Shown here in pieces: positions 1 to 64,000 of a DNA stretch of 64,000 bases (position 1 is its first letter; every line of letters starts with the position of its first letter). The notes beneath the pieces are model-generated. The model did not search any database and was not told the origin of the DNA. It was given only the letters and a program-made list of their open reading frames with translations. The translations under genes and the position numbers were made by a program. The DNA comes from Bacteroidales bacterium (lineage in GTDB: Bacteria; Bacteroidota; Bacteroidia; Bacteroidales; UBA10428). The stretch lies in contig JAFGSZ010000036.1 in NCBI GenBank assembly GCA_016934395.1, positions 1 to 64,000 of the forward strand, written 5' to 3'.

Positions 1-461
1 ATATGATTATAAAAGCTGCTAATATTCTAAAAAACCATGTTTTCCACCATGGTGGTAATATTTTTATTTTTAAGGAAATCCCTTCTTAATTCCAAATCCC
101 GTTATTATTTGAACCCTTTAGCCTAAACACATATTTTCCGGGATCAAGGTTTGTATAGGTAGCTGAACACAACCCCGATAGGGCGCCCGAAAAAATCTTT
201 TGCTTTCAATGAAAAATGAGCTTACTTGTTATCAACCCTTTCGGGGTATAGTTTCACTCAGTTGAATTGAGTCCCGATTCATCGGGATTAACCAGAGGGT
301 CTCCCGACCGAATCGGGAATGAGGAGCAAAGTTTGATTTAAGTCTTCAGACTTAAATCAAACTGAGGAATCTTCTACCAACGGAAATGATCAGGCTTGTG
401 CTAATTTTTCTGTCCTATTAATTTTACTCTAAGAGTTATTAAAACAATCCAGTACATGCTC
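1..461. repeat. Gene-free stretch rich in short hairpins
   Basis: No convincing gene lies here. The stretch holds several perfect short dyads: CCACCATGGTGG at 44-55, GGGCGCCC at 181-188, TCCCGAT/ATCGGGA around a TC loop at 272-287, TCCCGA/TCGGGA around a 5-base loop at 302-318, and a 15-bp perfect inverted repeat with a 2-base centre at 331-362. ACCCCGA at 172-178 also pairs with TCGGGGT at 241-247. The repeated CCCGAT/ATCGGG theme suggests a dispersed intergenic repeat family or a decayed element, but no transposase remnant or terminal repeats are visible. Function is unknown. Confidence 0.5.
331..362. repeat. 15-bp perfect inverted repeat
   Basis: GTTTGATTTAAGTCT is followed by TC and then its exact reverse complement. 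It lies about 100 bp beyond the stop codon of the UPF0316 gene, which is read toward it. It lacks a terminal T-run, so a rho-independent terminator is doubtful. It could form a cruciform or an RNA hairpin. Confidence 0.7.
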
Positions 462-1034
462 TTATTTCACAAACTGCCGCCTAAAATTTAATCTTTTTGG
501 AATGGTTCCCTGAATAGCCTGGTTCACAAAGCGAATATCCTCAATAGTATAAAATGCATTGGGGTTGTAAATATTCATAAATTTTATAAAATTTTTCAGA
601 TCACTCCTTTTTATCACCGAATAAATAATACCTACTTCACCCTGACTTCCCTGTGCCACAATATGAGTTATCTTGTATCCTTTTTCTTTTAGAGTCCGTA
701 TCAAATCACTGGCATTTTTACTGGTGATAATACGAATGATTTCATATCCCAGGGCCAGTTTCTCATCCAGCACCATTCCCACATAATTCCCTATAGCAAA
801 ACCGGCCGCATATCCGATATAACAAGCCCAATTGTTGAGATTTTGAATTATTTTTGTAATGGCTATTATCCAAATCAACACTTCCATAAATCCTAAAAAC
901 GGAGCTATTGATTTATGTCCTTTAGCAACCAGGATAATCCGTAATGTTCCAATGGTAACATCACATATACGAGCAAAAAGAATAAGTACTGGTAAAATAA
1001 AATATAGGTATATATTTGACTCCGTAAATTCCAT
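462..1034 (-). CDS. UPF0316/DUF2179 membrane protein
   Basis: A 190-residue protein of the UPF0316 family (YebE-like). The N-terminal half has three hydrophobic segments (about residues 8-30, 40-62 and 68-90), matching the DUF5698 membrane domain. The C-terminal part (about 100-180) is a soluble DUF2179-type domain that includes the GEVGIIYSVIKR strand. Length fits the family. The biochemical role of this family is not established. The start is an ATG at 1034. It lies 42 bp downstream of the MATE gene on the same strand and may be co-transcribed with it. Confidence 0.85.
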   Translation of the reverse strand: MEFTESNIYLYFILPVLILFARICDVTIGTLRIILVAKGHKSIAPFLGFMEVLIWIIAITKIIQNLNNWACYIGYAAGFAIGNYVGMVLDEKLALGYEIIRIITSKNASDLIRTLKEKGYKITHIVAQGSQGEVGIIYSVIKRSDLKNFIKFMNIYNPNAFYTIEDIRFVNQAIQGTIPKRLNFRRQFVK

Positions 1035-1076
1035 TACACGGTTTTTTAGTTTTAATCTAAAATTATTGAATTTTTA

Positions 1077-2462
1077 TCATATTATTCTTGTCTTCCACTT
1101 ACCTCTTTTAAATACCAGGATACCTAAAATCCCCAGCATGGATTCTGCTATTACTATTGCCATAAATACACCCTGATGATCCATATTTAATGTTTTTGAT
1201 AAAAAGTAGGCCAACGGTATTTCAATAAACCAGAAACAAATAATATTTAACACTGTAGGGGTGGTGGTATCTCCTGCTCCATTAAAAGCATTGGCCATAA
1301 CCATACCAAATGCATAAAAAACATAACCAAGACAAATGATCCGCAGACATAATACCGCAACCTTAATAATCGCTTCTTCATTTGAAAATAAACTCACCAA
1401 TTGGTGTGGAAAAATATAAAATAATAATCCGATAGCAATGAGAAATATCATATTAACAAATCCTGTGATCCAAACTGATTTCTCTGCCCTTTCGGGTTGT
1501 TTGGCACCCAGATTTTGTCCAACCAGCGTTGCAGCTGCATTGCTCATACCCCATGAAGGCAATAACGAAAAAATAATAATTCTTATCGCAATAGTATATC
1601 CTGCAATTACCTCGCTGCCGAATTCAGCCATAATTCTATACAGTCCAATCCAGCTAATATTAGCAATGATAAACTGACCAATACCCCCAATGGATAATTT
1701 AAGCAACTGGACGATTACTTTAACATTTATCACAATATTTTCCTTAACAATTTTAATTCTGGCATTGCCCTTTCCCAGCAAATAAAACTGATAGATTACC
1801 GCTATTCCCCTGCCGATGTTTGTGGCAACAGCAGCTCCGGTAACTCCCATTTCAGGAAAGGGCCCTAAACCAAAAATAAAACAGGGATCAAGAATAATAT
1901 TTAAAATATTGGCAACCCAAAGCACCCGCATTGAAATTGCCGCATCTCCTGCGCTTCGAAAAATTGCATTGTTGATAAACAACAACATGATAACAATATT
2001 TCCTCCCATCATTATGCCAGTATACATATTCCCGGTGCGAACCAGACTTTCGTCACCACCCATTAACCTTAAAATATCTTTGGCAAAAATGTATCCCGGA
2101 ATTGCAATAAGCACTGAGAAAAATATTCCGATTATAATTGACTGAATGGCAGCAACCGATGCTTTATTTACATTTTTCTCACCAATCCTTCGGGCCACAA
2201 TTCCTGTTGTGGCCATACTTAATCCTACACCCACAGCATAAATCAGGGTCATAAGTGATTCCGTAAGCCCTACAGTGGCAACTGCTTCGGCGCCAAGTTT
2301 TGAAACAAAAAATATATCAGCAACTGCAAATACCGACTCCATGACCATTTCCAGAATCATGGGTACTGATAAGAGCAGAATGGCCCGTTTGATGCTTCCA
2401 ACAGTATAATCCTGCTCTGTTCCCTTAATAGATAAGAGTATATCTTTCCAGATTTTTGACAT
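1077..2462 (-). CDS. MATE family efflux transporter
   Basis: A 461-residue inner-membrane protein of the multidrug and toxic compound extrusion family. These proteins export drugs, dyes or metabolites in exchange for Na+ or H+. It shows about twelve hydrophobic helices in two homologous halves. The opening SVPMILEMVMESVFAVADIFF pattern around residues 33-53 is typical, as is the AAATLVGQNLGA motif at the start of the second half. The length matches the family. The substrate cannot be inferred. The start is an ATG at 2462; the next gene downstream on this strand is the UPF0316 gene. Confidence 0.9.
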   Translation of the reverse strand: MSKIWKDILLSIKGTEQDYTVGSIKRAILLLSVPMILEMVMESVFAVADIFFVSKLGAEAVATVGLTESLMTLIYAVGVGLSMATTGIVARRIGEKNVNKASVAAIQSIIIGIFFSVLIAIPGYIFAKDILRLMGGDESLVRTGNMYTGIMMGGNIVIMLLFINNAIFRSAGDAAISMRVLWVANILNIILDPCFIFGLGPFPEMGVTGAAVATNIGRGIAVIYQFYLLGKGNARIKIVKENIVINVKVIVQLLKLSIGGIGQFIIANISWIGLYRIMAEFGSEVIAGYTIAIRIIIFSLLPSWGMSNAAATLVGQNLGAKQPERAEKSVWITGFVNMIFLIAIGLLFYIFPHQLVSLFSNEEAIIKVAVLCLRIICLGYVFYAFGMVMANAFNGAGDTTTPTVLNIICFWFIEIPLAYFLSKTLNMDHQGVFMAIVIAESMLGILGILVFKRGKWKTRII

Positions 2463-2547
2463 AAAAACAATAACTAAAAAGTCTAAATAAAATATGTGTA
2501 TAAGATGATTTAAGAGTGTTACCGGAATAAATACCGGCAGACGGACC

Positions 2548-2570
2548 TACTAACAGAAGTTAGTATTTTT
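2548..2570 (+). terminator. Terminator-like hairpin with T-run
   Basis: TACTAAC, loop AGAA, GTTAGTA, then five T's. It reads as a weak rho-independent terminator on the plus strand. No plus-strand gene ends just upstream, so it may stop a short leader or antisense transcript arising beside the MATE gene. Confidence 0.4.
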
Positions 2571-2587
2571 AACCGTAAAAACGGTTA
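2570..2587. repeat. Perfect 7-bp hairpin
   Basis: TAACCGT, loop AAAA, ACGGTTA. It directly abuts the preceding hairpin, giving two tandem stem-loops in 40 bp upstream of the MATE gene. The role is unknown. Confidence 0.6.
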
Positions 2588-2643
2588 GATGAGTGCGGTT
2601 ATACTAATAAATTTCATGGTCCTTCTCTTTAATAAATATATCA

Positions 2644-2699
2644 GCAGAAATTATATTGCAAGTTCGTACTTTAGTCTTTATTTACAAAATAATTTCTGC
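2644..2699. repeat. Imperfect inverted repeat, 11-bp perfect arms
   Basis: GCAGAAATTAT at 2644-2654 pairs exactly with ATAATTTCTGC at 2689-2699. Pairing continues inward with two mismatches, so about 16 of 18 bases match. It could be a long RNA hairpin or a small palindromic element. No coding content was found inside. Confidence 0.55.
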
Positions 2700-2953
2700 A
2701 AAAAATCTTCCGAATTACTTTTTTTTCTCCTGGTTAAACATGGTTTAATTTTAAATTAATTGAATACCATTTAGAATTATAAGTAAAAATAATTCCCCAA
2801 TAAGTATTATTATATTGATTTAAAATATTATACATGAGCCTAATATAATTTTACAGCCACAGCTTAATTGCAAATAATTTATATCCACTCAGGCACTAAA
2901 TACCATTCTTCAATCGTAATTTATATACAAGAATATTAACAAGCATATATATT

Positions 2954-4630
2954 ATGGCTGAACTTGATCCTTTGCCCGGAACACTAGGTGAAAAAAATGC
3001 TGCTCATTTATTGCGAAGGATAACTTTTGGACCGTCAATTGAAGACATTCTCCAGTTTGCAGATAAATCTGCCGATCAGGCTTTAAGCTTGCTTTTCAAC
3101 GAAGTAGTTGCCCCGGAACCTCCATTAGATCCCAAAACGAGTGAAACCTGGTTGAATCCGAAATCATCTGCGAATAACAGTGACCCGGAAGACCTTATTG
3201 ATTTTTATATTGCCTGGCATCTGGAACAAATGCGAAATTCGGGAAATTCTATAAAGGAACGAATTACATACTTTTTCCATACACATTTGCCCACGAGAAG
3301 AACATTAATACAAAGCAGCGAAGCATTGTATTACCAGAACCAGCTTTTCAGGCATTATGCATTTGGAAATTTTAAGGAACTGTTTAAGAAAATCTGTATT
3401 GATAACGCCATGCTGGTTTATCTCGATGGAGCAAGCAATGAAAGCGGGAGCCCGAATGAGAATTTTGCCCGTGAAATGTTTGAGTTGTATTCCATAGGTA
3501 AAGGACCCCAGATTGGCCAGGGCAATTACACCAATTACACCGAGCAAGATATTCAGGAAGCAACAAAAATTTTAACCGGTTTTACCAACGACGACAGTTT
3601 TACGCATCTTGATGAAGAAACTCAAATTCCGATTGGTAAACTAATTGTAGAAGCCGCTGATGGTCCCGAAATTAAAAATCTGGCCATCCGCCACGATGCA
3701 GGTAAAAAAGTGTTCAGCGATTTGTTTCAAAACCGGGAGATCGAACCTCAGGAAGTAATAAATGGTTATGCTACCGAAGAATCGGTAATGCTGGAACTGG
3801 ATGAACTTATTGAAATGATTTTCGATCAGGATGAAACGTCCAGGTTCCTGTGTAGAAAAATGTACCGGTTTTTTGTGTATCACCAGATTAGTGATACAAC
3901 AGAACAAAACGTAATTATTCCGCTAGCCCAGACATTCAAAAACAATAATTATGAATTACAGCCTGTACTTGAACAACTTTTAAAAAGCCAGCATTTTTAC
4001 GATATTGACAACCAAATCACTTCAGACGATAATATCGGCGCCCTAATTAAATCACCTATTGAATTAATTTTAGGAACTCTTAGGTTTTTTAATATTACGA
4101 TTACCACCGAACCTGTCGAAAGCTTGTATAATACAATTTATAAAAAAGGAATATTTGAATTTATTGATAAACAGGGCCTCAGTTTTTACGAACCATTTGA
4201 GGTTGCCGGATATCCTGCTTACCATCAGTTTCCTGCTTTTAACAGGAACTGGATCACACCGTATAGTTTGGCATACCGGTATCAATTTGCCGAAAATATT
4301 ATAAACGGGACCAATCCTGATGGTGAATCACTTGGATTTCAACTTGACATGCTGGAATGGGTGAAAAATCCGCAGCATGTTTCCAATCCTTCTGATGCCA
4401 ATCTTATAGTAAACACACTTACTAATTACTTAATACCATTCGAACTGAGTGAAGAAAGGGCCAACTTTTTTCTATACGATATTTTTCTCGACGGATTATA
4501 TTTATCTGCCTGGACTACCGAATGGAACAACTACCTTTCAGATCCTTCAACTTATGAAGCCTCCATTCGAAGTCGGCTTGAAATACTGGTATCTGCGCTT
4601 ATTCAATCACCCGAATTTCAATTATTCTGA
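2954..4630 (+). CDS. DUF1800 family protein
   Basis: A 558-residue member of the DUF1800 family. Family signatures are visible: HLLRRITFGPS near residue 19, FAREMFELYSIG near residue 170, ATKILTGF near 205 and RFLCRKMYRFF near 300. Proteins of this family are nearly always encoded next to a DUF1501 protein, as here, and their molecular function is not established. I see no signal peptide in the first 30 residues, although secretion is often assumed for the family. Only 14 bp separate it from the DUF1501 gene, so the two form an operon. The start is an ATG at 2954. Confidence 0.88.
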   Translation: MAELDPLPGTLGEKNAAHLLRRITFGPSIEDILQFADKSADQALSLLFNEVVAPEPPLDPKTSETWLNPKSSANNSDPEDLIDFYIAWHLEQMRNSGNSIKERITYFFHTHLPTRRTLIQSSEALYYQNQLFRHYAFGNFKELFKKICIDNAMLVYLDGASNESGSPNENFAREMFELYSIGKGPQIGQGNYTNYTEQDIQEATKILTGFTNDDSFTHLDEETQIPIGKLIVEAADGPEIKNLAIRHDAGKKVFSDLFQNREIEPQEVINGYATEESVMLELDELIEMIFDQDETSRFLCRKMYRFFVYHQISDTTEQNVIIPLAQTFKNNNYELQPVLEQLLKSQHFYDIDNQITSDDNIGALIKSPIELILGTLRFFNITITTEPVESLYNTIYKKGIFEFIDKQGLSFYEPFEVAGYPAYHQFPAFNRNWITPYSLAYRYQFAENIINGTNPDGESLGFQLDMLEWVKNPQHVSNPSDANLIVNTLTNYLIPFELSEERANFFLYDIFLDGLYLSAWTTEWNNYLSDPSTYEASIRSRLEILVSALIQSPEFQLF

Positions 4631-4644
4631 TTAACACTGTACCT

Positions 4645-6291
4645 ATGGACCGAAGAAAATTTATAAAAAAAATATCAGCCACCACTTCAGGTGCAGTTAT
4701 GCTGGGAAGATTTCCGGTAAAACTACTTGCCGGTAATTTTGACCTTAAAAAAATTGCAGCTGCATCAAATAATGAAAATGTGTTGATTTTTATTCAGATG
4801 CATGGCGGGAATGATGCGCTGAACACCCTGATCCCTGTAAGCCAGTATAACGAATATTATTCTTTTCGGCCAAATATAGCAATACCCGATCATGGCAGCA
4901 GAAAATTTATTAATGTTGATCAGACACTTGCATTGCAAAACCAGGCAGGCCTTCATCCGGATATGACCGGATTTAAAGCCTTATACGATCAGGGGAAAGC
5001 GACCATAATACAAAACGTAGGGTATGATAATATGAACCTTTCCCATTTCAGGGGCAGGGACATCGTATTTATGGGCGTAGGGGGAAATGATGATACATCC
5101 GGAGTGCGTTCAGGATGGATGGGTCGTTTCCTGAATTATGAATATCCCGGCTATCCCGAAGCCTACCCTACAACAGAAATGCAGGATCCGATTGCCATTG
5201 AACTTGGAAATGCCATGTCACTTGCCTTTCATCGTGAACAGGGAATTCCAATCGGCCTGAACGTATGGAGCCCGGAACATTTCTATAATCTTATTTCGGG
5301 AGTTGGCGTAGATAATGCAAATATTTCTTTCCCCGATGGGCATGCCGGTGATGAATTAAGATATTTGTGGCAGTTTGAGAATATGTCGAATGAATATGCG
5401 GAACGACTGCGGGATGTATATAACCAGGGATCCAATTCTTCTGAAGTATATCCTGAGACCTACCCTTTTAGCTGTCCTGATAATTTCAGGAATAATCCAC
5501 TGTCGGGACAATTGCAACTTATTGCCAGGCTGCTGAAAGGCGGAATAAAAACCAGGATATTTTTATGCCGTATGGGCGGATTTGATACCCATGGCAACCA
5601 GGTAGAAGAATATGATTCCACCCTTGGAGGGCATGCTGCATTATTATATCATTTATCCTCGGCAATTAAAGCATTTCAAAATGACCTTGCTACACTTGGG
5701 CTGGAGGATAAAGTGCTCACTATGACCTTTACCGAATTTGGAAGACGGGTGCATTCGAATGCCAGTTATGGCACCGACCATGGTACAGCAACGCCCGTAT
5801 TCCTTTTTGGTAAGGGTCTTCAGGGAGGTATCGTTGGAACAAATCCGGACTTAAACGATTTGCAGAACGGAAATCTAAAATATGCTATTGATTACAGGCA
5901 GGTATATACTTCTGTGGTACTGGACTGGTTTGGAGCTTCTGAAGGTGCCATGCAGGCAACCGGATTTGATAGCTGGATTGATAAAAAAATTGACTTGTTT
6001 GGCACAACCGGTTTGCATCCAAAGGGAAATGAAAACCTGCAATTTGAAATTTACCCTAATCCTGTTAAAGATTTTGCCAATGTGGAAGTGTTCTTATTGA
6101 ACCCTTCAGAAATTTATCTTCGCTTATATGACTTAAATGGCCGGTTATTAAATGTTTTATACCAAAACAAATTAAACTTTGGACAGACTCATTTTACGGT
6201 TCATTTCCCACCATTGCCTACTGGCGAATATATATTGATTTTACAATCTGAAAAGACAAAAATCACCAAAAGGATTCTCAAGCACGAATAA
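4645..6291 (+). CDS. DUF1501 secreted protein with T9SS sorting domain
   Basis: A 548-residue protein of the DUF1501 (sulfatase-like fold) family. The N-terminus MDRRKFIKK followed by a hydrophobic stretch resembles a twin-arginine signal. Family motifs are HGGNDALNTLIP around residue 52, GGFDTHGNQ around 312 and TEFGRRVHS around 363. The last 80 or so residues, opening with FEIYPNPVKD and closing with a KITKRILKHE strand, form a typical type IX C-terminal sorting domain. The protein is therefore probably delivered to the cell surface or released. It is co-transcribed with the DUF1800 gene. The substrate is unknown. Confidence 0.9.
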   Translation: MDRRKFIKKISATTSGAVMLGRFPVKLLAGNFDLKKIAAASNNENVLIFIQMHGGNDALNTLIPVSQYNEYYSFRPNIAIPDHGSRKFINVDQTLALQNQAGLHPDMTGFKALYDQGKATIIQNVGYDNMNLSHFRGRDIVFMGVGGNDDTSGVRSGWMGRFLNYEYPGYPEAYPTTEMQDPIAIELGNAMSLAFHREQGIPIGLNVWSPEHFYNLISGVGVDNANISFPDGHAGDELRYLWQFENMSNEYAERLRDVYNQGSNSSEVYPETYPFSCPDNFRNNPLSGQLQLIARLLKGGIKTRIFLCRMGGFDTHGNQVEEYDSTLGGHAALLYHLSSAIKAFQNDLATLGLEDKVLTMTFTEFGRRVHSNASYGTDHGTATPVFLFGKGLQGGIVGTNPDLNDLQNGNLKYAIDYRQVYTSVVLDWFGASEGAMQATGFDSWIDKKIDLFGTTGLHPKGNENLQFEIYPNPVKDFANVEVFLLNPSEIYLRLYDLNGRLLNVLYQNKLNFGQTHFTVHFPPLPTGEYILILQSEKTKITKRILKHE

Positions 6292-6294
6292 TTA

Positions 6295-7503
6295 TTAGAT
6301 ACCGAGTTCTTCTTTAGATATTTTAGTAAGACCTATTCTGGGAAATCTTCCGATAACCAGTGTCCTGAACAAAATCGTAAGACTTTCCTCTGATGAAGAT
6401 ATTAAGGCAGCCACTTCGATCGGATTTGTACTGCCAAGATATTTTGTATTTATCAGTTCACCGGTTTCATAACTGTAGAAATACATTACAATAGTATTGG
6501 TTTTAGTATGACTGGTATATACAATAATTTTATCCCCATCGTCTTTTTCATATATAATTGTCTTTACATGCGCATTAGACGCTAATTCAGGTACACGGGA
6601 ATCGTTAAAATTATTCGCATTCTGAGCCTCATCCATCTGCAGCTGCACCTTTGAAAAAATATAGTTATCTTCAAGGTAGTACCGGGACAAAGCAAAATTA
6701 CTGCTGTCCAGGTAAACTGCCGAACTTATTGCTGCATCATCCTGATATGTATTTAATATGCCGGTTTGGTGCCCGTTATTTACATCAGCAAAGATTAACG
6801 ACATGGTATAGTTTTTAAAACAATTCACATAATAGTGAGGATTCGATTCATTGATTCCGGCTTCACCAATAAAAAAAGGAAACTGTTTGCCCATTTTATT
6901 CAGGTGCAGCCTGATCTGGTTTTCCACATCATCAACAATATCGTATGAATAGGTCCAATCCGGATTTAGGTTTTGATCGTATCGGGTTAGAATCGATTTT
7001 TTTCCTACCCTGTCGAAATTAAGCGCCAGGATATTTTTCTCATGATCAACCATGGCAAAAAGCGGAAATTGCAAATTATGTCTTCCTGACTCATTCACTG
7101 TACCATTCCCCGTATTAATCTCCAACAGCCGGTTTTCCTGGGTAACAGCATCCATGCACAACAGGTGCCAGGAATTATTAATATTCAAGAGATTGGGAAC
7201 GGGACTTACATATGGATAGGGAATTCGCAATTCCCATTCAAATTCTCCGGTTTTATCGGTTTTTAATAAATACCCTCCAAGAAAATTATTCACTAATGTA
7301 TCTTCCGATAAAGAAGCAAGGATTAAAAACCCGTCATCAGGCATTTCAACGACGTCTAAGGGGTAATACGCAACATTATAATCGGGATGGTCATAAACTT
7401 TCGAAAAGCTTTCTTCGGGACTTATATCGCTTTTTTTTATATCACAAGAATACATTACCATTGCAGACAATAAGATTCCCCAAAAAACATTCACGGTCTT
7501 CAT
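6295..7503 (-). CDS. Predicted lipoprotein, function unknown
   Basis: A 402-residue protein with a short signal peptide ending in MVMYSC, giving a plausible lipid-anchoring cysteine at position 20. The remainder is soluble and rich in beta strands; repeated phrases such as GGYLLKTDKTGEFEWELRI resemble propeller-like blades. I do not recognise a named family. The gene lies 9 bp after the barrel protein gene on the same strand and is probably co-transcribed. Its stop is 3 bp from the stop of the convergent DUF1501 gene, leaving no room for a separate terminator. Confidence 0.7.
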   Translation of the reverse strand: MKTVNVFWGILLSAMVMYSCDIKKSDISPEESFSKVYDHPDYNVAYYPLDVVEMPDDGFLILASLSEDTLVNNFLGGYLLKTDKTGEFEWELRIPYPYVSPVPNLLNINNSWHLLCMDAVTQENRLLEINTGNGTVNESGRHNLQFPLFAMVDHEKNILALNFDRVGKKSILTRYDQNLNPDWTYSYDIVDDVENQIRLHLNKMGKQFPFFIGEAGINESNPHYYVNCFKNYTMSLIFADVNNGHQTGILNTYQDDAAISSAVYLDSSNFALSRYYLEDNYIFSKVQLQMDEAQNANNFNDSRVPELASNAHVKTIIYEKDDGDKIIVYTSHTKTNTIVMYFYSYETGELINTKYLGSTNPIEVAALISSSEESLTILFRTLVIGRFPRIGLTKISKEELGI

Positions 7504-7512
7504 ATGATTTAA

Positions 7513-8421
7513 TTATTTATTTTTCTTTTTCAGAAATAATTTACAACTATCATCCTTTTGATTGGTGCCCTTATTAAGCGGGAATAACACTACAAAATTA
7601 ATCATAAGGTTCTGCAGGTTAATATCATCCGGCACATCATAATTCCCCGATAAAAAATCCTGATTTGAAAACCGACGGCTTTCATTTACAATATTATTCA
7701 GCCCTGCATTATAAACCGCTTCCAAACCTAGCAATACACCATTCAGGTTATAATTTATACCGATACCCCCAAGTAAGGCTAATCGTGAACGAATAAATAA
7801 ATCACTTACCACCGATTCATTGTCTTCAACATTTAAAGGAATATCGCCGGATAAAGAATGCTGAATTAATTCAGAGGAAACTGATTTATCGGCCTGCTGA
7901 AGAATTCCGTATGAAATCCCTCCCTGGATATAGGGGCTAATATTGCCTATAGCATATTCAAACCTAAACAAAACAGGGATTTCAATATATCTAAGGTTTT
8001 GCTTATGCGAATAATTTAATGTAATGGTATTTATATCGTCACCTTCTGTAATCCAGGAATAATCGTTTTCATAAGAATAAGAATACTGAGCTACTCCCGG
8101 TTGAAAGGAAATTGAAAGATTGTTGTTTATATTGTACATGCCAATAAAATGGTACTGGTATCCTGTATTTTTCAAAAACCCCGAGTAAGTTTTTGCCTCA
8201 TTCCCAGTGTTAAGTCCTGAAACCTGGCTGAAAACAGAATAACTCTGAAGTATAAGCGGCTGGGAAAAATTAATGCCTCCTTTAAATCCAACAAAAAACC
8301 GTGAGGTTACATTATTTCTTTGGAAGCCATCAAATAATGAAGCTTGTGCATTTTCCACATGAATAAGATATTGGATTATCAATGTGAAAAATATACTCTG
8401 GATTAAGCGTTTGATATTCAT
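7513..8421 (-). CDS. PorT-like outer-membrane beta-barrel protein
   Basis: A 302-residue protein with an N-terminal signal peptide (about residues 1-27, ending in AQA). The body alternates hydrophobic and polar residues, as in the Bacteroidota outer-membrane barrel family (PorT or OMP_b-brl_2 type). Features include FFVGFKGGINFSQP near the start, YIEIPVLFRFEYAIGNISPYIQGG in the middle and a GLEAVYNAGLNNI strand. It is first in a two-gene unit with the downstream lipoprotein. The role is unknown; a structural or small-molecule transport role at the outer membrane is likely. Confidence 0.75.
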   Translation of the reverse strand: MNIKRLIQSIFFTLIIQYLIHVENAQASLFDGFQRNNVTSRFFVGFKGGINFSQPLILQSYSVFSQVSGLNTGNEAKTYSGFLKNTGYQYHFIGMYNINNNLSISFQPGVAQYSYSYENDYSWITEGDDINTITLNYSHKQNLRYIEIPVLFRFEYAIGNISPYIQGGISYGILQQADKSVSSELIQHSLSGDIPLNVEDNESVVSDLFIRSRLALLGGIGINYNLNGVLLGLEAVYNAGLNNIVNESRRFSNQDFLSGNYDVPDDINLQNLMINFVVLFPLNKGTNQKDDSCKLFLKKKNK

Positions 8422-8541
8422 CTATTATTGTATATTATAAAAACGCAAAAATAGAGAATACAGGTACGAGGGATTAAGAAAAAATGAAGGATAAAAGACC
8501 TAATCCACGAACATTATAAATAGATGAATTTACAAAGTCAA

Positions 8542-9228
8542 TTATAATAAGGATTCTAAATGGTTTAAGCGAATTACTTCTTTATAAATTTCAGAAGCAT
8601 TGGCATAGGTTTGGTACCAATTTTTTGTTTGATCAAGAACATCAGCCATATCATATTGAAGACCAAAATCAAAAATAACCATAAGAAAATGTCCGGTATT
8701 CATATCTACTTTAGTACGTTCCGAATCACTGGTGGGTGTTCCAAAGGCTCCGGTATCATCTCTTAACACGGGAAGATTTTCAATATTTAATTCCCCGCGT
8801 CCAATACCCGAATACGGTTCGTTCTTTTTGCCAATACCCATTCGAATATTCCCAATTATTTTTTTGTAATCATACCCTCCAATGGAATATCCATATTTTA
8901 CCGAAATAAGATTTAATACATCAATTACATTATTAATCCGGTATAACCCTTTGCCTTGTACAATTCTCCGTAATAATGCTTCTGCGGAGAGCCGGTAACG
9001 GCTGGGATCATTCCCGATAGCTTTATATGCCTGACGGGAAAATTTTATTGCCGGAATTTTACTGATATTTTCAATTTCAAGATTATGCTGTATTTCACTA
9101 ATATTATTTTCTATAAATTTCCATAAACCTTCACTGGTTTTTTCAGTAGTAACTAAGGCATCGAAAATTCCCAACCGGACTTGAGGATATTTTTCGTTCC
9201 AGACAGTATCTATTTGGATCTTAATCAT
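8542..9228 (-). CDS. Stand-alone B3/B4 domain protein
   Basis: A 228-residue cytoplasmic protein that aligns by eye to the B3/B4 domain found in the beta subunit of phenylalanyl-tRNA synthetase, where it edits mischarged Tyr-tRNA. The core includes NDPSRYRLSAEALLRRI near residue 84 and a conserved VIDVLNLISVKYGYSIGGYD segment near 101. Free-standing relatives are common in bacteria and are poorly characterised; a tRNA-quality or ligand-binding role is only inferred. It lies about 115 bp downstream of carA on the same strand, with a terminator in between, so it probably has its own promoter. The ATG start is at 9228. Confidence 0.8.
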   Translation of the reverse strand: MIKIQIDTVWNEKYPQVRLGIFDALVTTEKTSEGLWKFIENNISEIQHNLEIENISKIPAIKFSRQAYKAIGNDPSRYRLSAEALLRRIVQGKGLYRINNVIDVLNLISVKYGYSIGGYDYKKIIGNIRMGIGKKNEPYSGIGRGELNIENLPVLRDDTGAFGTPTSDSERTKVDMNTGHFLMVIFDFGLQYDMADVLDQTKNWYQTYANASEIYKEVIRLNHLESLL

Positions 9229-9275
9229 ATTTTAAGGAGATTACCTGTATTGAAAAATAAACATAAAAATAAAAA

Positions 9276-9297
9276 AGGCAGGAGAAATTCCCTGCCT
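9276..9297 (-). terminator. Rho-independent terminator after carA
   Basis: AGGCAGG and CCTGCCT form a 7-bp stem around an 8-base loop. On the minus strand the stem is followed by a T-rich run. It lies about 45 bp beyond the carA stop codon. Confidence 0.85.
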
Positions 9298-9342
9298 GTA
9301 ATCAATATTTTAATCTCTTAATGTTTTTTTACTTCAACAATA

Positions 9343-10425
9343 TTATTTTTTATATTGCTTAACAGTATCCATAAAATGGTTGAATAAAAACTCTGTATCT
9401 GTTGGACCGCTTGATGCTTCGGGATGAAACTGTGATGAAAAATAAGGTTTTGATTTATGTTTCACTCCTTCGTTGGTATCATCGTTTAAGTTTATGAATA
9501 ACGGTTCCCATTCAGCAGGCAATGTTTCGTTATCAATAGCATACCCGTGATTTTGAGAAGTAATATAAGCATTATTAGTCCCTACCTGAATAACCGGTTG
9601 GTTATGGCTTCTGTGTCCGTATTTTAATTTATAGGTATCCGCTCCGGCAGCCAGCGCCATCAATTGATTTCCCAGGCATATGCCATAAATAGGTATGTCT
9701 TTTTTATAGGCATCACTTAGATTATTTATTGTAACTGAGCATTGTTTGGGATCACCCGGACCATTTGAAATAAATAATCCGTCATATTTTTCTTTAGATA
9801 TATCCCAATTCCAGGGAACCTGGATTACTGTGGCATCACGTTTAATCAGGTTACGAATTATATTATTTTTTACCCCACAATCAATAAGCAGAATTTTATA
9901 TTTCCCGTTTCCGTATATTTTTTTCTCACTTATACTTACTTGGTCAACAAGATTTACTTTATTCGGATCATAGAGAGGAATATCCTCATCCTTATAAATT
10001 ATTTTACCCAGCATGGTCCCTTTTTCCCTGAGAATTTTTGTTAATGCACGGGTATCAATGCCAAAAATACCCGGAATTTCAAATTCTTTTAGCCACTGAC
10101 CCAGGCTTTTATCCGCATTCCAGTGACTGTAATCCTCAGTATAATCTGAAATAACAAGGCCTGAAATATGAAGGGCATAAGATTCATAAAATTTGTGAAG
10201 ATCGTTCTCTTTATCATTGTTCGGAACACCATAGTTCCCGATGAGGGGATAGGTAAGAACAAGAATTTGTCCTTTATATGAAGGATCGGTAAGACTCTCC
10301 GGGTATCCCGTCATGGCCGTATTAAAAACAACTTCGCCGGAAATCGATTTATTGTATCCAAAGCTTTTCCCTATGAATTCGGTACCGTCTTCAAGTATTA
10401 GTTTTATTGGTGTTAATTGAGACAT
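9343..10425 (-). CDS. carA: Carbamoyl-phosphate synthase small subunit
   Basis: The glutamine-hydrolysing subunit of carbamoyl-phosphate synthetase, which supplies ammonia to CarB for pyrimidine and arginine synthesis in the cytoplasm. It is 360 residues long. The N-terminal domain carries FNTAMTGYPESLTDPSYKGQI. The C-terminal class I glutaminase domain has GICLGNQ with the nucleophile Cys250 and FHPEASSGP with His334 and Glu336. The common His of CLGHQ is Asn here, which I treat as natural family variation. No carB gene is adjacent in this window, so the subunits are not encoded together. A clear terminator follows. Confidence 0.96.
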   Translation of the reverse strand: MSQLTPIKLILEDGTEFIGKSFGYNKSISGEVVFNTAMTGYPESLTDPSYKGQILVLTYPLIGNYGVPNNDKENDLHKFYESYALHISGLVISDYTEDYSHWNADKSLGQWLKEFEIPGIFGIDTRALTKILREKGTMLGKIIYKDEDIPLYDPNKVNLVDQVSISEKKIYGNGKYKILLIDCGVKNNIIRNLIKRDATVIQVPWNWDISKEKYDGLFISNGPGDPKQCSVTINNLSDAYKKDIPIYGICLGNQLMALAAGADTYKLKYGHRSHNQPVIQVGTNNAYITSQNHGYAIDNETLPAEWEPLFINLNDDTNEGVKHKSKPYFSSQFHPEASSGPTDTEFLFNHFMDTVKQYKK

Positions 10426-10447
10426 GCAATATATTTTAAGATTTCGT

Positions 10448-11920
10448 TTATTTCTTTTCCTGTATTAAAACTTTTATTAAATCCACAACTTGTTCCGGAT
10501 TTATTCGTTTTGCAACTATTCCCTTATTTTCATCCAAAACATAAATAGTAGGCGTGGTATTTACATCATAAATAATTTTAAACTTATAATCATATGGATT
10601 CCAGGCATTGATCCAATCATAAAGCTTATGTTTATTCACAAAATCTATCCATTCAATCTTACCCTCTTCACCAAAAAGCGTGCTTATGGCCAGCACCTCA
10701 ACATCTAGTTTTTTTAGTTCGCTATTATATAATTCATGCATTTTAGGTACGGCGGTTTTACAATGCCCGCAATCTGCTTCCCAAAATAGAAGTACAGTAT
10801 ACCGGTTTTTAAGATTATACAGGTTTATAAAATTACCCACATAAGGATTCCTTTTCAAGGCCGTATCGTTTGCAGCGGCAATAAAATGTTCATCCGGAAC
10901 CTGAACAAGTTGAATGTCCGGGGCAATCTGACCAAGTAATAAAGGTTTATTAACTTTGATACGCTCTTTTAAATCTTCGATAAATTTAGGATCGCTCCAC
11001 CAGGCTTTAGCAACGTAATATTTTTCGGCAATATGAATTTGCACGGCGTCCATGCCCATAATCTGGCTTTTACCGAAATGATTAAATAAAGTGATCAGCA
11101 TGTAGCGAAACAAGGAAGAATCACTTTGCGATATATCCATTAATTTATCGACTTCGGGGATAATAGAATCGGGAATTTGGGGAATTACTTTTGTAATGTA
11201 ATTCATTAATTTGTCTTCATATAACGGAGTTCGTAATAGTCTTGGATCAGAAATATCAAAATTGTCAAAATAATGATACCGATAATAATAATACTGCCAG
11301 GTGGAATCAATACCTCCGTTTTCATCATTCGGCGGATCGGGAACAATGATATCTACCGTTGCTTTTAAGAAGGTAGAAACAAATAAATCAGGATTTTCCA
11401 GGTTTACTTTATTAATGTAATTCAGCCTTTTATCGTTAATATCTTTCATCTGCTCCCTCAAAGCTGTCTTTGTTTTTTCATCAGTAGCCGTTTTTAACTG
11501 TTCCTGAATACCCTGAGCCTCTTTACTTAAATTCATCATTAAAAGCTGAAAGTCACTAAATATCTGATTTTCTAATGTGCCTTTAAATTTAATGTTTTGC
11601 ACCTGACCGGAGGTATCCGCAGTAATTTCAAATTCCTGGTCTTCGCCAATAATAAATTGGAAATAACTGGAGGTTGGCAGGTAGATAACGTACAAACCTT
11701 CGGGTAGTTTTTTAAAGTTTTGAAAGGTGCCTTTTCCGCTTTTGTCCAGCCATAAGGTATCATCAGGATACATGGATTTATTTAAATAATGCCCAAGAAT
11801 AATAGTTGTGTCCTGTAATCCTGAGATTTCTACTTTAATCTTATATGCTTTAACGTTTGTAAAACTTCCGAAAAGGATACACAAAATAAACAGAGAAATA
11901 CCTGAAAATAATTTATTCAT
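10448..11920 (-). CDS. TlpA-like thioredoxin-fold protein
   Basis: A 490-residue secreted protein. The signal peptide spans roughly residues 1-25. An N-terminal DUF4369-like strand domain covers about residues 28-120. A long helical DUF5106-like middle follows. A C-terminal thioredoxin-fold domain (about 335-490) carries the redox motif C384-G-H-C387 inside FWEADCGHCKTAVP, and the cis-proline-type TTPTIYVLD. This architecture is common in Bacteroidota periplasmic thiol-disulfide proteins. The partner is unknown. It lies 22 bp upstream of carA on the same strand, so read-through is possible although no functional link is apparent. Confidence 0.85.
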   Translation of the reverse strand: MNKLFSGISLFILCILFGSFTNVKAYKIKVEISGLQDTTIILGHYLNKSMYPDDTLWLDKSGKGTFQNFKKLPEGLYVIYLPTSSYFQFIIGEDQEFEITADTSGQVQNIKFKGTLENQIFSDFQLLMMNLSKEAQGIQEQLKTATDEKTKTALREQMKDINDKRLNYINKVNLENPDLFVSTFLKATVDIIVPDPPNDENGGIDSTWQYYYYRYHYFDNFDISDPRLLRTPLYEDKLMNYITKVIPQIPDSIIPEVDKLMDISQSDSSLFRYMLITLFNHFGKSQIMGMDAVQIHIAEKYYVAKAWWSDPKFIEDLKERIKVNKPLLLGQIAPDIQLVQVPDEHFIAAANDTALKRNPYVGNFINLYNLKNRYTVLLFWEADCGHCKTAVPKMHELYNSELKKLDVEVLAISTLFGEEGKIEWIDFVNKHKLYDWINAWNPYDYKFKIIYDVNTTPTIYVLDENKGIVAKRINPEQVVDLIKVLIQEKK

Positions 11921-12104
11921 ATTTCACAATTTAACCTTAATATCAGCGGCAAAAATAGCTATAAAAATGTGAATAAAAAACCGGTAAAACCAAATGTATA
12001 AATCATATTTGCACCACAATTTATTATAGCTTTATATATTATTAGATAACATTCAATTTTAATAGATATTATTTAACAAAATATTTAATCGAAAATTAAT
12101 CTAA

Positions 12105-13079
12105 ATGTATTCATTATCCGATTGTCAGAAAATTATAGAAAAAAGAATAAATCAGTTATCATTAAACAACTCCCCCCAGGAATTATATGATCCGATAAGA
12201 TATATTTTATCCAATGGAGGGAAACGGATACGTCCTTCGCTGGTTTTACTGGCGTATAATATGTTTTCCGATTCAATCGAAAATGCAATTAATCCTGCAC
12301 TGGGAGTAGAGATTTTCCACAACTTCACATTACTTCATGACGATATTATGGACAATGCAGCCATCCGCCGAAGCCAGCCCACGGTGCATATAAAATGGAA
12401 TCCCAATGTGGCCATTTTATCCGGCGATGCCATGCTCATAAAAGCTTTTGAATACATTGCCAATTGCAACTGCCGTAACCAGATGAAAATTATTTCAATA
12501 TTTAATTCAACTGCACTTAAAGTTTGCGAAGGTCAGCAATTTGATATGAATTTTGAAAAAACAAGTAATGTATCGGTCAAAGATTATCTAAAGATGATTG
12601 AGCTTAAAACTGCCGTTTTAATTGCTGCTTCATTACAAATAGGAGCCCTGGCCGCCGAATCGCCGGAAACTGATGCGCAATTACTTTATGAATTTGGCAA
12701 AAATATCGGTATAGCTTTTCAGCTTCAGGATGATTTGCTCGATGTTTATGCTGATTCTGAATTTTTTGGAAAAACCACCGGGGGAGACATTGTCTCCAAT
12801 AAAAAAACCTATTTACTTATTAAAGCATTAACAATAATTGAAAGGGATGATTATAACACACTTCAGGAATGGATAAGTAAAGAGCAATTTAATATTGACG
12901 AAAAAATAAAAGTAATTACTTCTATTTTTGATTCCTGGCATATAAAAGAGAATACTGAACAAACCATAAATCACTATTTTAAACAGGCATTACAGGCACT
13001 GAACGGCATAAATGTGGATAGTGATAAGAAAGACGAATTAAAAAATCTGGCAAAATCTCTTATGGGAAGAAAGAAATAA
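12105..13079 (+). CDS. Trans-polyprenyl diphosphate synthase, probably short-chain
   Basis: Makes linear isoprenyl diphosphates by head-to-tail condensation of IPP. It has 324 residues and the family landmarks: GGKRIRPSL near residue 38, the first aspartate motif DDIMD at 79-83, and the second motif QLQDDLLDVYAD near 217. An aromatic residue (Phe74) sits five positions before the first aspartate motif, with no two-residue insertion inside it. In archaeal-type enzymes this pattern is associated with C20 product length, so GGPP synthase is plausible, and the carotenoid locus 14 kb away would need it. Longer products for quinone synthesis cannot be excluded. The gene stands alone and converges on the next one. 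Confidence 0.88.
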   Translation: MYSLSDCQKIIEKRINQLSLNNSPQELYDPIRYILSNGGKRIRPSLVLLAYNMFSDSIENAINPALGVEIFHNFTLLHDDIMDNAAIRRSQPTVHIKWNPNVAILSGDAMLIKAFEYIANCNCRNQMKIISIFNSTALKVCEGQQFDMNFEKTSNVSVKDYLKMIELKTAVLIAASLQIGALAAESPETDAQLLYEFGKNIGIAFQLQDDLLDVYADSEFFGKTTGGDIVSNKKTYLLIKALTIIERDDYNTLQEWISKEQFNIDEKIKVITSIFDSWHIKENTEQTINHYFKQALQALNGINVDSDKKDELKNLAKSLMGRKK

Positions 13080-13098
13080 TACCTTTCTCCCCTTAATG

Positions 13099-16000
13099 TT
13101 ATTCCCCTGTAAAAGCGGAATATTTACTATAATACTCTTTAAACAACATATCGGCCCTTTCACTGATTTCGTCCTGATTATAGTTTAATGCCGTAAAATA
13201 AATATTTCTTAAAACCTGCAGGTTATACCCAATATCATTTGAAATACTTCTCACAATCTTGTTATCCAGAGACAAGTAATATTCAAGATACCCATTACAA
13301 ATACCTATATATTTATCCAGAATCTGGTTGCTTTTTTCAAATTCGTTTAACCTGTAATATGCATCGGCGATGCCAATCATATAATGATCATATGGAACCT
13401 GTTCATGAGGCGTTAATTCAACAATTCTATCGAGCACACTGAGTGCTTTTTCATTTTTATCTTCTTTAATTAACTCGTCTGCCAGTCTGGTAAACCGGTT
13501 TCTCATTCTGATAATTGAAATGGTCCGGATATGAAAATGATCAAGATATACGTCCGGACTGTTCATATTACCCCATTTAAATTTATTCATCAGGTTTTCA
13601 TACATAATATCCGTGTCAATACGGCCTGCATCAATCGCACTTTCCGGGGTGGTTTTTATAGGTACCAACCGATACGCCAACCCTTCGAGCTGCAAATAGT
13701 CCTCTAGTCCTAAAGTTCCCTCGTGACCAATTGAAACATAATAAACAGGACGTTTCCAATTATTATGGGCAAGAATATCGAGAATAATCAATTCTGATTT
13801 ACCCAGGCTATTTCTTGTGAATTTCCAGTCTATGGATGAAAGAATTTTATCGGCATCCTTTTCTTTCACGGTTCCATTTTTTATAACTTCGGCAGAATCT
13901 ACCGGTATTTTGAAATAACGGGTAGGAATATATTCAAATTTTTGTCCTGATCGTGAGGTTATTTTAGTCTGTGGGTTATCGCTGGCAACAAACTCCATAA
14001 TTTGAGCGATATCTGCCGGTTTATCTGTTTTTTCATATACAGTAATATAATCTCTCGTCCCCATAATATATTTATCAGGGGTTAAAGATAATGGCAATGG
14101 TTCAGACTCATAGGCTTTTCTCCGCATCTGATCAATATACCAGTCCATATTCAGTAACATGGTATTTACTACCCTTACGTCGGTTCTTATGCCTTCAACT
14201 TCCTGTGCATACCACAACGGGAAAGTATCATTATCACCATTTGTAAAAAGCATGGCGTTAGGGGCGCAGGAATTCAAATAATCGTAAGCAATATCCCTTG
14301 CGGTATAACGATCCGACCGGTCGTGATCATCCCAGTTTTCAGAGGCCATAATACCGGGGACAAGAACGGCACATAACAATATAATCAATATCGTAGAAAC
14401 AAGGCCTTTATATTTTTTTCCCAACGAATCAATTATTCCAAGAACACCCAATCCAATCCAAATTGTAAAAGCGTAAAAAGAACCGGCATATGCATAATCC
14501 CGCTCACGTGGCTGTAATGGCGTTTGATTTAAATATACAACAATAGCAAGGCCTGTTAAAATAAATAAGAAAGCTACTACCCAGAAGTTTTTAATATCCT
14601 TTTTCCACTGAGATGTTAATCCGAGCAGGCCCAACAATAAGGGTAAGAAAAAATAGGTATTCCTAGCTTTATGGTGTTTAATTTCAGGAGGCAGGTTTGA
14701 CTGATCTCCCAACCGAAAACTATCGATAAAATTAATCCCGCTAATCCAGTTCCCATTAAGCACATCACCATTGCCCTGAATATCATTTTGCCTTCCCACA
14801 AAATTCCACATAAAATATCTCAAGTACATATGTCCTATCTGGTACCCAAAAAAGAATTTTAAATTCTGTCTGAAGGTTGGACTTTTCCGTGGATTTGTAC
14901 GATCGTACACAATATTCCCGTTTCTGTCTCGTGCAATTTCACCATTGGAATTCCTTTGAGGTTCATATAAATCCTGCTCCTTCAATTTTCCCCAGGTAAT
15001 ATACTCTTCAACATGTTCGTTGCTGGAACTCCACATTCTTGGGAAAAATGTTGTGAAATTTTTATCATAAACATAGGTAAGCTTTCGATTGGTCACTTTA
15101 TATTTACCATCAATCTGTGTATAGGTTTCTTTTCCTTCTTTTGTATTTATTGGCCGCGCATTAAAATATTGTCCCTTAAATAAGGGGCGGTCACCATACT
15201 GTTCACGGTTAAGATAAGATAACAATGCAAAAACGGTTTCAGGATTATTCTCATCCATTGGCGGATTGGCCAGGGAGCGTATTACAATCATAGAGAAAGA
15301 AGAATATCCCAGTATAATTACTGCAATACCTGTTAATATAGTATTTAATACAACCTGGTTTTTAGTTATAGTTGATTTTATTCCATATATAAGTGCGGCA
15401 ATTAACAATGCTGCATAAAAAAGAACCCCGGTATTAAAAGGTAAATTGAAATTATTCACAAAAACTAATTCGAACCTTGCTGCTAACCAAATAACTCCTG
15501 GTATTATAACATACATTATTGATCCAAGTAACACAACGGATACCACCAATGCCAGGATAACTCCATTTCTCGTAACCTTATACCTTTTAAAATAATAGAC
15601 AAGTACAATTGCCGGAATTGCCAACAGGTTAAGCAAATGAACACCTATGGATAATCCCATCAGGTAAGCGATTAATATAAGCCATCGGTTGGCATATTTT
15701 TGATCAGCTTCATTTTCCCATTTCAGAATAGCCCAAAATACAGCAGCTGTAAAAAATGATGAACTGGCATATACTTCACCTTCAACTGCAGAAAACCAAA
15801 AGGTATCTGAAAATGTATAGGCAAGTGATCCAATAAGTCCGCTGCCGATTATAGCCACCATATTATTAACAGATAAGTTATTGTTATCGGAGACCATTTT
15901 TTTGGCCAAATGGGTAATCGTCCAGAAAAGAAACATTATGGTAAAGGCGCTGGCCAATGCAGACATAGCATTAACCATCATAGCTACCTTAGTGACATCG

Positions 16001-16206
16001 CTTGCAAACAGCGAAAAAAATCTGGCCATGATCATAAACAGAGGAGCTCCGGGAGGATGCCCCACCTGCATTTTATAAGCACTGGCTATAAACTCACCGC
16101 AATCCCATAAACTTGTAGTGGGTTCGATGGTAAGTAAATACGTTATGGCTGCAATTAGAAATACAACCCATCCGAAAATATTGTTGTAGAAGGTATATTT
16201 TTTCAT
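13099..16206 (-). CDS. DUF2723 (GT117-type) membrane protein with C-terminal repeats
   Basis: A 1035-residue integral membrane protein. The first 300 or so residues hold many hydrophobic helices and the DUF2723 signature, including TTSLWDCGEFIASAYKMQVG at residues 30-49 and the following GHPPGAP. The region around residues 520-620 adds further helices. The C-terminal 400 residues are soluble; the last part (about 900-960) looks like TPR helices (EKALSVLDRIVELTP and following). The family is classed with glycosyltransferases (GT117) and resembles protein O-mannosyltransferases in layout, so a role in surface protein or lipid glycosylation at the inner membrane is likely but unproven. It is monocistronic by spacing. 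Confidence 0.85.
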   Translation of the reverse strand: MKKYTFYNNIFGWVVFLIAAITYLLTIEPTTSLWDCGEFIASAYKMQVGHPPGAPLFMIMARFFSLFASDVTKVAMMVNAMSALASAFTIMFLFWTITHLAKKMVSDNNNLSVNNMVAIIGSGLIGSLAYTFSDTFWFSAVEGEVYASSSFFTAAVFWAILKWENEADQKYANRWLILIAYLMGLSIGVHLLNLLAIPAIVLVYYFKRYKVTRNGVILALVVSVVLLGSIMYVIIPGVIWLAARFELVFVNNFNLPFNTGVLFYAALLIAALIYGIKSTITKNQVVLNTILTGIAVIILGYSSFSMIVIRSLANPPMDENNPETVFALLSYLNREQYGDRPLFKGQYFNARPINTKEGKETYTQIDGKYKVTNRKLTYVYDKNFTTFFPRMWSSSNEHVEEYITWGKLKEQDLYEPQRNSNGEIARDRNGNIVYDRTNPRKSPTFRQNLKFFFGYQIGHMYLRYFMWNFVGRQNDIQGNGDVLNGNWISGINFIDSFRLGDQSNLPPEIKHHKARNTYFFLPLLLGLLGLTSQWKKDIKNFWVVAFLFILTGLAIVVYLNQTPLQPRERDYAYAGSFYAFTIWIGLGVLGIIDSLGKKYKGLVSTILIILLCAVLVPGIMASENWDDHDRSDRYTARDIAYDYLNSCAPNAMLFTNGDNDTFPLWYAQEVEGIRTDVRVVNTMLLNMDWYIDQMRRKAYESEPLPLSLTPDKYIMGTRDYITVYEKTDKPADIAQIMEFVASDNPQTKITSRSGQKFEYIPTRYFKIPVDSAEVIKNGTVKEKDADKILSSIDWKFTRNSLGKSELIILDILAHNNWKRPVYYVSIGHEGTLGLEDYLQLEGLAYRLVPIKTTPESAIDAGRIDTDIMYENLMNKFKWGNMNSPDVYLDHFHIRTISIIRMRNRFTRLADELIKEDKNEKALSVLDRIVELTPHEQVPYDHYMIGIADAYYRLNEFEKSNQILDKYIGICNGYLEYYLSLDNKIVRSISNDIGYNLQVLRNIYFTALNYNQDEISERADMLFKEYYSKYSAFTGE

Positions 16207-16344
16207 TCGCTTAAATATAAAAATAATAGGATGTAATATATAATTTATGGAAAGCGAAAATAATGTTTTTTATTTTCTTACCCTAAAATTTATTATGAAT
16301 CATTCGAATATATAATTTGAGTAAATCCCTACTCTAAAAATAAA

Positions 16345-16368
16345 AAAGGGATCAAATGTGATCCCTTT
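16345..16368 (-). terminator. Rho-independent terminator
   Basis: AAAGGGATCA, loop AATG, TGATCCCTTT. On the minus strand the 10-bp stem is followed by a long T-rich tail. It ends the outer-membrane protein gene at 16395. Confidence 0.9.
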
Positions 16369-16394
16369 CTGAGTAATGAAAATTTGTGAAATGA

Positions 16395-16979
16395 TTAAAA
16401 CCATCCGAATTTAAAAGACATAAAAGCACCGGGGCTCATAAAATCTTCGTTGGAATAATCCGGTAAATCAACAAAACCAACAAACCTGTAATTTACTCCG
16501 ATTCCTAATTTAAAAAATCGTGCAAAATTCATTTCCATTTCAAAGGTAGGCAGTACCACAAAAATGGCATCTTTATCGTAGACCAACTCTGTTATTGAAT
16601 TTGTTTTTGAAATAGCTCCCCAACCAATTAATGTATGAAATACAGGGTGAATAGCCTTGTTGGCCATAAAATTATACCCCAGCCAGAAACCGCCGTGTCC
16701 GAAGTCCAGATCATCATCTTCATTTGAATTTTTAAAATTTATTTTATTCGTTTTCCCAAGACCATACCCTCCAAAAAAGAAATCTCCAATTAAAACTGCT
16801 CCACCGCCACCCATATGATGCGTAAACTGATTATCTATTGAACTAAAATTCATAAAGGGGCCACCCATCCCACTTAATTTCACCGGCCCACCTTTAAAAA
16901 TTGTCCGGTATTCGTCGTCCTGGGCATAGAGGTGAGAAAACAGAATTATTAGTAAAGAAATCAAGAATATCTTTTTCAT
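16395..16979 (-). CDS. Small predicted outer-membrane barrel protein
   Basis: A 194-residue protein of unknown function. I start it at the ATG at 16979, which opens a clean signal peptide MKKIFLISLLIILFSHLYAQ; the upstream TTG extension to 17006 adds only polar residues before it. The mature part is glycine- and aromatic-rich with alternating strands and ends in Phe-Lys-Phe-Gly-Trp-Phe, as expected for a C-terminal barrel strand. Phrases such as GGGGAVLIGDFFFGGYGLG and FGHGGFWLGYNF occur. It is flanked by its own terminator, so it is probably a single-gene unit. Confidence 0.7.
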   Translation of the reverse strand: MKKIFLISLLIILFSHLYAQDDEYRTIFKGGPVKLSGMGGPFMNFSSIDNQFTHHMGGGGAVLIGDFFFGGYGLGKTNKINFKNSNEDDDLDFGHGGFWLGYNFMANKAIHPVFHTLIGWGAISKTNSITELVYDKDAIFVVLPTFEMEMNFARFFKLGIGVNYRFVGFVDLPDYSNEDFMSPGAFMSFKFGWF

Positions 16980-17144
16980 TTTACCTGTTTTAAAATTTTT
17001 ATTCAAATTTATCTATTTTCACTAAAAGACAAATTATGAAAATATAGGTTGCATAATACCCAAACTGTTTTGATTATTTTAACATTTGAAGCTGATTATT
17101 TAGATAATTAAGTTAGAGCAACATAAAATACAGAATAAAAAAAA

Positions 17145-17165
17145 GGTATCCTAATAAAAGATACC
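17145..17165 (-). terminator. Rho-independent terminator after queA
   Basis: GGTATC and GATACC form a 6-bp stem around a 9-base loop. On the minus strand it is followed by eight T's. It lies 30 bp beyond the queA stop codon. Confidence 0.85.
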
Positions 17166-17194
17166 CAAATGTTTTAATCGGATACAATTCAATA

Positions 17195-18244
17195 TTAAAT
17201 AATTAACATCGCATCACCGTAAGTTCCAAAACGGTATTTTTCCTGAATGGCAGTTTTATAGGCTTTAAATAAAAATTCGTATCCGGCAAATGCAGACACC
17301 ATCATTAGTAATGTTGATAAAGGAAGGTGAAAATTAGAGATCATCCGTGTTGGAACACTAAACTCATAAGGAGGAAAAATAAATTTATTTGTCCACCCGT
17401 CAAATGGTTTCAGATAACCCTGCGTAGATACAGAGCTTTCAAGCGTACGCAAAACAGTTGTTCCAACCGCGCAAATTTCTTTCCGATTTTCTTTTGCAAG
17501 ATTAACAATTTCTGTTGCTTTATCTTTAATTATTATTCTTTCAGAATCCATTTTATGTTTTGTAAGATCTTCCACATCTACTGTTCTGAAATTACCAAGT
17601 CCCACATGAAGCGTGATTTCTGCAATTTTAATTCCTTTAATCTCAAGTCGCTTAAGCAATTCACGACTAAAATGCAGGCCTGCAGTGGGAGCAGCCACGG
17701 CGCCTTCATGTTTTGCAAAAATTGTTTGATATCGTTCTCTGTCCTCGGGTTGAACTTCTCTTTTAATAAATTTAGGTAAAGGCGTTTCGCCAAGTTTATA
17801 AAGTGTTTTTTTGAATTCATCATAATCCCCGTCAAAAAGAAAACGCAGGGTTCGTCCACGTGAAGTTGTATTATCAATAACTTCAGCCACTAAAACATCA
17901 TCTTCCCCAAAATACAATTTATTCCCTATTCTGATTTTACGGGCAGGATCAACCAATACATCCCATAACCTCTGTTCCCGGTTAAGTTCTCTTAATAGAA
18001 ATACTTCTATTTCCGCTCCCGTTTTCTCTTTATTCCCGTATAACCTGGCCGGAAAAACCTTGGTATTATTCAGAACCATCACATCATCTTCATTAAAATA
18101 ATCAATAATTTCTTTGAAAACTTTGTGTTCAATAGTCTGGGTTTTTCTGTTCAAAATCAATAATCGGGATTCATCCCTGTTTTTTGAGGGATACTTTGCA
18201 ATTAATTCACTCGGTAAGTCATATTTATATTGCGATAATTTCAT
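17195..18244 (-). CDS. queA: S-adenosylmethionine:tRNA ribosyltransferase-isomerase
   Basis: Transfers and isomerises the ribose of S-adenosylmethionine onto 7-aminomethyl-7-deazaguanine in tRNA, making epoxyqueuosine at the wobble position. It has 349 residues, the normal length. Recognisable segments are the N-terminal [12 protein letters not shown], then [12 protein letters not shown], the central [26 protein letters not shown], and the C-terminal [19 protein letters not shown]. It is last in the block ftsX-DUF3098-uppP-truB-queA, a gene order widespread in Bacteroidota, and is closed by a strong terminator. Confidence 0.96.
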
Positions 18245-18313
18245 ATTATTTCACTATTATCAAAGATGTAAAAAAATAATTCCACGTTTATACGAAATAA
18301 CCCATATATGGTT

Positions 18314-19021
18314 TCACATATTGTTTAAATTCTCCCTAAAATTTTCAATGCTAATTGAATTCTCAATTTTATAGGGCCCAATCGCCGATCGTTCTAATGC
18401 TGCCAGATAAGCCCCGGAGTTTAATTTTTCTCCAATATCTCTGGCCAAAGCTCTGATATAAGTACCTTTACCACATTCTACTTTAATTTTTAATATTGGC
18501 AAATTAAATTCAATTATTTCAATATTGAAAATTTGAATACTATTTGGTTCCAGGGTAATGTCTTCTCCTCTCCTGGCATATTTGTATGCTCTCACTCCAT
18601 TAATATTTTTCGCTGAAAATACCGGAGGGATCTGTTTTAATTCTCCAATAAAATCATTGGCAACATGTGTAACAAGATCTAAAGTAATATGTTCAACCGG
18701 AAAGCTTGCATTTACTTCTGATTCCAAATCAAATGATGGTGTGGTTTCTCCAAGTTTTAGTGTAGCTATATATTCCTTTTTAAGATCCTGTATTTCCGTG
18801 ATTTTCTTTGTTGCTTTCCCGGTGCAAATAACCATTACTCCGGTAGCCAGAGGATCCAATGTGCCAGCATGACCAACTTTAATTTTTTTAAAACTATATT
18901 TTTGACGTATTGCAGCATGTACATTTTTTACCAGGTCAAATGATGTCCATTTAAAAGGTTTATTAAATGATAAAATTTTGCCATCCAGAAAGTCCTGACC
19001 TTCAACAATTATTTGCTGCAT
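18314..19021 (-). CDS. truB: tRNA pseudouridine-55 synthase
   Basis: Converts U55 to pseudouridine in the T-arm of tRNA. It is 235 residues. The catalytic motif is VGHAGTLDPLATGV with nucleophile Asp56. Other landmarks are FNKPFKWTSFDLVK at the start and CGKGTYIRALARDIG near residue 183. I chose the ATG at 19021 (MQQIIVEGQ) over an upstream in-frame ATG at 19045 because it begins beside the uppP stop codon, whereas the longer form would overlap uppP by 23 bp. The C-terminus is short and lacks a PUA domain, as in other Bacteroidota. Confidence 0.95.
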   Translation of the reverse strand: MQQIIVEGQDFLDGKILSFNKPFKWTSFDLVKNVHAAIRQKYSFKKIKVGHAGTLDPLATGVMVICTGKATKKITEIQDLKKEYIATLKLGETTPSFDLESEVNASFPVEHITLDLVTHVANDFIGELKQIPPVFSAKNINGVRAYKYARRGEDITLEPNSIQIFNIEIIEFNLPILKIKVECGKGTYIRALARDIGEKLNSGAYLAALERSAIGPYKIENSISIENFRENLNNM

Positions 19022-19022
19022 A

Positions 19023-19805
19023 TTAAAATCCGATAATAATTGCAATTAGACCAGCTAATAAACAATAGATAGCAAAAAATATCAGTTTACTTCTTTTAAC
19101 TAAATTTATCATCCATCTGCATGCCAGCCAACCTGAAAAAAACGCAGCCACAAAACCCACTATTAATGGTAAAATACCTACTGCACTATGTTGTAATTTA
19201 CCAGAAAATATATCAAGCACATTTATTCCGATAATTGGAACCAACACCATTAAGAAAGAAAAACGGGCCACTTCTTCTCTGCCTTTACCTAACATTAAGC
19301 CGGTAGCAATTGTGGCACCTGAGCGAGAAATCCCAGGCAATACAGCAAACGCCTGCGCAATGCCGATAATCAATGCATCAAAATATTTAATTTCTTTTAT
19401 TTTTTTGAGTTTTGCAAAATGTGTTAGTGCTAACAGTAATGCTGTAATAAATAACATTGATCCTACAAATACAAGATTGCCGGTAAAAAAAGATTCTACA
19501 AAATCTTCAAAGAATAGGCCAACAATTAAAACGGGAAAAACAGAAATTAATATTTTTACCAGATATTGATTCGAAGTATTCCACTTAAATTCCAAAAATC
19601 CTATAAATAATTGTTTTATTTCCTGAAAAAAAACAACTATAGTGCTACAAACCGTGGCGCCATGAACTACTACTGTGAAAGTAAGGTTATCAGCCTCAAT
19701 ATTTAGCAGAGCTTTTCCAAGTTCTAAATGACCACTACTGCTTACCGGCAAAAATTCGGTAAGCCCTTGAAGAATACCTAATAAAAGGGCTTGCAACCAG
19801 TTCAT
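19023..19805 (-). CDS. uppP: Undecaprenyl-diphosphatase
   Basis: Recycles the lipid carrier undecaprenyl diphosphate to the monophosphate for peptidoglycan and surface-polysaccharide synthesis (BacA/UppP family). It is a 260-residue inner-membrane protein with about seven to eight helices. The signatures are GILQGLTEFLPVSSSGHLEL near residue 11 and LPGISRSGATIATGLMLG near 157, which hold the catalytic Glu, Ser and Arg residues. It lies between DUF3098 and truB and touches truB. The ATG is at 19805. Confidence 0.97.
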   Translation of the reverse strand: MNWLQALLLGILQGLTEFLPVSSSGHLELGKALLNIEADNLTFTVVVHGATVCSTIVVFFQEIKQLFIGFLEFKWNTSNQYLVKILISVFPVLIVGLFFEDFVESFFTGNLVFVGSMLFITALLLALTHFAKLKKIKEIKYFDALIIGIAQAFAVLPGISRSGATIATGLMLGKGREEVARFSFLMVLVPIIGINVLDIFSGKLQHSAVGILPLIVGFVAAFFSGWLACRWMINLVKRSKLIFFAIYCLLAGLIAIIIGF

Positions 19806-19857
19806 TTTAAATTTATTAAATTATATGTATTAAAAAGGTTTGGATATTGGATATATT

Positions 19858-20115
19858 TTATTCACTTGTTCCCTTTGGTTTTTTCATTATTGCAAAAATT
19901 TCAAAAATAAAACCAAATAGAACAATAATCGGAGCAAGGGTTATTCTGCGAGGTGAAAAAATTTCTTCGTTAAAAACATTTGGATCTTCTGATTTCCCTC
20001 CGATCATTAAAAGGAAACCAATAATTATTATTGCAAATCCAATGATTAACAAATAATAATTTTCTTTACCTAAAGCAAAATTTGAATGATTTGTATCGTT
20101 CTTCTTAATACTCAT
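19858..20115 (-). CDS. DUF3098 small membrane protein
   Basis: An 85-residue protein with two hydrophobic helices (about residues 20-40 and 57-75) joined by a short loop containing GGKSEDPNVFNEEIFSPRR. It matches the Bacteroidota-specific DUF3098 family, which is encoded next to ftsX. The tight spacing (10 bp after ftsX) and conserved location suggest a role in cell division or envelope assembly, but no function is established. Confidence 0.85.
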   Translation of the reverse strand: MSIKKNDTNHSNFALGKENYYLLIIGFAIIIIGFLLMIGGKSEDPNVFNEEIFSPRRITLAPIIVLFGFIFEIFAIMKKPKGTSE

Positions 20116-20125
20116 GACAATAGAA

Positions 20126-21004
20126 TTAATTATACAATTGATCGGTTTTAATATTTAAATATTTTGACACTGCAGTATATGTAGAAATCCAATTGATTAC
20201 GATTCCAATTATAAATATTAAAAGAAAAAGAAATGTTAATAATTTATAATCTTTAAAACTAACAATTTCACTGAAATTTTTTTGTGCCGTAAAAATTAAG
20301 CCTGAAAGAATTAATATGGCAAAAAAAGCGCCTAAACTTCCGAGTATTAAACTTTTATATAAAAACGGTTTTCGTATAAATCCATTATTAGCACCAACAA
20401 GCTGCATGGTTCGAATCAGAAATCTTTTTGAATATATTGATAAACGAATAGTATTATTAACCAGTGCAACAGCTATTAGAAACAGAAGACCACTGAAAAT
20501 AAGTATTACCAGACTTATTTTTCTAATATTTTCATTTACCAGATGAATTAATGACTCCTGATATGCTACTTCTTTGATTTGTGCAAATTTTTGAAATTCT
20601 ACTTCTATTTTTGAAATACTATCAGTATTCGCATATTCAGCATAAAGTTTCACATCAATTGAGGGTGTGAGTGGATTAAATTCCAAAACTTCAATAAAAT
20701 CTTCACCCAACTCTTCCTGAAAATCAATTGCTGCCTGTTCTTTTGTAATGTATTTGGTTTCTTTTACATAATGTTTTGCATCCAGTGTTTTCTGTAAATG
20801 CAAAATATCAGCTTCTTTTACATCATCATTCAGGAAAATAGTAAATCCTATATTTTCTTTCACATAATCAGACAGCCGTTTAGTATTTAATAGTAATAAG
20901 CCTATTAAACCTAACATAAACAGAACAAGAGAAATACTGATTGTAGAAGTGATATAGGCACTTCGCAATCTTCTTCTGGTGTTGGTTTGTTCTTTTCTAG
21001 CCAT
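20126..21004 (-). CDS. ftsX: Cell division permease-like protein FtsX
   Basis: The membrane partner of FtsE, which relays signals to peptidoglycan hydrolases at the division septum. It is 292 residues: a cytoplasmic N-terminus, a first helix at about 20-42, a periplasmic domain to about 165, and three further helices (about 170-190, 220-245 and 260-285). The LVNNTIRLSIYSKRFLIRTMQLVGA segment near 180-205 is a family hallmark. ftsE is not adjacent in this window. It heads the block that continues with DUF3098, uppP, truB and queA. The ATG is at 21004. Confidence 0.93.
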   Translation of the reverse strand: MARKEQTNTRRRLRSAYITSTISISLVLFMLGLIGLLLLNTKRLSDYVKENIGFTIFLNDDVKEADILHLQKTLDAKHYVKETKYITKEQAAIDFQEELGEDFIEVLEFNPLTPSIDVKLYAEYANTDSISKIEVEFQKFAQIKEVAYQESLIHLVNENIRKISLVILIFSGLLFLIAVALVNNTIRLSIYSKRFLIRTMQLVGANNGFIRKPFLYKSLILGSLGAFFAILILSGLIFTAQKNFSEIVSFKDYKLLTFLFLLIFIIGIVINWISTYTAVSKYLNIKTDQLYN

Positions 21005-21194
21005 TCATTTCATAAATACCCTGTAAAGATAAAAATAAAGATATATGAAACGAACATAAAATTTAAAATGCTAGATAATACACACCGGTATGAATAATAA
21101 TCTATCGAGTGCCATCAGGCTGATTATCTAAATTAATACCAGATTTTAAAAAAAGGATCCAACCAATTTTAAAATAAATATTCTGTAGAATAAT

Positions 21195-22214
21195 TTAATT
21201 AATAATCCTTATCCAATCATGTACATCTTCCATTTCACCAAACTGAATAGCTGTGAGTCTGTTATACAATTTAGTACTTATTTTACCCGGATTACCATCC
21301 TGACAATATTCATATATTTTATTAGTTCCCGGATCTACAATTTTTTTAACTGGAGTAATAACTGCAGCAGTGCCACAAGCACCAACCTCATCAAACTCCG
21401 CAAGTTCTTCAACATGAACTTTTCGAACTTCAACCTCCATCCCCATATCCTCAGCCAATTTCATAAGGCTTTTATTCGTTATTGAAGGAAGAATTGATTT
21501 TGAATCAGGAGTAATGTATTTATTCCCTTTTATGCCAAAAAAATTAGCCGGACCACATTCATCTATGTATTTTTTTTCTTTAGCATCCAGATACAGTATT
21601 GCAGCATATCCGTCTTTATGTGCAAGATTGGTAGGAATAAGACTTGCCGCATAGTTCCCTCCGGCTTTTATATTTCCGGTTCCCAAAGGAGCTGCTCTGT
21701 CAAAATCTCTGCAAATAAATAAATCAACAGGTTTAAATCCTTCTTTAAAGTAAGGTCCAACAGGTGTCACAAATACTAAAAATAAATATTCCTTAGCAGC
21801 CTTAACACCTACTTCTGCTCCACTTCCAATTAATAAGGGCCGAATATAAAGTGACGCTCCCAAACCAAAAGGCGGGACAAAGTCTTTATTTAATTCAACA
21901 GCTTTAATAACCGCTTTTTCGAAAAGGTCGCCAGGAACTTTGGCCATCAATAGGCCACTTGCAGAAGATTCAAGACGTTTAGCATTTTCATCTAAACGGA
22001 AAATTCTTATTTTACCATCTTTCCCTTTAAAAGCTTTTAGCCCTTCAAAGGCTTCCTGTCCATAGTGTAAGCTGGTTGCTGCCATGTGAAGATTGAGATA
22101 TTCGGATGAAGAAATTTCAAGTTCTCCCCATTTCCCATTTTGAAAATAACATCGTACGTTATAATCAGTCTTCATATAAGCAAAGGGTAATTCTCCCCAA
22201 TCAATATTTTGCAT
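21195..22214 (-). CDS. ilvE: Branched-chain amino acid aminotransferase
   Basis: A PLP enzyme that interconverts leucine, isoleucine and valine with their keto acids using glutamate. It has 339 residues, typical of the longer type II (eukaryote-like) form. The PLP lysine is Lys183 in GTGNIKAGGNYAAS. Other motifs are LHYGQEAFEGLKAFKGKDG near residue 49, DECGPANFFGIKG near 216 and VGACGTAAVITPV near 278. It is monocistronic and divergent from the stress-protein gene. Confidence 0.95.
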   Translation of the reverse strand: MQNIDWGELPFAYMKTDYNVRCYFQNGKWGELEISSSEYLNLHMAATSLHYGQEAFEGLKAFKGKDGKIRIFRLDENAKRLESSASGLLMAKVPGDLFEKAVIKAVELNKDFVPPFGLGASLYIRPLLIGSGAEVGVKAAKEYLFLVFVTPVGPYFKEGFKPVDLFICRDFDRAAPLGTGNIKAGGNYAASLIPTNLAHKDGYAAILYLDAKEKKYIDECGPANFFGIKGNKYITPDSKSILPSITNKSLMKLAEDMGMEVEVRKVHVEELAEFDEVGACGTAAVITPVKKIVDPGTNKIYEYCQDGNPGKISTKLYNRLTAIQFGEMEDVHDWIRIIN

Positions 22215-22456
22215 AAATAAAGGATTAATTTACCCCAAAAATAAAGAATTCTGGGTATCCAAACAATTACGTTTGTCATTTTACAACAATATTCTATAAA
22301 ATACCTTATTTGTATCTAATTAAAATAATTTACAGAAATATAATACGTTCTATAAAAAAATTATATCAGGGTGATAATCAATCAGCAAAAGTCTTGTATA
22401 TTTAAACTATTTAAAATATAATTGTTATATTGTAACAAAATCAAACATAGCAAGCC

Positions 22457-23293
22457 ATGGAAGAGCTAAATAAAATTATTTTGGTAACCTGGGATTTTAC
22501 TGAAAAATCAGAATTTGCATTATTACACGCTGTAAATGTTGCTAAAACTTTACATCATGAAATTGGCTTGATACATATTGTGAAAAGTTCTTCTGAAATC
22601 CCGGAATTAGAAACTAAACTTGATGAGGTGATATCTACTAAGTTTAAGGACATTGGCCTAAATATCAAATATTTTATTCGGGAAGGATCAATATTTCATA
22701 CCATTGGTGATGTAGCGGATGAAGTAAAAGCAAGAATGGTAATTATGGGAACTCATGGAATAAAAGGAATGCAAAAATTAATGGGAAGCTGGGCATTAAA
22801 AGTAATAGCCAGTTCTAAATGCCCATTTGTTGTTGTTCAGGCTCCTCCCCAAAATGCCACTTATAAAAATATTATTATCCCTGTAAATTACAGAAGTGAA
22901 AATAAAGAATGTGTCAACTGGGTAAATTTTTTCTCCAGATATTTTCACGCCCGGTTTCATGTTTATAAAGCCAATCACACCGATCCAAATTTTGTGAAAG
23001 GTGTGGAATCCAATATCTTATTCTTATCAAAGTATTTTAAAGCAAAAAATGTTTTATTTGATTTACATATAGCTCCCGGTAAGGATGAATTTGTTAAAGA
23101 AGTAATAGATTTCGCAAATTCAAGCGAAGCAGACGCAATTCTTTTAATGACAACAAAGAATATTGGCCTTACAGATTATGTTTTAGGTGCACATGAACAA
23201 TATATCATTGCCAATACTGAAAATATACCTGTAATTTGTATTAATCCTAAACCCGCTAAACTTGGAGGTGGTTTTAGAGCTGCCGGAGGATAA
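22457..23293 (+). CDS. Tandem-domain universal stress protein
   Basis: A 278-residue cytoplasmic protein with two UspA-like domains. The N-terminal domain (about 5-135) begins IILVTWDFTEKSEFALLHAVNVA and carries an ATP-binding-type motif, MGTHGIKGMQKLMGS near residue 97. The C-terminal domain (about 140-278) is more degenerate: it has LLMTTKNIGLTDYVLGAHEQ but lacks the canonical Gly-rich loop. The pattern suggests one nucleotide-binding and one structural half. The gene is followed by a strong terminator and appears to be monocistronic. Confidence 0.88.
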   Translation: MEELNKIILVTWDFTEKSEFALLHAVNVAKTLHHEIGLIHIVKSSSEIPELETKLDEVISTKFKDIGLNIKYFIREGSIFHTIGDVADEVKARMVIMGTHGIKGMQKLMGSWALKVIASSKCPFVVVQAPPQNATYKNIIIPVNYRSENKECVNWVNFFSRYFHARFHVYKANHTDPNFVKGVESNILFLSKYFKAKNVLFDLHIAPGKDEFVKEVIDFANSSEADAILLMTTKNIGLTDYVLGAHEQYIIANTENIPVICINPKPAKLGGGFRAAGG

Positions 23294-23324
23294 TTTATTT
23301 TAATTATTATATTAATTTTTAACT

Positions 23325-23350
23325 AAACAAGGATTATATCCTTGTTTTTT
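23325..23350 (+). terminator. Rho-independent terminator after the usp gene
   Basis: AAACAAGGAT, loop TAT, ATCCTTGTTT, followed by further T's. The 10-bp stem lies just before rdgB and separates it from the stress-protein transcript. It also argues against the TTG at 23342 as the rdgB start, which would sit inside the stem. Confidence 0.9.
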
Positions 23351-23362
23351 TATGCGTTTGCT

Positions 23363-23938
23363 ATGAAACTTGTCTTTGCAACAAATAATCCGTTTAAATT
23401 CAGAGAAATTAAGGAATTACTTAAAAGTAATTTAAAATTGTTGACCCTGAAAGATATTAATGTATCCGAAGAAATTCCAGAGACCCATGATACCATTGAA
23501 GAAAATGCCGTTGAAAAAGCACAGTATATCTATAATAAATATCATATCGACTGCTTTGCTGATGATACAGGTTTGGAAATTGAAGCGCTTAACGGAGAGC
23601 CTGGAGTATATTCTGCTCGCTATGCCGGTAAAAATTGTACATTCGATGATAATATAAACAAAGTACTGGAAAATCTTAAGGACTCCACTAACCGTCGTGC
23701 ACGATTCAGAACCGTTATTGCATTAGTTATCAAAGGAAAAATTAATTTATTTGAAGGCGTTGTTAATGGATCTATTCTTACATATAGAAAAGGCACAAAT
23801 GGATTTGGATATGATCCGATATTTGTGCCTGAAAATTTCGAAAAAACATTTGCTGAAATGGCATTGGATGAAAAAAATAAAGTTTCACACCGAACCCTGG
23901 CAATTAAAAAACTAATCTCTTATTTGAATAATAAATAA
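23363..23938 (+). CDS. rdgB: Non-canonical purine NTP pyrophosphatase
   Basis: A house-cleaning enzyme (HAM1/RdgB) that hydrolyses ITP, dITP and XTP to monophosphates, keeping deaminated purines out of DNA and RNA. It has 191 residues. I start it at the ATG at 23363 (MKLVFATNNPFKFREIK), the conserved family N-terminus. Motifs are DDTGLEIEALNGEPGVYSARY near residue 66, GFGYDPIFVP near 149 and a closing KVSHRTLAIKKL. A terminator lies just upstream, so it must have its own promoter or depend on read-through. Confidence 0.96.
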   Translation: MKLVFATNNPFKFREIKELLKSNLKLLTLKDINVSEEIPETHDTIEENAVEKAQYIYNKYHIDCFADDTGLEIEALNGEPGVYSARYAGKNCTFDDNINKVLENLKDSTNRRARFRTVIALVIKGKINLFEGVVNGSILTYRKGTNGFGYDPIFVPENFEKTFAEMALDEKNKVSHRTLAIKKLISYLNNK

Positions 23939-24029
23939 GCTTTTCTCTTTTTTTAGACTTGTCTATTTTTAGTTTCTTTGTATAATAAGATTACTAATTA
24001 TCCGTATTAAAAAATATACTCCGGTTTAT

Positions 24030-26321
24030 ATGCGTCTTCGACTGTTACATTTAATCTGTGTTATCACATTCCCTTTAACAACGGCTTTATCTCAAATACC
24101 GAATGGGCAATGGAGAGACCATTTACCCTATTCGAGTGCAATCCATGTCGCTGAAGTTGAAAATAAAATATTCTGTTCAACCACGGGCGGCCTGTTATCA
24201 TATGATACCAGGGACGGCAGTACTGAAAAATATACAAAAATAGAAGGTTTATCCGATGTTGAAATTTCGACCATAGAATATTCCAAAGAATATAAAACCT
24301 TTATAGTTGCTTATGAAAACGGGAACATAGATTTAATCCGCAATGATTCTATAATAAACATTCCTGATATTAAGCTCAAATTAATGTCTGCCGATAAAAG
24401 AATTAACAATATTCTTATCGTAGACAATATAGCTTATCTGGCATGTGGTTTTGGTATTGTTTCTCTTAACCTAGTAAAAGCAGAAATACATGATACTTAT
24501 CTTTTCGGTGAATTCGGTTCACAAATTAATACTTTTAATATCGCTTTTGATGGAATCTATATTTATGCTGCCACTGAAAAGGGAATTTATATGGCCAATA
24601 TAAACAGCCCGAATCTTGTTGATTATTATTACTGGCAAAAATTATCCTTCCTTCCTGAACCTGGAGCCTCTTATAAATCCGTTACTTTTTTCAACAGCAA
24701 ATTATATACTTTGTATAAAAACCCGGCAACCCAATTCGATGATATTATTATAATTGAGGATGAAACATGGCATAACTGGGAATTTGACAATGATTCAGTA
24801 TATAAATCAATTAGTGTTTTTAATAATATACTTTCCGTATGTTCTAAAAATGAAACCTCATTTTATAATACAAATGAAGAACTTATAGGGAATCTCTGGT
24901 CATGGAACCCTCAACATGCAATACTTGATAATAACAATGTTATGTGGATTGCAGATCAAGTGGACGGTTTTGTTAAAAATCCTGTGGGTGGCAACTTAAA
25001 CAAAATATTTCTCGACGGACCAAAATATAAAGATGTTGGTCATATTGTTTCAATAGACAAGGATATATGGGTAGCTGCCGGAAAAGAATCTAATAAATAC
25101 CAAGGACTTGGGGCTTTTTCATTTAAAAATGGAAAGTGGAAAAATTATGACTACAAAAGTTACCCGGAGTTATCTAAAGTATATAACATAAGTAAAATTG
25201 CCATAGACCCAACAAATAAAAACCATGTAATGGGAGGTTCTTTTGGCTATGGTCTTGTAGAATTTATAGATGATCAACTGGTTGAAATTTATGATGAAAC
25301 AAACAGTATACTTAGAAATATTGAGGGATATACTTCTGGCTATATTCGGGTAACTGGATTAGATTTTGATCAATCCGGGAATTTATATTTTGTTACTTCA
25401 GAAGTCACAAATCCTGCGTATGTTCTTAAATCTGATCATGAACTGGTTAATTTTTCATTTCAAAGTAATGAATTTGGTTCTAATACAAGGATTGGAGAAT
25501 TAATCGTTACATCCTGGGGACATAAATGGATGCTGCTTTCCAGAAAAGGAATTTTTATTTTTGATGACCATGAAAGCGATACACCGGAAGAAAGAATGGT
25601 TTTAATTACCGATGAAGAGGGTAAAATAATTGATCAGGTATTTTCAATTACTGAGGATCTTACCGGCAATATTTGGATAGGTACAAATAAAGGTCCTGTA
25701 GTTTATTATAATCCCCAATATATATTTAACGGGGAGGAACTAACCGGGTATCAAATTAAAATTCCCAGAAATGATGGTTCCGGATTAGCAGATATACTTT
25801 TGGAAAATGAACAAATTCTGGATATTGTTGTAGATGGAGCCAACCGAAAATGGATCGCTACAGCAAACTCAGGAGTATTCCTGATGTCAGAGGACGGCAG
25901 AGAACAAATATATCATTTTAATGAGGAAAACAGCCCTATATTTTCTGACCATATTGTGAGTATTGGGATCAATCATAAAACCGGCGAGGTATTTATTGGT
26001 ACTGAAAAGGGATTAATTTCATTTATGGGTCAGGCAACTGCAGGTGCAGATGATTTTGAAAACGTATATGTTTATCCGAATCCGGTAAGAGAAAATTACG
26101 AAGGTGATATTACTATAACAGGTTTGGTATCGGACGTAAATGTAAAAATCACAGATATTAGCGGTAATCTTGTTTATGAGACAACTGCACTTGGAGGACA
26201 AGCAATTTGGAATGGGAAAAACTTCAAAGGAAATCGTGTAAACACAGGTATATATTTAGTATTCTGTACAAATGAAGATGGCTCAAAAACCTTTGTTACA
26301 AAACTACTGTTTATTCATTAA
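24030..26321 (+). CDS. porZ: Type IX secretion protein PorZ
   Basis: A surface component of the type IX secretion system. In Porphyromonas gingivalis PorZ delivers anionic lipopolysaccharide to the sortase PorU. This protein is 763 residues, close to that homologue. A signal peptide ends near LTTALSQ. The N-terminal propeller starts GQWRDHLPYSSAIHVAE and CSTTGGLLSYDTRDG. Further blades carry IWIGTNKGPVVYYNP and FIGTEKGLISF. The last 90 or so residues begin VYVYPNPVRE and form an Ig-like sorting-type domain. It is followed 15 bp later by recO. Confidence 0.88.
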   Translation: MRLRLLHLICVITFPLTTALSQIPNGQWRDHLPYSSAIHVAEVENKIFCSTTGGLLSYDTRDGSTEKYTKIEGLSDVEISTIEYSKEYKTFIVAYENGNIDLIRNDSIINIPDIKLKLMSADKRINNILIVDNIAYLACGFGIVSLNLVKAEIHDTYLFGEFGSQINTFNIAFDGIYIYAATEKGIYMANINSPNLVDYYYWQKLSFLPEPGASYKSVTFFNSKLYTLYKNPATQFDDIIIIEDETWHNWEFDNDSVYKSISVFNNILSVCSKNETSFYNTNEELIGNLWSWNPQHAILDNNNVMWIADQVDGFVKNPVGGNLNKIFLDGPKYKDVGHIVSIDKDIWVAAGKESNKYQGLGAFSFKNGKWKNYDYKSYPELSKVYNISKIAIDPTNKNHVMGGSFGYGLVEFIDDQLVEIYDETNSILRNIEGYTSGYIRVTGLDFDQSGNLYFVTSEVTNPAYVLKSDHELVNFSFQSNEFGSNTRIGELIVTSWGHKWMLLSRKGIFIFDDHESDTPEERMVLITDEEGKIIDQVFSITEDLTGNIWIGTNKGPVVYYNPQYIFNGEELTGYQIKIPRNDGSGLADILLENEQILDIVVDGANRKWIATANSGVFLMSEDGREQIYHFNEENSPIFSDHIVSIGINHKTGEVFIGTEKGLISFMGQATAGADDFENVYVYPNPVRENYEGDITITGLVSDVNVKITDISGNLVYETTALGGQAIWNGKNFKGNRVNTGIYLVFCTNEDGSKTFVTKLLFIH

Positions 26322-26336
26322 CGATCCACAAATCCT

Positions 26337-27005
26337 ATGCTAGTAAAAACCAAAGGCATAGTATTACATCATATTAATTACGGAGAGTCAAGCATTGTTG
26401 TATATGTGTATACTGAGAATTTCGGGAGACAAGCTTATATTATTAACGGCGTAAGAAAATCACGATCAAAACATAAACTAAATATGTTTCAGCCATTAAC
26501 AAGACTTGATCTTGATGTCTACTATAAATCAAATCGTGAAATGCATCGAATTAAGGAGGTAAAATTAAACGGACCTTTTCATTCAATTCCTTTTCAGATA
26601 TATAAAAGTACCATAGCCATTTTTATTGCAGAAATTCTATATAAAACCTTGCACGAGGAAGAGAAGAATAATGCGTTATATGAGTTCCTGGATAGCTCTG
26701 TTCAGTTTTTAGATATCTCTGAAAAAGGAATGAGTAATTTTCACCTTGTTTTTCTTTTTCAATTATCAAAATATTTAGGTATATACCCTGATTCTGATAC
26801 TTTAAATTATACAGCCATTAATCCTGAATTAAAGACTGAGCTTGAAAAAATAAGAATCCTTAACTATGAAAATTTAGCTGAATTACAATATAACCAATCA
26901 AAACGAAGAATACTCCTTGACTGGATTATTTCTTATTATAAAGTACACTTCGATGGAATTGGCTCCATCAAATCAATAAATATTCTAAAGGAACTATTTG
27001 GATAA
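26337..27005 (+). CDS. recO: DNA repair protein RecO
   Basis: Mediates RecA loading onto single-stranded DNA in the RecFOR recombination pathway. It is 222 residues. The N-terminal OB-fold reads LVKTKGIVLHHINYGESSIVVYVYT in pieces, followed by INGVRKSRSKHKLNMFQPLT. The rest is helical. The zinc-finger cysteines seen in some homologues are absent, as is common in this phylum. It is probably co-transcribed with porZ. Its 3' end overlaps the convergent lycopene cyclase gene by 12 bp. Confidence 0.9.
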   Translation: MLVKTKGIVLHHINYGESSIVVYVYTENFGRQAYIINGVRKSRSKHKLNMFQPLTRLDLDVYYKSNREMHRIKEVKLNGPFHSIPFQIYKSTIAIFIAEILYKTLHEEEKNNALYEFLDSSVQFLDISEKGMSNFHLVFLFQLSKYLGIYPDSDTLNYTAINPELKTELEKIRILNYENLAELQYNQSKRRILLDWIISYYKVHFDGIGSIKSINILKELFG

Positions 27006-27686
27006 TTTCCGATTCTTTCTGAATTCCTCGAAGAGAAAAACATTGCACAAAAACAATAATATGCCGTAAAAAGCATCTTCAACAGGAATTGTAAATAACC
27101 TCAATCCAAGTATTTCTGCATTATTATAAATTACTACAGGTTCATTAAGAAATGAACCTGTTAATATTCCGTTTACTAATAAGAAAGGAAATAGAATTAT
27201 AACATAAGCCAGATAGAACCTGCTTAAAAATTTTTTATGTAAGATGAAATCAGCTATAAAAAGAAAAATTGCTGTTGCAAAAAAAGTTATCGAAGTATAT
27301 AGCTTTTCTAAATTAATTATCCCGATAATCGATAATAACAATATAATAATCAGAGATATTATACTTTGATACTTTTGGAGGATGTCTCTTTTAATATAAA
27401 TATTTAATACTTCGTATGTAAATACTGAAGCATAGGGTATAGTAATAAAAAATAAAATCTCTTCAACAGGTAAATTGAAGATATATAAGCCCGATAAATG
27501 ACTTTTATTAAAATACCATATTCCCCTGTTAGTAAATACAACGTCCCATACAATAAATGTTGTTGCTGTTATAAATATTGCCGGAAATAAATATCTCCAT
27601 AATTTATAGAAGGCTACTTTTTTATCAAAACTCAATATAAGTGGGAATCCGATAGTAAGAATATTTATAACAAGATATGTACTCAC
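26994..27686 (-). CDS. Fused heterodimer-type lycopene beta-cyclase
   Basis: Closes the ends of lycopene into beta-ionone rings. It is 230 residues, nearly all hydrophobic, with about seven to eight helices. It is a fusion of the CrtYc and CrtYd halves: two copies of the PVE(E/D) signature occur, PVEEILFF at residues 73-80 and PVEDAFYG at 201-208. The start is a GTG at 27686, 9 bp after crtZ. It is the last gene of the carotenoid operon, and its tail overlaps recO. Confidence 0.9.
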   Translation of the reverse strand: MSTYLVINILTIGFPLILSFDKKVAFYKLWRYLFPAIFITATTFIVWDVVFTNRGIWYFNKSHLSGLYIFNLPVEEILFFITIPYASVFTYEVLNIYIKRDILQKYQSIISLIIILLLSIIGIINLEKLYTSITFFATAIFLFIADFILHKKFLSRFYLAYVIILFPFLLVNGILTGSFLNEPVVIYNNAEILGLRLFTIPVEDAFYGILLFLCNVFLFEEFRKNRKLSK

Positions 27687-27695
27687 AATAAAAAA

Positions 27696-28142
27696 TTATT
27701 TTGAAAATTCTTCCTTAAAATATTTCCAGGGAACCATAAAAAGAAAACCATAATTTTTCTTTCCTGCATGATGATCATAATGTGCTTTAATAATAGCTTG
27801 AAAATATCTGGTACCGTTAGGATTAAATATTTTTAATCTTTCATGAATTAACACATCGTGAAATAAAAAATAAGCTATGCCGTATAAAGCGATCCCTAAT
27901 CCTATCCAAAATTCTATATTTATCCCTTCTGTGGATCCGAATATTAATAAAATTACGCTGGGAATAGCAAATATCAGAGCGAACAAATCATTTTTTTCGA
28001 GTTTATCATGATTTGGTTTATGATGATCTTTGTGCAGAATCCAAAGAAATCCATGCATAATAAACTTATGAGTGAACCAAGCCACGAATTCCATAAAGCA
28101 AAAAGTTAGTATAATTATTAGTAAAATTGTAAACACGTTCAT
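27696..28142 (-). CDS. crtZ: Beta-carotene hydroxylase
   Basis: A di-iron membrane hydroxylase of the CrtZ/fatty-acid hydroxylase superfamily that adds 3-hydroxyls to beta rings, giving zeaxanthin-type products. It is 148 residues. The histidine clusters expected for iron binding are present: FTHKFIMHG near residue 24, HKDHHKPNHD near 37, HDVLIHERLK near 94 and AHYDHHAGKKNYGFLF near 115. It lies 17 bp after crtB and 9 bp before the cyclase gene, in one operon. Confidence 0.92.
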   Translation of the reverse strand: MNVFTILLIIILTFCFMEFVAWFTHKFIMHGFLWILHKDHHKPNHDKLEKNDLFALIFAIPSVILLIFGSTEGINIEFWIGLGIALYGIAYFLFHDVLIHERLKIFNPNGTRYFQAIIKAHYDHHAGKKNYGFLFMVPWKYFKEEFSK

Positions 28143-28159
28143 GATTTATAGTATTTGAT

Positions 28160-28996
28160 TTAGAATAGTCCCAGAGAATATTTCATAACCGACCGAACCA
28201 ATAAATAATATTTTTTTTCGTCTGATATTCTTACTCTTTTTTGCAAAATAACAGCTAAAGGAGTTTTTTTAATCTTTTTAAATAACCCGTAATAATATCT
28301 GAACGATAAATAAACTCCAAACCGGGCAGATTTTGGGAGTTTTTTTATTCCTTCCAATCCTTTCTTAAAGTCTCTTTCAATATCTTCTTCTATCTTTTCT
28401 TTTTCCATATCAGAAAATTGATTAATCTGAATGTCCGGAAAATACAATCTGCCCAATCCAAAATAATCAGCATTGATATCCCGCAAAAAATTAATCTTTT
28501 GAAATGCAGCACCAAGACTCATTGCATAGGGCTTCAATGTATTGTACTGGTTTTCATTTGTTTCACAAAAAACCTTAAGGCACATCAGGCCAACAACTTC
28601 AGCCGATCCAAATATGTATTTTTTATATTTATCCGAATCATAGGAATTTTTATCTAAATCCATTTCCATACTCCTAATAAACATATCAATAAGCTCCATA
28701 TCAATATTATACTTATGAACCGTATGCTGAAAGCTATTTAGAATCGGATTTAAACTTATTTTGTTATCGATAGCGTCATAAACATCACGTTTAAAATCAT
28801 TTAATAGCTTTACTTTATTGTAATTTTGAAATGAATCTACTATCTCATCTCCTAATCTTACAAATCCATATATAGAATATATCGGCATCCTTAATTTTCT
28901 ACCTAAAAAAAAGATTCCTAATGAAAACGAGGTACTATAAGTTCTTGTAGTAAGAACGCTGGTTTTTTCCGAAACTTTATCAAATAATTCTTTCAT
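28160..28996 (-). CDS. crtB: Phytoene synthase
   Basis: Condenses two GGPP molecules to phytoene, the first committed carotenoid step. It is 278 residues from the ATG at 28996 (MKELFDKVSEK); the longer in-frame form to 29017 adds unconserved residues. The two aspartate-rich motifs are DEIVD at residues 50-54 and DINAD in FLRDINADYFGLGRLYFP. A conserved tyrosine-rich SFRYYYGLFKKI segment lies near residue 225. It is the second gene of the carotenoid operon after crtI. Confidence 0.95.
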   Translation of the reverse strand: MKELFDKVSEKTSVLTTRTYSTSFSLGIFFLGRKLRMPIYSIYGFVRLGDEIVDSFQNYNKVKLLNDFKRDVYDAIDNKISLNPILNSFQHTVHKYNIDMELIDMFIRSMEMDLDKNSYDSDKYKKYIFGSAEVVGLMCLKVFCETNENQYNTLKPYAMSLGAAFQKINFLRDINADYFGLGRLYFPDIQINQFSDMEKEKIEEDIERDFKKGLEGIKKLPKSARFGVYLSFRYYYGLFKKIKKTPLAVILQKRVRISDEKKYYLLVRSVMKYSLGLF

Positions 28997-29057
28997 AATA
29001 CAAAATTTTATTCCCAATTTAATACATGCTATTAATTCACCTTTTTTTATTATTGTG

Positions 29058-30530
29058 TTACAAATTCATTCTTATTATTTCCCGAGCTGCAATTTCACCA
29101 GAAATAATTGCAGGCGGTACTCCAGGACCGGGAACAGTAAGTTGTCCTGCGTAAAACAAATTATTAATCTTTTTACTTTTAATTTTTGGTTTAAGAAACG
29201 CTGTTTGTCTCAATGTATTGGCCATTCCATAAGCATTGCCCTTAAAAGCATAATAATCTTTAATGAAATCTGAATAAGCATACGATCGTTTATATACAAT
29301 ATTTTCTTTTATAGATTGCCCGGTTATCTTCTCTAACCTGCGAATTACCATTTTAAAATAATACTCTTTTATTGCCATATCGTCTTGTAAACCGGGAGCG
29401 ACGGGAATAAGAACAATCACATTTTCATGTCCTTCGGGCGCTGCATGCTCATCGGTTTTTGAACTGCATGCTACATACAATGCCGGGTCAGATGGCCATT
29501 TGGGAGTCGAATAGATTTCATCCGTATGTTTTTCAAAGTCGGAATCGAACAACAAATTATGATGTTGAAGATTATTCAGTTTTTTATTAATCCCCAGGTA
29601 AAACAGTAGCGAAGAGGGTGCCATTGTTCGACTCTCCCAATAATTCTCAGAATAAGACTGGTGTTTTTTTTCTAATAATTTTGATTCAATATGATAATAA
29701 TCTCCGGAACCTATAACATAATCAAATTTTCTATTTGTCCCGTTCACTTGAATATCTGCTATATAACTGTTAGAAATCCTAAGATTTTGAACCTCTGAAT
29801 TAAAATGGAACTTAACACCAAAGCTTTGTGCCAGATTATAAAATCCTTCAACCACACTATACATTCCTCCTTCGGGATACCAGGTACCCAGAATCAAATC
29901 TGCATAATTCATAAGACTATACAAGGCAGGAGTTTTATTGGGTGCAGCGCCCAAAAATATCACCGGAAATTCTAATATTCGGATTAAGCGAATGTCCTTA
30001 AAAAGTTGTCGAACACTTTTGGATAAAGATTTTAAAATATCCAGTTTAAAAAATCCCTTTAAAATTCCGGGTTCAAAATATTCAAGGATTGAATATGAAG
30101 GTTTATGCAAAATTTTATCAATTGCTAAGGTGTATTTATATTCAGCTTCAGATAAAAATTTTTCTAATTGCTGACTACTGCCAGCTTCAATAGACTCGAA
30201 CAATGCATATAATGCATCTCCGTTTGCTGGAACATCAATAAACTCGTTTTTAGAAAAAAATATTCTGTAGGAAGGATCAAGTCTTTTTAACGTATAAAGA
30301 TCTGAAACAGAAGTATTAAATTGTGCAAAAAACCTTTCAAATACATCAGGAAACCAATACCAGGTTGGTCCCATATCAAAAGTATACCCTTCGGAAGCAA
30401 AGTTTCGTGCTCTTCCTCCGGGTTTTTCATTCTTTTCAAATACCTCTACATTAAAACCTTTATGAGAAAGTAATGTAGCGGCAGATAAACCTGAAAACCC
30501 GGCACCAATAATAGCAACTTTTTTATCCAA
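29058..30530 (-). CDS. crtI: Phytoene desaturase
   Basis: An FAD-dependent enzyme that converts phytoene to lycopene (or a related polyene) at the membrane. It is 490 residues. The Rossmann dinucleotide motif IIGAGFSGLSAATLLSHKG sits at residues 7-25, with PGGRARNF near 37. The C-terminal signature is FYAGQLTVPGPGVPPAIISG near 462. The start codon is TTG at 30530; no ATG lies suitably upstream in frame. It heads the operon crtI-crtB-crtZ-cyclase and is divergent from the cruF-like gene, sharing a 98-bp promoter region. Confidence 0.94.
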   Translation of the reverse strand: MDKKVAIIGAGFSGLSAATLLSHKGFNVEVFEKNEKPGGRARNFASEGYTFDMGPTWYWFPDVFERFFAQFNTSVSDLYTLKRLDPSYRIFFSKNEFIDVPANGDALYALFESIEAGSSQQLEKFLSEAEYKYTLAIDKILHKPSYSILEYFEPGILKGFFKLDILKSLSKSVRQLFKDIRLIRILEFPVIFLGAAPNKTPALYSLMNYADLILGTWYPEGGMYSVVEGFYNLAQSFGVKFHFNSEVQNLRISNSYIADIQVNGTNRKFDYVIGSGDYYHIESKLLEKKHQSYSENYWESRTMAPSSLLFYLGINKKLNNLQHHNLLFDSDFEKHTDEIYSTPKWPSDPALYVACSSKTDEHAAPEGHENVIVLIPVAPGLQDDMAIKEYYFKMVIRRLEKITGQSIKENIVYKRSYAYSDFIKDYYAFKGNAYGMANTLRQTAFLKPKIKSKKINNLFYAGQLTVPGPGVPPAIISGEIAAREIIRMNL

Positions 30531-30538
30531 TCTGTTTC

Positions 30539-30568
30539 TGTTTAATATATTTTATATTTCATTAAACA
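30539..30568. promoter_or_regulatory. Candidate operator in the carotenoid divergent promoter
   Basis: TGTTTAAT at 30539-30546 and ATTAAACA at 30561-30568 form an 8-bp inverted repeat with a 14-bp spacer. A further TGTTTAA copy lies at 30584-30590. All sit in the 98-bp gap between crtI and the divergent cruF-like gene. The sequence is AT-rich, so chance is possible. No regulator gene is adjacent. Confidence 0.35.
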
Positions 30569-30628
30569 AACAATATGGTATAATGTTTAACTATTATTAA
30601 ATTTAACCTTTTAATTTAACACCTCACA

Positions 30629-31285
30629 ATGCATTTGTCTTATTCTTTAGATCGATCTGAAAAGTATATAATGGCTATCCTGGTTCTTTTTTATGCAGTA
30701 GGTGTCTTTATACATATTCATCCATTTTTTCAGCCATTGATAAAATATACAACTGAACCGCTTTTATATATAACCCTTGGTTTTTTGTTTTATTTCGATT
30801 TTAAAAAAGGAAAAAGAACAGACATACTATGGTGGTATTTAGCCGTTTTTATTATTACGCTTACAATTGAAATAATTGGCGTAAAAAGCGGTAAAATTTT
30901 TGGGCAGTATAATTATGGTAATACAATGGCGATGAAGATATACGGAGTGCCCTTTATTATAGGATTAAACTGGATATTTTTAATTCGGGGATCATATGAT
31001 ATATGTAGTTTTTGGATTAAAAACAAAAAAATAATTCCCTTTTTCAGTTCAGCTATAATTGTTTTATTTGATTTTATAATGGAACCTGTAGCCATTAAAC
31101 TTGATTATTGGCAATGGTTTGAAAGCAAAGTCCCAGTTCAAAACTACATCGTATGGTTTATATTGTCGTTTGTATTTTCCTTAGGTCTGAATAAAATGCG
31201 GTTTACAACTAAATCACCTATTCTAGGAATTTACCTGACTATACAGCTATTGTTTTTCCTGATTTTATTATTTTGTTTAACCTAA
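30629..31285 (+). CDS. CruF-like carotenoid biosynthesis membrane protein
   Basis: A 218-residue protein with six to seven hydrophobic helices, matching the CruF/DUF422 carotenoid family. Characterised CruF proteins are 1',2'-hydratases acting on the open psi end of acyclic or monocyclic carotenoids. Landmarks are the TIEIIGVKSGKIFGQYNYG segment near residue 80 and the FIMEPVAIKLDYWQW segment near 150. It is transcribed away from the crtI operon. Some bacterial relatives have other roles, so the hydratase call is provisional. The ATG start is at 30629. Confidence 0.82.
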   Translation: MHLSYSLDRSEKYIMAILVLFYAVGVFIHIHPFFQPLIKYTTEPLLYITLGFLFYFDFKKGKRTDILWWYLAVFIITLTIEIIGVKSGKIFGQYNYGNTMAMKIYGVPFIIGLNWIFLIRGSYDICSFWIKNKKIIPFFSSAIIVLFDFIMEPVAIKLDYWQWFESKVPVQNYIVWFILSFVFSLGLNKMRFTTKSPILGIYLTIQLLFFLILLFCLT

Positions 31286-31297
31286 ACCGTTAAAAGA

Positions 31298-32884
31298 TTA
31301 TAAAAGACTTAAAATTTGAACGCAAATAATTAAAAAGATCATGGCAATAGGATACACAGTAGCATAAGCGATCTGTGCAGCATTATTTCTGCTGTACGAA
31401 TCTGTAGCCGCCAACCCCGGGGTACTTGTCATGCTGCCGGCAAGTGTCCCCAGAAGGACAAGAATATTCATTCTGAGAACAAAATGTGCAATTAATGTAC
31501 TTAAGAGCATTGGCAACAGGGTTAGAATTGCACCAATTACGAATAACTTATAACCATAAGTTTCAAATGTATCTACTATTAAAACACCTGCTTTTGTGCC
31601 TACTGCAGAAAGAAAAAATATGAGCCCCAGCTGACGAAGTAAATTATTTGCCGTACCTGACATGGTCCATAACACGGGTCCGGTCTTACCAATATTACCG
31701 AGAATAAGAGCAACAATAAGAACACCACCTGTTAATCCCGGACTAAATGAAAATTTGTCTCCAAAATTTATATTAATCTTACCCAGCAAAACACCGAGAA
31801 TAATTCCTGTAGCCAATGGAAATAAATCCGTATCGGATAATCTCCTGTCGTCGTTTCCTAAAATATTTGTGACCTGCTTCATATCATCGCGACTACAAGC
31901 AATCATTAATTTATCACCGAATTGCAAATGCAGCTCTGGAGTAGGTGAAATTACAATACCGCTTCGCATTACCCTGGTAATTGTTGCGTTATAATTCGAA
32001 TGCAGGTTCAATTGTCGCAAAGTTTTATTCACAATTTTTTTATTGGTAACTAAAACCGACTGTACTTCATAATTCTTATTTAATGGAATATCTTGCGATG
32101 TGCTGCGTCCAATTATAAGTTCAACCTTATTTAAAGCCTCAGCTGAACCTACTGCTTTTATCAAATCCCCTTTATCCAAAACAGTATTTGAAGTCGGAGT
32201 AATTGCTTCCCCTTCATGTAAAATTCTGGAGATATTAGCACCTGTCATTGATCTCAAATTCAGCAGTTCAATGGTTTTCCCAATAACTTTTTCGTTTTCA
32301 ACAATAAAATTTTTATTAATAATTTCAGGATATTTAGTACGTTCAATTTGATGTATCTCACGTTCCGCTTGTGTAAAATTAATTCCCAATATCCTGGGTA
32401 AAATCCTGATAAATAATACTACCCCCAATACCCCAAATGGATACGCTATACCATATCCTAAAGATGCCAATGAAGATTTTGTTGCATCTATTGCAACCGC
32501 CAGCCCGGGAGTACTGGTAAGAGCCCCTGTAAATAATCCAATTGCGAGTTCTTTTTGGAGATGAAAAATCTTTATTGTCAGAAAAGTAATTATTGTACCA
32601 GTAAGAATAAGGAAAACAGCAAATATGATTAATTGAAGTCCCTTTTCCTTGAAAGATTGAATAAATCCCGGACCAGCTTGTAATCCTACTGTATATATAA
32701 AAAACAGGAGCCCGATTTGCTGTAAATTATCTGAAATAGAAATACCGAGATAGCCAAAAAATAATGAAACAAAAATGATAGCTGAAATGTCGAGTGAAAT
32801 CCCTTTAATTTTTAAGCGGCCGACCGCAAAACCAAGCGTAATAATAATAAATAAGGCAAAATATTCGGAGAGGTTTACATTCAT
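31298..32884 (-). CDS. AspT/YidE-type transporter with two TrkA-C domains
   Basis: A 528-residue inner-membrane protein of the aspartate:alanine exchanger family. A duplicated membrane domain lies at about residues 5-165 and 355-525. Each half contains a Pro-Gly motif in a TSTPGLA context (TGALTSTPGLAVAID near residue 118; GSMTSTPGLAATDS near 492). Between them sit two TrkA-C/RCK_C regulatory domains (about 195-265 and 275-345), which may bind a small ligand. The substrate is not predictable: family members move aspartate, alanine, succinate or unknown acids. It converges on the cruF-like gene with a 12-bp gap. Confidence 0.88.
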   Translation of the reverse strand: MNVNLSEYFALFIIITLGFAVGRLKIKGISLDISAIIFVSLFFGYLGISISDNLQQIGLLFFIYTVGLQAGPGFIQSFKEKGLQLIIFAVFLILTGTIITFLTIKIFHLQKELAIGLFTGALTSTPGLAVAIDATKSSLASLGYGIAYPFGVLGVVLFIRILPRILGINFTQAEREIHQIERTKYPEIINKNFIVENEKVIGKTIELLNLRSMTGANISRILHEGEAITPTSNTVLDKGDLIKAVGSAEALNKVELIIGRSTSQDIPLNKNYEVQSVLVTNKKIVNKTLRQLNLHSNYNATITRVMRSGIVISPTPELHLQFGDKLMIACSRDDMKQVTNILGNDDRRLSDTDLFPLATGIILGVLLGKININFGDKFSFSPGLTGGVLIVALILGNIGKTGPVLWTMSGTANNLLRQLGLIFFLSAVGTKAGVLIVDTFETYGYKLFVIGAILTLLPMLLSTLIAHFVLRMNILVLLGTLAGSMTSTPGLAATDSYSRNNAAQIAYATVYPIAMIFLIICVQILSLL

Positions 32885-32972
32885 ATTACAAATAAAAATA
32901 CAAAGATAATAATAAGGTATCTATAATATGATAACGTACAGCGACAATAAATAAAAACTGAATAACAGGAAT

Positions 32973-33179
32973 TTAGTATTCATCATCATTCTTCAGGATA
33001 TATCGGGACGCTCGCATTTCGAATTTTTCCATCTCCAGAGCAGTCTCCCAATCGATTGTGGATGAGAATTTATTGATGAGCTCAATTTTGCATGCCTGAC
33101 AAATTGATTCATCATCGTGGAATTTATTGCATCTAATGCATCTTTTTTTCACCTTTGCGATTCCGGTTTCTTTAACCAT
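32973..33179 (-). CDS. Small zinc-ribbon-like protein
   Basis: A 68-residue protein with two CxxC knuckles, C14-IR-C17 and C27-QA-C30, and a histidine at 21 between them. It probably binds one zinc ion. The C-terminal half is helical and acidic to basic with no recognisable domain. It sits alone between the AspT-type transporter and the hemD unit, reading in the same direction as both. I do not recognise a family. The coding call rests on the ordered cysteines and a clean ATG at 33179. Confidence 0.65.
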   Translation of the reverse strand: MVKETGIAKVKKRCIRCNKFHDDESICQACKIELINKFSSTIDWETALEMEKFEMRASRYILKNDDEY

Positions 33180-33296
33180 TAGCTTGCTAATTTTAACTAA
33201 TCTACAATACGAAAAAAAAATGTATATGTTGCATTATATTCGAAGCAAAGGCAGGTTGTATCTACATTTCAATACAATATAATTTCTATTAAACAA

Positions 33297-33323
33297 AAAA
33301 GGGGAAGTTAAACTTCCCCTTTT
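33297..33323 (-). terminator. Rho-independent terminator after hemD
   Basis: AAAAGGGGAAGT, loop TAA, ACTTCCCCTTTT: a perfect 12-bp stem with A- and T-rich flanks on both sides. On the minus strand it ends the DUF4271-hemD transcript; by symmetry it could work in both directions. Confidence 0.92.
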
Positions 33324-33341
33324 TATATTCAATTAAAAAAT

Positions 33342-34097
33342 TTATTTTTTATCGTTTTTATTATTTTCCTTAATATACCAGTCTAAAGCCATTGACATTG
33401 AAGGTGCTTGCGGTAAGGGAGCTTTCAAATCGAGTCGCAATCCGGCTTCTTTAACTGCTTTGGCTGTAGATTCGCCAAAAGAAGCGATTTTGATATCTCT
33501 TTGTTGAAATTCGGGAAAATTGGTCAATAAAGAGCGTATTCCCGAAGGACTAAAGAAAACCAGCAAATCATAATTGATAGACATCAAATCCGATAGGTCA
33601 CTATTCACCGTTCGATACAAAATTGCTTTAGCATACTTAATCCCATTATTATCGAGCATTTCAGGAATTCCCTTATTATGCTGATCAGATAATGGAACGA
33701 GAAATTTCTCCTCGTTGTGCTTGTTAATTATCTCGATCAGATCAGGAAAACTACCCTGCCCAATAAAAATTTTTCGTTTCCTGTATACTATATACTTCTG
33801 CAGGTAATAAGCTACAGATTCAGATATACAGAAATACTTCATAGAGTCAATTACAGTAATTCGCATCTCAGCGCAAATTCTAAAGAAATTATCAATAGCA
33901 TTTCTACTGGTAAAAATTACTGCCGTGTAATCAGGTATGTTCACCTTTTGTGATCTAAAATCTTTTGCCGAAACCCCTTCTACATAAATAAAAGGTCGAA
34001 AATCAATTTTAACATTGTTTTTTTCGGCTAAATCAAAATAAGGTGATTTATCTGATTTGGGTTCAGGTTGGGAAACTAAAATTTTTTTAATTTTCAT
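33342..34097 (-). CDS. hemD: Uroporphyrinogen-III synthase
   Basis: Cyclises hydroxymethylbilane to uroporphyrinogen III in tetrapyrrole (haem) synthesis. It is 251 residues, the usual length. The fold is recognised from its two-domain pattern and segments such as YTAVIFTSRNAIDNFF near residue 58, LYRTVNSDLSDL near 140 and LLVFFSPSGIRSLL near 156, followed by KIASFGESTAKAVKEAGL. Sequence conservation in this family is low, so the call rests on these motifs and context. It lies 27 bp after a DUF4271 gene, a conserved pairing in Bacteroidota. Confidence 0.9.
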   Translation of the reverse strand: MKIKKILVSQPEPKSDKSPYFDLAEKNNVKIDFRPFIYVEGVSAKDFRSQKVNIPDYTAVIFTSRNAIDNFFRICAEMRITVIDSMKYFCISESVAYYLQKYIVYRKRKIFIGQGSFPDLIEIINKHNEEKFLVPLSDQHNKGIPEMLDNNGIKYAKAILYRTVNSDLSDLMSINYDLLVFFSPSGIRSLLTNFPEFQQRDIKIASFGESTAKAVKEAGLRLDLKAPLPQAPSMSMALDWYIKENNKNDKK

Positions 34098-34124
34098 ACT
34101 TGCGAGTCCTAATTTTAACCACTT

Positions 34125-35192
34125 TTAAATCAAAGAATTCAAAAATTTATATCCTAACAAAAGAGGCAAAATTTCAAGGGTACAAAGGTATAAAATCAAA
34201 TAGAATATTAAAACATCTTTTTTAAGAATAATTTGAAAACCTCTGAATATTCTCAAAATAATTCCAAAAAATATGAGGATAATACCAATAATAATCACAT
34301 AATTTTTGAGGCTGAATGGTACATATATCAAGGCAATTATTACAGGTAAAAGAAAAATTCCAATATTTTTATTTAGTAAAAATATTGTATGAAGATATTC
34401 ATTAAATAATTCGATTTTGTTAAATAAAAATCCTGTGATTTTTAAAACAGTGTATCGGGCAAGTAAAAAAAAGGCCACGGCTAAGAATATTATTAAATAC
34501 GCTGAAAGTCCTGAAAAATCAAATATTTTAAGCTGATAATATTCAAGCAGGAGATAAAAAAACACACTGATAGTAATTACATAAATTACATTCAATATTG
34601 CAGAAAGCTGTTTTTGAATAATGTTTTTTTCCTTAAATAATCGAAAAGTAAATTGATAACTTGCTATTGAATTCATTATTGAACGAATAAATCCTTTTGA
34701 TATTTTACCAATCCAGATTATTATTAAAATACATAGAATTATTAGTCCCAAAGGCCAGTCTGCAGATTTTACCTTAGGGTTATTTGTATTCAGATCTATA
34801 ATATTTTGTTGTCTATTAACTTGTTTTTCCAAATATATTTTATCCGGTATTTTATATTGGATATTATCCTTACTAAGAAACACCTGTAAAAAATTAGTTT
34901 CCAACAGGTTATCTCCCTTAATTGCTATTTCTTTTTTAACCGCTGAAGAGATTGTATCAACATCAATGACGATATCGGATTTCAAAGCCTTTTGCTGAAC
35001 AAAAAAAGCTGTATCCTTTTTTATAACAGATTTTTTGGCGGGAATTGAATCCTGAATTATTGATAGCGTTTTACTTGTATCTGCAATCTGTACTGGCGAT
35101 GATGAGCTATCGGCAATAGCAATAGAAATAGTATCAGATACATTACCGGAATGTAAAGAGTCTTGTAATTGAATAAAATTTTTTGGCTCCAT
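34125..35192 (-). CDS. DUF4271 membrane protein
   Basis: A 355-residue protein. The first 140 residues are polar and low in complexity (rich in Ser, Asp and Lys), then about seven hydrophobic helices fill residues 148-355. The membrane part matches DUF4271, a Bacteroidota family usually encoded just before hemD. Whether it acts in haem metabolism is unknown. The long disordered N-terminus with repeated DTI/DTS phrases is unusual for a small membrane protein and could face the periplasm or cytoplasm. The ATG is at 35192. Confidence 0.8.
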   Translation of the reverse strand: MEPKNFIQLQDSLHSGNVSDTISIAIADSSSSPVQIADTSKTLSIIQDSIPAKKSVIKKDTAFFVQQKALKSDIVIDVDTISSAVKKEIAIKGDNLLETNFLQVFLSKDNIQYKIPDKIYLEKQVNRQQNIIDLNTNNPKVKSADWPLGLIILCILIIIWIGKISKGFIRSIMNSIASYQFTFRLFKEKNIIQKQLSAILNVIYVITISVFFYLLLEYYQLKIFDFSGLSAYLIIFLAVAFFLLARYTVLKITGFLFNKIELFNEYLHTIFLLNKNIGIFLLPVIIALIYVPFSLKNYVIIIGIILIFFGIILRIFRGFQIILKKDVLIFYLILYLCTLEILPLLLGYKFLNSLI

Positions 35193-35332
35193 TTAAAACC
35201 ATCAGATTAATGGTCAAAAATACAGAATTTACTATTTATACAGCTAAAAATATGGAATAAACATTATGTTATTGAATTTCTGTTTTTTATAAATACTGAT
35301 TTTATAAAATGAAAAAGTCATCTGATTTCAAT

Positions 35333-35659
35333 TCATAAGAGTTTCGGATTACTTTTATGTCTGGCATTATCTCTGTTTGTTTTTTTTCTAATATTTTCCT
35401 GGAATTCTTCTGTGAGATCAATACCTGTTTGATTGGCCAGACAAATAATAACCCACAATACATCAGCAAGTTCTTCTCCAAGTTCGTTATTTTTATCTTC
35501 TGATTTTTCTGATTGTTCACCGTATTTTCTGGCAATTACCCTGGCTACTTCACCAACTTCTTCAGTTAGAACAGCCATATTGGTAAGTACATCAAAATAC
35601 CTTACCCCGTATATTTTTATCCAGTTATCTACTTGTTCCTGAGCTTCTTTAATAGTCAT
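35333..35659 (-). CDS. MazG-like nucleotide pyrophosphohydrolase
   Basis: A 108-residue all-alpha NTP pyrophosphatase of the MazG superfamily. The metal-binding pattern is visible: EEVGE near residue 31 and EELAD near 63 in ELGEELADVLWVIICLAN. Such proteins hydrolyse non-canonical or excess (d)NTPs. The start codon overlaps the dtd stop codon (TAATG), which indicates translational coupling. No toxin partner is nearby. Confidence 0.88.
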   Translation of the reverse strand: MTIKEAQEQVDNWIKIYGVRYFDVLTNMAVLTEEVGEVARVIARKYGEQSEKSEDKNNELGEELADVLWVIICLANQTGIDLTEEFQENIRKKTNRDNARHKSNPKLL

Positions 35660-36111
35660 TATTCTTTATTTTTAGTATCCATAATAATGGTAACCGGCCC
35701 ATCATTTATTAACGAAATTTGCATATTTGCACCAAACTCACCTGTTTTTACCGTGCTATTTAAGTCTTTTTCTAACTGTAAAATAAATTTATTATATAAA
35801 GGTATGGCAATTTCTGGTTTTGCTGAATTAATATAACTTGGTCTGTTTCCTTTTTTTGTGCTGGCGTAAAGGGTAAACTGACTTACAAGAAGAATTTTAC
35901 CTTTTACATCAAGTACTGACAAATTCATTAACCCTTCTGGATCACTAAAAATTCGTAAACGGGCAATCTTCCCGCTAAGCCAGATAATGTCATTTTCATT
36001 ATCTTCACTTTGTATTCCAATGAATATAAGCAAACCTTCCCCAATTGAAGAAATAACTACACCATTTATTACGACGGATGCATTTTTAACACGCTGAATG
36101 ACTGCCCTCAT
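35659..36111 (-). CDS. dtd: D-aminoacyl-tRNA deacylase
   Basis: Hydrolyses D-amino acids and misacylated glycine from tRNA, protecting translation. It is 150 residues, normal for the family. Both active-site motifs are present: SQFTLYAS near residue 77 and the C-terminal NDGPVT near 138. The start MRAVIQRVKNASVVI is typical. It is translationally coupled to the MazG-like gene, pairing two quality-control enzymes. Confidence 0.96.
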   Translation of the reverse strand: MRAVIQRVKNASVVINGVVISSIGEGLLIFIGIQSEDNENDIIWLSGKIARLRIFSDPEGLMNLSVLDVKGKILLVSQFTLYASTKKGNRPSYINSAKPEIAIPLYNKFILQLEKDLNSTVKTGEFGANMQISLINDGPVTIIMDTKNKE

Positions 36112-36239
36112 AGTAAATAATAATATGGAGTAAAACAGGCCTCTTTATAATTTATACATTAAGTGCCGGTAATAATTGATTTACATAAAAAAACTACATT
36201 TATAAGACATAACTAAGTCAAAAGTTATTTTAAATAAAA

Positions 36240-36263
36240 AAGGGAATTTATAAAAATTCCCTT
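36240..36263 (-). terminator. Rho-independent terminator
   Basis: AAGGGAATTT, loop ATAA, AAATTCCCTT. On the minus strand the tail reads T-rich into AT-rich sequence. It lies about 30 bp beyond the stop of the S41 peptidase gene, reading away from it. Confidence 0.85.
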
Positions 36264-36293
36264 AATAATTTATCTCAAAAAAACCTGATACAC

Positions 36294-37979
36294 TTACTTC
36301 AATACTATTTCCTGTCCTTTAGGTTTATAAGTCCCCATTAGAATAGAACTATAAATTTCCGGAGATTTTAGCATTTCAACCGCTTTATCTAATTGCTCAT
36401 CATCACGTAAAGACACTTTTAAACGTCCTTTTTGATAATAATACCTGCTTGCTATTTCCTCAATTAATAATTCGGAAATTTCTTTTTTGTAGGTTTCAAG
36501 ATCTTTACGCAGATTATGTGATAATTTACTTTTTAGACCATTAAATTCTTCTTCAGCAAGTTCGTAATATCCTTCGCTTTTGGCAATGGTTATTAATTCT
36601 GCAAGTTTATCATCACTGCTGGTGGTATAATCGAATTCTTTTTTTGTGAGAAATTCAGCAAAATTATTATAATCGTTATCCGAAAGATAAAAACTATCTA
36701 AAATACCAATAGAATCATGCTTGGCAGTAAATAAAGTACTATAATCGAAAATAAGATTTTGAACATATAAATTTATGGTGAGATTGGCCGGAATATTTAC
36801 CTCAATATTGATATCCGGGGCAATTCCACCACCGTCATATACTTTTCGTCCGTTTAGGGTTGAAAATTCCGAAATTAAAGAATCGGGAATGTGACCTACA
36901 CTTCCATCTTCATTGCGGTGAGTATAATCCAATGCCTGGATGCACCTTCCGCTGGGTATATAGTATTTTGCTGTAGTAACCTTTAATTGAGTATTATAAC
37001 TTAATGGCCGGGTTGTCTGAACAAGTCCTTTCCCAAAAGTCCTTTGCCCGATAATCAAAGCTCTATCCAGGTCCTGCAAAGCCCCGGCAACAATTTCCGA
37101 AGCAGACGCTGAACCCTGGTTCACCAATATTGCAAGAGGTATTAAGGTATCAACAGGCTCAAAACTAGTTTCATATTTATGGTCCCATTGTTTTACCTTC
37201 CCTCTTGTACTCACTATTTCCTGGTCTTTTTTAACAAATAAGTTTGCCACCCCAACAGCTTCGACAAGCAAACCTCCCGGATTATTTCGCAAATCGAGAA
37301 TTATACCATCAACATTTAATCTTTTAAGTTCTATCAATGCATCTTTAACTTCTTTTGTGGCATCTTTCGTGAAATTCGAAAGCCTTATATATCCCATATT
37401 ATTTTCAACTACTCCATAATATGGGACATTACTGATCGTAATTTTTTCTCTTGTAAGAGTTTTTGATATTGTTTCACTTGTACCAATACGTCTGACCGAA
37501 ATATCAACAGGAGTATTTGGGCTGCCTTTTAATAATTCACTTACACCACTAATATCTTTCCCTTTTATAGATATCCCATCAATTGTAATAAGGGTATCAC
37601 CTGCGTGTAATCCGAATTTATTGGCAGGAAACCCTTCGTAAGGTTCTGAAATTATAGTATAATCTCCTGCTTTCCGGATTAATGCACCTATTCCTCCATA
37701 CTCTCCGGTGGTCATAAACCTGAATTCATCCATATCCGATTCAGCGATAAAATTTGTATACGGATCCAATGATTCCAGCATACCTTTAATCCCGGATTCA
37801 ACAAGTTTCTGGGGATCGGTATTGTCAACATAATATAAATTTAGCTCCCTGAACAAGGTGACAAAAATGTCAAGATTCTTGGCAATCTGGAAGTCTTTAT
37901 CATTGAAAGCAACAAATAAAAGCGAACTTCCCAAAATAAAAACACTTAGCAGAATAATCTTAATTTTTTTTCTTTTCAT
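36294..37979 (-). CDS. S41 family C-terminal processing peptidase
   Basis: A 561-residue periplasmic serine protease of the CtpA/Prc type. It has an N-terminal signal or anchor (residues 1-25), a PDZ domain (about 85-165, with GGIGALIRKAGD and NKFGLHAGDTLITIDG), then the S41 catalytic core. The Ser/Lys dyad lies in NQGSASASEIVAGALQD and RTFGKGLVQTT. The C-terminal 150 residues are helical. Such enzymes trim or degrade envelope proteins. It is longer than a minimal CtpA because of the helical tail, as is usual in Bacteroidota. Confidence 0.93.
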   Translation of the reverse strand: MKRKKIKIILLSVFILGSSLLFVAFNDKDFQIAKNLDIFVTLFRELNLYYVDNTDPQKLVESGIKGMLESLDPYTNFIAESDMDEFRFMTTGEYGGIGALIRKAGDYTIISEPYEGFPANKFGLHAGDTLITIDGISIKGKDISGVSELLKGSPNTPVDISVRRIGTSETISKTLTREKITISNVPYYGVVENNMGYIRLSNFTKDATKEVKDALIELKRLNVDGIILDLRNNPGGLLVEAVGVANLFVKKDQEIVSTRGKVKQWDHKYETSFEPVDTLIPLAILVNQGSASASEIVAGALQDLDRALIIGQRTFGKGLVQTTRPLSYNTQLKVTTAKYYIPSGRCIQALDYTHRNEDGSVGHIPDSLISEFSTLNGRKVYDGGGIAPDINIEVNIPANLTINLYVQNLIFDYSTLFTAKHDSIGILDSFYLSDNDYNNFAEFLTKKEFDYTTSSDDKLAELITIAKSEGYYELAEEEFNGLKSKLSHNLRKDLETYKKEISELLIEEIASRYYYQKGRLKVSLRDDEQLDKAVEMLKSPEIYSSILMGTYKPKGQEIVLK

Positions 37980-38138
37980 CCTATCTATTTTTAAACAACA
38001 TCTGCACTAAATCGTAAAATTAAATTATTTTCCATTACTACGAAGATATAACACAAAAAGTGAACAAAAGATTATATAATTAAATGTTAATTTTTCATAA
38101 ATTTTTTAAATATATATTGAAATTTTCTATGATTTGAA

Positions 38139-38978
38139 TCATGAGTACTTGTTCTTTTTTATATATTCTATAATTAAAGAATTATATTTATTTTTAATTC
38201 TCTGAATATTAACCTCTTTTACATTATAATTTATATTATCAATTAAAGAAACCGGTAAAACTTTTGGTGATGTCCCTGTAAGAAAACAACCTTCAAAATG
38301 TTCAAGTTCATTTTTATGAATTTTTTCTACTCTAACCGGGATACCCAGTTGTTCTGAAATTATTAACACGTACTTGCGGGTAATGCCTTCAAGAACTTGA
38401 TCTGAAGGTGGGGTATACAGAATACTATTTTTTATAAAAAACACATTTGCTTTACTTGCTTCTGTAATATATCCTTTTTCGCTAACCAAAAGAATTTCAA
38501 AAAAACTTTTATTTCCAAGTGTTTTTTCTCTTGTTTTAATGAGTTCTTTATTTAGAATTTTTGCGTTGGGATTTTTTCGCACTATATAAGTTAATAGAAG
38601 AGCAACACCATGATCATATTGAAGGGAATCAGGATAGTTGTGCTGAATAAAATATGCCAGAACTACAGGGAGGCAGTTTTTTTGATTTTCATAAAAATTA
38701 AATACAATTTTTACATTCCCTGAATATATTCCATTTTCTGTTTGCAATTTTTTAAGATTGTCCAATAAATTTTCCCGGTTCAGATTATAACTATATCCTG
38801 CCAGTTGATTAAAATACTGAAGCCTTTCAAGATGATCTTCAACAAAAAGATAAATGCCATCAATAACCCTTAAAACTTCATAAATTGATTTGCCCTTAAA
38901 TAATACGTTTTCGTTAAAATTATCACAGCGAACAAACGAATTATTATAAAAGTATTTCTCCCCTATACATTCTTTCAT
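38139..38978 (-). CDS. Class IV aminotransferase
   Basis: A 279-residue PLP enzyme of fold type IV, the group that includes D-amino-acid and branched-chain aminotransferases and 4-amino-4-deoxychorismate lyase. The N-terminus has VLFKGKSIYEVLRVIDG, the family dimer and active-site segment. A lysine in the NAKILNKELIKTREK region is the candidate PLP lysine. VSEKGYITEASKANVFFI near residue 178 is the PLP phosphate-binding part. The substrate cannot be assigned; no pabA or pabB is near. It lies 8 bp after the tonB gene and is probably co-transcribed with it. Confidence 0.85.
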   Translation of the reverse strand: MKECIGEKYFYNNSFVRCDNFNENVLFKGKSIYEVLRVIDGIYLFVEDHLERLQYFNQLAGYSYNLNRENLLDNLKKLQTENGIYSGNVKIVFNFYENQKNCLPVVLAYFIQHNYPDSLQYDHGVALLLTYIVRKNPNAKILNKELIKTREKTLGNKSFFEILLVSEKGYITEASKANVFFIKNSILYTPPSDQVLEGITRKYVLIISEQLGIPVRVEKIHKNELEHFEGCFLTGTSPKVLPVSLIDNINYNVKEVNIQRIKNKYNSLIIEYIKKNKYS

Positions 38979-38986
38979 TTATCAGA

Positions 38987-39688
38987 TTAATATTGTGGAA
39001 TAAAAATGTACGTTATGGTTCCTTTCTGTTTTAGGGGAGCATTGAGATCAATATTAAATACTGATTTTTGAGCATAGTTTAATGCTACTTGCTGTAAACA
39101 ATATGAAGCCGTAGTACTTGATTTACTAATTTCAGCATTTACCACCCTTCCTTTTTGATCTACAATGATTTCTATAGTTACTTCTCCACCCCCTTCACAT
39201 TTATAAACCGGAACCGGAAGATTACGATCCGAACGATTCTCAAGAAAGTATGTAATATTTGTTGGCCCTGAATACGTTTTTTCCTTTTTATCAGAAGGTT
39301 TAGGTTTTTTCTCCTCCATAGTTGGAAACTCTTCATCTTCTATATCACGGTCAAGTTGCTGGTTAAGCTCTTTAATTCCCAGTTCTTCTTTTAATTGTTC
39401 CAGATATTTTTCCGTGCTTATCTCATCTTCTATTTGCCGGGCAGCATTTACAGCAATATTTTTTCGTGTTTGATCAGGAAGCGGAACAATTTCAGCAAGT
39501 TCCTGAATTTTTTTCTGAATTGCTTCCTGCACGTCAAATTCCTGTTCCTGAAAATCAATTACCATAAATTCTTTATGCTTTTTCTTTACTTCATCCAGTT
39601 TAAATGATAAAAAAGCCACCAGCAATGCAAGGTGAAAAACAATTGTTCCCAGCACACCTGTAATATTATTTTTAAATAATACTCTCAT
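38987..39688 (-). CDS. TonB-family energy transducer
   Basis: A 233-residue protein with one N-terminal membrane helix (about 10-30), a charged lysine/glutamate-rich and proline-containing linker (about 35-140), and a C-terminal TonB domain (about 150-233, with GGEVTIEIIVDQKGRVVNAEI). It would couple the proton-motive force of the inner membrane to outer-membrane transporters. No ExbB/ExbD genes are nearby. The last residues, KGTITYIFIPQY, end in a typical strand. Confidence 0.88.
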   Translation of the reverse strand: MRVLFKNNITGVLGTIVFHLALLVAFLSFKLDEVKKKHKEFMVIDFQEQEFDVQEAIQKKIQELAEIVPLPDQTRKNIAVNAARQIEDEISTEKYLEQLKEELGIKELNQQLDRDIEDEEFPTMEEKKPKPSDKKEKTYSGPTNITYFLENRSDRNLPVPVYKCEGGGEVTIEIIVDQKGRVVNAEISKSSTTASYCLQQVALNYAQKSVFNIDLNAPLKQKGTITYIFIPQY

Positions 39689-39847
39689 TAAATAAAAAAG
39701 AAACGTTTTGTACTTGTACGAAATTATAAAAAACTGAATGACTTTTTGAATTAAATCTAAAAACGGATCATTTAAAAATTTTTAAATGCTTAATTTTAAG
39801 GATAAATCTTAAATTTGATTTATAAACTTTATATAAACAATAAATTT

Positions 39848-41194
39848 ATGAGAAAAATAATGCTTAAGTTTTATGTATTTGTATTTCTGTTGTTAGGTGC
39901 AACAGTGATTACTGCCCAGCGGCCCGAGATCAACTTTGTTGAATTTGATCTTGAAAACGGCCTGCATGTTATTTTACACCAGGATAACAGCTCACCTGTA
40001 GTTGCCATAAATATTATGTATCATGTAGGATCAAAAAATGAGAAACCTGATCGCACCGGCTTTGCTCATTTTTTTGAACATCTGATGTTTGAAGGGTCCG
40101 AAAACATTGATCGCGGAGAATATTTTAAACTTGTTCAAAACGCAGGAGGAAGAAACAATGCCTATACATCCTTTGATATTACCACATATTTTGAGGTATT
40201 ACCATCAAATCAACTGGAATTGGGATTGTGGCTTGAATCGGAACGGTTACTTCATTTAAAAATCGATTCTGTAGGCGTAGAAACACAGCGCAGAGTTGTT
40301 AAGGAAGAGAGAAAAGCCAGCTATGAAAACCAGCCATACGGATCATTCCTGCAGGAACTGTTTTCAAATGCCTATACTCAACATCCTTACCGTTGGGTGC
40401 CCATTGGAGAAGTTCAATATATTGATCAGGCTACCATTTCGGAATTTAATGATTTTTATAATCATTTTTATGTTCCCAATAATGCCGTTCTTGTTATAGC
40501 TGGGGATATACAGATTGAACAAACCCGCGAACTGGTGAAAAAATATTTTTCTGAAATATCGAAGAAAAACCTAAATATCTATCGCCCTAAAGAAATAGAA
40601 CCACAACATACAGAAGAAACAAGAAAAACAGTATATGATAACATCCAGCTACCAGGCCTCTTTATCGGATATCATGTACCTTCTGTGGGAACTAATGATT
40701 ATTATGCCCTTGAAATGTTACAAACATTACTTTCAGGTGGACAAAGCTCCAGATTGTATAAAGAACTGGTCGACAATCAGCAAAAAGCCCTTCAGGTAGT
40801 TGCTGTTCCGCTAAGTCTTGAAGATCCCGGATTATTTATTGTTCTTGGGATAGCCAATATGGGAGTGGAATTAGAAGATCTCGAAGAATCAGTTGAAACT
40901 GAAATAACTAAAGTAAAAGAAAATCTGATAAGTGAAAAAGAGTTTGAAAAATTAAAAAACCAAACAGAAAATGAATTTATCAATAGCAACTCTACATACC
41001 AGGGTATTGCAATAAGTCTTTCTGAGTATTATACAATTCAAAAAAATCCAAGCCTTATCAATACAGAAATTGATAATTACTTGTCCGTTACGCGTGAAGA
41101 CATACAACGGGTAGCCAAACAATATCTGACTCCTGAAAACAGGGTTGTTTTGTATTATCTGCCTAAATCACAGGAAACCGCTTCTAATGAATAA
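39848..41194 (+). CDS. M16 zinc peptidase, catalytic partner
   Basis: A 448-residue secreted or periplasmic metallopeptidase. I start it at the ATG at 39848, which opens the signal peptide ending near VITAQ; the TTG-initiated form from 39815 only adds a tail. The inverted zinc motif HFFEH occupies residues 74-78 and the third ligand Glu154 lies exactly 76 residues later. Two M16 domains follow each other. It is the active half of a pair with the next gene, 23 bp downstream. Substrates are likely peptides in the envelope. Confidence 0.92.
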   Translation: MRKIMLKFYVFVFLLLGATVITAQRPEINFVEFDLENGLHVILHQDNSSPVVAINIMYHVGSKNEKPDRTGFAHFFEHLMFEGSENIDRGEYFKLVQNAGGRNNAYTSFDITTYFEVLPSNQLELGLWLESERLLHLKIDSVGVETQRRVVKEERKASYENQPYGSFLQELFSNAYTQHPYRWVPIGEVQYIDQATISEFNDFYNHFYVPNNAVLVIAGDIQIEQTRELVKKYFSEISKKNLNIYRPKEIEPQHTEETRKTVYDNIQLPGLFIGYHVPSVGTNDYYALEMLQTLLSGGQSSRLYKELVDNQQKALQVVAVPLSLEDPGLFIVLGIANMGVELEDLEESVETEITKVKENLISEKEFEKLKNQTENEFINSNSTYQGIAISLSEYYTIQKNPSLINTEIDNYLSVTREDIQRVAKQYLTPENRVVLYYLPKSQETASNE

Positions 41195-41217
41195 TTAACC
41201 TTTGAAAATCAAGAACA

Positions 41218-43293
41218 ATGAAAAATAAACTGATAATAGCTTTTGTTTTTACTTTTTTATTTCAGGCTGCATTTACACAGACTGATCGTTCAAAACCTCC
41301 TAAACCGGCACCCGCTCCGGAAATTAAAATAGGCGAATACCAATCTTTTAAACTTAAAAACGGATTGCAGGTTTTTGTGGTCGAAAATCATAAAATTCCT
41401 AAAGTATCCTATTCTCTGGTTTTTAAATTCGACCCCATTCTGGAAGGAGAAAATGCAGGATATGTAGATATTGCAGGACAATTAATCGGAACAGCCACAA
41501 AAACCCGTACAAAAAATCAGATCGATGAAGAAACTGATTTTATCGGAGCAAATCTTTCAGCATCATCTACTTCAGTATTTGCATCATCCTTGAAAAAACA
41601 TAACGAAAAATTGCTTGAATTGATGTCTGATGTTATTCTTAATGCAGAATTTAAGGAAGAAGAACTGGAAAAAATAAGAAAACAGACATTATCCGGCATT
41701 GCCTTTGAAAAAGATGATCCAAGTTCTATCTCTGACAATGTTGCCAATGTAATTCTTTACGGGAAATCACATCCGTATGGCGAAATAGAAACTGAAAATA
41801 CTGTAAATCAAATTACCCTTGAGCAATGTAAAAAGTTTTATTCCACCTATTACCGTCCAAATATTGCATATCTGGCTATAGTTGGTGATATAAATGTTAA
41901 GGAAGCAAAAGTCTTAATTAAAAAATATTTTGATAGCTGGACGAGCGCTGAAGTCCCATCTGCAAAGTATAATACACCGGAAGCACCTGCTAAAAGAACT
42001 GTAGCAATTGTTGACCGTCCCAATGCGGTTCAGTCTGTAGTTAAAGTAACTTACCCTGTTAATTTAAAGATCGGTGACGAAAATTACATTAAAGCCAGAG
42101 TAATGAATACCATTCTTGGTGGAGGAACCTACAGATTATTTCAAAATCTAAGGGAAACCCACGGATTTACTTATGGAGCTTATTCTTCGCTTGATGCAGA
42201 TCAGATTATTGGTAGTTTTACAGCCTCTGCTGATGTGGCAAATGCAGTAACCGACAGCAGTGTAACCGAAATTTTATACGAAATGGAAAGGCTTCGTACT
42301 GAAAAAGTGCCTGAAGAAGAACTAACACGGGCAAAAAATAATTTAAGCGGTAGTTTTGCCTTGTCACTTGAAAGACCAGAGACTGTTGCTCGGTTTGCTC
42401 TTAATATTGCCCGTTATAATCTGCCTAAAGATTATTATGCCAATTACTTAAAAAATCTTGAAGCTGTTACAGCTGAAGATATAATGGCAATGGCCAATCT
42501 TTATCTGAAACCTGAAAACAGCTACGTTTTTATTGTGGGTAAAGCCGAAGAAGTAAGCAATAAAATTAAAATATTTAGTCCGGATGGTCAACTGGTTTAT
42601 TATGATACTGAAGGAAACACTTACGACCCGGCAGAAAGGGCAAAAGCTGTTCCGGCAGGATTAACAGGAAAAATGGTGTTTGATAAATATTTTGAAGCCA
42701 TTGGAGGCAGGGACAAATATGCTTCCATTCAGGATATATGGTTTAAAATGTCGGCAAATATGCAGGGCATGACTTTGCAGATCGATCAATACCAAAAAGC
42801 CCCTGACAAATTTGCCATGCAGGTAGCCATGAATGGAAATATTATTCAAAAACAAGTTTTTGATGGCGCTAAGGGTAAATCTATTCAAATGGGTCAGGAA
42901 ATGGAAATTACAGGTAAAGAACTTGATCGTATGAAACTGCGTTCCAAAATTGATGTTGAATTAAATTATGAAGAAAACGGGGTGAGTTCTAACCTAAAAT
43001 CGATAGAAGATGTTGATGGTAAAAAGGCCTACCTGATAGAGTTGTTATTACCAACCGGTGAAACTACCTCAGAATATTTTGATGTAGAAACAGGTTTAAA
43101 ACTTAAAACCGTTTCAACCATGGAAGCACAGGGCCAAACGATTAATCAATCTATTACCTATGATGACTATAAAGATGTGGATGGCTTATTATTCCCCTTC
43201 AAAATGAACCAGTCCATCGGACCACAATCTTTCGATATAAATGTTGAAAGTGTACAAATTAATAGCGGCATAGAAGACAGTATTTTTGAATAA
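41218..43293 (+). CDS. M16-like peptidase partner, zinc site absent, with C-terminal lipoprotein-sorting-like domain
   Basis: A 691-residue protein with a signal peptide (ending near AAFTQ). Two M16 folds cover about 25-470, but the HxxEH zinc motif is missing at the expected place near residue 83 (GQLIGTATKTRTK instead). The Arg/Tyr substrate-binding pair is present in YRLFQNLRETHGFTYGAYSS. This fits the inactive subunit of an M16B heterodimer with the preceding gene. About 210 extra residues (from ~478) resemble LolA or outer-membrane lipoprotein-sorting folds, as in other Bacteroidota homologues. It ends at a strong terminator. Confidence 0.9.
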   Translation: MKNKLIIAFVFTFLFQAAFTQTDRSKPPKPAPAPEIKIGEYQSFKLKNGLQVFVVENHKIPKVSYSLVFKFDPILEGENAGYVDIAGQLIGTATKTRTKNQIDEETDFIGANLSASSTSVFASSLKKHNEKLLELMSDVILNAEFKEEELEKIRKQTLSGIAFEKDDPSSISDNVANVILYGKSHPYGEIETENTVNQITLEQCKKFYSTYYRPNIAYLAIVGDINVKEAKVLIKKYFDSWTSAEVPSAKYNTPEAPAKRTVAIVDRPNAVQSVVKVTYPVNLKIGDENYIKARVMNTILGGGTYRLFQNLRETHGFTYGAYSSLDADQIIGSFTASADVANAVTDSSVTEILYEMERLRTEKVPEEELTRAKNNLSGSFALSLERPETVARFALNIARYNLPKDYYANYLKNLEAVTAEDIMAMANLYLKPENSYVFIVGKAEEVSNKIKIFSPDGQLVYYDTEGNTYDPAERAKAVPAGLTGKMVFDKYFEAIGGRDKYASIQDIWFKMSANMQGMTLQIDQYQKAPDKFAMQVAMNGNIIQKQVFDGAKGKSIQMGQEMEITGKELDRMKLRSKIDVELNYEENGVSSNLKSIEDVDGKKAYLIELLLPTGETTSEYFDVETGLKLKTVSTMEAQGQTINQSITYDDYKDVDGLLFPFKMNQSIGPQSFDINVESVQINSGIEDSIFE

Positions 43294-43312
43294 TAGATTT
43301 ATACTATTCAAT

Positions 43313-43340
43313 AAAAACCACTCTAATTAGAGTGGTTTTT
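43313..43340 (+). terminator. Rho-independent terminator after the M16 pair
   Basis: AAAAACCACTCTAA and TTAGAGTGGTTTTT form a perfect 28-bp palindrome followed by more T's, 20 bp beyond the stop codon. By symmetry it may act on both strands. Confidence 0.92.
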
Positions 43341-43402
43341 TTATGTATTGCAGTTAAATAAAAAAAATACTAATTTTTAGTCACCATTAATCTTGTTTAA
43401 CT

Positions 43403-44770
43403 ATGATACTTCAATCTATTAATCCATACAATTCGCAATTATTGGCAGAATTTGAGGAATTGAATTCACATAAAATTGAAAAGACATTAATTATTGCTGA
43501 AAATTCTTTTAGTCGTTGGAAAAAAACAACATTCAGACAACGAAAAGAAATTTTATTAAAATGTGCACAAACACTAAGAGGAAAAAGAGATTTTTATGCC
43601 CGGTTGATTACTAGTGAGATGGGGAAAGTAATTAAAGAATCTTTGGCTGAGGTTGAAAAAAGCGCCTGGGTGTGTGAATATTATGCAAAACAGGGTGAAG
43701 AATTTCTAAAAGATACTCCATTATCCGTTGAAGCAGCAAAAAGTTTTATTACTTACGACCCACTTGGAACTATACTAGCTATAATGCCTTGGAATTTTCC
43801 TTTTTACCAGGTATTCCGATGTGCTCCCCCGATTTTATTTGCAGGAAATACTATAATTCTGAAACATGCTTCAAATGTACCACAGTGCGCCCTTGAAATT
43901 GAAAAAATATGGCTGGAATCAGGACTCCCGGAGGGTACCTTTCAAACTTTGCTGGTAAGTTCATCAAAAGTAAATACCCTTATAGATGATCCCAGAATTC
44001 ATGCAGTTAACATAACGGGCAGCGTTGAGGCCGGAAGCAAGGTAGCCGAAAGGGCAGGGAAAAACATAAAAAAAACAGTTCTTGAATTAGGAGGAAGTGA
44101 TCCGTTTATAATAACTTCGGAAGCAGATGTTACGGAAGCTGCAAAGATTGCTGCCAAAGCCAGAATGATAAATTGCGGACAAAGTTGTATTGCCTCTAAG
44201 CGATTTATTGCCCATCAGAAAATAGCAGATAAGTTTTTGGGATTATTCAGGCAATATTTAGAAGAGTTACATTTTGGTAATCCACTGGATACTAAATCTG
44301 ATTATGCTTCCATGGCAAGCGAACATTTAAGGATTGAGTTAGAAAAACAAGTAGATGAATCCATATCTTCAGGAACGGAAATTTATTGGCAGGACAAAAA
44401 ATCAGATCAGAAACAAGCATTTTTTAATCCGTTAATTCTTTTAGATCCTTCAAAAGATAGTCCTGCTTACAATGAAGAATTGTTTGGTCCAGTTGCCACT
44501 GTTTTTATTGCAAAAGATGATGAAGATGCCGTTAATATTGCTAACGATTCCGTTTTTGGATTGGGGGCCTCCATATGGTCGAAGAATACAGTATATGCAC
44601 AAAAATTAGCCCGGAAAATAGACTCGGGATTAATATATATCAATTCCATGGTAGCCTCCCGTCCGGAAATCCCTTTTGGTGGAGTTAAAAAATCAGGATA
44701 TGGCCGGGAATTGTTTTACCTTGGAATCCGTGAGTTTACTAACCAGAAAACAATATTTCGGTATTTATAA
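43403..44770 (+). CDS. Succinate-semialdehyde-type aldehyde dehydrogenase
   Basis: Oxidises an aldehyde to the acid with NAD(P)+ (ALDH superfamily, GabD/Sad group). It is 455 residues, shorter than the 480 or so of classic GabD, which is normal for this subgroup. Motifs are AIMPWNFPFYQVFRCAPP near residue 128, ELGGSDPFII near 228 and the catalytic Cys262 in NCGQSCIASKRF. The C-terminus has PFGGVKKSGYGRELFYLGIREFTNQKT. The gene is flanked by terminators and is monocistronic. Substrate assignment is by family only. Confidence 0.9.
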   Translation: MILQSINPYNSQLLAEFEELNSHKIEKTLIIAENSFSRWKKTTFRQRKEILLKCAQTLRGKRDFYARLITSEMGKVIKESLAEVEKSAWVCEYYAKQGEEFLKDTPLSVEAAKSFITYDPLGTILAIMPWNFPFYQVFRCAPPILFAGNTIILKHASNVPQCALEIEKIWLESGLPEGTFQTLLVSSSKVNTLIDDPRIHAVNITGSVEAGSKVAERAGKNIKKTVLELGGSDPFIITSEADVTEAAKIAAKARMINCGQSCIASKRFIAHQKIADKFLGLFRQYLEELHFGNPLDTKSDYASMASEHLRIELEKQVDESISSGTEIYWQDKKSDQKQAFFNPLILLDPSKDSPAYNEELFGPVATVFIAKDDEDAVNIANDSVFGLGASIWSKNTVYAQKLARKIDSGLIYINSMVASRPEIPFGGVKKSGYGRELFYLGIREFTNQKTIFRYL

Positions 44771-44813
44771 TCTCCTCCGTTTTAAAAATTAGAACTGAAT
44801 TTTTCATAAAAAC

Positions 44814-44845
44814 CCGGATTGCCCATATAAAAATAAACAATCCGG
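44814..44845 (-). terminator. Terminator between convergent genes
   Basis: CCGGATTG and CAATCCGG form an 8-bp stem with a 16-base loop. On the minus strand five T's follow, on the plus strand TAGTTTT. It can end the aldehyde dehydrogenase on one side and the TIM-barrel gene on the other. Confidence 0.75.
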
Positions 44846-44873
44846 TAGTTTTAATATAAATAAATTCCAATTA

Positions 44874-46757
44874 TCAATTCATTTTAAATACTTTATAGGA
44901 ATGAGGTTTTAATGAACTCTTAAAAAATATCTTATCCTCTTCCCGGGGCATTCTTCGGTTCTCAACTTTAGGAAATTCCAGTGCATTTAGAACATTGCCC
45001 GAATTAATATTCGTAAGTGTTTTAAAATTTTTATCTGCAACAAGTTTTATGTTTACTTCTTCGTCAAGAAAAGATTCCACAATAAGGGTATTATTATCAT
45101 ACAAAAACAGGCTCACTTTTCCGGGTGCTTCCAAACGAACAGGTAAAGAAGCTGTAAGTATTTTTTTTATTTCAGTAAGTACCTCAACCGGTAAATTATA
45201 TAAATTCGCAAAATTTTCAGGAATTACCAGTACATATAATTTCCCTTTTGCATAGTCTGCCATATGTATAAACGGCCATCCTAGTCCATCATCCATCCCG
45301 GAAATAATTTCCCACGAATCGTTGGTAAGATATTGAATCTGGGGAATTATCATATCCACATCCGATTTATAAATATTTACCCATCCCGATTTAAATTCAT
45401 TTACAATAGCTTTCCTATCCGTATACCGAAGTTCAACAATATCTTCAATTCCATTTCCCTCTAAAGCTTTTAAAAGTCCTGATGTAATCATAACATTTTT
45501 TCCGTCTTTCAATTGGCCCTTGATCTTTTCAACAATCTCCAGATCAAATTTTGCTGTTTCGGTAAGTAAGATCATGTTTTCTTCTGTTGGAAATTCCGGG
45601 ACAATATCCATAGGTATACCTGCCATGCCCAGGTATGTTTGAAGAAAATCTTCTCCCACGGAATGATAGGGCCTGTAACTTTTTACACCAACCGGATTGC
45701 CCAGCTGGCCGAGAAATTTATCAATTTTCTCGAACGTGTATCCGGCCGCACGAGCCACTGTAGTAGGTTTAACAAGTTCTCCATTAGCAAGTTTTAAAGG
45801 TTTCATCATTTCATCAAAATCGAAGCTTGTCTGATCGCCTTGCCATTCTGCGCGATAAGAATCAAGAATTTCGTACCGCATTTGCCTGAAATCAAACAGT
45901 GTAATTTCGGGAGCCTTGGCAAACATCGTAAGCCACAACTGTTCCGCATAGCGGTCTAAATAACGCATTCCCCCGGTATCCACCCATCCGCCGCCATTGC
46001 CTTTGGGTTTTATATTTTCAAAATATCTGAAAATAAGATACCCGTGATACTGCTGAAGATGTTGATTACTTAATACTGCATCTCTGGTTTCGGTGCCCGT
46101 GTAAATCCCATCGAATATTTTTGGTTCGGTTTCGAGGTTAAATCCACAACCCTGAAAATGCTCGTACCAATTAGGATACTTTATTACTACTTTAATATTT
46201 GGATTTATCGCTTTAGCCGGACCTACTATAATATTACGGGCAACTTCAGTTAGCAAATCAAGCCGGTATTGGGTCCAGCTTTTATCTCCTTTTGCTTCAA
46301 TGCACAAATTACATTTACAATTGGTAAAGAAAAAATCGTCGAGTATAAGCTCATCAAAAAGACTGGCAGTATGCTCCACAATTTCTTTTACTTTTTGGCG
46401 GTGTTCAGGATTGCTGTAACAAAAAGTTTCAAACATATTTCCCTCATTTATGGTAAGGGTAATCCCTCCGGCTACTTTAACGCCACGGCTTTTAAAAAAA
46501 TTAATTGCTGTTTGCATAGTTTCTTTATCCACAACAATTTCGTCCCGATGCGTTTCGAGGTAAATTTTATCAACATGCACCTGTCTTGAAATTTCGTCCC
46601 AGATGGGTGTTAGCCAGTTCAGGTCGTTCATTTGCCGAACTTCGTATGCCCTAGCATAAACGGCAACTTTGAAATTTTCGTAACCTTTGACATTAATAAA
46701 TACCAAAGTAATTAACAAGAAAAAAACCGATGCTTTTATTCTTTTTGATCTGTTCAT
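44874..46757 (-). CDS. Secreted TIM-barrel protein, putative glycoside hydrolase
   Basis: A 627-residue protein with a signal peptide (about 1-24). Residues 28-340 read as an (alpha/beta)8 barrel: VAVYARAYEVRQM, IYLETHRDEIVVD, GITLTINEGNMFETFCYS, ELILDDFFFTNC and KVVIKYPNWYEHF are successive strands. A later part (about 375-560) resembles the Rossmann-like domain of some beta-galactosidase relatives. A CxCxxC cluster (C147, C149, C152) directly follows an acidic pair (D140, D141). I cannot place it in a named family. It lies 3 bp after a GH13 gene, so glycan processing is likely. Confidence 0.65.
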   Translation of the reverse strand: MNRSKRIKASVFFLLITLVFINVKGYENFKVAVYARAYEVRQMNDLNWLTPIWDEISRQVHVDKIYLETHRDEIVVDKETMQTAINFFKSRGVKVAGGITLTINEGNMFETFCYSNPEHRQKVKEIVEHTASLFDELILDDFFFTNCKCNLCIEAKGDKSWTQYRLDLLTEVARNIIVGPAKAINPNIKVVIKYPNWYEHFQGCGFNLETEPKIFDGIYTGTETRDAVLSNQHLQQYHGYLIFRYFENIKPKGNGGGWVDTGGMRYLDRYAEQLWLTMFAKAPEITLFDFRQMRYEILDSYRAEWQGDQTSFDFDEMMKPLKLANGELVKPTTVARAAGYTFEKIDKFLGQLGNPVGVKSYRPYHSVGEDFLQTYLGMAGIPMDIVPEFPTEENMILLTETAKFDLEIVEKIKGQLKDGKNVMITSGLLKALEGNGIEDIVELRYTDRKAIVNEFKSGWVNIYKSDVDMIIPQIQYLTNDSWEIISGMDDGLGWPFIHMADYAKGKLYVLVIPENFANLYNLPVEVLTEIKKILTASLPVRLEAPGKVSLFLYDNNTLIVESFLDEEVNIKLVADKNFKTLTNINSGNVLNALEFPKVENRRMPREEDKIFFKSSLKPHSYKVFKMN

Positions 46758-46760
46758 AGC

Positions 46761-48506
46761 TTAATAGATTATTTTAAAGATTGAATAAGTAATACCTGGT
46801 GTGTGAATTGTATAAAAATTGCCTTTATTTGAAATTTTTACTGGATCACCTGCCAGTAATTTTATTTTTTTTGCTTTTAAATTTAACTCAAATTCTGCTT
46901 TTTCTTCCCGGTTTGCCGGATTAAATACTGCCAGAATGGTTTCTTTGCCCAAAGCCCTCGCAAAAACAAATGGATATGTATTTTCTTTTGCATAAACAGG
47001 AACAAATTCAGCGTAAGCTAATAATGCCGGTTGTGTTTTTTTTAATTCAATTAATTTTCGAACGTTATTAAGAAGTGAATTAGGGTCCGTTTCCTGTTCC
47101 AACACATTCGGGGCATTATTATCTTTATCTATAGGCAAATATAATTTATCCGAATCAGCACTGGAAAATCCCAGATTCCTGCTCTTATCCCATTGCATGG
47201 GGGTACGGGCGCCTGCTCTGGGCTTGTAAGCGCCTTCAACATAAGGATTCCCGTATAATTGTTTCATACCAATTTCATTCCCGTAATAAATAAAAGGTAT
47301 TCCGGGCATGACCAGTGAAAAAGCAAAGATCATTTCAAGTTCGTGCGGAGTACGTTTAATATTTAATCGTGACAAATCATGATTTCCTAACGGGATCAGA
47401 ACATAACCCCTGCCTTTGGTTTTATTGTATTGATCCATATATTCTTTCAGGAAATTAGTAATGTTCCCCTTACCTTCCCTATCAAAAAAACTATTCCCTT
47501 CGGAATATCCGTTTAAAATACGCCAGCTTTCTTTTTGGTAAAGATCACTGAAGCTTGGAAACCAGTGAAAAAAATCAGCATGAAATCCTCCGCCATCTAA
47601 TGCCGACTGAGGGTGTGACCATTCTGAAACCATAAATGAACCCGGATATTCATTATCTAAAATTGTTCTGATGTTATTCCAGAATATTTTGGTGCCTTCT
47701 CCCCGGGTATTAAAAAATTGATCGTTCCCCTGAACGTTGGCCGTTTTAACCAATGCTCCCGCCATATCAGCCCTGAATCCATCTGCTCCCATATCCATCC
47801 AAAATCTTAATACATTCTTTAATTCATCCTGCAAAGCCAGCACATCTGGGTGGTCAATTGGTAACATCCATTCTTTTTCAGGTTTTGCAAAACCAAAATT
47901 AAGTGCCGGCTGGCTCCAGAAAAAGTTTCGCATAAACTGACCATTTCGTCTGCTATACCCTTTAATAAATGCATCCCGGTATTCAAGTGGCGGATTTACC
48001 CAGGTATTGTCTGTCCAAATATACCAGTCTGAATATTTATTTTTTCCCTGTTTAGCAGATTCAATAAACCACGGGTGATCAATACTGGTATAACTGATCA
48101 CATAATCAAAAAGTATTTTTAAATCCTTTTGTTCAGATTCTTCAAACAGACGTTTAGCATCATCATTTGTACCGTAACGCGGAGCCACTTTATAATAGTC
48201 AGAAATATCATACCCGGCATCGTTAAACGGTGATTCAAAAAATGGATTAATCCATATTCCGTCAACTCCAAGACTTTTAACATAATCGAGTTTTTGAATA
48301 ATTCCCGGTAAATCTCCAATGCCATCACCATTACTGTCATAAAAAGTCTGGGGATAAATCTGATAGATCACTGCGTTGTGCAACCATTCCGGATAATCAG
48401 GAATAGCATATTCTCCGGTTATTATTATTTCTTTTTCCTGAGCCTGGTTATTATTAAAACCAATAGATGCTATTATTATTAATACTAAAATTTTCTTGAT
48501 TTCCAT
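46761..48506 (-). CDS. GH13 alpha-amylase-family enzyme
   Basis: A 581-residue glycoside hydrolase with an N-terminal signal peptide (about 1-22). The barrel begins WLHNAVIYQIYPQTFYDSN. The catalytic residues are present: nucleophile Asp247 in GFRADMAGAL, acid/base Glu295 in MVSEWSHP, and Asp377 in LGNHDLS. Conserved region I is altered: the usual DxVxNH reads DYVISY (D134 to Y139), losing the substrate-contacting His. The C-terminal domain is beta-rich. It acts on alpha-glucans or related oligosaccharides, but the change could shift specificity. It is coupled to the TIM-barrel and GH95 genes (3 and 23 bp gaps). Confidence 0.9.
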   Translation of the reverse strand: MEIKKILVLIIIASIGFNNNQAQEKEIIITGEYAIPDYPEWLHNAVIYQIYPQTFYDSNGDGIGDLPGIIQKLDYVKSLGVDGIWINPFFESPFNDAGYDISDYYKVAPRYGTNDDAKRLFEESEQKDLKILFDYVISYTSIDHPWFIESAKQGKNKYSDWYIWTDNTWVNPPLEYRDAFIKGYSRRNGQFMRNFFWSQPALNFGFAKPEKEWMLPIDHPDVLALQDELKNVLRFWMDMGADGFRADMAGALVKTANVQGNDQFFNTRGEGTKIFWNNIRTILDNEYPGSFMVSEWSHPQSALDGGGFHADFFHWFPSFSDLYQKESWRILNGYSEGNSFFDREGKGNITNFLKEYMDQYNKTKGRGYVLIPLGNHDLSRLNIKRTPHELEMIFAFSLVMPGIPFIYYGNEIGMKQLYGNPYVEGAYKPRAGARTPMQWDKSRNLGFSSADSDKLYLPIDKDNNAPNVLEQETDPNSLLNNVRKLIELKKTQPALLAYAEFVPVYAKENTYPFVFARALGKETILAVFNPANREEKAEFELNLKAKKIKLLAGDPVKISNKGNFYTIHTPGITYSIFKIIY

Positions 48507-48529
48507 TTTAATATAGTTTTGAGTTCTGG

Positions 48530-50854
48530 TTAAAATTCCTGATTCAGCGTATATGACTTTCCCTTTTTTGTGTCAAATTCGGTAATTATATCCCCATATT
48601 TAATTTTACATAAATTCCCACTAGTAGATTTAATTACTGCTTTTTTCAGCCTCAAATTTTCCCATTCGATATCCACTTCAAAACCCCCTCTGGCACGCAA
48701 GCCTTTAACGGAACCTGTTTGCCATTTTTGAGGCAGGGCAGGTAACAATTGGATTTCACCGGTATGACTTTGTAATAACATTTCAGCGATTCCTGCAGTT
48801 CCGCCAAAGTTTCCGTCAATCTGAAAAGGTGGGTGGGTATCGAATAAATTTGGTAAGGTTGACTTTGCTAATAATGCCTCAAGATTTTCCAGGGCTTTAT
48901 CCCCATCCTGCAACCGGGCAAAAAAATTAATAATCCATGCACGGCTCCAACCTGTATGTCCTCCGCCATGAGCCAGCCGGTAATCAATAGATTTGCGTGC
49001 AGCTTCTATGCACTCCGGATTTTCAGTATACAGAATTTGTTTCCCCGGATGTAACCCATAAAGATGAGATAGATGGCGGTGCCCCGGTTCCGGTTCTTCA
49101 AATTCTTCAGACCATTCCATAAGTCGGCCGTCACTACCAATTTGGAGAGGCCTGAGATTTTTTCGAATATCTTCCAACTTATTTCTGAATTCCGAATCAA
49201 CTCCTAAAATATCTGCACTCTGAATGGTGTTGGTCAATAAATCCCAAATAATTTCCATATCCATTGTAGGCCCCATGGTAAGATTGGAGATTTTTCCATC
49301 TTTTGTTCTAAACTTGTTTTCCGGTGATGTTGAGGGCCCTGATACCAGGTATCCTGTTTTTGGATCTTTAACCAGATAATCTACAAAAAACAGCGAGGTT
49401 TCTTTTATAACAGGATATACTCTTTTAAGGTATTCCTTGTCCTGGCCAAACGCATAATGTTCCCATAAATGCGAACAACACCATGCTGCACCCATAGGCC
49501 ACATGCCCCATTCCGGTTCACCAACCGGAGTTGTCCAGTGCCAGACATCCGTAGTAAAATGAGCCACAAATCCACGGCATCCATACGTGTTTTGTGCAGT
49601 AATTCTACCCTGCGGCCTTAGGCTGTCGATAAAAGCAAGAAAAGGTTCGTGGCATTCCGCAAGATTGGTGACTTCTGCAGGCCAGTAGTTCATTTGAATA
49701 TTAATATTGATATGATAATCAGCGCTCCAGGGCGGGGTTAACCCATCGGCCCAAATGCCCTGCAAATTAGCCGGTAAATTTCCGGGTCTTGAACTGCAAA
49801 TAAGCAAATAACGTCCGTATTGAAAATACAGGCTTAATAAGCCCGGATCGACAGGATCAGATTTATAACGTTCCAGCCTTTGATCGGTTGGTAGATAATC
49901 TTTTTCCGAGTTACCCAATTCGAGTTGTACACGGTTGAATAGTCTTTGATGTTCGGCGATATGATCCTTTTTTAGCAGAGCATGTTTTTTAGTTATAGCT
50001 GCATGTAATGTTTTTGAACACTCCTCATGCGGATCCTTGCCCCAATAGTTTGTCGCCGCTACAAGGTATAATTTAGCTTCATTTGTATTTTCGATTATGA
50101 TACTATCACCACTATTCTTCATTATCCCGCCTTTTAGCAGAATTTTCAACTGAGTTTCATAGTTTACTCCGGGATTTAAGCCATGCATATTTTCATTCCC
50201 GACGGTTACCTGCCCTTTCATTGTTATAAGCCCCTCATTATTTGTTGTAATAATTGCATCTTTGGGTGGGGTAAGTTTTACAGAAAAAGATAAGGAACCC
50301 GGTTTAGAACAACTTAACTTTAATACCAAACACTGATCTACCGGTGAAGCAAACATTTCCCTTTTGTAGGTTGTTTGGTTTGTTGTATAAGAAACCGTAT
50401 GTATTGCCGATTCGAGGTTCAATTCTCTTTTGTAAAATGAAACACTATCGGAGTGTTCAAATTTTAACCACAAATTTCCGAGCATCTGGTAAGAGTCCCA
50501 TATCTCTCTGCCCATCATTTTATTTTTAACTTCTTCCTGGGCTTCATCATATTTCCCTTCAAAAAGTAGATTTCTGATTTCGGGAAGATATTTTGAAGCC
50601 CCTTCTTTTTCCCGACTGGTTTTTTCACCAGTCCAGATACTTTCCTCATTAAGCTGAATACGTTCCTGGTTGATCCCACCAAAGATCATTCCTCCCAATC
50701 TTCCATTTCCAACAGGTAAGGCTTCTTCCCAAACCCGGGCCGGTTGTTGGTACCATAATGTCAGATTGTTTTTATTTCTATTCCCGTCAGAATTACATGA
50801 ATCACTGATTAAATAAATAAAAATCCCTAAAATAAAAGGGAATATTTTTCTCAT
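48530..50854 (-). CDS. GH95 family alpha-L-fucosidase/galactosidase
   Basis: A 774-residue glycoside hydrolase family 95 protein, whose members remove terminal alpha-1,2-L-fucose or L-galactose by inversion. I start it at the ATG at 50854 ([10 protein letters not shown]), a signal peptide ending near a Cys that may be lipidated; the longer frame to 50926 has no such start. It opens [27 protein letters not shown]. Catalytic-region motifs are [16 protein letters not shown] and FQIDGNFGG. It heads the GH95-GH13-TIM run, but no SusC/SusD pair or sulfatase is near. Confidence 0.92.
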
Positions 50855-50945
50855 GATTTTTCGGAATAGATTTACATGAATAAAGATATCGATTATTTTA
50901 TTGTCTAAAAGGTGATAAAACGTCAACGTGCCGAAAATGAAAATT

Positions 50946-52853
50946 CTATTCCATTATATCCAATCTATTGTTATCCGGAAATACATCAGGAATTGAACTG
51001 TTGCCAAGAACAATATATTGAATGGGTTTGGTATGTTGCATTTCTATTTCAACAGTTCTTGAATTTTCTTTCCATATTTCTGCCGATCTGTATAATATTT
51101 CCTCAGAATCATCATCAAGAACCACCTTTAAAGAAACAGGTACAGGTAATTTTCCTTTCTTTTCAATAACTAAAGTAATTATATCCTCTGTGAGGACTAC
51201 ATCTCCAATTGCCAGATCGGGAAAAGCAAATTCAAAAAACCAGGGATTCCAGAACCAGTTCAGGTTGTCTCCATATACTCTATCGAAAATATTAAACAGA
51301 TCATAAGGAAGCGGATGTTTTCCCTGCCAGGTATTTATAAAAAGTTGTAATGCTTCTTTAAATTTTTGTTCTCCCATTACATCCTGCAAAAATGTAAACG
51401 CCATGGAAGGACGATAATAGGAACTCATCCGCAACGCCGGATAATTTACCATAGCTGACTGGTTCATTGGAGGCATATCATATTCACTGCCGGCAAAATG
51501 TAAATAATTTGTTATTACATAATCCATATATTCCTGTTCCGGTGTAAAACGGTTAACTACACTGCGAGGTAAAAAAGTTGCCCACCCTTCATCCATCCAG
51601 GCATACTTCCTTTCGTTGATTCCGGTAATAAAAGGAAAATAGTTGTGTGCAATCTCATGAAATGTTAGTCCGACTGAACTACTTCGTTTTTGAGGCGCTC
51701 CATTATTGGCCATCATTGGAGATTCCATACCACCATCGCCTTTACCATTACAAAAGGTAGTAACATGTGGATACGGATAAGCCACACCGGGTAATTCAAA
51801 AGATAAATATTCAATAGTAGCTCTTGAAAAAAGAGCAACTTCATTATAATTTGGCGCGGTCTCGGGATAGATTGTTCCTGTTAGCGCTCTTCGTCCGGAA
51901 ACTGTATCTACTACAAGACTGACTGCATCCCATAAATAATGATTACTGGCAGCAAAGGTGAAATCAGATACATTATGGGCGATAAATTTCCAGGTATTTT
52001 TTTTATTCCCTTGATAAACAGGCCCGGAAGTATAATCATCTTTAGTAATAATGCGAACGACTTCATCCGATTTTTTAGTCTCCTGGTATCTATTGTAGAT
52101 ATCATTCCTGTATAACTTTTCGCCGTTTTGCAGTTCACCACAAGCCCATATCAGATAATCTTTAGGTACAGTTACTTCAACTTCATATTCAGAAAAATCG
52201 TTATAAAACTCTACTGCACCATAATATTCCGTAACATCCCATCCATCAATATCATCGTAAACGGATATTTGCGGATACCAATACGCAATAAAAAAATCAG
52301 TATCAGAATATTGTCCCATCCGGATATTTGAAGTTCTGGAAATTTTAAATTCCCATTCAACTTCTATTATCAGTTTTTCCGATGAATACAATGGTGATTC
52401 CAGCGTTATTGAAAGGTTTGTACTTGAACGAAAAAGATGGGTACCCCCCTCAATATCCACTGCACTTTTATTGACTTTAAGTGATTTGAGCTTTATCCCA
52501 TCTGTAATATCATTTGGCGAAACCGGAAATTGTCTTGGATTTCCTTTTTTCATCACATCCTGGTAAAGCCTTAATACGATTCGTGTCAGCGTATCCGGAC
52601 TTTCATTAAAATACTTGATTTTTGCTTTTCCCGCTAACATCCCGGTTGCAGGAAACAGTTCTGCCTGTATAAAATATTCAGACCGGTTTTGCCAATAATT
52701 ATCCCCCGGGATTCCTTCCGGCGACCTGGTTTTTGTTTCATATGCCTTTTGAATATTCAACGGTGTATAAAGATCTGTATCCTGGGATATACTGATGCTG
52801 AAATAAAAGAATATAAAAGTTATTGTCAGCCAATAAAATGGTTTTTTATTCAT
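50946..52853 (-). CDS. M1 family metallopeptidase
   Basis: A 635-residue secreted zinc aminopeptidase-like protein with a signal peptide ending near ISISQ. An N-terminal beta domain is followed by the thermolysin-like catalytic domain. The zinc motif is H399-E-I-A-H403, with the third ligand Glu422 in MDEGWATF, the exact HExxH-x18-E spacing of the family. The exopeptidase motif reads GGMES rather than the usual GxMEN, so aminopeptidase specificity may differ. It lies 91 bp before the GH95 gene on the same strand, without an evident terminator. Confidence 0.92.
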
Positions 52854-53000
52854 GTTAAGAATATTGAAAATTTTATAAGTCTAAAAATAATTAAAATAGT
52901 TTAACCCGTATGAGATGATGAAAAAAACAACGTATTTGGATGTATTATTTAGTAATTAATTCGAGTCAGAAGAAATCTCAGAAGTAATAAACACAAAAAA

Positions 53001-53026
53001 GCCGGGATACAGTTACTTACCCCGGC
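53001..53026 (-). terminator. Rho-independent terminator after the M56 gene
   Basis: GCCGGG and CCCGGC form a 6-bp GC stem with a 14-base loop. On the minus strand the stem is followed by six T's. It ends the BlaI-BlaR1-like operon. Confidence 0.85.
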
Positions 53027-53064
53027 GTTTAAAAAACATTGGAATTGGCTTATTCCAGGAAATA

Positions 53065-54576
53065 TTAATTATTCACTTTAAATATCACCGGGAATGTAAA
53101 TTGAACAGGGACATTTTTCCCCCGTTGTTTACCCGGTTTCCATTTTTGAGTATTTTTTATAGCATCTATTGCAGTATCGTTAAAAATATCATTACTTGAC
53201 CGTATAATTTTCAAATTCGTAATGTCCCCTTCCTCATTAACAATAAACTGCACAAATACCTTCCCTTCAATTTTTTTCAGCTTTGCTTCAGCAGGATATT
53301 CCAGATTATTTTGTACCTCAGCTATAAAAGCATTCTCGCCACCCGGATATTCCGGCATTTCTTCCACAATAAAGAAAAAATAAGTACTATCGGATTGGGT
53401 GACTTGCCGTGTTTCATCTATTGTTATTTCTGATTCAATGTTTTTTACGCTTTTATTTTTGCTATTAGTTTTATCTGGTTTTATCTCATATGATTTTAGC
53501 TGAAGAATTACTTCGAACATTTGCCCAATCTCCGGGGTAATAAAAAGGGTTTCATAGCCAACATATGAAAAAACAACCTCATCATTCTTTTTAATTTTCA
53601 ACGAAAAATTTCCATCTCGATCGGATACAGTTCCCTGGTAGGTATCTTTTATTACAATACTTGCTCCTTGGGCAGGCTGATTTTCTGCCAGAAAAACCCT
53701 GCCTGAAAGAGTACCTTCCTGACCATTGGTACCTGTTATAAATCCCAGGGTAAACAAAATGGCCGGAACCAGAATGATAACTTTGATCACCCCGGATTTC
53801 CATGACTTTTTTCTTTTCATCATTTCAAATCTGTTTTTAGTTAAAGAAAAATTAAACTGATTGCCCAACCGGAAAACCTGTACACCCAGTGTTTGGTTAA
53901 GTAGCTGGGCCTGATACTGAGCAGTATTTACTCCCGCTGAAAGTACTGAACGGTCAGCCAGTTGCTCATGATTTTCTCTAATCATCTTTGAAATAAGCCA
54001 TGAAAAAGGATTGAACCAGGTAAAAAGCAGTGTGAATTCCACCAGGATCAGGTCAATATAATGTAACTGTAAAATATGTGCTCTTTCGTGCAAAAGAATA
54101 GGATCGGTTTTTGTGATTTCCCTGAATTTATCCGGGAGAAAAATTTTTGAAAATAATGTAAATATTCCCTCATCTGCTGTAAAAGCTATTCCTGAATTTT
54201 TATTCCCCGAATTTTTCCAAACCCGCTTTAATCGTAATAAGAAAAAGAGATTCCTGCCAAATAAAATTAGAAAACCTGAAAAATACATTATTAGTAAAAC
54301 CAGTTGCCATGAGATATCTATGCTGTTTGTTTCAGGTACAGGGTTATTTATCAGAGCTAATGCCGGTTCGAGTTTTAATGCCGGAACTCCGGTATACATT
54401 ATTTCAGGCCTTTTAAATGCGAAAACAGCTAGCAGGAAAGAAATTAAAATCCCAAAGATCAAATAAATCCGCTTAAGCAGAAGATTATTGTCTTTCCTTA
54501 GGAGAAAAAAATAGGGTATAACAAATAGACTTATCCCCAGGCACACTTTTAAAAGGAAAATTAAATAACTATTCAT
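53065..54576 (-). CDS. M56 (BlaR1-like) peptidase with carboxypeptidase-regulatory and TonB C-terminal domains
   Basis: A 503-residue membrane signal protease. Four helices lie in the first 280 residues. The cytoplasmic zinc motif is H163-E-R-A-H167 in LLHERAHILQLHYIDL. After the last helix there is no penicillin-binding sensor; instead residues about 284-355 form a carboxypeptidase-regulatory-like beta domain (GTLSGRVFLAENQPAQGASI and following) and about 410-503 a TonB C-terminal domain (VFVQFIVNEEGDITNLKIIRSS). It overlaps the BlaI-type repressor gene by 8 bp and would cleave it on sensing an envelope signal. Confidence 0.9.
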   Translation of the reverse strand: MNSYLIFLLKVCLGISLFVIPYFFLLRKDNNLLLKRIYLIFGILISFLLAVFAFKRPEIMYTGVPALKLEPALALINNPVPETNSIDISWQLVLLIMYFSGFLILFGRNLFFLLRLKRVWKNSGNKNSGIAFTADEGIFTLFSKIFLPDKFREITKTDPILLHERAHILQLHYIDLILVEFTLLFTWFNPFSWLISKMIRENHEQLADRSVLSAGVNTAQYQAQLLNQTLGVQVFRLGNQFNFSLTKNRFEMMKRKKSWKSGVIKVIILVPAILFTLGFITGTNGQEGTLSGRVFLAENQPAQGASIVIKDTYQGTVSDRDGNFSLKIKKNDEVVFSYVGYETLFITPEIGQMFEVILQLKSYEIKPDKTNSKNKSVKNIESEITIDETRQVTQSDSTYFFFIVEEMPEYPGGENAFIAEVQNNLEYPAEAKLKKIEGKVFVQFIVNEEGDITNLKIIRSSNDIFNDTAIDAIKNTQKWKPGKQRGKNVPVQFTFPVIFKVNN

Positions 54577-54949
54577 TGTCAGAATTTTGATTCAGATCCT
54601 TTTCAAGGTTAGAAATAATTTCTTTAAGCTCTGCCAGATCCATTTTACTCTCAAGGGCAAAAAAGCTTGCCATGCTATGAAATGATCCGTTAAAATAATT
54701 TGTAACAAAATTTTTAAGCTGAAAACGCGAATATTCCTTTTTCTGGATCAACGGATAATAGATATGGGTGGTGCCTACAGCACGATGTGTAATAAAACCT
54801 TTCTTTTCCAAAACTCTTATCACCGTAGAAACAGTGGTATAAGGGGTTTCAGGTTCTTCGAGTTGTGCCATTACATCCCGCACCACTGCTTCTTTCAGTC
54901 GCCATAGGATGAGCATAATTTCTTCTTCTGCTTTTGTTAATCGTTTCAT
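54569..54949 (-). CDS. BlaI/MecI/CopY-family repressor
   Basis: A 126-residue winged-helix transcriptional repressor. The helix-turn-helix is in the N-terminal half: LTKAEEEIMLILWRLKEAVVRDVM, then PYTTVSTVIRVLEKKGFI, the recognition helix and wing. The C-terminal half is helical, for dimerisation. By family logic it represses its own operon until cleaved by the co-encoded M56 protease. Candidate operators lie upstream at 54964-55040. The first gene of the pair overlaps the second by 8 bp. Confidence 0.93.
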   Translation of the reverse strand: MKRLTKAEEEIMLILWRLKEAVVRDVMAQLEEPETPYTTVSTVIRVLEKKGFITHRAVGTTHIYYPLIQKKEYSRFQLKNFVTNYFNGSFHSMASFFALESKMDLAELKEIISNLEKDLNQNSDNE

Positions 54950-54960
54950 GGTATAAACAT

Positions 54961-55040
54961 ACTACTATTTTTCTAGTTTTGCAACTATATTTTACGTTGA
55001 TCTACTTAATTTGTAGTAATATTTGCAAATTATCTTGCAA
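54961..55040. promoter_or_regulatory. Candidate operator region of the BlaI-type repressor
   Basis: Short dyads cluster just upstream of the repressor gene: ACTA/TAGT (54964-54977), CTAC/GTAG (55002-55016), and the palindrome ATTTGCAAAT (55021-55030), with TTGCAA repeated at 54979-54984 and 55035-55040. An autoregulatory operator is expected in this gap. Which of these is the site is unknown. Confidence 0.4.
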
Positions 55041-55227
55041 TTTGTTCTTTTATTGTGTTTTACAAATCGAAAATTCTAATAGATGTTTGGTCGCCTGTTG
55101 GGGAAAAATTAGAAATAGAAAATTAAACCGTAAACAATTCTATTTTTTTTTAGTTTATCAAAAAAATTATTGTTAAATCCTATATTTACATTTAAGATTA
55201 ACGGCAGTCACAAACTTTTTCAATTTT

Positions 55228-58086
55228 ATGTTTCGAAGGATAATTTTTATACTTTATATCTTATTGTTTTTTATCTGTTCAGCAATTGGTCAATTTTATG
55301 AAACGGGCCAGGATCCTTCTACGATAAAATGGGAACAAATAAAGACTCCTCATTTTAAAGTAGTATTCCCAAAAAGTTTTTACGACGAAGCAAACCGGTA
55401 CGCCAACATTCTTGAAAATTCTCAAAGTTATTCTGCTCAAGGTTTAAATGTTCAACCCCGGAAAATTCCGGTATTACTACATAATCAGTCCATACTTTCA
55501 AATGGATTTGTTTCCTGGGCCCCAAAACGAATGGAACTTGTTACTGCTCCTCCACAGGAAACCTACCCACACGACTGGTTTGAACAACTTGCCCTGCATG
55601 AATACCGACATGTGGTTCAGGTTAGTAAATTAAACCAGGGCATTACAAAATTTTTCAGCTTTCCATTCGGGCAAATGGCTACCGGAGCATCCGTCGGATT
55701 TCTGCCACTTTGGTTTCTCGAAGGTGATGCCGTACTAAACGAAACCCAGCTTTCCAATTCCGGCAGGGGAAGAGTACCGGCGTTCGAAATGGAATTAAGA
55801 GCTATCAACCTTGAAAAATCAGAAAGATATTCTTATGATAAAGCCTATCTGGGTTCCTATAAGGATCATATTCCAAATCACTATCAGTTAGGATATCAGA
55901 TGGTAGCCTATTCCAATTTAAAGTATGGAGATCATTTCTGGGAAAATATATTAGATAATGTTGCAAAAAAGCCATACACCTTTGCTCCCTTTTATTTTGG
56001 GTTAAAAAAAGAAAAAAACCTGTCGAAAGTTACATTGTACAATGAAGCTTTCGACTCTCTTACATATATGTGGAATAATAGTTTAGACACCATTAATGTT
56101 ACAAAAACTATAAATAGAAAAAAACCCAACACAGAATCCTTTACAAGTTATCGTTATCCAAAATATTATAAGAAACATTCGATAATTCTTGAGAAATCGG
56201 GGATTGACCAGCTTACAGAATTTGTAGTTATTGACAGCCTGGGGAAAGAAAGCAAATTATTTACACCCGGATATATTAATTATGATAATATATCGCTGGG
56301 AGGAGATTTATTAACCTGGACAGAATATATCCCCGATTCAAGATGGGGACAGCAGAATTTTTCTGTAATTAAATTACTAAATCTGAAAACCCTAAAAGAA
56401 AAACAATTAACATACAGGTCCCGGTATTTTTCACCGGCAATCAATAAAAACGGAAACAAACTTGTATGTATTGAAACGGATACCTTAAACAAATATTCTC
56501 TGGTATTTCTTGACATAAATACCGGAAAACCGATTTTTAAAACAAATTCTCCGGATAATGTATATATATCCCAACCTTACTGGCATAATGATGATTTAAT
56601 TGTTATGTTATCACTAAACCATGATGGTGAAAGCATAATAAGTTATCATCCGTCATCCGGTGAATGGAATATAATTCTTTCTCCTTCTTTCACTGACATT
56701 TCTCAACCTATAAACTGGAACGATTATATTCTTTACAGGGCATCTTATTCCGGAATCGAAAATCTCTATGCCCTTCATATTCCTACGAAAAAAAGATACC
56801 AGATTACCTCATCAGTTTTTGGCGCTTTTGATCCCGCAACAAATCAAAATGGACAAATGCTTGCCTATTCCGATTATACCTTAAACGGTTATAGACTTTC
56901 TGAAATTTATCTTGATACCACCAGCTGGATTCCGTTCGAAAATGTAAAATCTCTCACTCCAGGCTGGGCAGAAAAATTATCCGAAAAACAAAATTTTAAT
57001 ATACAAAAAGATACACTCACAATAAAAAAATACAAATCACACACGTATAGCAGAATAGGAAATCTTTTCAATTTCCATAGCTGGGCGCCATTTTATGCCG
57101 ATTACGAAAACTTTAAATTTTCTGATCAGTCAATTTCTCCCGGCTTTTTATTGTTTTCACAAAACCTGTTGGGAACTGCCATTTCAACATTAGGATATTC
57201 TTATCGAAACGGTGAACATTATATTCACCCTCGATTTATCTACAAAGGCTTTTATCCGGTAATTGAAGTTTCTGCGGATATAGGGGGAACTCCGGATATT
57301 TATAAGCCACTGGATTTAGAATTGTTACCGCAAAAAATCGCTACATCCAGAAAATATTTTATAACCACCTATATTCCTTTAAATTTTACATTTAATAAAT
57401 ACAACAATTATATTGAACCACAGCTTGATATTGAATTTAATAACTCAATATACTATGATAAAGGATTTCAGCAGAATCTTGTTTTTGTTCACTTGAGTTT
57501 GTATTATCATAGATATCTTAAACTATCCTATAGAGATATTATCCCAAAATGGGGACAGTTTTTTTATTTTACATATACAACTTCTCCAACAGAAGATAAA
57601 TATTTAGGATCACTATTTTCAGGGTATTCTCTTTTTACTTTCCCGGGATTCTTTAAACATCACGGATTTCAACTAACCGGGGGTATGCAAATTCAGCATC
57701 CAAAATATTTTCTTTATGGTATCAGTCGTATTGCATTCCCAAAGGGTTATGATAATTATACTACCGAAAAAATATATAAAACCACTGCAGAATATACATT
57801 CCCGGTTTTTTATCCTGATCTGTCCATAGGCCCCCTTGCTTATATCAAAAGAATCCGTTCAACGCTATTTGCCGATTATGTTTTTGGAAAACATATCTAT
57901 GGTAAACCCGGGATACCCAGAGGATCATCTGCATCATTTTATTCCTATGGACTTGAATTATTATCAGATACTCATTTTATGCGGTTTATTTTTCCTGTTT
58001 CCATTGGAATGAGGTTTTCGTTTCTGCCCAAAGAAAATAATTTTGTCCCTGAATTGTTATTCAGCATTAATACCAGTGTGTTATAA
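55228..58086 (+). CDS. Secreted protein: gluzincin-like domain, beta-propeller and C-terminal barrel
   Basis: A 952-residue protein with a signal peptide ending near CSAIGQ. Residues about 25-270 carry a zinc-peptidase signature, H124-E-Y-R-H128 with Glu165 in LWFLEGDAV, as in clan MA gluzincins. Residues about 310-600 look like a TolB/DPP-IV-type propeller (repeats such as SRYFSPAINKNGNKLVCIE and GAFDPATNQNGQMLAYSDY). The C-terminal 300 residues are rich in alternating aromatic strands typical of an outer-membrane barrel (HYIHPRFIYKGFYPVIEVSA; FVHLSLYYHRYLKLSYRD). It may be a surface protease or an assembly factor. It is often annotated only as a hypothetical or TolB-like protein. Confidence 0.75.
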   Translation: MFRRIIFILYILLFFICSAIGQFYETGQDPSTIKWEQIKTPHFKVVFPKSFYDEANRYANILENSQSYSAQGLNVQPRKIPVLLHNQSILSNGFVSWAPKRMELVTAPPQETYPHDWFEQLALHEYRHVVQVSKLNQGITKFFSFPFGQMATGASVGFLPLWFLEGDAVLNETQLSNSGRGRVPAFEMELRAINLEKSERYSYDKAYLGSYKDHIPNHYQLGYQMVAYSNLKYGDHFWENILDNVAKKPYTFAPFYFGLKKEKNLSKVTLYNEAFDSLTYMWNNSLDTINVTKTINRKKPNTESFTSYRYPKYYKKHSIILEKSGIDQLTEFVVIDSLGKESKLFTPGYINYDNISLGGDLLTWTEYIPDSRWGQQNFSVIKLLNLKTLKEKQLTYRSRYFSPAINKNGNKLVCIETDTLNKYSLVFLDINTGKPIFKTNSPDNVYISQPYWHNDDLIVMLSLNHDGESIISYHPSSGEWNIILSPSFTDISQPINWNDYILYRASYSGIENLYALHIPTKKRYQITSSVFGAFDPATNQNGQMLAYSDYTLNGYRLSEIYLDTTSWIPFENVKSLTPGWAEKLSEKQNFNIQKDTLTIKKYKSHTYSRIGNLFNFHSWAPFYADYENFKFSDQSISPGFLLFSQNLLGTAISTLGYSYRNGEHYIHPRFIYKGFYPVIEVSADIGGTPDIYKPLDLELLPQKIATSRKYFITTYIPLNFTFNKYNNYIEPQLDIEFNNSIYYDKGFQQNLVFVHLSLYYHRYLKLSYRDIIPKWGQFFYFTYTTSPTEDKYLGSLFSGYSLFTFPGFFKHHGFQLTGGMQIQHPKYFLYGISRIAFPKGYDNYTTEKIYKTTAEYTFPVFYPDLSIGPLAYIKRIRSTLFADYVFGKHIYGKPGIPRGSSASFYSYGLELLSDTHFMRFIFPVSIGMRFSFLPKENNFVPELLFSINTSVL

Positions 58087-58206
58087 TAGCCCCCTTCTAA
58101 ATTTCACCCAACTGTTTCCTTGAAAATTTCCGTAAATTTTTGTAAATTGTAAGAAGTCATTAATGTTTTTTTCTGCTCCTTGATTTTTAACTTAAATTTC
58201 ATTGTC

Positions 58207-58932
58207 ATGGAAACAAATCAAATTATTGAAACCATTGGCAGCGTTACAAAAAAAGAGCATCTTCACAGTATTTCATATAACGTATTGCCAGATACCATGG
58301 TACTTGAAAATACCAATCCTTTTCCGGGATATGGTTATCAGGTAGAGAATATTCCTTCAGATCTTAAGCCCCGTTCAATTTTTTTAATACTCAGGTACCG
58401 CTATGCCCCTGAGAAAATTGCACGGATAACCCAAAGTTTAATTAACCAAAACCAGTTGAAGTGTTATGCAGCATATGGAGAAATTCAAATAAGAGGAGCC
58501 ATATATCCGTGTATACGTGTAAAAAAACTGGATTGCTTTGAAATGATTCCGAAAGTTCAGCAATACTATAAGCAGAATGAAATTAAACTTATGGGATTTA
58601 AATTTATTGATGATGAGGGTCAGATAACCATTCATAAAGTATTAAAAATTATTGAGATATCTGATGGTATTTACAGAGATTTATTTGATAAAGAAAAATT
58701 CTATATTAAAATAGACAAACAGTTGAACTGGAAATCTTTTGATTCAATAGGTAAAATGGTTAAAAATAACCTGGCGAATAACAATTTTGATGCTGCCCTT
58801 GGTTTAATTTACAGATTTAACGGACCAGAAGATGTGGTTAGAATTTACGATAAGAATACAACACTTAAAAGAGCATTGGAGCTGAAAAAAGAATTTTTTA
58901 AAGCTGTAAAAAAAGAATTTATTATGGTTTAG
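58207..58932 (+). CDS. Conserved-looking protein of unknown function
   Basis: A 241-residue soluble protein, taken from the ATG at 58207 (METNQIIETIGSV) rather than an upstream frame extension to 58180. No signal peptide or helix is seen. The first half has a compact alpha/beta pattern with SIFLILRYRYAPEKIARITQSL and ECIRVKKLDCFEMI-like strands (the exact segment is IYPCIRVKKLDCFEMIPKVQ). The tail is helical and lysine-rich. I do not recognise the family. Its stop faces the U32 gene stop with 1 bp between. Composition is like that of its neighbours, so it is not obviously acquired. Confidence 0.65.
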   Translation: METNQIIETIGSVTKKEHLHSISYNVLPDTMVLENTNPFPGYGYQVENIPSDLKPRSIFLILRYRYAPEKIARITQSLINQNQLKCYAAYGEIQIRGAIYPCIRVKKLDCFEMIPKVQQYYKQNEIKLMGFKFIDDEGQITIHKVLKIIEISDGIYRDLFDKEKFYIKIDKQLNWKSFDSIGKMVKNNLANNNFDAALGLIYRFNGPEDVVRIYDKNTTLKRALELKKEFFKAVKKEFIMV

Positions 58933-58933
58933 T

Positions 58934-60199
58934 TTAATTGTTCTCTATTTTGGCATCGATAATTTTATACATTTGATCAGATCTTCGAATTGTTTGTTCC
59001 ATAGGTATGGAAAAGCGGTCTCCTTTTTTAGTTTTTTGCACAGTTTTTAAATCCACCCTGATTTCTTTAATTGTTGTTTGAATTACACCCGTTGTTGGTC
59101 CGGTAATCAGGATTTCATCGCCCACTTCAAGTGTTCCGGCTTCACATAAAAACTCTCCAACTTTTAATTTGCTGAAATAGTTCATCCCTTTAGCAATATA
59201 CTTTTTCCTTTTACTAGCCTGAGATCCATAAACTTCACTCCATTCACCTAATTTTTGCCCAAGATAATATCCATCCCAGAAACCCCGATTAAAAACTGTG
59301 GTTAACTTTTTTTTCCAGATTTCTATTCTTTCTTTTATGTATTCATTATTTACCCAGGCTTCGATGGCTTCATTATAACATTCAGTAACCGTTTTTACGT
59401 ATTCCGGAGAACGTGCACGACCTTCAATTTTTAGAACTGTTACACCGGCATCTAATATTTTATTCAGAAAATGAATGGTTAGCAGATCTTTAGGCGACAT
59501 AATATATTCATTATCTATGTCCACTTCAATTCCCGATTCACGCTCTTTAACTGTATACGCTCTTCGGCAATCCTGAAGACATGCGCCCCGGTTTGCTGAA
59601 AAATTATGGTGATGAAGACTTAGATAACATTTTCCGGAAACTGACATACATAGCGCGCCATGAATGAACATTTCCAACTGGACCTGTTTTCCGGAAGGTC
59701 CTGTCAAATTATTTTTAATAATCTGATCATGAATATTTTTTACCTGGTGAAGATTAAGTTCACGGGCCAGAACAATAACATCGGCAAATTGTGCAAAAAA
59801 CTTCAACGCTTCATAATTGCTAACATTAACCTGTGTAGAAGCGTGCACTTCAACTCCAATTGACCGGGCATATTGAATTACTGCAAAATCAGAAGCTATT
59901 ATGGCGGAAATATTATATTGTTTTGCCAGATCAACAAGCTCCTTCATCCTGGTTAATTCATCATCATACAATACAATATTTGCCGTGAGATAGGTTTTAA
60001 TTTTATTTTCCTGACAAATGCTGACAATTTGTTCTAAATCGTTCCGCGTAAAATTCATTGAAGATCTGGCTCGCATGTTTAATTTGTCCAGGCCGAAATA
60101 AACAGCATCCGCTCCAGCATTTATGGCAGCCATCAAAGATTCGAACGATCCTACAGGCGCCAATAATTCAATCTGCTTTCTATCCCTAATTGTTTTCAT
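58934..60199 (-). CDS. U32 family peptidase / RNA-modification-type protein
   Basis: A 421-residue member of the U32 family. Several relatives (TrhP/YegQ, RlhA) act in prephenate-dependent hydroxylation of tRNA or rRNA rather than as peptidases. The N-terminal barrel begins ELLAPVGSFESLMAAINAGADAVYFG. Four cysteines that would hold an iron-sulfur cluster are C184, C191, C207 and C211. The length and the C-terminal beta domain (about 330-420) fit the TrhP-like group. It follows a START-like gene by 53 bp. Confidence 0.88.
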   Translation of the reverse strand: MKTIRDRKQIELLAPVGSFESLMAAINAGADAVYFGLDKLNMRARSSMNFTRNDLEQIVSICQENKIKTYLTANIVLYDDELTRMKELVDLAKQYNISAIIASDFAVIQYARSIGVEVHASTQVNVSNYEALKFFAQFADVIVLARELNLHQVKNIHDQIIKNNLTGPSGKQVQLEMFIHGALCMSVSGKCYLSLHHHNFSANRGACLQDCRRAYTVKERESGIEVDIDNEYIMSPKDLLTIHFLNKILDAGVTVLKIEGRARSPEYVKTVTECYNEAIEAWVNNEYIKERIEIWKKKLTTVFNRGFWDGYYLGQKLGEWSEVYGSQASKRKKYIAKGMNYFSKLKVGEFLCEAGTLEVGDEILITGPTTGVIQTTIKEIRVDLKTVQKTKKGDRFSIPMEQTIRRSDQMYKIIDAKIENN

Positions 60200-60252
60200 T
60201 ATTATGTAATAGATACGTTCTTAATATCTGTATTTATGATTTACAGAATCAG

Positions 60253-60630
60253 TTATTCAAAATATTTTTTAACAGCACCCCAATAGTATTCCCGCCATCC
60301 TTCAAGAAGTTCTTCGTAATCATTATCTGGAACATTTGTATGTACAAGTTCAATATATGTACTTCCTTTCTGGTTTCTCAAGGTTATGGTAACAATCGAT
60401 TTATCTTCCTGTTCACCAAAATACCACTCCTGTATAATTTGTTCATTCGGTATCATTTTTAAATTTTTTCCAGTAATATCTCCATCCCATAAAGAAAATT
60501 CTGTATCCTCTTTAGGTTCCATAATGGCTGGATAACCTGACCAGAGTTCAATAGCAAGCGGATTGGTAATGGCATTAAAAATTTCCTCCGGAGTAGCCTT
60601 AATTTTAAAATGCTGTTTTATTGTCTGCAT
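60253..60630 (-). CDS. START/SRPBCC-like domain protein
   Basis: A 125-residue single-domain helix-grip protein of the AHSA1/START-like superfamily. It opens MQTIKQHFKIKATPEEIFNAITNPLAIELWSG and has the WDGDITGKNLKMIPNEQIIQEW strand pair, ending with LEGWREYYWGAVKKYF. Such proteins bind hydrophobic ligands or assist chaperones; the ligand is unknown. It lies 3 bp after the PfkB kinase gene. Confidence 0.85.
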   Translation of the reverse strand: MQTIKQHFKIKATPEEIFNAITNPLAIELWSGYPAIMEPKEDTEFSLWDGDITGKNLKMIPNEQIIQEWYFGEQEDKSIVTITLRNQKGSTYIELVHTNVPDNDYEELLEGWREYYWGAVKKYFE

Positions 60631-60633
60631 AAA

Positions 60634-61515
60634 TCATTTGTATTTATTAACATCCTGATTAATCCATTCACGTGTACCAAAAAACCTGCAAGATTCTGAT
60701 GCAATTTTTGATGCAGCATGTAATGCTTTTGTAAAATTATAATCTTGTGCATAATTATAACAAAATGCACCATGAAAAAAATCGCCTGCTCCCAAAGTAT
60801 CAATGATTTTAAACTGTTCCACATGTATTTCCCCGTTTTCAGTCTCATCATAAAAAAGAACAGGCAAGTCTCCTCTGGTAATTGCCGCTTTTTTAATATT
60901 TTTCGATTTAAGAAAATCAAGAACATCCCTGGTCTGACTTGTCCCCGGAGGGATAAAATGTTCAGAACAAATAGCTATGTTAACATGGTTTAATAACTCT
61001 TCAGAATAATCCTTCCAACTGCCACCGTCAAAAACAACAGGTATGTTTTTTTGTTTTGCCAATTCTGCCAGTTTTAAATTTAATTCAGGGTAAAAACCAT
61101 CTACCAAAAGAATGCTATAATCTTTCTTTTTAAGAATATCAAGGTGATTCTCTTTGAAATCATCATTAATGTTCTCGGGAAAATATGAAAAAATTGTTCT
61201 ATGACCATTATTCCCGGAAGTGATGATACTGGCAAAAATCGGATCTCTTTTTTCATTTTCCACCGGATCAATAATCTCTAAATTAAACCGGGTCAATTCA
61301 TTCTGAATAAAGGAAGTAAAAACATGTTTTCCAATGGGTGTATATAGGGTTGCCCTTCCACCTAAATGTGAAAAAGCAATGGCAGCATTTGTGGCAGGCC
61401 CACCGGTATATACTCCATTTTTTAATGCTTTAGATTTCGTGTTGGATTCGGGGTATTCTTTTACAAGAAACTGTAAATCAATTGTATTTAATCCCGAAAA
61501 AAGTGCTTTAATCAT
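60634..61515 (-). CDS. PfkB family carbohydrate kinase
   Basis: A 293-residue ATP-dependent sugar or nucleoside kinase of the ribokinase family. The sugar-binding GGPATNAAIAFSHLGG is near residue 38 and the catalytic/anion-hole motif DTLGAGDFFHGAF near 244. No sugar-specific signature is evident, so the substrate is unassigned. It lies between an MFS transporter (51 bp upstream) and the START-like gene, suggesting a small uptake-and-phosphorylation unit. Confidence 0.9.
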   Translation of the reverse strand: MIKALFSGLNTIDLQFLVKEYPESNTKSKALKNGVYTGGPATNAAIAFSHLGGRATLYTPIGKHVFTSFIQNELTRFNLEIIDPVENEKRDPIFASIITSGNNGHRTIFSYFPENINDDFKENHLDILKKKDYSILLVDGFYPELNLKLAELAKQKNIPVVFDGGSWKDYSEELLNHVNIAICSEHFIPPGTSQTRDVLDFLKSKNIKKAAITRGDLPVLFYDETENGEIHVEQFKIIDTLGAGDFFHGAFCYNYAQDYNFTKALHAASKIASESCRFFGTREWINQDVNKYK

Positions 61516-61566
61516 AAATAAATTTTGTTTTTACTCAAAAAAAATCCTGCCTTAAGATTTATTTGG

Positions 61567-62916
61567 TTAAATACTATTTGCTGACTTTTTAATATTCACA
61601 TTATTGGCCCAAAACGCCAATATAAAAAGAATCCCTGTTATAACCAGGCACAAAAATATTGCCGGGTTATACGAACCCGTATGTTGCAGGGAAATAGCAA
61701 ATAAATAAGGGCCAAGAGCTGTTCCAACAACAATACAACTTAGTGAAAATCCGGAAATTTCGCCCAGATATTTTACTCCAAAAAAGCGGGGCCATACTAC
61801 GCTCGCCATTATCCCATACATTCCAGAGGCTATACCTGTTCCGATTATTAGCAACCATAAGATTATTTGCGAGGTTCCCAGAAACTGAAGTACTGTCATT
61901 GAAAGTATTAATGCCAGCAAATAAAACAGCAATAATATTTTCAACCGGATAAAATCACTTGACCAGCTTCCGGCAAAATTAGTTATTACCGAAACTATGG
62001 CAACCGGAATAAAAAATATAAAAGCTATATGTTCATTAAGTCCGGCATTTTCAAAAATAGATTTAACCTGAAATGTGAGAGCGGTTATAAAAAGACCGTG
62101 CATAACCATTGTAACATTGTAAATCCAAAACGTATATGTACGAATTGCATCTTTTAAGCGATAATCTTTTGGTGGAAGACTGGGTGGAATTTTATTTGAA
62201 ATTCTTTTTGACAGTTTACCATCGGGAATAAGATTACATTGTATTGGATTATCCCTGAAAAAAAGAAAAGCAAACAGAGCAAAAGTAAATCCGATAATTA
62301 TTCCCAAATTTATCCATGCTCCCCTCCATCCGAAATTTTCAACAAGCGAAAATAATAGGAATGGGGCTATTGAAAACCCGAAAGTCACAAATGAGCTTAA
62401 ATATGAATTTGCCAATCCACGGCGTTTACTAAACCATTTCATTACCATGTTTCTTGAAACCATTGTAAGAACTCCTTGTCCAAAAAACCGGATTCCAAAA
62501 AATCCAAGTGTAAGTAATATTAATGTAATTATTTTTTCACTTAAATGCAGACTATTGTTTATCCAGGCCGACAAGCTGTCGATTTTTGTTAAATAAACCA
62601 GTGAAATACCCAGCATAAAACTTGCAAACATCGCCAAAATTCTTGCCCCATAGCGATCATAGAAAATTCCGGCAAAGGTAATTAAGGATCCGCTTAGAAT
62701 TGTGCCAATCAAATATGCAAGGCTAATATCAGAACGGGAAATAAAATAATCCTCTAATAAATGATCTGTAAAAACAGATACACCCATTGTCTGCCCGGGT
62801 ATGCTCATAAGCATTCCGATAATTCCGAGTAAAATAATGATCCATCCGTAAAAAACAGGTATTCTTGATGGTATAAACGGAAAGTTTATCCATTGGTCTA
62901 TTAATGGTTTTTTCAT
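61567..62916 (-). CDS. MFS transporter, OFA-like
   Basis: A 449-residue inner-membrane transporter of the major facilitator superfamily with about twelve helices. The start resembles the oxalate/formate antiporter group: FYGWIIILLGIIGMLMSIPGQTMGVSVFTD. The cytoplasmic loop after helix 2 reads YDRYGARILA, the MFS motif A variant. The substrate cannot be assigned. It is first in a likely unit with the PfkB kinase and START-like genes. Confidence 0.88.
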   Translation of the reverse strand: MKKPLIDQWINFPFIPSRIPVFYGWIIILLGIIGMLMSIPGQTMGVSVFTDHLLEDYFISRSDISLAYLIGTILSGSLITFAGIFYDRYGARILAMFASFMLGISLVYLTKIDSLSAWINNSLHLSEKIITLILLTLGFFGIRFFGQGVLTMVSRNMVMKWFSKRRGLANSYLSSFVTFGFSIAPFLLFSLVENFGWRGAWINLGIIIGFTFALFAFLFFRDNPIQCNLIPDGKLSKRISNKIPPSLPPKDYRLKDAIRTYTFWIYNVTMVMHGLFITALTFQVKSIFENAGLNEHIAFIFFIPVAIVSVITNFAGSWSSDFIRLKILLLFYLLALILSMTVLQFLGTSQIILWLLIIGTGIASGMYGIMASVVWPRFFGVKYLGEISGFSLSCIVVGTALGPYLFAISLQHTGSYNPAIFLCLVITGILFILAFWANNVNIKKSANSI

Positions 62917-63008
62917 TTGTTAAACAGGAAATAAAATTTGATCGTAGATCTTAATGATGTATTTATTATTGAATTACCCTATGAAGATTAGTCAATACAT
63001 ATAAGAAT

Positions 63009-63779
63009 TTAAAAATCAATTTCAACTACTATGGGGCAATGATCCGAATGATTCACTTTATTTAGGATTCCCGCAGATTTTAAACGGTTCTTTAATGATT
63101 TAGTAATCATATGATAATCTATTCTCCAACCTAAGTTTTTAGCTCTAGAATTTGCCCTGTAGCTCCACCATGAATATTGCGCGGGCGATGAATTAAATTC
63201 TCTGAAAGTATCAATAAAACCACTATCAATAAACTGGTCCATCCAGGCACGTTCTTCCGGTAAAAACCCGGAAGATTTCTGGTGTCGTTCAGGATGGTTA
63301 ATATCTATTGGTTTATGACAAATATTAAAGTCACCGCTTATTATAAGATTTGGTCTTGACTTTTTTAGTTCATTCACAAAATCAAGAAAATCAGCAAGAA
63401 ATTCCATTTTAAAATCCTGGCGGATATCTCCTGTAGTACCTGATGGTATATAGGTTGATAACAAAGTAATATCACCATAATCTGCTCTTAATATTCTGCC
63501 TTCCAAATCGTATTTGCTAATTCCCATTCCATGTTGAATAAAATCGGGGGTTCCTTTTGAAAGAATCCCCACTCCACTATAACCCTTTTTTTCAGCTGAT
63601 TCCCAGTAGCTTTCAAATCCCAGATCAGTAATATTTATCAGATCTATTTGTTCAGGTTGTGCTTTTGTCTCTTGTATACAAATAATATCAACATTTTCAG
63701 ATTTTATCCAATCAGTTAACCCTTTATTTGCAGCAGCACGAATACCGTTAACATTATAAGAAATAATTCGTTTTACCAT
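63009..63779 (-). CDS. xth: Exodeoxyribonuclease III
   Basis: An AP endonuclease/3'-exonuclease that repairs abasic sites. It is 256 residues from the ATG at 63779 ([16 protein letters not shown]); a TTG-initiated extension to 63797 lacks conservation. Motifs of the family are [10 protein letters not shown] near residue 33, [10 protein letters not shown] near 69, [16 protein letters not shown] near 150, and [12 protein letters not shown] near 218 with [12 protein letters not shown] at the end. It is divergent from rsgA. Confidence 0.95.
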
Positions 63780-63863
63780 GAAAAAACATTTTGACAAAAA
63801 TACATATTATATTCATATATTCGTGACTGATAAAATCTTACTCTTTAGCATTGACACATAATT

Positions 63864-64000
63864 ATGAATAAGGGCCTGGTTATTAAAACAACAGGGAGCT
63901 GGCATACAATTAAAGATAAAAACAAAGTCATTTTATGTAAATTAAAGGGTAAATTAAGAACCGCCGGAATACGAACCACAAACCCTGTTGCCGTAGGTGA
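63864..64000 (+). CDS. rsgA: Ribosome small-subunit GTPase RsgA, 5' part only
   Basis: The first 45 codons of a gene that runs past the window end. They read MNKGLVIKTTGSWHTI, then VILCKLKGKLRTAGIRTTNPVAVG. This is the N-terminal OB-fold of RsgA (YjeQ), the circularly permuted GTPase that assists 30S subunit maturation. The GTPase and zinc domains lie outside the window. Confidence 0.88.
   Translation, partial: MNKGLVIKTTGSWHTIKDKNKVILCKLKGKLRTAGIRTTNPVAVG

Follow-up and report, generated by a model that had tools for sequence, protein, structure and literature searches.

Domain organisation of the protein

The window analysed here, a stretch of 64,000 nucleotides from a Bacteroidales genome, carries on its forward strand (+) a gene at positions 55228..58086, which starts with ATG and encodes 952 amino acids followed by a stop codon. 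The product consists, in this order, of a signal peptide, a gluzincin-type peptidase domain, a TolB-like propeller and a 16-strand barrel that is probably of the Omp85 type. At E up to 1 the 952-aa protein matched no Pfam or NCBIfam model, nor any sequence of the PDB.

The signal peptide (residues 1–21; 55228..55290, +) was recognised by eye from a hydrophobic N-terminus ending in CSAIGQ, and its cleavage before Q22 was also set by eye. Q22 is conserved in all 30 rows of the close-family alignment that have a letter at this position, and the helix over residues 2–15 in the AlphaFold2 model is of low confidence. A first-pass annotation, made from the letters of this DNA alone, had described the signal peptide, H124-E-Y-R-H128 and E165 in WFLEGDA, and all of them lie at the positions that it gave.

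A peptidase domain with an invariant zinc motif

The peptidase domain (residues 22–288; 55291..56091, +) was delimited with a domain model and its gluzincin-type matches. Its HExxH motif, HEYRH (residues 124–128; 55597..55611, +), which contains H124, E125 and H128, lies inside a helix of the predicted model (117–135), and a second helix (161–175) holds E165, the likely third zinc ligand, within WFLEGDA (residues 162–168; 55711..55731, +). HExxH is present in 31/31 close rows, and together with a downstream EGxA in 80/80 non-identical sequences (31 of the close family, the window's included, and 49 further relatives), at identities as low as 17–23%; every relative was retrieved with a query or profile containing the motif, a design that under-samples zinc-less members. 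Homologues varying at the zinc residues, which the first-pass annotation had named as the refutation of its proposal, did not occur among these sequences. The 80/80 conservation also rules out that the motif is a chance occurrence.

Residues E165, G166 and A168 are invariant in alignments A1, A2 and A3, and so is Tyr219 (55882..55884, +), a candidate for the transition-state tyrosine. The GRGR stretch (residues 179–182; 55762..55773, +) is nearly invariant in the close family (31/31, 31/31, 31/31 and 29/31). Among 51 aligned sequences with 17–60% identity to the window protein, 11 of the 279 positions of the peptidase domain are invariant, and H124, E125, H128, E165, G166 and A168 make up six of them.

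The model of residues 22–300 (pLDDT 92.4, pTM 0.89) gave nine Foldseek matches at E ≤ 0.001, and all nine are gluzincin-type: seven collagenase chains, one aminopeptidase-N-family protein and one M61 enzyme. In VIA the best match was the M30 enzyme lugdulysin (Z 14.3, rmsd 6.2, 234 aligned), followed by a collagenase (Z 14.0, rmsd 3.4, 213 aligned) and an M1-type aminopeptidase (Z 12.9, rmsd 5.0, 234 aligned), Z values of 12–14 being a range in which helical models may merely share a common arrangement. With these middling Z values the predicted model has the fold expected of a gluzincin, and the motif together with the fold matches supports the gluzincin-type peptidase domain proposed earlier, which is predicted to bind zinc and to be catalytic.

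Similarity extends to the gluzincin families M1, M9, M30 and M61 and to Pfam Peptidase_MA_2 (PF13485) in the shared HExxH, the downstream EGxA glutamate, a similar fold by model and a Pfam match in some distant relatives. The family numbers are in part those given in the titles of the entries. PF13485 was matched at E ≤ 0.05 by 9 of the 21 members of the distant alignment A2, whereas the Pfam scan of the window protein gave no match to it. In a rescan of ten domains chosen with the A2 outcome known (nine of the HEFTH/HEYTH/HEFVH type and one other), seven exceeded the cut-off, two fell under it and one had no match; the matches begin C-terminal of HExxH. For profile kinship with M1, the peptidase profile was compared with a single sequence, an M1-type protein also encoded in the window; 10 columns aligned at prob 0.5, and membership of M1 is not claimed.

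The TolB-like propeller

Residues 289–569 (56092..56934, +) form a TolB-like beta-propeller. TolB chains matched it in VIA at Z 22–23 and rmsd 2.8–3.0 over about 240 residues, with other propellers close behind (Z 21.4 and below), and a profile match to TolB reached E 1.5e-16. The repeats that had been called propeller-like are thereby confirmed. Fold searches with the whole-protein model were dominated by the propeller, which fills the matches listed, so that the lack of an Omp85 chain among them carries no information; the barrel was assessed by strand count, motif and profiles.

The barrel and its probable relation to Omp85 proteins

The AlphaFold2 model shows 16 strands of at least 8 residues across residues 616–947 (57073..58068, +), two 3-residue strands being set aside. 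The outer-membrane barrel of the first-pass annotation stands, at about 330 residues instead of the roughly 300 suggested, and anchoring of the protein by its own barrel is supported. Strands 11 and 12 are connected by a long loop (residues 825–847; 57700..57768, +) that occupies the position of Omp85 loop L6 and contains PKGY (residues 838–841; 57739..57750, +). This may be compared with the VRGF/Y motif of BamA loop L6, quoted in PMC12611786, and with the Omp85 form (V/L)RG(F/Y). RG is found at this L6-like site in 22 of 27 close rows, 17 of which have Y or F as the next residue; the window protein has K in place of R, and the 20 distant rows are mixed.

A relation to Omp85 is indicated through relatives. 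Compared as profiles, the barrels of the close and the distant family align over 329 columns (prob 99.5, E 3.4e-23). The distant-family profile in turn aligns with BamA barrels over 109 columns (prob 89.8, E 1.7e-6); its score of 54.1 compares with 23.3 for the best of 200 column shuffles and 11.7 for the reversed profile. All 18 members of the BamA comparison set match the BamA model TIGR03303. TonB-receptor barrels did not match the distant-family barrel profile (prob 0.1). The close-family barrel profile failed against BamA (prob 2.3, 18 columns), the whole-family profile matched it weakly (prob 39.4), and neither Pfam nor NCBIfam gave a match to the window's own barrel at E ≤ 10. Barrel profile A4, built without the five A1 rows that are incomplete (L016, L017, L019, L025 and L027), was also used as a plain HMM; at E < 1 it retrieved neither the Omp85 nor the zinc-less proteins. 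Four distant relatives have Omp85, BamA or TamL matches, all under the cut-offs, in a scan that also gave a chance match to an unrelated family at E 0.0047.

No POTRA match was obtained in the Pfam scans of the window protein and of the A1 and A2 members. POTRA is called characteristic of the Omp85 superfamily in a part of PMC11116518, while passages of PMC11014939 report it in seven of ten families, and subfamilies without it are described within the superfamily in a section of PMC4104836. Overall, the barrel is probably of the Omp85 type; the window protein's branch has no direct match, and the link runs through distant relatives. The N-terminal domains of Omp85 superfamily proteins lie on the periplasmic side, and that of the fused enzyme PlpD was found there (PMC11116518). 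As an Omp85-type barrel is probable and best explains the data, the N-terminal domains are probably in the periplasm, and the 'surface' location given in the first-pass annotation is probably wrong. We thus infer a periplasmic position of both peptidase and propeller, and the barrel type suggests an enzyme that acts within the envelope, not on the surface.

A zinc-less relative in the same genome

The same genome encodes a 1092-aa relative (L117) of the same build but without the zinc site: LINELLYG replaces HExxH and WYIKGL replaces EGxA. HExxH occurs in 0/30 sequences of this zinc-less group, L117 included. Three of its members, L114, L115 and L116, exceed the Pfam Omp85 cut-off of 24 bits (29.0, 26.2 and 25.5, respectively). 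Kinship in the peptidase region is weak, the A3 profile reaching E 2.6e-5 for L114 and 0.0023 for L116, with no match under E 1 for L115. An unrooted tree was built from 63 sequences: 17 of the close family, 11 from the class level, 20 distant ones and 15 of the 30 that lack the zinc site. This last group falls into a single clade with support 1.0 on a long branch, and the zinc site was likely lost once. An inactivated peptidase serving as scaffold, an option raised earlier, does not describe the window protein, whose motif is intact, but may fit this relative.

In 60 genomes, some of them incomplete, both proteins were found in 32, only the intact one in 10, only the zinc-less one in 9 and neither in 9, six weak matches not being counted as zinc-less orthologues; with a Fisher p of 0.07, there is no clear linkage of the two.

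Comparison with known systems

A literature search among open-licence papers found no description of this peptidase–propeller–barrel protein, a weak negative. The earlier statement that no characterised protein has such an order of domains holds in that none was found, but a WD40-Omp85 subfamily had already been named by Heinz and Lithgow in 2014 (PMC4104836). From the section of that paper devoted to it, this subfamily, with a TolB-like propeller before an Omp85-type barrel, is the nearest described kind and probably has this build in common with the present protein; that section mentions no zinc-peptidase domain before the propeller, whereas the present protein has one. The window protein matches WD40-Omp85 in propeller and domain order, and the Omp85 nature of its barrel is likely, through distant relatives and not by a direct match. 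The 'Metallo' Omp85 subfamily, which the same source describes as an Omp85 barrel with a fused metalloprotease, differs in being defined by PF00149 and in having no propeller in the section that describes it (PMC4104836). PF00149 was absent from the Pfam matches of the 31 A1 members (E ≤ 0.1) and the 21 A2 members (E ≤ 0.05), and membership of the 'Metallo' subfamily is ruled out on this ground. We take PF00149 to be the calcineurin-like metallophosphatase family.

The patatin-like Omp85 protein PlpD carries, as the present protein probably does, an enzyme domain on the periplasmic side before an Omp85 barrel, but has a patatin-like lipase domain and one POTRA, and no propeller in the sections describing it (PMC11116518). 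BepA, YcaL and LoiP are zinc metalloproteases of family M48 with a link to the biogenesis of outer-membrane proteins, according to parts of PMC13067283 and PMC8423444. The proposed likeness is an analogy of job, as zinc peptidases that act on outer-membrane proteins. To our knowledge, the three are separate proteins without a propeller or barrel. TolB shares the propeller fold (Z 23) and a profile match. It is a periplasmic component of the Tol-Pal system that binds Pal, and is not known to have a barrel or a peptidase domain.

Possible function and alternative explanations

The reading that we consider probable is an outer-membrane protein that most likely belongs to the Omp85 type and whose N-terminal gluzincin zinc peptidase and TolB-like propeller face the periplasm and serve to trim or remove envelope proteins. 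After export the barrel would insert in the outer membrane, leaving propeller and peptidase hanging on its periplasmic side. Zinc would be bound by H124, H128 and E165, water would be activated by E125, and the intermediate might be stabilised by Tyr219. The propeller would most likely position a partner or substrate, and the enzyme may then trim or remove proteins at the outer membrane, envelope proteins being the presumed substrate class. Its job might be comparable to that of BepA, a metallopeptidase of the periplasm, beside BAM in E. coli, by analogy and not by descent.

A 16-strand barrel of another origin than Omp85, for example a porin-like one with a coincidental RGY-like motif, would agree with the lack of a direct family match for the window's barrel, with the failure of the close-family profile against BamA and with the barrel HMM finding no Omp85 protein. 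The transitive profile chain with its shuffle and reversal controls, the motif at the expected loop and the zinc-less relatives above the Pfam Omp85 cut-off make such a barrel decidedly unlikely. The barrel could also pass its own N-terminal domains across the outer membrane, so that the peptidase would act on proteins outside the cell. Next to seven distant relatives lies a large gene that is related and runs in the same direction, and in the three such genes scanned the secretion sorting domain Por_Secre_tail scored above the cut-off in two and below it in one, as might suit a surface protease. The roughly 550 residues preceding the barrel are, however, mostly folded in the model, and in an Omp85-like barrel the even strand count and the L6-like motif would place the start of strand 1 in the periplasm. 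In PlpD, the one fused enzyme studied, the domain was later found to stay periplasmic, as reported in a part of PMC11116518, and we hold a surface protease to be highly unlikely.

It is very improbable that the domain is a catalytically dead scaffold, with a peptidase fold that binds partners and a purely structural motif. L117 and the 0/30 count of its group show that the build can exist without zinc, but H, E, H and E are conserved 80/80, and Glu125 among them, presumed to be catalytic, would be dispensable in a metal site with a structural role alone. The protein might instead be an Omp85-type assembly factor first, its propeller and barrel helping to fold or insert outer-membrane proteins in the way proposed for WD40-Omp85, with release or clipping of the client as the sole part of the peptidase. 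A BamA-BamB-like fusion was suggested for WD40-Omp85 by Heinz and Lithgow in a section of PMC4104836, and the barrel is probably related to BamA, through distant relatives. Against this stand the lack of a POTRA match and three Pfam Omp85 proteins elsewhere in the genome (open frames of 839, 790 and 488 aa), the first with a BamA-type barrel, by which the general assembly task is covered, and we regard an assembly role as unlikely.

Across the phylum, 190 of 296 genomes, the own one included, have a match to the peptidase profile, counted irrespective of the motif, yet the window protein is without a Pfam or NCBIfam model. It is possible, though doubtful as a whole, that the phylum holds an old, widespread class of Omp85-type barrels carrying their own propeller and zinc peptidase periplasmically. 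Each would be a single-chain machine for the quality control or maturation of surface lipoproteins or of proteins in the outer membrane, and in many genomes it would have a zinc-less sister of the same build at its side, as a pseudoenzyme regulator accompanies its enzyme. Should the present protein prove to be active in the periplasm as a peptidase joined to an Omp85-type barrel, it would be a candidate for the quality control or maturation of proteins at the outer membrane of these bacteria, and the little-studied WD40-Omp85 group would gain a catalytic function open to testing. The presence of an intact and a zinc-less form within one genome offers a natural comparison.

Genomic neighbourhood

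The loci compared comprise 20 distant ones, hand-chosen from the matches listed to span families, and otherwise the best matches; in alignment A1, L025 (an unrelated tail after a run of N) and L017 (an extra N-terminal stretch) were trimmed. The commonest neighbour clusters occur at 9 of 80 loci (flanks mostly within 1.5 kb), and the neighbours gave no functional hint. The BlaI and BlaR1/M56-TonB genes upstream, which run in the opposite direction, are absent from the flanks of the other loci (mostly 1.5 kb; 61 loci in all). The downstream open reading frame (58180–58932), which has no Pfam domain above the cut-off, is conserved at the loci of six relatives.

Conservation of the Predicted Zinc Site

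The reading frame 55228–58086 (+) encodes 952 residues, and the HExxH, the downstream glutamate and all other motifs reported in the first-pass annotation were found in the sequence where they had been placed. The protein showed no family match in Pfam and NCBIfam, nor any match among PDB sequences, at E up to 1. Its own genome contains a single match to it, and matches occurred in 42 of 60 genomes (own counted), a few of them partial (e.g., propeller only in G033 and barrel only in G017). The close-family alignment comprised 31 sequences (29 loci from the 60-genome search, one from another search, and the window protein; 27%–56% identity to the latter). Across the phylum, a profile search matched 277 of 296 genomes, many via the propeller alone, and the peptidase domain alone as a profile matched 190 (own counted in both), with the listed matches lying in open frames of mostly about 930–1160 residues. 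The phylum profile search added 29 loci, mostly of the same class (L033–L061), and 20 distant loci.

HExxH followed by EGxA within 90 residues was present in 80 of 80 non-identical sequences, the window protein counted. Fifteen columns were invariant between the window protein and the 20 distant relatives (17%–23% identity), as were 11 of 279 positions among 51 aligned peptidase domains; both sets include H124, E125, H128, E165, G166 and A168, and the homologue comparison proposed earlier for the two histidines and two glutamates came out in favour of the site. Tyr219 was also unvarying across these two alignments and the close-family one. Gluzincins such as M1 and M30 employ a tyrosine, and Tyr219 may be the counterpart of this residue. 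The window protein is predicted, with considerable confidence, to be an active zinc peptidase.

Two side observations concern individual relatives. Three genomes outside the class (G222, G120 and G128) each gave two peptidase-profile matches, in frames of about 980–1010 and about 1120 residues, the zinc motif of these pairs having been looked at in one protein only (L077). At L017:1-3426 (-), a stop-free open frame joins an apparent pseudouridine synthase, judged by eye, to a homologue of the window protein, which looks like a fusion, a missing stop or an assembly error.

Predicted Structure

The full-length model had pLDDT 87.9 and pTM 0.86. The domain order and fold class can be assigned with high confidence. 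The peptidase domain modelled alone (pLDDT 92.4, pTM 0.89) gave nine Foldseek matches at E ≤ 0.001, of which seven were collagenase chains, the other two being a protein of the aminopeptidase N family and an M61 enzyme. In VIA, the top match was M30 lugdulysin (Z 14.3, rmsd 6.2, 234 aligned), followed by collagenase (Z 14.0, rmsd 3.4, 213 aligned) and an M1-type aminopeptidase (Z 12.9, rmsd 5.0, 234 aligned), although by the tool's own note Z values in this range may reflect no more than a common arrangement in helical models. Judged by title and family, the listed VIA matches all fall into one peptidase group. Pfam Peptidase_MA_2 matched 9 of the 21 members of the distant alignment and exceeded its cut-off in 7 of 10 rescanned domains, the matched stretch beginning downstream of HExxH. 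The modelled propeller (residues 289–569) was closest to TolB (Z 23; other propellers Z 21.4 and below), and TolB was also found by the close-family profile (E 1.5e-16).

Kinship of the Barrel and Zinc-Less Relatives

The modelled barrel has 16 strands of at least 8 residues within 616–947, two 3-residue strands not being counted. PKGY (838–841) sits in the loop 825–847 between strands 11 and 12; among close-family rows with letters at this site, 22 of 27 have RG and 17 of 27 RG[YF], and the distant rows are mixed. A passage on F. johnsoniae BamA describes LRGY in the L6 loop as a variant of the VRGF/Y motif (PMC12611786).

The window's barrel had no match to family models at E ≤ 10, and the close-family barrel profile, used as a plain HMM, picked up neither the Omp85 proteins nor the zinc-less ones at E < 1. 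Among the distant relatives scanned, L070, L071, L075 and L077 gave weak Omp85, BamA or TamL matches, every one below cut-off, in a scan in which L065 matched an unrelated family at E 0.0047, a measure of its noise. In profile comparisons, close and distant family barrels were linked with probability 99.5 (E 3.4e-23, 329 columns), and distant barrels to BamA with 89.8 (E 1.7e-6, 109 columns; TIGR03303 matched 18/18 of the BamA set), while the whole-family profile reached 39.4 against BamA and the close-family profile failed at 2.3. The zinc-less barrels reached probabilities of 35.0 against BamA, 76.5 against the distant family and 0.1 against the close family. Comparisons with TonB-receptor barrels gave 0.1–0.2 for the family profiles, 0.6 for BamA and 0.7 for the zinc-less profile. 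The distant–BamA comparison scored 54.1; as controls, shuffling the columns 200 times gave at most 23.3, and reversing the distant profile gave 11.7. Kinship with Omp85 proteins is thus likely, by way of intermediate relatives rather than directly.

When 25 genomes were searched with the Pfam Omp85 model, proteins of 1101–1115 residues scored slightly above cut-off in three of them, and a fourth yielded a fragment of this zinc-less kind (G031:C383); the zinc-less copy of the window's genome was absent from that genome's three Omp85 matches. Relatives L114–L116 have their build in common with the window family (distant-alignment profile, E 1.8e-25 to 8e-21) and lack HExxH. Outside the window, the window's genome encodes one such relative of 1092 aa (G000:C131:145764-149039; L117, L128). 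With this copy counted, the zinc-less group shows HExxH in 0 of 30 and RGF near the end in 30 of 30, and forms one clade (support 1.0) in a tree that took in 15 of the 30. Within the window's family of genomes, the zinc-less relative is 57%–68% identical over near-full length, and the intact protein mostly 28%–43%. It is a candidate pseudoenzyme partner; the two kinds co-occur in 32 of 60 genomes, with no clear linkage (Fisher p 0.07).

Orientation and Putative Role

In Omp85 barrels, the part ahead of strand 1 is periplasmic. For PlpD, the studied enzyme–Omp85 fusion, a periplasmic enzyme side was shown experimentally, contrary to an earlier surface model (PMC11116518). Likewise, the propeller and peptidase would probably face the periplasm, in place of the surface location first suggested for the protease.

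Heinz and Lithgow named ten Omp85 subfamilies, including a PF00149-defined 'Metallo' subfamily and WD40-Omp85, which has a TolB-like propeller and was likened, as a suggestion, to a BamA-BamB fusion (PMC4104836). Section 10 and further passages of that text make no mention of a zinc-peptidase domain ahead of the WD40-Omp85 propeller; the window protein therefore appears to be a modified member of an already described kind, and its conserved active site has apparently gone unnoticed. The subfamilies named there are called 'not well characterized' in a passage of PMC11116518. By analogy with BepA, the E. coli periplasmic metallopeptidase beside BAM, the protein might trim or clear outer-membrane or envelope proteins, a role we put forward only tentatively.

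Neighbouring Genes

An ORF of about 240 aa with no family assigned (58180–58932 (+), possible ATG 58207) lies directly downstream and is kept beside the gene in six relatives' loci (L005, L006, L007, L012, L013 and L015). A gene at 50946–52853 (-) encodes an M1-type peptidase (PF01433 above cut-off) with its own FHEIAHNYF stretch. It adjoins a BlaR1/M56-type sensor gene (53065–54949 (-)), whose product also carries a carboxypeptidase-regulatory-like domain and a TonB C-terminal domain and whose start is overlapped by a BlaI-type repressor gene. Among the nine HEFTH/HEFVH/HEYTH-type distant relatives, seven (L068, L069, L070, L071, L076, L077 and L078) are preceded on their own strand by a related large gene; in three of these genes scanned, the Por_Secre_tail domain scored above cut-off in two and below it in one.
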